Source: Alphaproteobacteria bacterium (GTDB lineage Bacteria; Pseudomonadota; Alphaproteobacteria; Caulobacterales; Aquidulcibacteraceae). Taken from it: 33,697 nt of DNA. Both the position numbers and the translations under genes were made by a program. The notes below the pieces were generated by a model that saw only the letters and a list, made by a program, of their open reading frames with translations, was not told the DNA's origin and ran no database searches. The stretch lies in assembly GCA_026400735.1 (NCBI GenBank), contig JAPLOL010000105.1, forward strand, positions 1-33,697, written 5' to 3'. Positions 1-33,697 of the stretch are shown one piece after another; the stretch's first letter is position 1, and the number at the start of each line of letters is the position of its first letter.

Positions 1-1
1 A

Positions 2-88
2 GCTAAGCCCGGCAAGAAGATGACCGAGCGCGCCGAAGCTGAGGCCGCCGCGTCCGCTGCTCCTGCCGAGGCCGCTCCGGAGGCATAA
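2..88 (+). CDS. rpsP: 30S ribosomal protein S16, C-terminal end (partial)
   Basis: Only the last 28 codons and the TAA stop at 86-88 are inside the window. The visible tail reads AKPGKKMTERAEAEAAAS and continues Ala/Pro/Glu-rich, as in alphaproteobacterial S16 proteins, which carry a low-complexity C-terminal extension. S16 is a small-subunit assembly protein. The gene heads the conserved rpsP-rimM-trmD-rplS order, and rimM starts 9 nt downstream, which supports the call more than the short tail alone does. Confidence 0.85.
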   Translation, partial: AKPGKKMTERAEAEAAASAAPAEAAPEA

Positions 89-97
89 GGAACACCT

Positions 98-1393
98 GTG
101 GCCGAGAAGAAGTCCGCGCTGAGCAAACCGAAAGCTGCCGCCAAAGCGGCGCCGGCCGCCGCCAAGAAGGCAGCGCCGGCCCCCCGCCGTGGCGAACCCG
201 CCCCGAAAAAGGCCGCTGCCGCACCGCCGCCCCCAAAGGCGGCGGCGAAGGCCGTCAAGCCTGAGCCCAAGGCGAAAGCCCCGGCGCCAGCACCGAAGGC
301 CGCCGCCAAAGCTGCGCCTGCTTCAAAGCCGGCAGCTAAGGCGCCAGCTCCGAAGCCGGCGCCGGTCGCGAAGGCTGCTCCGAAGGCCGCAGCCAAACCC
401 GAGAAAAAGCCGGACGTGAAAGCTGCGGCCAAGCCGGCGCCCGCGCCGAAGGCTGCTGCGAAGCCCGAGCCCAAAGCTAAGGCGGCTCCGCCGCCGAAGG
501 CGCCAGCCAAGGCAGCCAAGCCTGAGCCGGAACCGAAGAAGCCCGCCGCAAAAGCTGCGAAGCCCGCGCCTGAGCCGAAGCCGGCAAAGGTTGCTCCGGT
601 CAAAGCTGAAAAGCCGCCGAAGCCGCCCAAACCACCAAAGCCCGAGAAAGCTCCGAAGCCGCCGAAACTCGCACCGGTCGCTGCTGCTCTGGCCAAGCCA
701 ATGCCGGCGAAGCCAATGGCCGTAGCCGCTGGCCGCGCGCAACCGATCACGCGCGCGCCGTTGCCGACGCCTGTGCGCATGGCTCCGAAGCCGCTCGCGG
801 CGCCCAAGCCTGTTGCGAATGAGCCGGAAGTCGCTGGCGATCTCAAAGACGTGCCGGCGTTCAAAGGCAAAGGCACCTCCGCCAAGGGTATGATCATGGT
901 CGGCGCCATTGGCGGCGCCTTCGGCGTGAAGGGCGAAGTACGGCTGCGCGCTTTCACCGAAAAGAAGGACGGCGTCATCGCCTACGGTCCGCTTTATGAC
1001 GAAGCCGGCAAGGTCCTGCTTAAGCCGAAGAGCTGGCGTGAACTGAAAGACGGCGTGGCCGTTGTTGCTCCTGAAGTGAAAACCAAAGAGCAAGCCGACG
1101 CCATGAAGGGCCAAAAGGTCTTCGTTCCGCGCGCCAATCTTCCAGGCACGGCGAAGGACGAGTTCTACGTTGTCGATCTGCTCGGCTCACGCGCCGAAGC
1201 CCTCGACGGCACCGTGCTCGGCGACATCGTCGCGGTGTGGAATTTCGGCGCTGGCGACATCCTCGAATACAAACCGCCGAACGGTGGACCGAACGTGCGC
1301 GTCATCTTCACCAAAGAAGCCGTCCCGCACGTCGACCTCACCGCCAAGCGCGTCGTGCTCGATCCCCCAGCGCCTGAGCCTATCGAGAAGTAA
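98..1393 (+). CDS. rimM: Ribosome maturation factor RimM with a long Lys/Ala/Pro-rich N-terminal extension
   Basis: RimM binds S19 in the 30S head and assists late 30S maturation. The family domain occupies residues ~265-431: MIMVGAIGGAFGVKGEVRLR begins at M265, and the PRC-barrel part starts near EFYVVDLLGS (E355). Residues 1-264 are low complexity, almost only Ala, Lys, Pro and Glu, and resemble a histone-H1 tail. The GTG start at 98 has an AAGG 7 nt upstream and lies 9 nt after rpsP. An alternative ATG at 890 would give a canonical 167-residue RimM, but its only purine tract (AAGGG at 884-888) is too close. The frame stays open for the 264 codons between, so I favour the long form; the start is unproven. 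Confidence 0.9.
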   Translation: MAEKKSALSKPKAAAKAAPAAAKKAAPAPRRGEPAPKKAAAAPPPPKAAAKAVKPEPKAKAPAPAPKAAAKAAPASKPAAKAPAPKPAPVAKAAPKAAAKPEKKPDVKAAAKPAPAPKAAAKPEPKAKAAPPPKAPAKAAKPEPEPKKPAAKAAKPAPEPKPAKVAPVKAEKPPKPPKPPKPEKAPKPPKLAPVAAALAKPMPAKPMAVAAGRAQPITRAPLPTPVRMAPKPLAAPKPVANEPEVAGDLKDVPAFKGKGTSAKGMIMVGAIGGAFGVKGEVRLRAFTEKKDGVIAYGPLYDEAGKVLLKPKSWRELKDGVAVVAPEVKTKEQADAMKGQKVFVPRANLPGTAKDEFYVVDLLGSRAEALDGTVLGDIVAVWNFGAGDILEYKPPNGGPNVRVIFTKEAVPHVDLTAKRVVLDPPAPEPIEK

Positions 1394-1407
1394 CACCGAA
1401 GGTCAGA

Positions 1408-1779
1408 ATGAGGGCACTGCTTGTACTCGCGGCTGCTCTCATGCTGGCGTGCTGCGCGACATCGCCTGAAGACGATGCGCACGTCTGTGAGGTCGTTCGC
1501 GCAACGCCGCACGCCACCGAGTTTACGTCCGACAACTTCGATCTCACAAATTGGCAGTCGATCGCGTTGCGATCGAACCGGACCGATTGCGTAGAGACCC
1601 GCCTGCAGGGGATTTTCTATCGCTATCCGCAGATCGGCTTCAGCACCAGTGGCGATTTCGCAATCGTCCTCGTAAATTCCGGATCTGGCCATTTAGCGCT
1701 AGAGGGCTCCCGCTGTTATCTTCGCCGGGAGCGTGATGCGTGGCAGCTCGTTGGCTGCACGCGCGAATGGGAATTCTGA
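1408..1779 (+). CDS. Small predicted lipoprotein of unknown function
   Basis: A 123-residue protein with a short hydrophobic N-terminus ending in a lipobox-like Cys pair (LMLACC, C15/C16), so probably exported and lipid-anchored. Three further Cys in the mature part (in HVCEV, TDCVE, SRCYL) and a fourth near the end (GCTRE) could pair as disulfides. I do not recognise a family. It begins 14 nt after the rimM stop and ends 4 nt before the trmD start, so it is probably co-transcribed with them; this is an unusual insertion in a translation operon. Confidence 0.7.
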   Translation: MRALLVLAAALMLACCATSPEDDAHVCEVVRATPHATEFTSDNFDLTNWQSIALRSNRTDCVETRLQGIFYRYPQIGFSTSGDFAIVLVNSGSGHLALEGSRCYLRRERDAWQLVGCTREWEF

Positions 1780-1783
1780 AGCC

Positions 1784-2452
1784 ATGGCGTTCGCCGCCTC
1801 GATCATCACCCTCTTCCCGGAAGCTTTTCCGGGCGTGCTTGGCGTTTCGCTGATTGGCAAAGCACTGCGCGATGGTTTGTGGTCGCTTGAAACAACGCAG
1901 CTGCGCGATTTCGGCCAAGGCCCGCACAAGAATGTCGATGACACGCCTGCAGGCGGCGGCGCCGGCATGGTGCTGCGCGCCGACGTAGCCGCAGCGGCGA
2001 TCGACAGTATCGAGCGCAACGACCGTCCGGTGATCTACCTCTCACCGCGCGGCAAACAGCTGAGCCAAAAGATGGTTCAAGAGTGGGCGGCGGGGCCTGG
2101 CGTCATCCTCTTCTGCGGACGCTTCGAAGGCTTGGACGAGCGCGTCATCGAAGCGCGCGACATGCAAGAAGTGGCGGTTGGCGAAGCGGTACTTGCCGGT
2201 GGCGAGGCAGCAGCCATGGTGCTCCTCGAAGCGTGCGTGCGTCTCATCCCCGGCGTGCTCGGCAACGAGACGTCTACCGTCGAAGAAAGCTTCAGCGGCG
2301 ACGGCCTGCTAGAGCACGGCCAATACACGCGCCCGCGCGAGTGGGAAGGCCGCACCATCCCCGACGTGCTCACCTCAGGCGATCACGCAAAAGTCGAAGC
2401 TTGGCGCAAAGCCGAACGCGAGCGCATCACCCGCGCGCGCCGCAAGGATTAA
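1784..2452 (+). CDS. trmD: tRNA (guanine-N1-)-methyltransferase TrmD
   Basis: TrmD makes m1G37 in tRNAs with G36, using SAM bound in a trefoil knot, and prevents +1 frameshifting. The 222-residue product shows the family blocks in order: GAGMVLRADV, YLSPRGKQLSQ, LFCGRFEGLDERV, VGEAVLAGGE, GVLGNE, EESFSGDGLLEHGQYTRP and DVLTSGDHAKVEAWR. The reading frame is open from 1733, but ATG 1784 is chosen because AFAASIITLFPE is the usual TrmD N-terminus and it avoids overlapping the lipoprotein gene. Its stop shares the palindrome TTAA (2449-2452) with the convergent gene downstream. Confidence 0.96.
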   Translation: MAFAASIITLFPEAFPGVLGVSLIGKALRDGLWSLETTQLRDFGQGPHKNVDDTPAGGGAGMVLRADVAAAAIDSIERNDRPVIYLSPRGKQLSQKMVQEWAAGPGVILFCGRFEGLDERVIEARDMQEVAVGEAVLAGGEAAAMVLLEACVRLIPGVLGNETSTVEESFSGDGLLEHGQYTRPREWEGRTIPDVLTSGDHAKVEAWRKAERERITRARRKD

Positions 2453-2982
2453 GGCGCGACGCGATAGCCGTCGTTCGCGCCAACCCAAATCACGTGCTGC
2501 GTTTGTTGAGGTTGCGGCACGCCGCCCATCGTCGTTTCAGAGCGAAAGCCATCGCCATCCGGCGTGAGCGTCATGCAGCTCTCTTGGCCAAACATTTGCC
2601 CGAGCTGCTGCGTCAGGCTGGATCGAATTTCGGTTGTGTCAGCTTCACTCGCGACCGCGCCATCGATCGTGAACGTGGCGCGCGCTACATCAGCCGCCGT
2701 GAGCGGTCCGCAGATCGCGCCGTTGCGCACCGTCACTGGATTGGAAATGCGCATGACGATTGCTGGTGAAGGACTGATCAGAACTTGTGCAGGATTGTCG
2801 ATGACGCCATTGGCTTGAAACACGTAGCCGCCAAGCGCCTGACATGTCTTGGCCGATGTGTTCGGCTCGAAACACTGAAGCCGCCCTTCCCGCGCCGGAG
2901 CCAACGGATCGGCGCTTTGCGCCATGACCGGCGTCGCGAACATCGCAAGCCCCGCCACAAGTCCAAAAATCGCCAGGCGCAT
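2449..2982 (-). CDS. Exported protein of unknown function
   Basis: A 177-residue protein with a clear Sec signal peptide (MRLAIFGLVAGLAMFATPVMAQ, cleavage after AxA-Q near residue 20). The mature part contains four Cys (LQCFE, KTCQAL, AICGP, ESCMT) and no motif I recognise. ATG 2982 is chosen over the TTG at 2985; GGAGA lies about 8 nt upstream. It runs antisense to the operon between trmD and rplS and overlaps the trmD stop by 4 nt. Confidence 0.75.
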   Translation of the reverse strand: MRLAIFGLVAGLAMFATPVMAQSADPLAPAREGRLQCFEPNTSAKTCQALGGYVFQANGVIDNPAQVLISPSPAIVMRISNPVTVRNGAICGPLTAADVARATFTIDGAVASEADTTEIRSSLTQQLGQMFGQESCMTLTPDGDGFRSETTMGGVPQPQQTQHVIWVGANDGYRVAP

Positions 2983-3092
2983 CAAGGGTCTCCAAAATTC
3001 TCGAACCGGCCCTTAGCCGCAAAGCCATGACGCGCGCTACCGTGCGGCGCACTGCCCCAAGACGGCCCGAATTTGGAGGCAACGGAACCGCT

Positions 3093-3608
3093 ATGCGCCG
3101 CGTCCTCATCGCTCTTGTTTGCCTCTTTGCCCTGCCCGCCGCGGCGCAGACGCCCGCCGCTTCACCAGAACTGACACGCGCCACCAATGCCCTGGGCGCG
3201 ATCTGGCGGCCGATCGACGGCCCCATCACGACCGAAACACTTCGCGCCGCCTGCGCCGGCGCTGAGCAAGAAATGCAGGCGCTGGACGCTGCCATGCCGC
3301 CCGAACTCAACGAAGAATCCGCCGCCCGCGTGCGCGGCCTGCGCGGCCTCCACATCATTCCGATCGCTCAAACCCCTGGCGCCGCCTACTTCTTCCCACC
3401 CCTCAACATGCCTTGGTTTCACAGTGGCCTTGGCGGGTTTTCGGTGATCGACGAGGCCAACGGCTTGATCGGCGTTCGAGATTCCGGGGATCAAGACCTC
3501 GGCTTCCAGATCGGCCGCGCCGGGACCCATCCCATGCTACGGGTCCGCCGCCCGACGGGAGAGATTGTGACCTTCGCGGGCTGCCAGCCGATCGCACCCC
3601 TGGAGTAG
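3093..3608 (+). CDS. Exported protein of unknown function
   Basis: A 171-residue protein beginning MRRVLIALVCLFALPAAAQ, a Sec signal peptide with an AAAQ cleavage site. The frame is open from 3027, but the signal peptide fixes the start at ATG 3093, with a GGAGG about 13 nt upstream. The mature part has two Cys (RAACAGA, FAGCQP) and no family I recognise. It is divergent from the exported protein at 2449-2982, with about 110 nt between starts, and lies 99 nt upstream of rplS. These two exported genes separate rplS from trmD, which are usually adjacent. Confidence 0.72.
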   Translation: MRRVLIALVCLFALPAAAQTPAASPELTRATNALGAIWRPIDGPITTETLRAACAGAEQEMQALDAAMPPELNEESAARVRGLRGLHIIPIAQTPGAAYFFPPLNMPWFHSGLGGFSVIDEANGLIGVRDSGDQDLGFQIGRAGTHPMLRVRRPTGEIVTFAGCQPIAPLE

Positions 3609-3620
3609 CCCTTTACCCCC

Positions 3621-3649
3621 TCGACAGGCGCGCGGGCTTCCCCTATACG
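3621..3649 (+). promoter_or_regulatory. Candidate housekeeping promoter for rplS
   Basis: TCGACA (3621-3626), a 17-nt spacer and TATACG (3644-3649) match the -35/-10 pattern of a sigma-70-type promoter, about 58 nt before the rplS start. An own promoter is expected here because an antisense gene separates rplS from trmD. Inferred from pattern only. Confidence 0.4.
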
Positions 3650-3707
3650 CCCCGCTTTCCGGTTTTCTGGAGGAGGGCGCGTCCTATCGCGGCCCCCTGG
3701 TGCGTCT

Positions 3708-4115
3708 ATGAATCTGATCGATACGCTTGAAAAAGAAGAAATCGCCCGCGTTACGAAGGGCAAGACCGTCCCCTCGTTCGATCCGGGCGACACGCTCCGC
3801 GTCAACGTGAAGATCAAAGAAGGCGACCGTGAGCGCGTGCAAGCCTACGAAGGCATCTGCATCGCCCGCTCGGGTGTCGGCCTCAATGCGAACTTCACCG
3901 TCCGCAAGATTTCATTCGGCGAAGGCGTCGAGCGCGTGTTCCCGCTGTTCTCGCCGACGGTCGACTCGATCGAAGTCGTGCGTCGCGGTGCTGTGCGTCG
4001 TGCGAAGCTCTACTACCTGCGCGATCGTCGCGGTAAGTCGGCCCGCATCACCGAACGCGCCGGCGGCGCCCGCGAAGAAGATTTCGTCGGTGAAGCCAAC
4101 GACGCCGCTGAGTAA
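3708..4115 (+). CDS. rplS: 50S ribosomal protein L19
   Basis: L19 sits at the 30S-50S interface and contributes to intersubunit bridges. The 135-residue product has the family sequence throughout: [15 protein letters not shown] at the start, [20 protein letters not shown], the [13 protein letters not shown] block, [20 protein letters not shown] and [15 protein letters not shown], followed by a short acidic tail. A strong purine tract (GGAGGAGGG, 3669-3677) lies about 30 nt upstream, too far to be an ordinary Shine-Dalgarno for ATG 3708; no closer one is evident. A rho-independent terminator follows. Confidence 0.97.
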
Positions 4116-4137
4116 TCACTCCGCGAGTTTAAAGTTC

Positions 4138-4167
4138 AAAAGCCCCGCGGTCACTCGCGGGGCTTTT
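4138..4167 (+). terminator. Rho-independent terminator after rplS
   Basis: AAAAGCCCCGCG (4138-4149), loop GTCACT and CGCGGGGCTTTT (4156-4167) form a perfect 8-bp GC stem extended by A/T pairs and ending in a short T-run. It closes the ribosomal operon 23 nt after the rplS stop. Confidence 0.9.
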
Positions 4168-4219
4168 CATTTGTCACGCTTGACCTCCAAGGCTCACACG
4201 CTCACCTGACCAAAGCACA

Positions 4220-5479
4220 ATGAACGCGCCGACGAAGCCCCCGCGCGCGGATGTCGAGATCTTGACGCTCGGCTGCCGCCTCAACGCTTACGAAAGCGAA
4301 GCCATGCGCGCGCTTGCAAGCGAAGCTGCGCTGTCGAACGCGGTGATCGTAAATACGTGCGCCGTGACTGGCGAAGCCATACGCCAAGCGCGCCAAGCTA
4401 TTCGCCGCGCGCGCCGTGAGCGGCCAGATGCAGAGATCATCGTCACGGGCTGCGCGGCGCAGATCGATCCGCAGAGTTTTGCGGCGATGCCGGAAGTCAG
4501 CCGTGTGATCGGCAATGCCGAGAAGATGCGCGCTGAGAGCTTCGCGCATACTCACGAACGCGTTGCTGTCGCTGACATCATGTCGGTGCGCGAAACCGCA
4601 TCACATCTGATCGATGGCTTCAGCGAACGCACACGGGTCTACGTGCAAGTTCAAAATGGCTGCGACCACCGCTGCACCTTCTGCATCATCCCATACGGAC
4701 GCGGAAATTCCCGTTCCTCACCTGCCGGCGAAGTCGTCGAACAAATCCAACGCCTCGCGGCGAACGGCGTGCCTGAAGTTGTGCTGACTGGCGTTGATCT
4801 CACCTCGTGGGGCGCAGATCTTCCGGGGCAACCGCAGCTCGGGGCGCTGGTAGCGCGCATCCTGAAGCTCGTGCCCGATCTGCCGATGCTACGACTCTCT
4901 TCGCTCGATGCGATTGAGATGGACGATCAATTGTTCGAACTGGTCACCCAACACGATCGCGTCGCGCCCTATCTGCATCTCTCGCTGCAGCACGGCGACG
5001 ACATGATCCTGAAGCGCATGAAGCGCCGTCACTCGCGGGCGCAAGCAATCGAACTTTGCCAACGCGTGAAAGAAGCGCGCCCCGAGATTGCTCTCGGCGC
5101 CGATCTCATCGCCGGCTTTCCGACCGAAACTGAAGAGCATTTCGCGAACTTGCTCTCCATCGTTGACGAGTGCGGCCTCGCCTACGTTCACGCCTTTCCC
5201 TTCAGCCCACGCGAAGGCACGCCCGCGGCTCGTATGCCGCAACTCGATCGCCGCCTGATCAAAGAGCGCGCGGCGCGTTTGCGCGACGTTGGTGCGGCGG
5301 CGCTGGATCGCCACCTTGCTGCTTGGATCGGGCGCGAGGAGACTGGTGTGATTGAGCGGGATGGCTTTGCCCGGTTGCCTGATTTCACGCCGGTCCACTT
5401 CAACGGCGGCGGCGAAGGCTTCCAACGTCTGCGTTTCACGTCTCATGACGGCCAACACCTGATCGGCGCAGCGGCATGA
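4220..5479 (+). CDS. mtaB: tRNA t6A37 methylthiotransferase MtaB
   Basis: A radical-SAM methylthiotransferase that converts t6A37 to ms2t6A in ANN-decoding tRNAs. The 419-residue protein has the N-terminal UPF0004 domain with three cluster Cys (C19 in LGCRLN, C47 in NTCAVT, C78 in TGCAAQ) and the radical-SAM CxxxCxxC motif CDHRCTFC (C148, C152, C155) within GCDHRCTFCIIPYGRG. The C-terminus ends in a degenerate TRAM-like segment. MtaB is preferred over MiaB/RimO from the LGCRLNAYES and IPYGRGNSRS signatures and from coupling to ftsY, a common alphaproteobacterial arrangement. Its TGA overlaps the ftsY ATG (ATGA). Confidence 0.92.
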   Translation: MNAPTKPPRADVEILTLGCRLNAYESEAMRALASEAALSNAVIVNTCAVTGEAIRQARQAIRRARRERPDAEIIVTGCAAQIDPQSFAAMPEVSRVIGNAEKMRAESFAHTHERVAVADIMSVRETASHLIDGFSERTRVYVQVQNGCDHRCTFCIIPYGRGNSRSSPAGEVVEQIQRLAANGVPEVVLTGVDLTSWGADLPGQPQLGALVARILKLVPDLPMLRLSSLDAIEMDDQLFELVTQHDRVAPYLHLSLQHGDDMILKRMKRRHSRAQAIELCQRVKEARPEIALGADLIAGFPTETEEHFANLLSIVDECGLAYVHAFPFSPREGTPAARMPQLDRRLIKERAARLRDVGAAALDRHLAAWIGREETGVIERDGFARLPDFTPVHFNGGGEGFQRLRFTSHDGQHLIGAAA

Positions 5480-6441
5480 TCTGGGGTCTGTTTGGTAGGA
5501 AAGATAAGCCGGGTCAGCAGCAGCAACCCGAACAAGCCAAAGGCTTGTTCGATGGTTTGCGCAAATCGTCGAACAAGCTTGCTGAGAGCATCACCTCGGT
5601 TTTCACCAAGGAAAAGCTCGACGCCGGCGACATCGCTGAACTGGAAGAGACGCTGATCGCGTCGGATATGGGCGCGTCCGCCGCTGCGCGGATTAGCGCC
5701 GCCCTCGCCGATCAACGCTTCAGCAAAGAGAACGGCGCAACCGAAGCACGCGAAGCACTGGCCGGTGAAGTTGCGCGCATTCTGAAGCCGCGCGAAGCGC
5801 ATCTCGATCTGACCGATGGCGTGAAGCCGCGCATCGTGCTCGTGATCGGCGTGAATGGTTCAGGCAAGACCACCACCATCGGCAAGCTCGCGAAGAACCT
5901 ATCTGACGCTGGTGCGAAAGTCGTCATCGGCGCCGCCGATACGTTCCGCGCAGCGGCGATTGAGCAACTCAAAGTCTGGTCCGATCGGTCAGGCGCGACG
6001 TTCGTCGCGTCGACCCAAGGGGCCGACGCCGCTGGCGTTGCGTTCGAAACCGTGAAGCGCGCGAAGGAAGAAGGCGCTGACGTCGCACTGATCGACACCG
6101 CTGGCCGCCTTCAAAACAAAACCGAGCTTATGGCCGAACTTGCGAAGATCATTCGCGTCATGCGCAAGATCGATGAAGACGCGCCGCACGAGACGCTGCT
6201 CGTGCTCGACGCCACCGTCGGCCAAAACGCGCTGAGCCAAGTTGAAAACTTCCGCTCGGTCACGGAAATCACTGGCTTGGTGATGACGAAGCTCGACGGC
6301 ACCGCCAAAGGCGGCGTTCTGGTCGCCGTCGCCCAACGCCACGCCATTCCGATCCACTTCATCGGCGTCGGCGAAAAGGCTGAGGACTTGCAGACGTTCG
6401 ATGCTGCGAGCTTCTCCCGCGCCTTGGTTGGCCTGGACTAA
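5476..6441 (+). CDS. ftsY: Signal recognition particle receptor FtsY
   Basis: FtsY is the SRP receptor GTPase that docks ribosome-nascent-chain complexes at the Sec translocon. The 321-residue protein has a short N-terminal region without the long acidic A domain of E. coli, then the NG domain: P-loop GVNGSGKTTTIGKLA from residue 125, AADTFRAAAIEQL, the G3 block LIDTAGRLQNK, the G4 block TKLDGTAKGG and the closing FIGVGEKAEDLQTF. The start overlaps the mtaB stop by 4 nt. The stop shares CTAA (6438-6441) with the convergent cyclophilin gene. Confidence 0.97.
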   Translation: MIWGLFGRKDKPGQQQQPEQAKGLFDGLRKSSNKLAESITSVFTKEKLDAGDIAELEETLIASDMGASAAARISAALADQRFSKENGATEAREALAGEVARILKPREAHLDLTDGVKPRIVLVIGVNGSGKTTTIGKLAKNLSDAGAKVVIGAADTFRAAAIEQLKVWSDRSGATFVASTQGADAAGVAFETVKRAKEEGADVALIDTAGRLQNKTELMAELAKIIRVMRKIDEDAPHETLLVLDATVGQNALSQVENFRSVTEITGLVMTKLDGTAKGGVLVAVAQRHAIPIHFIGVGEKAEDLQTFDAASFSRALVGLD

Positions 6442-7337
6442 TTCCGCACCCGCACAGGCAGCGGCACATTGCAGAGATTGATGTGGCCCACTGGCTCCAA
6501 GAACCAGCTCTCACGGCGGAAGCGGCGGCTGTCGATCACATCGCGGAACGTCGCGCTATCGGTACGCAGCGCTTCGAGGTTTACGCGTTCGCTCGCGGGC
6601 AACTCCGAGCCCAAACGCACTGACGTGATCGTCGTGCGCTCGGCCGGCGTTTCGTAGAACCCGAGCGCACCAGTGCCGCGCGGCATCGTTGAGAGCAGCT
6701 CCATGCCCTGCAACACGCGGCCCACTGTTGCGATGTTGCGATCGAGGTGACGTGGCGCGTGGCCTATCACGACGTAGAGTTCAGCGCCGCTGCCGCTATC
6801 GGCGGTGTCACCGCGCCCAGCGCCGACCATGCCGTAGCAATGCGCCATCCATGTCTGACGCCCATCGCTGGCGACCGGAAAGCCATTCGCGAAACCAACT
6901 TCTCGCGCATATGAATCTGGATCGGGCAGACGTGTGATCTGCACGCCATGACGCGGGCGATCAAACTCCGGCGCCAGCGTCGGTGTGCCCGATCCCATCG
7001 GGCGCGGGTCCGCTTCGTCGCGGCCCCATTGCACCACGTAGTTTTCCTGGCTGCGCACAATCGCGGCGCCGTCCCAGTAATGCGCGCGCGCAAGAGCCTG
7101 GATGTTGGCTGCGTGCAAAGGCGTGTAGTCGGCGGCGAGTTCTATAATCACGCGGCCCTGGGGCAGTTGCATATAGAGCAGATTACTCTGGTCGACGGCC
7201 CTCCAATCACCTGCCGGCGATTGTTCCAAAATCTCGCTCAGAGAGCGCACGGCCGGCGCTTCTCCACTTGCGGCCGGCGCCTCCGCGCTCGCGCACGCCG
7301 CCAGAAACCCAAGCGCCATCAAGCCAAAAAGCCGCAT
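6438..7337 (-). CDS. Cyclophilin-type peptidylprolyl isomerase, predicted lipoprotein
   Basis: A 299-residue protein beginning with a lipoprotein signal (LAAC lipobox, C15). From about residue 55 it follows the cyclophilin fold: LPQGRVIIELAADYTPLHAANIQALARAHYWDG, ENYVVQWGRDE, a GMVGAGRG block and HLDRNIATVGRVLQGM. Presumed role: prolyl isomerase or chaperone anchored in the envelope; several canonical catalytic positions diverge, so activity is not assured. Start ATG 7337 has GGAGGGG just upstream. Confidence 0.85.
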   Translation of the reverse strand: MRLFGLMALGFLAACASAEAPAASGEAPAVRSLSEILEQSPAGDWRAVDQSNLLYMQLPQGRVIIELAADYTPLHAANIQALARAHYWDGAAIVRSQENYVVQWGRDEADPRPMGSGTPTLAPEFDRPRHGVQITRLPDPDSYAREVGFANGFPVASDGRQTWMAHCYGMVGAGRGDTADSGSGAELYVVIGHAPRHLDRNIATVGRVLQGMELLSTMPRGTGALGFYETPAERTTITSVRLGSELPASERVNLEALRTDSATFRDVIDSRRFRRESWFLEPVGHINLCNVPLPVRVRN

Positions 7338-7398
7338 CGTCCCCTCCGAATGTCACGGCATCTGGACAGGGATCGTCCCTCAAGGCAATGCGCTTGTG

Positions 7399-8031
7399 AT
7401 GAGCAACGAGACCCCCGCCCGCCCTGCCCCGACTGGCCCGCATCAATTGCTGATCGATTTCGGCCCCGTGGGGTTGTTCATCGTCTCCAGTAACATCCTG
7501 AACCGGTTTCCAGAGACCAAGGAAAATTCGATCTTCATCGCGACAGCGATCTTCATCGTCGCGACTTTGATCGCGATTGCTTATTGCCGCTGGAAGACCG
7601 GCCGCATCCCGCCGGCATTGCTTGTCGTTGGCGCGTTGGTGGTTGGCTTCGGCGGGCTTACGCTGGCGCTGCACAATGATGAGTTCATCAAGTTGCGCCC
7701 AACGTTCGCGAACATCTTTTATTGCGTCGCCATCCTTATCTCCGTGGGGATCAAGCAGAACGTCATGAAGCTCGTGTTTGGGCACGTGTTCACGTTCTCC
7801 GAGCGGAATTGGACGATCCTTGCGCTCCGCTGGGCGGGCTTCTTCTTCGTGATGATCTTCGCCGCCGAATACATCCGCCGCACGATGACGACGGACGATT
7901 GGGTGAACTATCACTTCCCAGTCCTCTACGTGCCGACGCTCATTTTCGCGCTGGCGAACACGCCCTTCATTCTGAAGCACAACATCGAAGAGGCGCCGCA
8001 AACACCGCCAGCGGCTGCGCCCGGCGCCTGA
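7399..8031 (+). CDS. yciB: Inner-membrane-spanning protein YciB (septation protein A family)
   Basis: A 210-residue polytopic membrane protein of the IspZ/YciB family, implicated in cell-envelope synthesis and division. It contains HQLLIDFGPVGLFIVS near the N-terminus, then five or so hydrophobic segments, with the conserved block TFANIFYCVAILISVGIKQNVMKLVFG and FTFSERNWTILALRWAGFF. A GTG at 7396 directly precedes ATG 7399; ATG is chosen. It is divergent from the cyclophilin gene. The neighbourhood ftsY-yciB-ccm is usual in alphaproteobacteria. Confidence 0.9.
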   Translation: MSNETPARPAPTGPHQLLIDFGPVGLFIVSSNILNRFPETKENSIFIATAIFIVATLIAIAYCRWKTGRIPPALLVVGALVVGFGGLTLALHNDEFIKLRPTFANIFYCVAILISVGIKQNVMKLVFGHVFTFSERNWTILALRWAGFFFVMIFAAEYIRRTMTTDDWVNYHFPVLYVPTLIFALANTPFILKHNIEEAPQTPPAAAPGA

Positions 8032-8141
8032 TTGCTCCGCTTTTAGTCTGAATTTCGCCTACCTGGCGAACAATGCTCGAACGCATGATTGATCGCGCTG
8101 ATCGCGCCGTTAATCTCCGCCCGCGTTTAGGGCGGCACAAC

Positions 8142-8711
8142 ATGGCGCGGTCGACACCGGATTCTGGCGAGTCCGACCAGTTCAAGTTGGCGGGCTCGCC
8201 CAGCCATTTGCTGCATCGCGCCGAGCAACTTGCGTCCGAACGCTTCACACAATTGGTCGGCGATACCATCACGCTCCGCCAGTTCATCATTCTCGCAGCG
8301 ATCGCCGAGCAACCGGGTCTCAGCCAATCCGACCTTGGCCGCATCGCCGGTGTCGATCGCTCAACGCTCGGCGACACGATGGGCAAGATGGAAACGCGCG
8401 GCTGGATCGTACGCACGCCGTCAACGTCGGACGGGCGCGCCTATTCGGTGCTGCTAGGGCAAGCGGGCGGCACGATGCTCTCGGCGACGACGCAACACGC
8501 CCGCGCAGCAGACGCGGCGATCTTGGACCTGCTCCCGAAAACCAAGGGCCGCAGCTTCCTCAACACGCTGACCAAGCTGGCGAACCTCGCGGACCAAGCG
8601 GCGGCCAAAGTCGAACGCGAGCAAAAGAAATTGGCCAAGCGCAAAGCGCGCGAACGTGCGGCTGAGAAAAAGACCAAAGCGCGCGCCGCATCGCGTAAGC
8701 AGCGCGCCTAA
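8142..8711 (+). CDS. MarR-family transcriptional regulator with Lys-rich C-terminal tail
   Basis: Winged-helix regulator of the MarR type: helix-turn-helix QPGLSQSDLGRIAGVDRSTLGD followed by the wing KMETRGWIVRTPSTSDGRAYSVLL. The frame is open from 8073; ATG 8142 is chosen because the conserved region begins after it and AGGG lies upstream, but 8073 and 8085 remain possible. The last ~35 residues (from AAKVEREQ) are almost all Lys, Arg, Ala and Glu, longer and more basic than normal for MarR proteins. The ligand and targets are unknown. It runs tail-to-tail with ccmG, sharing CTAA at 8708-8711. Confidence 0.85.
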   Translation: MARSTPDSGESDQFKLAGSPSHLLHRAEQLASERFTQLVGDTITLRQFIILAAIAEQPGLSQSDLGRIAGVDRSTLGDTMGKMETRGWIVRTPSTSDGRAYSVLLGQAGGTMLSATTQHARAADAAILDLLPKTKGRSFLNTLTKLANLADQAAAKVEREQKKLAKRKARERAAEKKTKARAASRKQRA

Positions 8712-9223
8712 CGCAACGCCGGCAGGATCGTGTCGCGAACAACGTCTTCGGTGAGCGGCCCGCGATAGGCCGCGCGGATCACACCGTCCGGACCGATGAC
8801 GAATGTCTCCGGCACGCCGGTGATGCCGAGTTCGAGGCCAAAACGTCCCTCGGGATCCATGGCGACGTCGGTGAAGGGATCGCCCAGTTCGTTCAGGAAC
8901 TGCGCAGAAGCGCCCGGCCGATCCTTGTACGCGATCCCGACAATCTCAACGCCTTGGCGCTGAAGCGCCAGCAACTGCGGATGCTCGGCGCGGCACGGCG
9001 TACACCAGGACGCAAAAAGATTGATGACGTAGGCGCGGCCGCGCCGTTCGTCGCCTGTCAAAGGTTCGCCGCCGTCGAGACGCGCCAGCGAATATGTGGG
9101 GGCCGGTTGGCCGACCATGCCTTCGGTAAACCGCTCGCGCTCGCCTTCACGCGTCAGCAAAAAGACGCTGACGCCCACCAACGCGACCAGCGCCACCAAA
9201 GGAACGAACGCGATCAGTTTCAC
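8708..9223 (-). CDS. ccmG: Thiol:disulfide interchange protein CcmG (DsbE/TlpA type)
   Basis: A membrane-anchored periplasmic thioredoxin that reduces apocytochrome c (through CcmH) before haem attachment. The 171-residue protein has an N-terminal membrane anchor (residues ~4-23), a thioredoxin fold with WCTPC (C74, C77), and the cis-Pro region ITGVPETFVIGPDG. GTG 9223 overlaps the ccmD stop (GTGA). It is the last gene of the minus-strand ccmABCDG operon. Confidence 0.93.
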   Translation of the reverse strand: MKLIAFVPLVALVALVGVSVFLLTREGERERFTEGMVGQPAPTYSLARLDGGEPLTGDERRGRAYVINLFASWCTPCRAEHPQLLALQRQGVEIVGIAYKDRPGASAQFLNELGDPFTDVAMDPEGRFGLELGITGVPETFVIGPDGVIRAAYRGPLTEDVVRDTILPALR

Positions 9224-9357
9224 GGGCGCTTGTCCAATTCACGCGCGCGACGCTCCCACGCGCTCAAACGCATCAGCACCACGACCGCAAGCACGCCAAG
9301 ACCGCCGAGCGCCACCGCGTAGGCCGGCCAAACAAATCCCCAACCGCCTTCGATCAT
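9220..9357 (-). CDS. ccmD: Haem exporter protein CcmD
   Basis: A 45-codon gene in the gap between ccmC and ccmG. ATG 9357-9355 overlaps the ccmC TGA as ATGA, and its own TGA (9222-9220) overlaps the ccmG GTG. The product starts MIEGGWGFVWPAYAVALGG, has one transmembrane segment (roughly residues 9-30), then a basic WERRARELDKRP tail, exactly the CcmD architecture. CcmD stabilises the CcmABC complex and supports release of holo-CcmE. Confidence 0.93.
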   Translation of the reverse strand: MIEGGWGFVWPAYAVALGGLGVLAVVVLMRLSAWERRARELDKRP

Positions 9358-10076
9358 GATTGCGCCTTCCGAAGTTCAGCGCTTTCGACGCGGCGGCGGA
9401 AAATCGCGGCGCGCATATTCATCAGCGTCAGCGCACCGAACAGCAGCAAGTACGCCCCGCCCATGGTCAGCAACGGACCGAGCATCTCGCCATTAATCGC
9501 CGAACCGCCCGAGCGCATGATGCTGGCGGGCTGATGCAGCGTGCTCCACCAATCTACGGAGAACTTGACGATTGGAAGATTGATCGCGCCGACGAGGCAA
9601 AGGATGGCCGCAAGGCGCGCTGCGCGCTCCTCATCTTCAATCGAAGACCACAGCGCGATGTAACCGAGATAGGTGATGAACAGAACGAGCATGGACGTCA
9701 TCCGTCCGTCCCACTCCCACCATGTGCCCCACGTAGGTGCGCCCCAGAGCGAGCCGGTGATCAAGCACACACCGGCGAACACAGCGCCAACCGGCGCGGC
9801 GGCGCGCGCGGCGACATCCGCCAACGCGTGGCGCCACACCAAACCGACAAAACTCGCGCCCGCCATAAACGCGTAAGCGCCCATCGACCACCACGCGGCG
9901 GGCACGTGCACGTACATAATCCGTACGGTGTCGCCCATCTGGTAGTCGGGAGGCGAATAGAAGAGCGCCCACGGGATGCCCGTCGCGAACAGGATCACCG
10001 CGCCGGCAAACAGAACCGGTGCGGCCCAAGCTGAGAACGCCATGAAGCGCGCGGGATTGGCGAGGAAAGCAAACAT
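9354..10076 (-). CDS. ccmC: Haem ABC transporter permease CcmC
   Basis: An integral membrane protein that loads haem onto the chaperone CcmE. The 240-residue product has about six hydrophobic segments and the periplasmic Trp-rich haem-handling motif WGTWWEWDGRMTS, preceded by the conserved YVHVPAAWWSM (a haem-ligand His) and followed by the second His region STLHQPAS. It starts 42 nt after ccmB and overlaps ccmD by ATGA. Confidence 0.96.
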   Translation of the reverse strand: MFAFLANPARFMAFSAWAAPVLFAGAVILFATGIPWALFYSPPDYQMGDTVRIMYVHVPAAWWSMGAYAFMAGASFVGLVWRHALADVAARAAAPVGAVFAGVCLITGSLWGAPTWGTWWEWDGRMTSMLVLFITYLGYIALWSSIEDEERAARLAAILCLVGAINLPIVKFSVDWWSTLHQPASIMRSGGSAINGEMLGPLLTMGGAYLLLFGALTLMNMRAAIFRRRVESAELRKAQS

Positions 10077-10118
10077 CGCGGCGCTACCAATCGCGGTTTG
10101 GGGGCAAAGGCAATGCGG

Positions 10119-10769
10119 TCATTCGGCCTGCAGCCTGAGCGCAGCAGCGGCGGCAATTGGCCCAAGCGCGATACCGCCCAGCGCGCAGCCCGCGAGGATG
10201 GCGAACGCAGCAGCCACATCTTCACCGGACGCTACCGAAGCGCCGAAAATGATCGGCGGCGCAAAAAACGGAAGCACAATGAGCGCCAAGAGCACGCCAC
10301 CGCGCTTCACGCTCGCCGTGAGTGCAGCGCCGATGAGGCCGACGCTTACGAACGCTGCTGTCCCCAACGCCAAACTCGCAACGATCAGCGGCACGCGCTC
10401 CACCGGCGCCTGCAGCGCGATCGCTACCGGCGCGCCCCCCAGCGCCAGCGGCAAACCGATTGCGACCCAAAGCGCAGCGCCCTTTGCGAACACAATGAAC
10501 TCCAGTGGCGCGGGCGAGAGCAGCATTTGGTCGAGCGACCCATCTTCCAGGTCAGCCTGGAAGAGACGTTCCAGCATCGCCAACACTGAAAGCGCGGCAG
10601 CGATCCACACGAGCGGCGGACCCGCCGCCTCAAGCAACGCGCGATCAGGCCCCATCGCGAGTGGCACCAGCATGGTTGCGCCGAAGAAATAGCCGAGCGG
10701 CGTCAACGCGCCGCCGCCGGCCCACATCATCGCCAACTCGCGTCGGAATGTTGCAACGAACGCGTTCAT
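10119..10769 (-). CDS. ccmB: Haem exporter protein CcmB
   Basis: The membrane partner of the CcmA ATPase, needed to release holo-CcmE from CcmC. The 216-residue polytopic protein contains family features FRRELAMMWAGGGALTPLGYFF, ERLFQADLEDGSLDQMLLSP and a PFFAPPIIFG segment. Its ATG overlaps the ccmA stop (ATGA at 10769-10766), so it is translationally coupled to ccmA. Confidence 0.95.
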   Translation of the reverse strand: MNAFVATFRRELAMMWAGGGALTPLGYFFGATMLVPLAMGPDRALLEAAGPPLVWIAAALSVLAMLERLFQADLEDGSLDQMLLSPAPLEFIVFAKGAALWVAIGLPLALGGAPVAIALQAPVERVPLIVASLALGTAAFVSVGLIGAALTASVKRGGVLLALIVLPFFAPPIIFGASVASGEDVAAAFAILAGCALGGIALGPIAAAAALRLQAE

Positions 10770-11383
10770 CGAGACACGCGAAGCGATTGCGTTGGCTGTG
10801 GACCAAGCGGCTCATGCACCGCCGCAACAACAATGCCGCCTCTTGCCCGATGCGATGCGATCAACTCATTCAGGACTGCCTTGCCTGCGTCATCCAACGC
10901 GGCAGCCGGTTCATCGAGCAACCAAATCGGTCGCGGCGCAACGATAAGACGCGCCAATGCTAGGCGCCGCGCTTGGCCCTGGCTTAACACCCGAACCGGC
11001 AGCGCCATCACACGCGTGAGATCGAGAATTTGTGCGACGAAATCTTCGCTTGGCGAACCGTCGAATAGACCCGACCAATAGTGCAAATGCTCGCGTACGC
11101 TCGTCTCGCGTTTCAGTGCATTGGCGTGACCTACGTAGTGAAGCGCGAGTGAAGGCTCTTCGCCGCCTTCGATGGAGATCGCGCCCGAACTTGGCCGCAG
11201 CAATCCAGCGATCGCGCGAAGCAGGCTTGTCTTTCCCGACCCGTTCGAGCCTTGCACCTCGACATAGCCGCCTGAAGGCGCTGCAAAGCTCATATTCTCG
11301 AACAGAATGCGCCCGCCACGCGAAAGCGAGAGCGCTTCGACGCGGATAGACGGTTTGTCTTGGAAAGGACCGCGAGCGCTCAT
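10766..11383 (-). CDS. ccmA: Cytochrome c biogenesis ATP-binding protein CcmA
   Basis: The ABC ATPase of the CcmABCD complex. The 205-residue protein has Walker A GSNGSGKT (45-52), signature LSQGQ (133-137) and Walker B IWLLDEP (D157, E158), with a short H-loop region VVAAVHEPLG. It is the first gene of the ccmABCDG operon. Its start is divergent from the DUF4349 gene, with 75 nt between. ccmE, ccmF and ccmH are not in the window and presumably lie elsewhere. Confidence 0.95.
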   Translation of the reverse strand: MSARGPFQDKPSIRVEALSLSRGGRILFENMSFAAPSGGYVEVQGSNGSGKTSLLRAIAGLLRPSSGAISIEGGEEPSLALHYVGHANALKRETSVREHLHYWSGLFDGSPSEDFVAQILDLTRVMALPVRVLSQGQARRLALARLIVAPRPIWLLDEPAAALDDAGKAVLNELIASHRARGGIVVAAVHEPLGPQPTQSLRVSR

Positions 11384-11458
11384 AATGCGGCCCCGGTTCT
11401 AGAAAGGGTTGCGCGATCCGCCAAGCACGCGCTTGGTGGACGCGAGGGAGGTGCGGCT

Positions 11459-12475
11459 ATGCGTCGTTTTTGGGTGGGAATGGTGCTGGCTGCGGCCTTG
11501 GCCGCGTGTGGGCAATCGGATCAGGCCGCGCCTTCCGTCCAGACCGAGGCGCCTGTGGGCGGCGAGGCCTACGGCGTTGCCGATATGGAACGCGCTCAAA
11601 ATGGCCGCGCGGACATGGATGACGCGCAGTCGCAAGCGCCAGCCGCTGCCCCGGCGCCGCCACCTACTGACGGTTCAACGCGAAGCGAACCGGGTACGTC
11701 TTCCGGCCCGAGCCAGCCGGCCGGGCCCATCCCCGTTCTCTATCTCGCTTACACCTACGCCCTCGGCCTCGAGATCCCGAGCGAAAGGCTGACCGGCGTC
11801 ATGGATCGCCATATCCAAGCGTGCCAGGCCGCGGGCCCGCGCGTGTGCCAATTGATCACCTCAAACCGCAGCGGCAGCCCAGACAGCGACATGAACGGCT
11901 TCGTGTCGCTTCGCGCCGAACCGACATGGCTCAACACATTCAAGGCCGGCATTGCGGCGCAAGCCGATGAAGCCGGTGGACGCGTCGATTCAGAGAACAC
12001 CACCTCGGAAGATCTCACCCGCCAGATCGTGGACACCGAAGCGCGTCTGCGTGCGCAAACGACTTTGCGCGACCGATTGCAAGAATTGCTGCGCACGAGC
12101 CGCGGACGCCTGTCCGATCTTCTTGAAGTCGAGCGTGAACTGGCGCGCGTCCAAGGCGAGATCGACTCGGTGCAGTCGCAGCTCGCTGTGATGCGCACGC
12201 GTGTGTCGATGTCTGAGCTGACGCTCAGCTATCACTCATCGCCGCGCTCGGTCGGCAGCGATACGTTCGAGCCGCTGCGCCAAGCGTTCGCGAGCTTCCT
12301 CGGCATCATCGTCGGCGGCTTTGCGGCCATCATCGTGATCATTGCGGGCCTGATCCCGTTCGCGATCGTGCTAATCCCGGTGGTCTGGCTTCTGCTCCGC
12401 TGGCGCAGAAGCCGCGGCGGCCGGTTTTTCAATCGCAAGCCGGCTGCGCCGACGCCGCCGACGCCGGAAGTGTAA
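11459..12475 (+). CDS. DUF4349 domain-containing lipoprotein
   Basis: A 338-residue envelope protein. N-terminal lipoprotein signal with LAAC lipobox (C17), a Pro/Ala/Gln-rich linker to about residue 85, then the DUF4349 region: an N-terminal beta part, a long coiled coil (roughly TTSEDLTRQIVDTEARLRAQ through LEVERELARVQGEIDSVQSQ) and a C-terminal transmembrane segment GIIVGGFAAIIVIIAGLIPF with a basic tail. The frame is open from 11360, but the signal peptide and GGGAGG upstream place the start at ATG 11459. Its function is unknown. Confidence 0.87.
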   Translation: MRRFWVGMVLAAALAACGQSDQAAPSVQTEAPVGGEAYGVADMERAQNGRADMDDAQSQAPAAAPAPPPTDGSTRSEPGTSSGPSQPAGPIPVLYLAYTYALGLEIPSERLTGVMDRHIQACQAAGPRVCQLITSNRSGSPDSDMNGFVSLRAEPTWLNTFKAGIAAQADEAGGRVDSENTTSEDLTRQIVDTEARLRAQTTLRDRLQELLRTSRGRLSDLLEVERELARVQGEIDSVQSQLAVMRTRVSMSELTLSYHSSPRSVGSDTFEPLRQAFASFLGIIVGGFAAIIVIIAGLIPFAIVLIPVVWLLLRWRRSRGGRFFNRKPAAPTPPTPEV

Positions 12476-12480
12476 TCCCG

Positions 12481-12553
12481 CCTTCGACAAGCTCAGGCTG
12501 ACGACGACGAGAGCGCAGGCTCTGCAAAATCGTCACCCTGAGCCCGTCGAAGG
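12481..12553. repeat. Dispersed palindromic repeat (TTCGACAAGCTCAGG type)
   Basis: The 23-nt arm at 12481-12503 (CCTTCGAC..GCTCAGG..TGACG) and its inverted partner at 12531-12553 match at 20 of 23 positions, separated by 27 nt. This sequence type recurs in many intergenic regions of alphaproteobacterial genomes, to my knowledge. It lies in the acnA upstream region, 6 nt after the DUF4349 stop, and could fold as a transcript-end hairpin. Confidence 0.85.
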
Positions 12554-12567
12554 GCGGCGCGACCGCA

Positions 12568-12586
12568 TTTGCGAGCCATTCGCAAA
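12568..12586. promoter_or_regulatory. Candidate operator upstream of acnA
   Basis: A perfect inverted repeat, TTTGCGA-GCCAT-TCGCAAA. Further half-site-like copies follow (GCAAA at 12594-12598 and TTCGCAAA near 12622). A weak promoter-like pair TTGCGC-N17-ACATAA (12615-12643) lies just downstream. The spacing and direct repetition recall the TTTGCAAA operators of the ScfR/PccR/RamB regulators of short-chain acyl-CoA metabolism, but the identity is inference. Confidence 0.35.
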
Positions 12587-12733
12587 CATCGCTGCAAACT
12601 CCCAGCAGCATTAATTGCGCCTTCGCAAATCGGCGCTACATAAGCCTTGCCGCGCGACCGGTTTGATTCCGGATTTGGGGCGCTCCCCAACGCGTTTGCA
12701 TCTCTGAAGCTACCAATAGCCGGATGCACAAAC

Positions 12734-12782
12734 ATGCCATCTCTGAACTCATTTAACGCCCGCACCACGATCAGCGCGGGCG
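12734..12782 (+). pseudogene. Detached N-terminal codons of aconitase (out of frame with the body)
   Basis: ATG 12734 begins [16 protein letters not shown], the normal first ~16 residues of bacterial AcnA. After GGC at 12779-12781 the frame runs off into an unrelated reading, while the aconitase body resumes in another frame at [11 protein letters not shown] (12786). About 24-26 codons that normally link the two (the Tyr/Phe-Ser-Leu and GLGD..RLP stretch) are absent. Either a deletion with frameshift or an assembly gap. Confidence 0.75.
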
Positions 12783-15356
<2,574 letters not shown>

Positions 15357-15410
15357 CCTGAACCGGCCCCGTCACAACGGTTTGATTCGAACCGGAGCGG
15401 CTGGGCCTGC

Positions 15411-16157
15411 ATGGTCTCGCGCATGATCGTCCGGTTCCTCGTCGCCCTGGCTGTCGCCGTGGCGGCGCTAGCAACCCCTGCGCTCGCCCAGACCGAGGGC
15501 CGACGCGCCGCGATGGTGGTGGAGCTTTACACCAGCCAGGGCTGCACCCAATGCCCGCGGGCGAACCGGCTATTGGGCATCTTCTCGCGCGAGGACAACG
15601 TGCTGGCGCTGACCTTCCCGGTCGGCATCTGGGACTATCTCGGCTGGCACGACACCTTCGCGCAGCCCGAGTTCGCCGATCGCCAGCGCAGCTATTCGCA
15701 AACGCTCCGCGTGCGCGGCCGCTTTACGCCGCAACTGGTCGTCAATGGCGCGCGGACGATCAGCGCCTCCGACTGGGACGAAGCGCGAGCGATCTACGAC
15801 GATCAAGAGCGCGCGGGCTGGCCATCGACTGCCCCGGACGTCTCGCTGACCTTGCTGCGCAACGGGCGCGCACGCGCCACGATTGGCTCCGGCACGACAA
15901 CCGCCAATGTCGACATCTGGATGGTCGCCTACGATCCGGGTCCCCTCACCGTCGTCATTACAGGCGGCGTCAATCGCAACCGCTCGATACCGCACTACAA
16001 TCTGGTGAAGTGGATCGAACGCGTCGGCACATGGGACGGCGCCAGCGTCTGGCACGAGCGCCCAAGGTGTCAGCCCGAATGCGCGGTCATTGTGCAAGAG
16101 CCGAACGGCGGACGCATCTTAGCTGCGTCCTACACGCACCGCCCAGGACGCTACTGA
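15411..16157 (+). CDS. DUF1223 domain-containing secreted thioredoxin-like protein
   Basis: A 248-residue exported protein: signal peptide ending ATPALAQ (about residue 27), then the DUF1223 signature VVELYTSQGCTQCPRAN with a CxxC pair (C45, C48), followed by TFPVGIWDYLGWHDTFA and FTPQLVVNGAR. The fold is thioredoxin-like; the substrate is unknown. ATG 15423 (M5) is an alternative start. It follows acnA, a pairing I recall from other alphaproteobacteria. Its stop overlaps the convergent DUF4340 gene by 7 nt. Confidence 0.88.
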   Translation: MVSRMIVRFLVALAVAVAALATPALAQTEGRRAAMVVELYTSQGCTQCPRANRLLGIFSREDNVLALTFPVGIWDYLGWHDTFAQPEFADRQRSYSQTLRVRGRFTPQLVVNGARTISASDWDEARAIYDDQERAGWPSTAPDVSLTLLRNGRARATIGSGTTTANVDIWMVAYDPGPLTVVITGGVNRNRSIPHYNLVKWIERVGTWDGASVWHERPRCQPECAVIVQEPNGGRILAASYTHRPGRY

Positions 16158-17158
16158 GCGCTCGGGACCAACATGTTCAGCGGTGGCGCAAGCGCCTGCG
16201 CTTCCGTGTCGTTGAGCGCGTAAGCCCAATCGGATGATGGCGTATTGAGCGCCACCGCCGCAGCTTCTTGCTCAGGCGCGCTCGCCCGCGCGACCATCTT
16301 CACCCAGAGGTGGTTGTCGCTCGGAATGATCTCCGCATCGATGACAATGCCGTCAAACGTCGTTGCTCGCACGCGGGCGCGCGGTGCGCCCTGGACCGCA
16401 GGCGCGGTGCGCACGTCGATGGGTGAAAGCTGCGTGAGGCGCTCTGCCGTCGTGGTGATCGTCGATTGCGCGAGCGACGCCAACGCCGGCGATACGAGCC
16501 GCCAAGGCTGATCGGCCCCATCGCGTGCAAGAATATATGCACGCCCTTCAGCGGGCATGATCTCGACGCGCGCAAGGTGCTCCGGCGTCAAATTGATCGG
16601 CTGCAAATCCAACCAAGTTGTAGGGTCGCGCAACGGCGGCAAATCGCCCTGAACCGACCATGTCTGATCATCATCCGGCCGGCGCACATAAGTGCCGCCC
16701 GTTTCCACACCAAGGATGAGATTCACAACCAAGGCGCCGTTTCCATCTTCGATTTGCAGAAGGATGCCGCGCCCGCCTTGCCGCGGGTCGGTGACGCCGA
16801 GGCGTTCGTGCCTGGACGCATCGCTCGACATCCGACGCACGTAGCGAAGCGACTCCAAACCCTGCGTGAGCTGCGCCAGCCGCGCAGACGAAACTGGGTA
16901 GTCGTCGCGATCACGCAACGCCCAACCCTGCTGCGTACGCTCGATGCGATAGGTCGCTTCCGCGCTCGTCACAGTAATGCGCTGCGCCCCGCCAATCGAT
17001 TCCTCAAGCCTCGGAAGCACCGGACCTTGGATGCTAGACGGGCTCGAATTGCGCGCCTCGATCCCAACCGTCACGGCCGCCGTCGCAACCAGCGCGCCAG
17101 CAATCAAAAACAGCGTGAGCGAACGCGCTCTGCGGCGTTCAGCCAAACCCGAACTCAT
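16151..17158 (-). CDS. DUF4340 domain-containing protein of Gld-type ABC system
   Basis: A 335-residue protein with one N-terminal membrane segment (SLTLFLIAGALVATAAVTVG) and a periplasmic part with repeated beta-rich DUF4340-like modules: AEATYRIERTQQGWALRDRDDYPV, LQIEDGNGALVVNLILGVE, GTYVRRPDDDQTWSVQGDL, WLDLQPINLTPEHLARVEI. The frame is open from 17236, but ATG 17158 overlaps the GldG-like stop as ATGA and gives a normal membrane anchor. Last gene of the gldA-gldF-gldG-DUF4340 operon. Function unknown. Confidence 0.85.
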   Translation of the reverse strand: MSSGLAERRRARSLTLFLIAGALVATAAVTVGIEARNSSPSSIQGPVLPRLEESIGGAQRITVTSAEATYRIERTQQGWALRDRDDYPVSSARLAQLTQGLESLRYVRRMSSDASRHERLGVTDPRQGGRGILLQIEDGNGALVVNLILGVETGGTYVRRPDDDQTWSVQGDLPPLRDPTTWLDLQPINLTPEHLARVEIMPAEGRAYILARDGADQPWRLVSPALASLAQSTITTTAERLTQLSPIDVRTAPAVQGAPRARVRATTFDGIVIDAEIIPSDNHLWVKMVARASAPEQEAAAVALNTPSSDWAYALNDTEAQALAPPLNMLVPSAQ

Positions 17159-18867
17159 CGCGCCGCACTCCCGCGCCGCTGACGGCGCCAGAACAAGAAC
17201 AGCCCCGCGGCCGCGATCAGCAGCGGCGCCAGCCAAACGTTGATGAAGATTACAAGTGCTTGCAGGCGCTCGATGTCGCCGCGCAGGTCGCGGGCGAGTC
17301 CGCGCAGATCGGTGCGGATTTGTGTTTCGCGCGTTCGGAAACGATCGACTTCCGCCTGCTCTTCTGGTGTCAGCTCGGCGCCAAGATCACCGGCAAAGAA
17401 GCCTGACCCACGCCCACGCGCTTGCAATTGCTGTAGACGTGTCTGCGTTTCTTGCAGGTCCGCCTCAAGTTCACGTTGACGGCTCTCAATGCGCCGCTGC
17501 GCATCGCGCTCCATGTCGTCGAGCAACTTCATCTTGCGCTCTGCAGGCGCGCGCGAGCGCAACGACACCAGTGCGTCTGAGCCGCCGAGAACGTCAATGG
17601 CGTTGAGCGCGAACGAGGCATTGTCCGCCGCCGTACCGCCGCTTTGCGGATCGACGTAGAAATCGTCGGCGAGGAAGTCAGTGTCCGCGACGAGCACGAT
17701 CTGAGCCGGCGTCGCCGAAGTGCGCAGTTGCGCAGCTTGCGGTGCAGGCGCCTGCACCGGGGTCGTCGGTTGCTCTGTCGGCGGGCCTTCCGGCGCCGCC
17801 GCCTCATCCGCTGGCGGCGGACCGTCTGGGAACGCCGTCGTCAGATTGCCCGACAGACGCACAGCCACGTTTTCGCGACGCCCGCCGCTCGCGGGCCACA
17901 TGCTGTAAATGTCCGTCGGCGATGGGCGCATCAGCGCCTGCGCAGCCGGCATCCGCATGGTGCGTCCGCTGGTGCGGATCAACGGGGTGAACGTGACGCC
18001 CTCGTGCTGCGTGCGCTGTGTGATACCGCCCGCGAGACCGAAATTGATGCCACGGCTCAGCCAGGCCGTCATCAGATCTTGTCGATCGAGACCAGTCTCG
18101 GCCGGCACTTGGAAGAAGAGTGGCTGCGGCGCCTGGCCGGTCTGACCTGTTTGCGGATCTTGAACAGAAACCGGCAACGCGCCTTCCTGATCAAGCACAA
18201 CTGTTGGCGCCATCTGCACGCCCCACGCGCCAAGCAACGGCTCCAGCGTCGAAGCCGTCGGCGCAGGCATAGACGGACTAAACGGATCGAAGTCTTGACC
18301 GCTCATCGCCGCCTGCATTGACGCAGGATCGAGCGCGATGAACGCGCGACCGCGCCGCAAAATGAATTGATCGATTGCGTAAAGCTGCGCTGACGTCAAA
18401 GCGCCCGGATGTACGATCGCCAACACATTGGTGTTGTCAGGGATCGCGCTGAAATTCGGCGGCAGCTTGGTGACATCAAGCACGCGCCCCATTTCAGTCG
18501 CAAACATCGACTGGCTGCCGGCGCGAAAGGTTGGATCGGCGGCGGCCGCAGGATCGATCGGCAGCGACGTGATCAACGCGATGTGCGCGCGCTCGGGATT
18601 TTCCAACTCATAGATGAGCCGCGTCAGTTCGTATTCGAGGAAGGACTCGCGTTGCGGAGTGAACACGGGAATGACGCGCGTATCGTCGATCGCATTGGCG
18701 CCAACGAGGCCGAAATAGATAGGGTCCGCACCTTCGTAAGGCCGCAACGCTTGGATACCGGCTTCCGAAGCCGTGTCTTCGGCTTCAGTGAACGGCTCGA
18801 CGTTCACTTCTGTGAAGCGCACGCGCCCATGTGAGCGCGCTTGGAACGTTTGCAACATTTCACGCAC
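17155..18867 (-). CDS. GldG-like auxiliary component of Gld-type ABC transporter (body, N-terminus out of frame)
   Basis: A 570-residue reading from GTG 18867 containing the body of a GldG-type periplasmic protein: FTEVNVEPFTEAEDTASEAG, PIYFGLVGANAIDDTRVIP and FLEYELTRLIYELENP, an IFT52-like domain (HIALITSLP..), a Pro/Ala-rich linker, a coiled coil (DDMERDAQRRIESRQRELE onward) and a C-terminal membrane segment FINVWLAPLLIAAAGLFLFW with a basic tail. The gene normally starts with a membrane anchor; that part is present at 18860-19021 but in a different frame, with ~26-30 codons missing between. Stop overlaps DUF4340 by ATGA. Confidence 0.85.
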   Translation of the reverse strand: MREMLQTFQARSHGRVRFTEVNVEPFTEAEDTASEAGIQALRPYEGADPIYFGLVGANAIDDTRVIPVFTPQRESFLEYELTRLIYELENPERAHIALITSLPIDPAAAADPTFRAGSQSMFATEMGRVLDVTKLPPNFSAIPDNTNVLAIVHPGALTSAQLYAIDQFILRRGRAFIALDPASMQAAMSGQDFDPFSPSMPAPTASTLEPLLGAWGVQMAPTVVLDQEGALPVSVQDPQTGQTGQAPQPLFFQVPAETGLDRQDLMTAWLSRGINFGLAGGITQRTQHEGVTFTPLIRTSGRTMRMPAAQALMRPSPTDIYSMWPASGGRRENVAVRLSGNLTTAFPDGPPPADEAAAPEGPPTEQPTTPVQAPAPQAAQLRTSATPAQIVLVADTDFLADDFYVDPQSGGTAADNASFALNAIDVLGGSDALVSLRSRAPAERKMKLLDDMERDAQRRIESRQRELEADLQETQTRLQQLQARGRGSGFFAGDLGAELTPEEQAEVDRFRTRETQIRTDLRGLARDLRGDIERLQALVIFINVWLAPLLIAAAGLFLFWRRQRRGSAAR

Positions 18868-19021
18868 GCGCGCTGCGTAGGTTTGCAGCTGCGGCGTCGA
18901 TTGCGCCGCGTTGCGCGAATAATAGAGCGTCAGCTGAACGCGAATTAGCGATCACGTTCGACGCGATAAACGCGATGAACAAAGCCAAGGCAGCGAGGAG
19001 TGCATAGCGGCGTGCGCTCAT
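18860..19021 (-). pseudogene. N-terminal part of the GldG-like gene, frameshifted
   Basis: ATG 19021, three nt after the gldF stop, encodes MSARRYALLAALALFIAFIA and then SNVIANSR, the membrane anchor normal for GldG-like proteins. Reading on gives a stop at 18862-18860 after 53 residues. Shifting one base at about 18938 instead gives VQLTLYYSRNAAQSTPQLQT, then YAARVREMLQTF joined in frame to the body. The usual RLDLT..LYTLS..L-DEP segment between these parts is missing, so a deletion of roughly 80-95 nt is inferred. Confidence 0.8.
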
Positions 19022-19024
19022 GGT

Positions 19025-19777
19025 TCAGCCCCCCCGCCGTGCGTCCACCGCAAGCGCGGTGAAGCCCAAACAGAGCGCGATCAGCGACACGAAGTAGAAC
19101 ACCGAACGGAACTCCACGACACCGCGCTGAGCGGCGTCGAAATGGTACAGAATAGAGAAGCGCGCGATGCCTTCGGCCACGGCGCCGTTTACAATCCCAT
19201 GGAAGAAATCGAGCACCAAAGGCAGCCCGAGTGCGGTCAACAAAAAGGAGACCAACACGGCGAGCACGAAGGCCACGATCTGCGCCTGCGTCAGCGCTGA
19301 CATCACCGAGCCGATGGCGATGTAAGCGCCGGCCATCAGGAAGCTCGCGAGGTACGCGGTAAAGATCGCGGCGTTGTCGGGTGAGCCGAGCAAGTTCACG
19401 GTCACCCATAGCGGCGCGGTCAACAGCAATGCCGCCCCCGCAACACTCCACGCCGCCAAGAATTTGCCGAGCACCAGCGACCACGTCGGCGCAGGCAACG
19501 TCATCAGCAACTCGATAGCGCCCGAGCGGCTTTCTTCGGCCCAAAGCCGCATCGAAACGGCGGGCAGGAAAACCATGAAAATCCACGGATGAAAGGCGAA
19601 GAACGGCGCCAGATCCGCGCGCCGCGCCTCAAAGAATCCGCCGATCTGAAACGTGAAGAGACCGATCGAAAACAAGAACACCGCCACGAACACGTAAGCC
19701 GTGGGCGTCGTGACATAGGCCAGCAATTCGCGCCGATAGATCGCGGCGAGGCTGGCGAGGCCGGGGCGCTTTTTCAT
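19025..19777 (-). CDS. Gld-type ABC transporter permease (GldF-like)
   Basis: A 250-residue ABC-2 type permease with six hydrophobic segments. Recognisable family blocks: YRRELLAYVTTPTAYVFVAVFLF, PWIFMVFLPAVSMRLWAEESRSGAIELLMTLP and VLGKFLAAW. The E-E-S-R-S-G-x-I-E-L-L-x-T-L-P block is characteristic of GldF/NosY-like permeases. It partners the upstream ATPase, with which it overlaps by ATGA (19777-19774). Transported substrate unknown. Confidence 0.9.
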   Translation of the reverse strand: MKKRPGLASLAAIYRRELLAYVTTPTAYVFVAVFLFSIGLFTFQIGGFFEARRADLAPFFAFHPWIFMVFLPAVSMRLWAEESRSGAIELLMTLPAPTWSLVLGKFLAAWSVAGAALLLTAPLWVTVNLLGSPDNAAIFTAYLASFLMAGAYIAIGSVMSALTQAQIVAFVLAVLVSFLLTALGLPLVLDFFHGIVNGAVAEGIARFSILYHFDAAQRGVVEFRSVFYFVSLIALCLGFTALAVDARRGG

Positions 19778-20496
19778 ACGCGCTCCTCCCCGCGGGTCAG
19801 CGCAGAGAACGCGCGCTCGAGGCTGCCATGCTCTTGCTTCAGCGCATCTGGGGATTTGTCCGCCACAATGCGCCCTTGATCGATGATGATCGCGCGCGTG
19901 CAGACGGCTTCGACCTCTTCCAGGCTATGCGTCGAAATAATGAGTCCCCGCTCTTCACCAAGGCGCTTGATCAAATCGCGCACGGCGTGGCGCTGATTGG
20001 GGTCGAGGCCATCGGTAGGTTCGTCCAAGATCAGCAGCATCGGATCGTGCAACAACGCCGACGCCAGGCCGACCCGGCGGCGATAGCCTTTCGACAGCGT
20101 CTCAATAGGACGATCGATCGTGTCGCCAAGGCGCGCATCCTGCGCCGCGCGGCGCACAGCGTGACGGGCGGCTTCGCGGGTCATGCCACGGGTCTCAGCC
20201 ACGAAGCGCAAGAAGCTCCAAGGCGTCATCTCACCGTAGAGCGGCGCGCCTTCAGGCAGATAGCCCACACGCTCCTGCGCCCGGCGGCGATCCTGCGCCA
20301 TGTCGATGTTGAAAATTTTTGCGACGCCTTCGTCGGGCTCCAGATACCCGGCGATCATTCGCATTGTGGTCGTCTTGCCGGCGCCATTCGGGCCGAGGAA
20401 GCCGACAATTTCTCCGACGTCGAGCGCAAAACCGATGCCATCCACCGCAGTGCGGCGGCCAAAGGTTTTGCGCAGACCATCGACCTGCAGCAGCAT
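19774..20496 (-). CDS. Gld-type ABC transporter ATP-binding protein (GldA-like)
   Basis: A 240-residue ABC ATPase: Walker A GPNGAGKT (35-42), Q-loop region GYLPEGAPLYGEMTP, signature LSKGY (134-138) and Walker B LILDEPTDGLDP (D158, E159). The LPE..PLY and SKGYRRRVGLA features are typical of ABC-2/GldA/NatA-like subunits. First gene of the minus-strand operon gldA-gldF-gldG-DUF4340. In Bacteroidetes this complex supports gliding; here nothing else of the gliding machinery is visible. Confidence 0.92.
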   Translation of the reverse strand: MLLQVDGLRKTFGRRTAVDGIGFALDVGEIVGFLGPNGAGKTTTMRMIAGYLEPDEGVAKIFNIDMAQDRRRAQERVGYLPEGAPLYGEMTPWSFLRFVAETRGMTREAARHAVRRAAQDARLGDTIDRPIETLSKGYRRRVGLASALLHDPMLLILDEPTDGLDPNQRHAVRDLIKRLGEERGLIISTHSLEEVEAVCTRAIIIDQGRIVADKSPDALKQEHGSLERAFSALTRGEERV

Positions 20497-21011
20497 GTGG
20501 ATTGGACCCCGAGCGAAATTCGAGCGCCGCTCTTACGGGCGATTTGGGCAAAAGACCACAGCTCTTTATCCACAGAGCGGGCGAATCAGCCGAGGCGATT
20601 CCGCGCGGCCTTTCGAACCGATTAAGCCGTCGAGACGAACCGCCTGCGCTGCGCGATGAACGGTCTTCTCGTCGCCCCGCTCAGCGTGCGGCGTCGGTCA
20701 GCTTGCATTCCAAGCAGCCGTCATGCGCCGCAATTTATAAGGGTTTTCGTAGGCCCAGATGCAACAAGGCCCGCGATGATCGCGGGCCTTGTAAGAAACT
20801 GTGTGGTCAGTCGAAGCGCGCACCCCGGGGGGCTGGGGGGGCTGATGGATACCGGAGTACGAGCCTTTCTCCGACCGACCACAATGCTAAGGTCGCGCTC
20901 CAATGCGGCGAGAGCAAGCACAAAATCTGTCCAGAAGCCGACGTGGCAGAGTTTTAAGATTGAACACGCTGTACGCACCTGAAAACGAAGCGTTGTGAAC
21001 AACATGAGGCC
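20497..21011. other. 515-nt intergenic region without recognised gene
   Basis: Lies between the divergent gldA and DUF2794 starts. It contains a single perfect DnaA-box sequence TTATCCACA (20566-20574) set between GCTCT and AGAGC, a perfect 13-bp hairpin (20764-20792) and two long G tracts (G6 at 20827-20832 and G7 at 20835-20841). Reading frames of 94-108 codons cross it on both strands but show no family signature or clear start context. It could hold an untranslated RNA; nothing identifies one. Confidence 0.5.
20764..20792. other. Perfect 13-bp hairpin without T-run
   Basis: ACAAGGCCCGCGA-TGA-TCGCGGGCCTTGT is a perfect inverted repeat with a 3-nt loop. The GC core resembles a rho-independent terminator, but neither strand has a proper T-run after it, and no gene ends nearby on either strand. 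Structured-RNA element or terminator relic. Confidence 0.6.
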
Positions 21012-21329
21012 ATGCGCATGACAGGACGCGTCATCTTCTTCGAGCGTCCGGAATTAGATCGGTTATTTCGGTTCTATGGCCGCATGGTGGCTGCAGGCGA
21101 GTGGCGCGACTACGCATTAGACGCCCTGCCCGATCGCGCACTGTTCAGTGTCTACCGTAGGACAAGCGAAGCGCCGCTCTATCAAATTGAGAAGCGCCCA
21201 GACGAGGCCCGCAGGAACGGCGCTTACAGTGTGCGGGCGGTTGATGGGAAAATTCTGCGGCGCGGGCACGAGTTGGAGCGCGTGCTGACTGTCCTTGAAC
21301 CCAAACGCATGCGTGTTGTCGGCGACTGA
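21012..21329 (+). CDS. DUF2794 domain-containing protein
   Basis: A 105-residue protein of the alphaproteobacterial DUF2794 family: VIFFERPELDRLFRFYGRMV, AAGEWRDYALD, FSVYRRTSEAPLYQIEKRPD and GKILRRGHELERVL. Function unknown. GAGG at 21006-21009 is better spaced for M3 (ATG 21018) than for ATG 21012, so the true start may be 21018. A five-codon mini-ORF (ATG 21004) ends in TGA overlapping ATG 21018, which may be chance. Closed by a bidirectional terminator. Confidence 0.85.
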   Translation: MRMTGRVIFFERPELDRLFRFYGRMVAAGEWRDYALDALPDRALFSVYRRTSEAPLYQIEKRPDEARRNGAYSVRAVDGKILRRGHELERVLTVLEPKRMRVVGD

Positions 21330-21337
21330 AAAAACAA

Positions 21338-21371
21338 AACGCCCCGGCGCGATACCGGGGCGTTCGTTTTT
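21338..21371. terminator. Bidirectional rho-independent terminator between DUF2794 and Bax-inhibitor genes
   Basis: AACGCCCCGG (21338-21347), loop CGCGATA and CCGGGGCGTT (21355-21364) form a perfect 10-bp stem. CGTTTTT follows on the plus strand and an A-rich tract precedes it, giving a T-rich tail on the minus strand too. It serves both convergent genes. Confidence 0.9.
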
Positions 21372-21388
21372 CGCGTCGCAGCTGCGGT

Positions 21389-22144
21389 TTAGCGGCGGCC
21401 GCCCATCAGACGCAGGATCATCAGGAAGAGGTTGATGAACGTGATGTAGAGGCCGAGCGCGGCGTAGGTTGTACCCACGGACATCGCGCGTTCATTGCCG
21501 CCGAGATCGTAGTACATGAACTTGATCATTTGGGTTTTGTAAGCGGTCAGACCTGAGAAGATCAGAACGCCAACCACTGAGATCACAAGGTCCAAGCCTT
21601 GGATCGGCGCGCCAGTGAAAGCCGCAAACCCAAAGTTCACCAGCGACGCAATGACGATGCCGATCACGCCCATATAAAGGAACGTGCCCCAGCCGGTCAG
21701 ATTACGCTTGGTCGTGTAACCCCAAATTGAGAGCGCGCCGAACGTCGCGGCCGTGACCAACAACGCCTTCACGATCGTCAGCATGCCGCCTGCACCGGCA
21801 GCATAAATTGCGACGGTCAGACCGAGGCTCAAACCCATCGTGGCGACAACGCCCCAATATATGACATTCGCGCCGGTCGGCGACGGGTTCTTCATGAAGA
21901 AACTGGAGACCAGGATCAGCGCCAACGGCGCAAACAAAATGACGTACGCCTGCGGCCCACCGAACAGCATCTGCATCAGCACAGGCGTGGTCGAGACAAC
22001 GTAAGCGATGGAGCCTGAGAGCAAGAGGCCGAGGGCCATCTTGTTGTAGACCCCGAGCATGAAGGCCCGAAGGCCAGCGTCGACGGCCATATCCGCCCCG
22101 CCGACGGGTACCGATCGCGCGCCCTGGGCGTGATAGTCGCTCAT
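21389..22144 (-). CDS. Bax inhibitor-1/YccA family membrane protein
   Basis: A 251-residue membrane protein with seven predicted transmembrane segments. Family features: FMLGVYNKMALGLLLSG at the first segment, SIWGYTTKRNLTGWG in the middle and FSGLTAYKTQMIKFMYYD before the final segment. Bacterial members are homologues of the BI-1 pH-sensitive calcium-leak proteins; the exact role here is unknown. GGAGGAG lies just upstream of ATG 22144. Confidence 0.93.
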   Translation of the reverse strand: MSDYHAQGARSVPVGGADMAVDAGLRAFMLGVYNKMALGLLLSGSIAYVVSTTPVLMQMLFGGPQAYVILFAPLALILVSSFFMKNPSPTGANVIYWGVVATMGLSLGLTVAIYAAGAGGMLTIVKALLVTAATFGALSIWGYTTKRNLTGWGTFLYMGVIGIVIASLVNFGFAAFTGAPIQGLDLVISVVGVLIFSGLTAYKTQMIKFMYYDLGGNERAMSVGTTYAALGLYITFINLFLMILRLMGGRR

Positions 22145-22293
22145 AAACTTGCTCCTCCTGCAGGCGCGGAAGAATCTGCCCTGCCTGTCCGGAAAACATG
22201 GCGACGCTATCCCCCAAGGGCAAGAAAATCCACCGCTTCAGCTTGTTGCGCACGACGCCGCAGGGGCTCAAAATGGGGCCGGAAAGTGGCCAG

Positions 22294-22320
22294 GGAACTT
22301 TTTCCCTACCGATAAGCGTT
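22294..22320 (+). promoter_or_regulatory. Possible EcfG-type stress promoter upstream of PBP1A
   Basis: GGAAC (22294-22298), 18 nt and CGTT (22317-22320) resemble the general-stress sigma EcfG consensus GGAAC-N16/17-CGTT, but the spacer is one nt too long. The -35 side also lies in a perfect 6-bp inverted repeat (AGGGAA-CTTT-TTCCCT). About 84 nt before the PBP1A start. Confidence 0.25.
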
Positions 22321-22403
22321 TCACGTCCACAGACCGCATCCTGCCTCGCCCGGCGGTGTTGCGGTCGAATCGCGCTAGGAGCGAGCGCGGAGGGTGAGCC
22401 GGG

Positions 22404-24866
22404 GTGGCTGACGAGAATGATCCAGAGCGTGCGGAAGACGATCTTCCGGCAGACCCGCCAAAGGCGGGTGACGATCCGGCCGAGCCTGTAGAGGCTGCGG
22501 CCAGCGAACCTACCCCTCCCGATAACCACGAAGAATTGTTCGAAGACGTCTCGGCTGAAGAAGAGGCCGAGGCCGAAACGCACGAGCCCCTTCCCCCATC
22601 ACCTGAGCAGCTCCCGCCAATACCCGAAGATTTGCCGATCGCCGCCGAGGCGCATCGCGAAGAAGCTGTCCCGTCTGAACCCGCAGCCGCTACCAAGCCC
22701 GAAGAATTGCCACCGAACTACTTCCGCGCCGCGGGCGATCCGGAAGAAGCGCAAGAAGAACCTCCTGCGTCATTGATTGGCCGCCTGCAGGACCGCGTCA
22801 CCAACACCGCGAAAGATGCTTGGCGCGCCATCGAGCCCAAATGGGTTGCGTTCGCTGGCGGCGCGCGCGCCTTCGGCGGCGAGATGTGGCGGCGCATTCG
22901 CGGCATCAAACATCCACGCAATGTGCGCGAAGCCGCCGTATGGAGCGGATGGCTGGCGGCCGGTGTCGTCGGCCTGATCGTCGCCTTCTTCGTCGCCATC
23001 ACTTGGGATCTCCCATCGACGGACGATCTCTGGGAAGCGCGCGGCAGCCAGTCGGTCACCTTCCTCGATCGCAACGGCCACGTGATCTTGCGCGAAGGCG
23101 CGCAGAACGCACCGCCGGTCGATCTCGCATCCCTGCCACCTTATGTTGGCCAGGCCTTCGTCGCGATCGAAGACCGGCGCTTCTACGAGCACTTCGGCAT
23201 CGACGTTGGCGGCATGATGCGCGCTGGCGCTGAGAACCTACGCGCTGGTCGCGTCGTTCAAGGCGGCTCGACGCTGACGCAACAGCTGGCCAAAAACCTC
23301 TTCCTTACCAACGAGCGTTCGTGGCGGCGCAAATTCCAAGAGATCGCTATGGCGATTTGGCTGGAAGGCCGCTTCACCAAAGACGAAATCCTCGCACTCT
23401 ATCTGTCGCGCGTTTACTTCGGCGCCGGCGCTTATGGCATTGAAGCGGCGGCGGAGCGCTATTTCGATCGTCCCGCGCGCGAGCTCACGTTACTGCAAGC
23501 TGCAATGATAGCGGGCCTCGTCAAAGCGCCCTCACGCCTCAACCCGGCGCGCCAAGACATCGAAGCGGCGCGCGACCGCGCCACCGTCGTGCTCAACGAA
23601 ATGGTCGGCATGGGCTTTATCAGTGCAGCCGAACGCGAAGCTGCGCTGCAAGAAGAACTGGTGATTAGCCGTCGCAATCCGGCAGGCGTGCTCTCGTACT
23701 ATCGCGATTGGATCGATCCGCTTCTGAACGATGTCATCGGGCAGCAGCGCGACGACTTCGTCGTCGAGACCACGATCGACATCGCCGCCCAACGCGCCGG
23801 CGACGAAGCCATCAATGCGGTTCTTGGCGAACAGGGCGAAGCCCGCCGCGTCAGCCAAGCCGCGCTCGTCGCCATGGACGATGAAGGTGGCGTGCGCGCG
23901 CTCGTCGGTGGCCGTGACTATGACGTCAGCCAGTTCAACCGCGCCACACAAGCGCGCCGCCAACCGGGCTCCTCGTTCAAATTCTTTATCTATCTCGCCG
24001 CGATGGAAAACGGCCTGACGCCGTGGAGCGTGCGCGAAGATGCGCCGATCACGATCTATATCGACGGCCAGCCGCCGTGGACGCCCGGCAACTACACCAA
24101 CGAATTCCACGGCCCGACCGAACTCACGCGCGCTTTTGCGCTGTCGTACAACATGGTCGCGATCCGTGTCGCCAACGAAGTCGGTGGCCAGAACGTCATC
24201 GACGTTGCGCGGCGCCTCGGCGTCACCTCGCCGCTCTTCAACTACCACTCGCTCGCGCTGGGCGCGCAGGAGATCACGCTGCTTGAGATGACTCAGGCCT
24301 ACGGCGCCATGGCGTCGGAAGGCTACAATCTCCAAGCGCACTGCATCACCCGCATCCGGCGCGCCAGCAGCAACGAAACCGTGTGGGCGTTCCGCCAAGA
24401 GAACCGCCAGCGGGTCATCGAGCAACGCCCGATGCGCTACATGAATTACATGATGCGCCGCGTCGTGGACGCGGGCACCGGCACCGCGGCCCGCATCAAC
24501 GGTCGCCAAGTCGGTGGCAAAACCGGCACCGGCAATGACTACCGCGACGCTTGGTTCATCGGCTTCGTCCCCGGCATGGTCGCGGGCGTTTGGGCCGGCA
24601 ACGACAACTTCTCAGAGACTGCGCGCGTCACAGGCGGCTCGCTGCCAACCGAGATCTGGGCCCGCTTCATGCCTACAGCTCTGCGCAATACCCCGGTGCG
24701 CCCGCTCGAGCTGCCGTCTGAGGAAGATTACGACGTCGGCGTCGCCGATCCGGAATCTCCGGAACTTACGGCTGTCGGCGCCCCAATTGGCGCGGTCATC
24801 GGCGCCCCGCAGACCACGCCGCCCGACACCGAAGACCGCTCGTTGGACTTCGGCCCAGAAGGCTAA
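22404..24866 (+). CDS. Penicillin-binding protein 1A (bifunctional class A PBP)
   Basis: Polymerises and cross-links peptidoglycan. The 820-residue protein has an acidic Pro/Glu-rich cytoplasmic region (1-~122), a basic amphipathic stretch, one membrane segment (~183-201), the GT51 transglycosylase domain (catalytic E256 in AIEDRRFYEHFGID; GGSTLTQQLAKNLFL) and the transpeptidase domain with SxxK S523-K526 (PGSSFKFF), SxN at S581 (SYN) and KTG at K706 (GGKTGTGNDYRDAWFIG). GTG 22404 is preceded by GGAGGG. The long acidic N-terminus is unusual compared with E. coli PBP1a and may bind cytoplasmic partners. Likely mrcA/ponA-like, but paralogues cannot be separated here. Confidence 0.94.
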   Translation: MADENDPERAEDDLPADPPKAGDDPAEPVEAAASEPTPPDNHEELFEDVSAEEEAEAETHEPLPPSPEQLPPIPEDLPIAAEAHREEAVPSEPAAATKPEELPPNYFRAAGDPEEAQEEPPASLIGRLQDRVTNTAKDAWRAIEPKWVAFAGGARAFGGEMWRRIRGIKHPRNVREAAVWSGWLAAGVVGLIVAFFVAITWDLPSTDDLWEARGSQSVTFLDRNGHVILREGAQNAPPVDLASLPPYVGQAFVAIEDRRFYEHFGIDVGGMMRAGAENLRAGRVVQGGSTLTQQLAKNLFLTNERSWRRKFQEIAMAIWLEGRFTKDEILALYLSRVYFGAGAYGIEAAAERYFDRPARELTLLQAAMIAGLVKAPSRLNPARQDIEAARDRATVVLNEMVGMGFISAAEREAALQEELVISRRNPAGVLSYYRDWIDPLLNDVIGQQRDDFVVETTIDIAAQRAGDEAINAVLGEQGEARRVSQAALVAMDDEGGVRALVGGRDYDVSQFNRATQARRQPGSSFKFFIYLAAMENGLTPWSVREDAPITIYIDGQPPWTPGNYTNEFHGPTELTRAFALSYNMVAIRVANEVGGQNVIDVARRLGVTSPLFNYHSLALGAQEITLLEMTQAYGAMASEGYNLQAHCITRIRRASSNETVWAFRQENRQRVIEQRPMRYMNYMMRRVVDAGTGTAARINGRQVGGKTGTGNDYRDAWFIGFVPGMVAGVWAGNDNFSETARVTGGSLPTEIWARFMPTALRNTPVRPLELPSEEDYDVGVADPESPELTAVGAPIGAVIGAPQTTPPDTEDRSLDFGPEG

Positions 24867-24967
24867 ATTGGCGCTCGCCAGCCTGTTTTATCCCGCTGAC
24901 AAAGCCTCTTCCTCCGGCTAAATCCTGAGTTCAACGCGACCGTAATAGCGGCGTTTGGGGGTTCTTC

Positions 24968-27037
24968 ATGCAGCGCATTCTTTTCATGATGCTGGCGGCT
25001 GTCTGCGCGTTCGCGCTTCCCGCTTCAGCGCAACAGCAGGCGGCCCGCGCGCCGATCGACGCCTTTGTCGGCTACGACACCTACCGCGATGTCGATATGT
25101 CGCCCAATGGCCGTTACATCGCCGGCGTTCGCCGCGAGGCCGCGGGCGATGTCGTTTTCGTCTACGACCTTCAAGAGCGTCGGATGAATGTCGTGTCGTC
25201 AGCGCGCGCTGAGCACCAAATGGAAATCGGCTCGGTCGAATTCAAAGGCAATGACCGCCTCGTCTTCGTCGTACTCCAGAAGATCCACTACGTAGCCTCC
25301 AACGCCAGCGCGCGCCGCACACGCATCGCCGACGACGCCTTCGGTTGGACAGCGCGGATGTACTCCAGCAACCTCGATGGTTCGGGCTTGGTGTCGCTAT
25401 ACGACCCATCCGAACAACAAGGTTTCGATCGCGACGTCAGCGGCGGCATCGTCAGCATGCTGCCGAACGATCCCGACAACGTTCTCATCATCATCCCGAA
25501 CTACGGCGGCGCCGAACTGCGTCGATCCAACATTCGCACCGGCGTGCACACACTCGTTGAGCGCGGCTACGGCAACACCTTCAACTGGATCGTCGACATC
25601 AACGGCACGCCAGTGCTGCGCCAGGATTCGATCGCAGGAGGCCGCGGCTACGCGTGGCTACGTCGCGGACCGGGTCAGACTGAATGGACCGAAATCGTAC
25701 GCTTCCGCGGTGCGGAAGGCGCCAACTCCGGCCCAACATTCCAGGGTCTCGGACCTGCAGTCGCGCCTGGCCAAGTTTTTGTTCTCGCACGTCGCGATGG
25801 CCAAGACACGAGCGGCCTCTATCTCTTCGACTCGGCAACCGGAAACTACGTCGAGACGATCCAAACCAACGCAGACTTCGACGTTACCGGCGCCGTTCGT
25901 GATCTAGAACACAACCGCATCTTGGCCGCGTGCTGGTGGGCGTATCGCTACACGTGCGAAGCCAAGGACCCGGTTTTCCGTCGCCACTGGAACGCCATCA
26001 CCACGGCGCTCGGCGATGATCTGAATGTCAACTTCGTCGCCAGCGGCGGTGAAGGCGCGGTGTCGCGCTGGATCGTTCAGACCAGCGGTCCGCAGGATCT
26101 CGGCACCTATTCGCTCTACGACGCGAATACGCACAGCCTCAACGTCCTCTTCAGCTCACGCCAAGTGCCTGCGGCGCAACTCCCAACGGAGCGCGTCGTC
26201 CACTACACGGCAAGCGATGGCCGCGAGCTCTGGGGCTATCTCTGGATTCCACCAGGCGTCACGAACGCTGCAAACCTGCCGATGGTTGTCGTCCCGCACG
26301 GTGGTCCGGAAGGGCGCGACACCTGGGGCTTTGACCCGTTTGCAACTTGGCTCTCGAGCCAAGGCTACGCGGTTTTCCAACCCAACTTCCGCGGCGGCGG
26401 CGGCTTCGGTCGCAGCTTCGTTGAAGCCGGTCACCGCCAGTGGGGCCAACGCATGCAAGACGACGTGACCGACGGCGTGCGCAGCCTCATCAGCCAAGGC
26501 ATCGTCGACAGCAATCGCATCTGCATCATGGGCTGGTCGTACGGTGGCTACGTCACCTTCACGGCTTCCTTCCAAAACACCGACTTGTTCAAATGCGCCG
26601 TCGCAGGCGCTGGTGTTTCGGACATGGTCGAGATGCAACGCTGGGTGCGCGACGGCCTCGCACGCAGTGACGTCGGCGGCAGCGGCGGCGCCGGGTCGCA
26701 GAGCATGTCGTACCGCTATTGGGTGCAAGCGATGGGTGATCCAGTTGCGGACCGCGACATGCTGAACGCGCACTCCGCGGCCCGTAACGCCGATCGCGTG
26801 ACGATCCCGTTGCTCATGATCCACGGCGAAGAAGATTCCACCGTGCCGATCGAGCAAAGCCAGATCATGGAACGTGCAATGCGCCGCGCTGGCCATCCCA
26901 CGCGCCTGATCACGCTCGAAGACATGGATCACTACTACTCGCCCGATCAGGCCGATGGTTGGCGCATTGCGCTTACCGAAGCCTCGACCTTCATCGGTCA
27001 GAACATCGGCCCAGGCGTCGCGCCCGGAAGTCAGTAA
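24968..27037 (+). CDS. S9 family (prolyl-oligopeptidase-type) serine peptidase, exported
   Basis: A 689-residue secreted peptidase. Sec signal MQRILFMMLAAVCAFALPAS (AQ follows), a beta-propeller-like region (~30-400) and an alpha/beta-hydrolase domain (~420-680). The triad is visible: S524 in GWSYGGY, D623 in HGEEDSTVP and H655 in EDMDHYY. VVPHGGPEGRDTWGFDPFATW and QPNFRGGGGFGRSF are typical of S9C-like dipeptidyl/acylaminoacyl peptidases. Probably degrades peptides in the periplasm; exact specificity unknown. Confidence 0.93.
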   Translation: MQRILFMMLAAVCAFALPASAQQQAARAPIDAFVGYDTYRDVDMSPNGRYIAGVRREAAGDVVFVYDLQERRMNVVSSARAEHQMEIGSVEFKGNDRLVFVVLQKIHYVASNASARRTRIADDAFGWTARMYSSNLDGSGLVSLYDPSEQQGFDRDVSGGIVSMLPNDPDNVLIIIPNYGGAELRRSNIRTGVHTLVERGYGNTFNWIVDINGTPVLRQDSIAGGRGYAWLRRGPGQTEWTEIVRFRGAEGANSGPTFQGLGPAVAPGQVFVLARRDGQDTSGLYLFDSATGNYVETIQTNADFDVTGAVRDLEHNRILAACWWAYRYTCEAKDPVFRRHWNAITTALGDDLNVNFVASGGEGAVSRWIVQTSGPQDLGTYSLYDANTHSLNVLFSSRQVPAAQLPTERVVHYTASDGRELWGYLWIPPGVTNAANLPMVVVPHGGPEGRDTWGFDPFATWLSSQGYAVFQPNFRGGGGFGRSFVEAGHRQWGQRMQDDVTDGVRSLISQGIVDSNRICIMGWSYGGYVTFTASFQNTDLFKCAVAGAGVSDMVEMQRWVRDGLARSDVGGSGGAGSQSMSYRYWVQAMGDPVADRDMLNAHSAARNADRVTIPLLMIHGEEDSTVPIEQSQIMERAMRRAGHPTRLITLEDMDHYYSPDQADGWRIALTEASTFIGQNIGPGVAPGSQ

Positions 27038-27046
27038 GAGAAACGT

Positions 27047-27077
27047 CGGCCCCGCAGCGTCACTCGCGGCGGGGCCG
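27047..27077. other. Hairpin after the S9 peptidase gene
   Basis: CGGCCCCGC (27047-27055) and GCGGGGCCG (27069-27077) form a perfect 9-bp stem with a 13-nt loop, 9 nt after the stop. No T-run follows, so termination is uncertain; it could protect the transcript end. Confidence 0.5.
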
Positions 27078-27108
27078 ATCGGGCGTCCCAACAGCTAAGG
27101 CATTCGCA

Positions 27109-27669
27109 ATGCAGTGGACAAATACAAAAGCCGGCTACGGCTGGCTCTCGATCGCGCTGCATTGGCTCGCGGCAATCGCCGTGATCGTGATGCTCGTCAC
27201 CGGCTTTCAAGCCGGTTTTGCCGGCGACGCTGGCGATCGCGCGACGCGCTCCGCGCTGATGGGTCTGCACATTTCGTTCGGCGCCGCTGTCGCGCTTCTG
27301 CTCTTGGCGCGTGTGATTTCGAGTTACGTCCAACCGCGCCCTACGCCACCCGAGCAAGCGCCATTTCTAAAATTTCTCTCCAACGCGACGCACCAAGTGC
27401 TGCTGCTCGCCATTCTGCTGCAGGTCATCTCCGGCCCGCTCGCGGTTTGGTCCGGCGGCCGCGCGATCAACGTGTTCGATCTTTTCTCGCTTCCATCGCC
27501 CTTCGCTGCGCGCAACCAAGGCATCCACGAGATCGCGGAAACGCTGCACCTCATCGGCCGCTGGGCGCTCGTCGGCGCGATTTCGCTGCACGTGCTGGGC
27601 GCGCTGAAGCACGTAATGATCGATCGCGACGGCGTTCTGCGGCGCATGCTCGCGCCGGCGAAGTCCTAG
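27109..27669 (+). CDS. Cytochrome b561 family protein
   Basis: A 186-residue, four-helix membrane dihaem cytochrome of the YodB/CybB type, likely a quinol-linked electron carrier. It begins MQWTNTKAGYGWLSIALHWL. His residues in the helices that can ligate haem include H18, H54, H95, H140/H147 and H161. The frame is open from 26959, but ATG 27109 matches the family N-terminus. Its stop shares CTAG (27666-27669) with the convergent metalloprotease gene. Confidence 0.92.
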   Translation: MQWTNTKAGYGWLSIALHWLAAIAVIVMLVTGFQAGFAGDAGDRATRSALMGLHISFGAAVALLLLARVISSYVQPRPTPPEQAPFLKFLSNATHQVLLLAILLQVISGPLAVWSGGRAINVFDLFSLPSPFAARNQGIHEIAETLHLIGRWALVGAISLHVLGALKHVMIDRDGVLRRMLAPAKS

Positions 27670-28409
27670 CGCGCCATACCCACGGCGTGCAGTTTGCAGC
27701 CGTGCTCGTGCAGCCAATCACGGCCGGCTTCGTAGTCGGGCATGCACTTAGCGACCAACGCCCAAAACCGGCGCGAGTGGTTCATCTCGCGCAAGTGCGC
27801 CACTTCGTGCGCGGCAAGATAATCGAGCACGAACGGCGGCGCCATGACGACGCGCCAGGAGAACGAGAGTACGCCGTCGACGGAGCATGAGCCCCAACGT
27901 GAGCGGAGCTCCTTCACTTGAATGCGCTCCGGTTTCACGCCGAGCGTGACGGAATGTGTGGCCACGCGGTCAATCAGATCTGTCCGCGCTTGGTCCTTCA
28001 GATAGCGCAGCACCCGGCCTTCGAAGAGCGCCACGTCGGGCGCTTGGACGACGAGGCGTGGCAGCAAATCTTGCTCAATCCACGCTGGCTTGCGGCCGTG
28101 CTTGTAGACCAGCTCGTGCTCAACACCACGTAGCGGCACGAACGAACCCGGCGCCAACGAGATGCCACGCGGCAAGCGCGAGAGTTCCTGCGCAATCCAG
28201 CCTGCGCGCTCTGACGCAAAGTCCACTGCGTGTTTCAAATGCCGCTTCGACGGCGCGGTCGCGATGGCCTCGCGGCGCGTCGGATCGATGCGAACAGAGA
28301 TGTGACGCGCGCGCGGATTCACGATCAGCTTCACCGGCACGCGGCGGCCATCGATCGTTTCGATCTCGGTTTGACCCGGCTCGACCTTCTGTCGCGAATC
28401 GGAGCGCAT
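27666..28409 (-). CDS. YgjP/SprT-like zinc metallopeptidase (DUF45)
   Basis: A 247-residue protein of the YgjP-like M48/DUF45 family. Zinc-binding HEVAH at 201-205 with a third ligand H211 in LREMNHSRRFW, preceded by the family block KELRSRWGSCS..GVLSFSWRV. The frame is open to 28529, but the gene is divergent from a GFA gene starting at 28482, so a start at ATG 28409 (or GTG 28424) is chosen. Substrate unknown. Confidence 0.9.
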   Translation of the reverse strand: MRSDSRQKVEPGQTEIETIDGRRVPVKLIVNPRARHISVRIDPTRREAIATAPSKRHLKHAVDFASERAGWIAQELSRLPRGISLAPGSFVPLRGVEHELVYKHGRKPAWIEQDLLPRLVVQAPDVALFEGRVLRYLKDQARTDLIDRVATHSVTLGVKPERIQVKELRSRWGSCSVDGVLSFSWRVVMAPPFVLDYLAAHEVAHLREMNHSRRFWALVAKCMPDYEAGRDWLHEHGCKLHAVGMAR

Positions 28410-28481
28410 GCGCAAGAATCTCACGTCAGGCTGATTCACGCGACCCGCCGACGCCGCTAAGCTGCGCAGGAAGGTGAGAAC

Positions 28482-28874
28482 ATGCCTCTCTATCGTGGAT
28501 CGTGTCACTGCGGCGGCGTCCAATTCCAAATCGATGCCGAAATTACTGATGTTTGTACGTGCGATTGCTCACTTTGCGCGAAGAAAAACGCGCTGATGAC
28601 GACCGTGGCTGAGGACAAGTTCACACTGCTCGCGGGCGAGGACAAGCTCACGCTGTATCAGTGGAACACCAAGATCGCGCGCCACTATTTCTGCAACGTC
28701 TGCGGCATCTATCCGTTTCATCGCAAGCGCACGATGCCCGATCACTACGGCATCAATGTGCGCTGTCTCGCAGGCTTCGATGCAGATGCAATTCCTATCC
28801 GCCGTGCGGAAGGAAAGACGATGACGTTGGCGGAAGAAAATTCAGCCGGCGGCTGGAGCGGACCGAAAGCCTAA
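28482..28874 (+). CDS. GFA family zinc-binding protein
   Basis: A 130-residue member of the GFA (glutathione-dependent formaldehyde-activating enzyme / CENP-V) fold. Zinc-binding Cys are visible: C8 and C10 (SCHCGG), C25, C27, C29 and C32 (VCTCDCSLC), C71 and C74 (FCNVCGIYPFH). Members of this family have varied and often unproven functions. Divergent from the YgjP-type gene. Confidence 0.92.
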   Translation: MPLYRGSCHCGGVQFQIDAEITDVCTCDCSLCAKKNALMTTVAEDKFTLLAGEDKLTLYQWNTKIARHYFCNVCGIYPFHRKRTMPDHYGINVRCLAGFDADAIPIRRAEGKTMTLAEENSAGGWSGPKA

Positions 28875-28879
28875 CCTCA

Positions 28880-28917
28880 GTCATTCCAGACGCGCGGAGC
28901 GCGATCTGGAATCCAGG
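28880..28917 (+). repeat. REP-like hairpin, copy 1
   Basis: GTC-ATTCCAGA-CGCGC-GGA-GCGCG-A-TCTGGAAT-CCAGG: perfect 8-bp outer stem, bulged A, 5-bp inner stem and 3-nt loop. It starts 5 nt after the GFA stop codon. A second copy in the opposite orientation lies at 29261-29297. Confidence 0.9.
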
Positions 28918-29011
28918 ATAAAGGCATCAAACTGTTGCCTCGATTCCAGGCTGTCTCATTATGAAATCGAAATAAGCGCATAGCTCGTAGAAAAGCTGAC
29001 TTAGTAAGCCT

Positions 29012-29245
29012 ATGCTTAGCGCTATGCGTGAGCCGACCAGTCCTCAGCACGACAGGGAGCCGTTTTGGCTCTCGATCTGGATGCTCGACCGACCGTGGGC
29101 GTGGGCCTTTGCTGGCGCGGCAAGCGCGATGGTGTCGGCGCTCCTTTCCTCAGAATGGGTTGGCCGCGTCATTTGGGGTGTCGTCGCCGTCGGGTGCGTC
29201 GTTCAAGGCGTCAGGCTTTATGCTCAGCGAGACCGCAACGCCTAA
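29012..29245 (+). CDS. Small membrane protein of unknown function
   Basis: A 77-codon frame giving a small protein with two hydrophobic segments (AWAFAGAASAMVSALLS and GRVIWGVVAVGCVVQGV) after a polar N-terminus. ATG 29024 (M5) is an alternative start. No Shine-Dalgarno is obvious. Flanked on both sides by inverted copies of a REP-like hairpin. No family recognised. Confidence 0.5.
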   Translation: MLSAMREPTSPQHDREPFWLSIWMLDRPWAWAFAGAASAMVSALLSSEWVGRVIWGVVAVGCVVQGVRLYAQRDRNA

Positions 29246-29260
29246 AGGCCCAAGACAGTA

Positions 29261-29297
29261 CTGGATTCCAGATCAGCCTTCGGCTGTCTGGAATGAC
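29261..29297 (-). repeat. REP-like hairpin, copy 2 (inverted)
   Basis: On the minus strand: GTC-ATTCCAGA-CAGCC-GAA-GGCTG-A-TCTGGAAT-CCAG. Outer stem, bulged A and flanks match copy 1 (28880-28917); the inner stem differs but still pairs perfectly. 10 nt before the end of the convergent phaZ gene. Confidence 0.9.
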
Positions 29298-29306
29298 TCC
29301 GCTTGC

Positions 29307-30596
29307 TTAGTCTTGCCCGACAACGCGCAACTTACGCACGCCGCGTGACGCGTTCGAGTGGAAGTTGCGCATGAACTCGCGCACGCGCGGATAGATTTCC
29401 GTGCGGAAGCGGCGGCCTGAGAACACACCGTAGTGACCCACGCCCGGCTGGATGTAGTCGCGGCGCATTTGCTCTGGGATGTTTCCGCAGATGTCATGCG
29501 CGGCTTGGGTTTGGCCGATGCCGGAAATGTCGTCGTTCTCACCTTCAACGGTCAGCAACGCTGTCTTGGTGATCTTACTCGGATCAACCTTGCGGCCACG
29601 GTGCGTCATCGTCCCGTTAGGCAGACGATACTCTTGGAAAATCTCAACCAGCGTCTGGATGTAGAACTCTTCCGAGAGATCCATGACGGCGAGGTATTCG
29701 TCGTAGAATTTGCGGTGCTTATCTGCAGGCTCGCCATCGCCCTTCACAAGGTTCTCGAAATAACCTCTGTGCGCGTCGACGTGGCTTGAAAGATTCATAC
29801 CCATGAAGCTCGCGAGCTGCACGAAGCCCGGATACACGCGGCGGAACGCGCCTGGATAAATAGCTGGCACTGTGTGGATCATGTTCGTCTTGAACCAGCC
29901 GATGTCGCGCTGTTCGGCGAGCAGGTTCGGAGCCGTCGGCGATTTACGCGCATCGATGGGCGACCCCATGATCGTCATCGACGCTGGCGTGCACGGATCA
30001 TCTTCTTCCGCCATCAGCGCAACGGCAGCGAGAACGGCAGGCCCCGGCTGACACACGGCGACGACATGCGTCTGCGGCCCGAGAGAGCGCAGCATGCCCA
30101 TGACGTGATCGATGTAGTCGTTGAGATCGAAGCGGCCGGCGATCACCGGCACCATGCGCGCATCGGCCCAATCGGTGATGTAAACTTCGTGGTCTGGCAG
30201 GAACGCACTGACCGTATCGCGCAGCAACGTCGCGTAGTGACCAGACATCGGCGCGACGATCAGCACCGTTGGATCGCTCTTGTCGCCGCGCGCTTGCTTC
30301 AGCGCATCGGCGTCGCGTTCGAAATGGATCATGTCCGCCCACGGCGATGACCACGCGCTGACCGGCGTCACGCCGACGTCCACGCCATTGATCGTCGTCG
30401 TCGGCAATTGCCACTCGGGCTTGCGATAGCGGCGCGTCATCGACTCGAACAAATCCGCCGCCGCCGCCGCCGTCCGGCCAGCTTCGGTGCCGCCCATCGG
30501 ATTGAACGGCGAGCGCAGCATCGATGACTGCATCAAGGCCGCGATGCGCAGAGGCGCAACCGACATATGGCCGAGTTCATAAAGTGAATAGAGCAT
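29307..30596 (-). CDS. phaZ: Intracellular poly(3-hydroxybutyrate) depolymerase PhaZ
   Basis: Hydrolyses stored PHB granules. The 429-residue protein has an alpha/beta-hydrolase fold with the Cys nucleophile typical of the intracellular short-chain-length PHA depolymerases (C182 in VVAVCQPGP, close to the family's Cys183). Other family blocks: YSLYELGHMSVAPLRIAA at the N-terminus, VLIVAPMSGHYATLLRDTV, YITDWADARMVP and near the C-terminus VGHYGVFSGRRFRTEIYP (likely catalytic His). ATG 30596 is chosen, with AGAAGGG upstream. A PhaR-like palindrome abuts the ribosome binding site. Confidence 0.95.
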   Translation of the reverse strand: MLYSLYELGHMSVAPLRIAALMQSSMLRSPFNPMGGTEAGRTAAAAADLFESMTRRYRKPEWQLPTTTINGVDVGVTPVSAWSSPWADMIHFERDADALKQARGDKSDPTVLIVAPMSGHYATLLRDTVSAFLPDHEVYITDWADARMVPVIAGRFDLNDYIDHVMGMLRSLGPQTHVVAVCQPGPAVLAAVALMAEEDDPCTPASMTIMGSPIDARKSPTAPNLLAEQRDIGWFKTNMIHTVPAIYPGAFRRVYPGFVQLASFMGMNLSSHVDAHRGYFENLVKGDGEPADKHRKFYDEYLAVMDLSEEFYIQTLVEIFQEYRLPNGTMTHRGRKVDPSKITKTALLTVEGENDDISGIGQTQAAHDICGNIPEQMRRDYIQPGVGHYGVFSGRRFRTEIYPRVREFMRNFHSNASRGVRKLRVVGQD

Positions 30597-30607
30597 GCAA
30601 GCCCTTC

Positions 30608-30622
30608 TGCTGCGGCGCAGCA
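30608..30622. promoter_or_regulatory. PhaR-like operator (CTGC-N3-GCAG) at the phaZ leader
   Basis: TGCTGCG-G-CGCAGCA is a perfect 7-bp inverted repeat, containing CTGC-GGC-GCAG (30610-30620). The PHB-responsive repressor PhaR binds CTGC-N3/4-GCAG in Rhodobacter-type bacteria, as I recall. It abuts the Shine-Dalgarno (minus strand AGAAGGG at 30601-30607). No phaR gene is in the window. Confidence 0.5.
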
Positions 30623-30827
30623 ACCCAACGGGATGATGCGCGTCGCCCTGTTTCCAACAAGCTAAGACAACTGGACAGGCGAGCCTTTCGCATTGCAGCG
30701 CCAGGCTGGCGACTACGCCTTAAGTCTTAACCGGCTCCCCCAGGCCAGGTTCCTGGACCCGACCGCTTTCAGTGGCTCGAATGTAATGGGACCGGTGACA
30801 GGCGCAATACACGCCCACTTCACATAA

Positions 30828-31538
30828 TCAGGAGTGGTCAGCCCGATCGAGCCCCGCCGCGATGCAAGTGGCGATGCTCTCCGGCGAAACCGGGACGACC
30901 GGGCTCGCCGGATCCATGGGATCGGCCCTATTCATGGTCTGGATGATCGACACCGTCCGCCAATTGCGGTCGAGCACGTAAAGCAAGGACGAATGGTCGA
31001 CGTTGTAGGTATCCGCTGGCGCGCCAGGGATGGCCGAACGCGATTGGTGCACCTGAAACGCGCGCGCCGCCGCATCGATCTGCGCACGCGTCCCGCTCAA
31101 CCCCACCAAGCCCGGCGGAAAGCCATCGGTATGGGTGTATTCGCCCATACGCTGGGGCGTATCGCGTTCAGGATCGACCGTGATCAGGATCGGCTGCACA
31201 TCGTAGCCGCCCGGCTGAGCTAGTGCTTCAGCGAGCGTGTACATGCTCGTTGGGCAAACATCTGGGCAGTGCGTGAACCCGAAATAGATGACGGCCGGCT
31301 CACCGGCGAAATCGGCTTGCGTCACGCGTGCGCCGTTTGCATCCACGAGATCAATCGGGCCGCCAACCGCATCGACATTCTGCTGGATGCAATCACGCGT
31401 TGCGGCGGTCTGTTTAGCGCCGTCGCCATTAGTACCGACAAGCAACATCGCGCCGAGCGCCGCCAAACCGGCCACCGCAACGGCGGGCACGACAGCGCCT
31501 GTCAGATTTCGGCGCGGCGTTTCTACAGGTTCTGCCAT
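30828..31538 (-). CDS. SCO1/SenC family copper chaperone
   Basis: Membrane-anchored periplasmic thioredoxin-like protein that delivers copper to the CuA centre of cytochrome c oxidase. The 236-residue protein has one N-terminal membrane segment (~13-35), CPDVCP (C91, C95) in FGFTHCPDVCP, and the third copper ligand H182 in NVDHSSLLYV. The mature part begins with a Cys pair candidate (RDCIQQN). No oxidase genes are nearby. Confidence 0.93.
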   Translation of the reverse strand: MAEPVETPRRNLTGAVVPAVAVAGLAALGAMLLVGTNGDGAKQTAATRDCIQQNVDAVGGPIDLVDANGARVTQADFAGEPAVIYFGFTHCPDVCPTSMYTLAEALAQPGGYDVQPILITVDPERDTPQRMGEYTHTDGFPPGLVGLSGTRAQIDAAARAFQVHQSRSAIPGAPADTYNVDHSSLLYVLDRNWRTVSIIQTMNRADPMDPASPVVPVSPESIATCIAAGLDRADHS

Positions 31539-31653
31539 TCTAACAGCTTGAGCCCCACGCTACCCGCTTATCAACGCGGCGCGAGGGCACAGGGGGCGCA
31601 ATGCCGCAGGCAGAGCTTGAGCAAAAGCGCGAATTTGCGCATGTGGCATTTGG

Positions 31654-32430
31654 ATGAAACTGCCGCGCACGCCCCTCATCGCGATCGCGACCATTATCGG
31701 CCTCATCGCCGCGGCGGGGCTTTTCATTCTGCCGCGCCTTCACCAGCGCGACGCGCCGTGCGAGGCGCACGAATTCGAAGGCTCACGCTTTATCGTCTGC
31801 ACATATGACGCGCGCCGTCAGGACATGCGCCTTTACTCGCGCGGACCAAATGGCGGCTATCTACGAAGTTTCGAGGCGCTGCAGGCCGCACTGGGGGACG
31901 ATGCCGTCCACGTGCGCTTTGCGGTCAACGCTGGCATGTTCAACGAGACGGGGGCGCCGATCGGCTTGTACGTACAAGACGGTGAAGAGCAAAAATCCAT
32001 CTCGCTTACGGATGGCCCCGGCAACTTCCACCTAAAACCCAACGGCGTCTTTTGGCAGGGTCAAGATGGCGCTCTGCACATCGAAGTCTCGGACGACTAC
32101 GCGCGCGAAATGCGCACGCCGCGCTGGGCTACGCAGTCAGGCCCGATGTTGCTGATCAATGGCGAACTTCATCCGCGCATCGCAGAGGACGGCGCCTCAC
32201 GCCTCATCCGCAACGGCGTTGGCCTACGCGATGGCCACACCGCGTACTTCGTCATCAGTTCGGGCTTCGTGTCATTCGGCCGGTTCGCACGCTTCTTCCG
32301 CGACGACCTCAAATGCCGCGACGCACTCTTTTTGGACGGCACCGTCTCAAGCATCTGGGCGCCCAGCATAGGCCGCTACGACGACAACCATGAGCTGGGG
32401 CCCATGGTTGTCGTTCTTGATCGCAATTAA
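31654..32430 (+). CDS. Phosphodiester glycosidase family protein (DUF2233/NAGPA-like)
   Basis: A 258-residue protein with one N-terminal membrane or signal segment (LIAIATIIGLIAAAGLFIL). The NAGPA-like catalytic domain is visible from VRFAVNAGMFNETGAPIGLYV, through PNGVFWQ and ATQSGPMLLINGE, to CRDALFLDGTVSSIW and the C-terminal GPMVVVL. Substrate in bacteria is not established. Its stop shares TTAA (32427-32430) with the convergent DUF6607 gene. Confidence 0.9.
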   Translation: MKLPRTPLIAIATIIGLIAAAGLFILPRLHQRDAPCEAHEFEGSRFIVCTYDARRQDMRLYSRGPNGGYLRSFEALQAALGDDAVHVRFAVNAGMFNETGAPIGLYVQDGEEQKSISLTDGPGNFHLKPNGVFWQGQDGALHIEVSDDYAREMRTPRWATQSGPMLLINGELHPRIAEDGASRLIRNGVGLRDGHTAYFVISSGFVSFGRFARFFRDDLKCRDALFLDGTVSSIWAPSIGRYDDNHELGPMVVVLDRN

Positions 32431-33398
32431 GCGCTCTGCGTTGTCGCATGCGTGATGGTGGTTTGCGCTTCGGCGAGCGCCGGCGCGGTTTGGATTTCGC
32501 TGGCGTGGATGCGATCCGCGAGACCCATCAAAGCCGGGCCAGTGATCGCGCCGTTTTGCGCCTCTTCCTCAACCCAAACACCACGGCGGCGCGTAATCGC
32601 GTCGTCCCAGGCTTGGCGCACGCCGCCCCAATAATCGGCGGTATCGCGCCAGTATGAGTCCGCCGCGGCAACCGCGTAGCCGTTGAAATGATCGTACGTG
32701 TTGTGACCATCCTCATGCACGATCGCGACGAGTTGGCCGTCGTGCGTGCCGAGCTTCTCGTTGTCTTGCTCATGCACCCAACCCGCCGGCGTCAGCGCAT
32801 GACGGTTGATGGAGTTGTAGCGCTCATAAGGCGGATTGCGGATCGCATCGCGGCGGGCGAGCGGGCGCGCAGTCGCGCCGCTCGTCCACGACGCGCGGCC
32901 ATTCGCGTAGTCCCAACGGCCGATGCCGCCGTAGCGGGGCGAGTCATCCGTCTGCCAAACCGTTTGCGACCAAGCGCCGCGACGCGCGGCGCTTGAGACG
33001 TTCTGCAGCGCCCAATAATTGCGGCGCTCATACACAAGCAAGGTGCGTGGCTGATAGGTCCAGTCTTGGCGCCAATGTTTGATGACAAAGCTCTGATCGT
33101 CGTGGCTGGCGACGAGCATGTGCTGGAGCTGAATGAAGTCGCCCGTGTCGGCAATAACACGAACGCTTTCATAGCCGCCGCTCGTTTTCGGTTCGAGCGG
33201 CGTGTAGTCGCTCACGAACGCGACCGTCTCGTTGAAATCGAAGCGCACGCGATAATCGCCCGCCATCGCAAGAATGGATTGGCGGTCGCGTTCCATCGGC
33301 GATTGCCGCGTTGTTTGCGCGAGCGTTGGTGTCGCCGCCGCAACACCAGCGCCGGCCAGCGCCACGATTGATCCACGACGCGTCATCGGCAGTGTCAT
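32427..33398 (-). CDS. DUF6607 family exported protein
   Basis: A 323-residue protein, start ATG 33398 with AAGGAG spaced 5 nt upstream. The N-terminus MTRRGSIVALAGAGVAAATP with a TLAQ cleavage site has a twin-Arg, so Tat export is plausible. The mature part is Trp- and Tyr-rich with blocks KHWRQDWTYQPR, WSQTVWQTDDSPRYGGIGRW and HEQDNEKLG; matches the DUF6607 family as I know it. It directly follows a TonB-dependent receptor gene (10 nt), so a role in the same iron or haem uptake pathway is likely. Function unproven. Confidence 0.85.
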   Translation of the reverse strand: MTLPMTRRGSIVALAGAGVAAATPTLAQTTRQSPMERDRQSILAMAGDYRVRFDFNETVAFVSDYTPLEPKTSGGYESVRVIADTGDFIQLQHMLVASHDDQSFVIKHWRQDWTYQPRTLLVYERRNYWALQNVSSAARRGAWSQTVWQTDDSPRYGGIGRWDYANGRASWTSGATARPLARRDAIRNPPYERYNSINRHALTPAGWVHEQDNEKLGTHDGQLVAIVHEDGHNTYDHFNGYAVAAADSYWRDTADYWGGVRQAWDDAITRRRGVWVEEEAQNGAITGPALMGLADRIHASEIQTAPALAEAQTTITHATTQSA

Positions 33399-33408
33399 AT
33401 GCTTCTCC

Positions 33409-33697
33409 TTAGAACCGGTACGCGATTGAAACGCTGAAGTTGCGGCCAGGCTGGCTGAAGCCTTCAAGGTTTGCGGACGGCACGGTCAGGCCACGCGCAT
33501 CGCTCCACCACCAATACGTTTCGTCGGTGGCGTTGAAGACGCCCGCACGCAACGTCGCCGCATCGGTGATATTCCAATAGGCAGTGAGATCGAGGATCGC
33601 GAACGCATCCGGACGGAACGTTGAGCCAAGTACGACGTCGTTGTTGTCCTTGCGCGTCACGTACGTGACGATCGCTTGACCACCGAAGCGGCCATCC
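33409..33697 (-). CDS. TonB-dependent haemoglobin/haem-type receptor, C-terminal end (partial)
   Basis: The final ~96 residues of an outer-membrane beta-barrel receptor, running off the right edge. Features: FAILDLTAYWNITDAATLR, GVFNATDETYWWWSDARGL and the terminal strand PGRNFSVSIAYRF, which ends in Phe as outer-membrane barrels do. The YWxWSDxRGL block is typical of haem/haemoglobin-type (HasR/HemR-like) receptors. The plug domain and TonB box are outside the window. Confidence 0.9.
   Translation of the reverse strand, partial: DGRFGGQAIVTYVTRKDNNDVVLGSTFRPDAFAILDLTAYWNITDAATLRAGVFNATDETYWWWSDARGLTVPSANLEGFSQPGRNFSVSIAYRF

Follow-up and report, generated by a model that had tools for sequence, protein, structure and literature searches.

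A 71-nucleotide gap near the start of an acnA gene, probably one of several local assembly errors in a draft genome

An aconitase gene whose usual start lies in one reading frame and whose body lies in another raises the question of whether the organism carries a broken or shortened acnA or whether the assembly misrepresents a whole one. The gene lies in the window (the whole stretch of DNA that was analyzed, 33,697 nucleotides), which is the complete contig C53 of a draft genome, herein G000, comprising 3,577,138 bases in 173 contigs, 93.5% complete and with a listed contamination of 5%. G000 is probably a metagenome-assembled genome. As the original prediction stated, the usual AcnA start can be read at ATG 12734 in a frame other than that of the acnA body, which runs from ATG 12783 to 15356. 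The features of the locus are the following:

12734 through 12782, plus strand: 5' remnant of acnA, 16 residues, aligned to the starts of relatives; its 59-nt left arm is 100% identical to G003
12781 through 12782, plus strand: acnA junction, lacking 71 nt that relatives have; CG is common to both arms
12783 through 15356, plus strand: remaining acnA frame, 857 residues from ATG 12783, with PF00330 and PF00694
12734 through 13012, plus strand: out-of-phase reading from the original acnA start, 92 residues and then a stop ending at 13012 (a dead end)

Compared with its relatives, the assembled gene lacks exactly 71 nt (23 codons plus 2 nt), with 2 nt (CG) common at the join, which sharpens the estimate of 70 to 75 nt missing with a frameshift made from the letters of the window. 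The same figure is obtained against the nearest relative, G003, and again against G027 and G029 in another alignment. What is absent from G000 belongs to the segment that links the two parts of acnA, which in relatives encodes roughly GKTFTYFDLKAASANGLGDISRLP. In G003 the left arm reaches query base 59 at position 6826 and the right arm begins from query base 58 at position 6896; identity to G003 is 100% over 59 nt (left) and 97% over 120 nt (right), so chance is not at issue for these arms. A search of G000 for the missing stretch elsewhere, using the G003 copy, gave 37 weak matches (E up to 10), none of which covers it; by E-value, the top match spans 26 bases at 92% identity.

The remaining frame belongs to AcnA. 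Residues 1 through 857 score far over the cut-offs of TIGR01341 (1364.1 vs. 945 bits) and NF006757 (1424 vs. 686 bits), both PF00330 (574.2 bits; cut-off 28.7) and PF00694 (146.1 bits; cut-off 22.8) are present, and identity to most congeners is 81 to 97%. SCTNTSNPS and a 13-residue stretch, which we take to supply the cysteines of the iron-sulphur cluster, can be read in the query sequence where it is aligned with 3sn2. The frame differs from AcnA at its beginning: the first 23 to 40 positions of the family models are absent (the match runs from 24 to 41 onward, and that to PF00330 begins at profile position 11 of 463), and the original start is in another frame, such that the N-terminal segment is not complete in one frame with the body. 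The body itself has no indel and dN/dS values of 0.04, 0.05, 0.07, and 0.10 against four relatives; it is under strong purifying selection, without decay.

ATG 12783 is no new invention, as Met stands at this position in nine of the congener loci compared (..LPMSLKV..); Ile, Val, Leu, or Tyr is found in others. A purine-rich ribosome-binding site is not visible before 12783 on reading the sequence, in agreement with the predicted lack of a Shine-Dalgarno ahead of this codon. Neither a sigma-70-like promoter nor an inverted repeat of length at least 12 was found near the acnA start, and RNA structure at the new start is nothing special (z −0.74). Upstream of acnA, at 12482 through 12553, there is a repeat-like intergenic element (CTTCGACAAGCTCAGG ... 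CCTGAGCCCGTCGAAGG), which sits at a spot where ∼20-nt indels set some relatives apart; the gene that follows acnA is a DUF1223 gene.

The original prediction had named relatives with the same short junction and a conserved ATG as one observation that would speak against it. No relative examined that covers the site has the short-junction form: the pattern is present in 1 of the 30 genomes of the genus (G000 only) and in 0 of 111 loci. The acnA region is matched by DNA in 27 of the 30 genomes, G000 included; G011, G012, and G028 give no match, and several others give the right arm only. In all 111 loci that reach the region, among 113 examined (L017 starts later and L028 is without the region), the remaining frame is preceded by an in-frame extension that is open over at least 42 residues; one of these extensions stays open as far as the edge of its locus. 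Not every locus is independent: L006 and L033, the latter being the best-matching named record (93% identity), sit on equally long contigs, are alike in what was compared, and are probably one record. A rough motif for the segment that links the two parts misses three of the 111, which nevertheless look like the rest when read. In an evenly drawn sample of 249 genomes from the order, the first 69 residues have a match in 242, and among the matches listed for this draw an open frame of 850 to 890 codons was found in G000 only; frames under 850 are those of G002, G021, G024, G126, G166, and G238, among the matches listed, with the matches in G002 and G024 running to contig ends. In G021 (C1:5506-8083) acnA is split into two pieces that overlap, perhaps because the frame is broken in this draft too.

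The search of G000 with PF00330 returned two genes, acnA and one on C133 that scores over cut-off as leuC; a second aconitase was thus not found by this search of a draft that is 93.5% complete. Because the draft is incomplete, the organism may have one.

Four more genes of G000, named from Pfam and NCBIfam matches, are broken by gaps, one of them within the window:

18939 through 18942, minus strand: GldG-like junction; 92 nt absent compared with G027, G029, and G006, with the frame shifted near the gene start
17155 through 18867, minus strand: remaining GldG-like frame, 570 residues, with PF09822 and DUF7088
18938 through 19021 (lower limit approximate), minus strand: 5' remnant of the GldG-like gene, MSARRYALLAALALFIAFIASNVIANS
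L127 (G000 C4), 10923 through 10926: parC deletion; 121 nt absent, the gene being split into frames of 501 and 238 residues
L198 (G000 C21), 478 through 484: rpoN deletion; 169 nt absent, frame shifted
L125 (G000 C2), 11717: marR-type deletion; 137 nt absent, frame shifted

The GldG-like gene (ABC-transporter-associated; 17155 to 19021, minus strand) has a match to TIGR03521 (GldG) that is under its cut-off, and its 92-nt deletion is private to G000. At each of the GldG-like, parC, rpoN, and marR-type sites, the two arms are separated in 10 of 10 relatives. ParC is generally essential, and a frameshift in the middle of its gene would be expected to kill the cell; a second parC was not found when the 93.5% complete draft was searched with PF00521, the other gene of this family that was found in G000 scoring best as gyrA. 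The rpoN lesion weighs less, because rpoN is dispensable in many bacteria.

The window differs from G027 and G029 at two more places, where G000 carries sequence that is absent at the same place in both: ∼370 nt at about 1394 through 1796, with a small lipoprotein-like reading, and ∼430 nt at about 28873 through 29343. At the latter, inverted TCATTCCAGA / CTGGAATGA-like ends flank a small reading, and the stretch may represent a small mobile element or repeat.

We counted sharp deletions of 25 to 400 nt in a sample of G000 (27 pieces, 429,030 bp, including 4,598 bp in two short contigs that read N) against 1,639,800 bp of the single-contig genome G027 (90001 through 1729800), an event being inside a frame if it fell within a G027 frame of at least 120 codons. 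A single control genome, G029, contributed 319,800 bp that were compared with the same G027 sequence. G000 has five sharp deletions in 181,457 aligned bp (acnA, 71 nt; GldG-like, 92 nt; parC on C4, 121 nt; marR-type on C2, 137 nt; rpoN on C21, 169 nt), all five within G027 frames and none of the five a multiple of three, whereas the control has three (341, 292, and 63 nt) in 284,125 aligned bp, none of the three in a frame. Recurrence in G000 is above that in the control, with few events and one control genome in the comparison. Assuming an equal rate in both genomes, the chance of all five in-frame events falling in G000 is ∼0.009, a value to be read with the small number of events and with the widening of the deletion set after the first three were known. 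Insertions in this final junction test number two in G000 and one in the control, none in a frame.

An earlier junction test, which took deletions of up to 600 nt against G027:90001-929800, gave three deletions and three insertions in G000, and three and three in G029; for G006 there were no events in 19,453 aligned bases. With G029 as the reference, G000 showed four deletions, the fourth (510 nt at C4:8682-8692) not being seen against G027. Frame switches were also scored gene by gene and affect 5 of 142 genes in G000 vs. 4 of 221 in the control. The large switches are confined to G000 (2 of 142, acnA −71 and rpoN −169, vs. 0 of 221), and the gene-by-gene scoring did not pick up the remaining three deletions; small switches of 1 to 8 nt occur in 3 of 142 genes vs. 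4 of 221. Small frame switches therefore look ordinary in G000, and the difference from the control lies in the large gaps.

The arms at the G000 joins come within a few bases of meeting exactly, with overlaps or shortfalls of −4 to +5, which suggests near-blunt joining across short gaps. Runs of N of the kind that mark scaffold gaps were not found within the contigs of the G000 sample, in which two short contigs are wholly N. The GC content of the missing stretches, taken from G027, is 0.55 to 0.69 and not extreme (G000 sample, 0.614 with N bases counted in). Inverted repeats at the five junctions slightly exceed in length those at randomly chosen places (P 0.024; a post hoc and weak result), and these could also fit a real, hairpin-mediated deletion.

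On comparison of the assembled sequences, the acnA gap is very probably a recurrent local assembly error, with the organism's aconitase gene most likely whole; the gap most likely does not exist in the organism. The original prediction had left two branches, a genuine deletion with translation from ATG 12783 and a faulty assembly, and it is the second that is favored, a real deletion being less likely: the lesion is private, the gene is the sole AcnA found, and four more frame-breaking deletions of 92 to 169 nt accompany it. An assembly error is favored because G000 has similar gaps in important genes that its relatives keep whole, and because the loss of parC, a generally essential gene, makes real lesions implausible. 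Taken together, the sole AcnA found, its indel-free body (dN/dS 0.04 to 0.10), and the split parC favor intact genes in a gapped assembly. The contig would then bring together two stretches that a further 71 nt separates in the organism, the contig ends that flank a short unassembled gap having been joined nearly blunt, and raw reads would not be expected to support the acnA join. Against this reading stand the GC content of the missing stretches, which is not extreme, the small number of events with a single control, and the nature of the joins: plain k-mer overlap does not leave arms that have hardly any sequence in common, and the explanation has to include a later joining step (gap closing or scaffolding) or chimeric reads.

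It is quite unlikely that the deletion is real and that the cell makes a shortened, functional aconitase (857 residues) starting at ATG 12783. An ATG does stand exactly where the remaining frame begins, the body of this sole AcnA is under strong purifying selection, and the frame retains its matches to PF00694 and to PF00330 (from position 11 of 463); yet the short form is seen in no relative of the genus and at none of the 111 loci, no purine-rich ribosome-binding site is visible before the new start, and the lost segment belongs to the family models (first 23 to 40 positions). Such a protein would also leave the parC, rpoN, and other junctions unexplained. Very little credence attaches to the related proposal that a real deletion was recently fixed and that aconitase begins 40 residues late, at a Met already present in some congeners; if this were true, the N-terminal segment of AcnA would be dispensable. 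A newly arisen null allele of acnA, carried by the strain or by a fraction of the population sampled, would leave the low dN/dS and the private junction that are observed, and the slight excess in inverted-repeat length across the five junctions agrees with it. We nevertheless hold it to be very improbable, given that no second aconitase is seen in the draft, that the same type of lesion strikes parC, and that five events in 181 kb extrapolate to about a hundred per genome if the rate holds.

The five frame-breaking deletions in 181 kb might instead be taken as the mark of an eroding genome, with many real pseudogenes arising through short deletions, but small frame switches are not clearly commoner than in the control (3 of 142 vs. 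4 of 221 genes), the size of G000 (3.58 Mb) is ordinary for the genus, and a parC lesion is unlikely to be tolerated; erosion of this kind is barely credible. We discount almost entirely the proposals that the short junction is a normal variant common to relatives or that the gap marks a chimera of two organisms. The junction is present in no relative, and although the draft is listed with 5% contamination, both arms match one nearest relative, G003 (100% and 97%), and the order of sequence on either side follows G027 and G029.

If the acnA gap is an assembly error, a genome listed as 93.5% complete may hold several frame-breaking gaps in core genes, and where such a draft lacks an enzyme or has it truncated, a metabolic loss should then not be concluded. 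If the lesion were real, it would test the need for the N-terminal segment of AcnA.

A literature search for N-terminal truncation of AcnA listed one paper, which by its title concerns a mycobacterial protease substrate. Assembly errors that affect genes have been described. Local assembly errors that lack read support are reported in metagenome-assembled genomes, and uncurated errors are noted to bring incomplete or incorrect protein-coding genes into databases (PMC7111523, Genome Res 2020); there, the error type is defined by read mapping, in contrast to the G000 case, which is known from assembled sequence alone. Many putative pseudogenes in public genomes are likewise products of assembly, in numbers that depend on assembler, platform, and coverage, according to Cooley and Wright 2024 (PMC11017572). 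Frameshifts and internal stops are named in its abstract, whereas the losses in G000 are of 70 to 170 nt.
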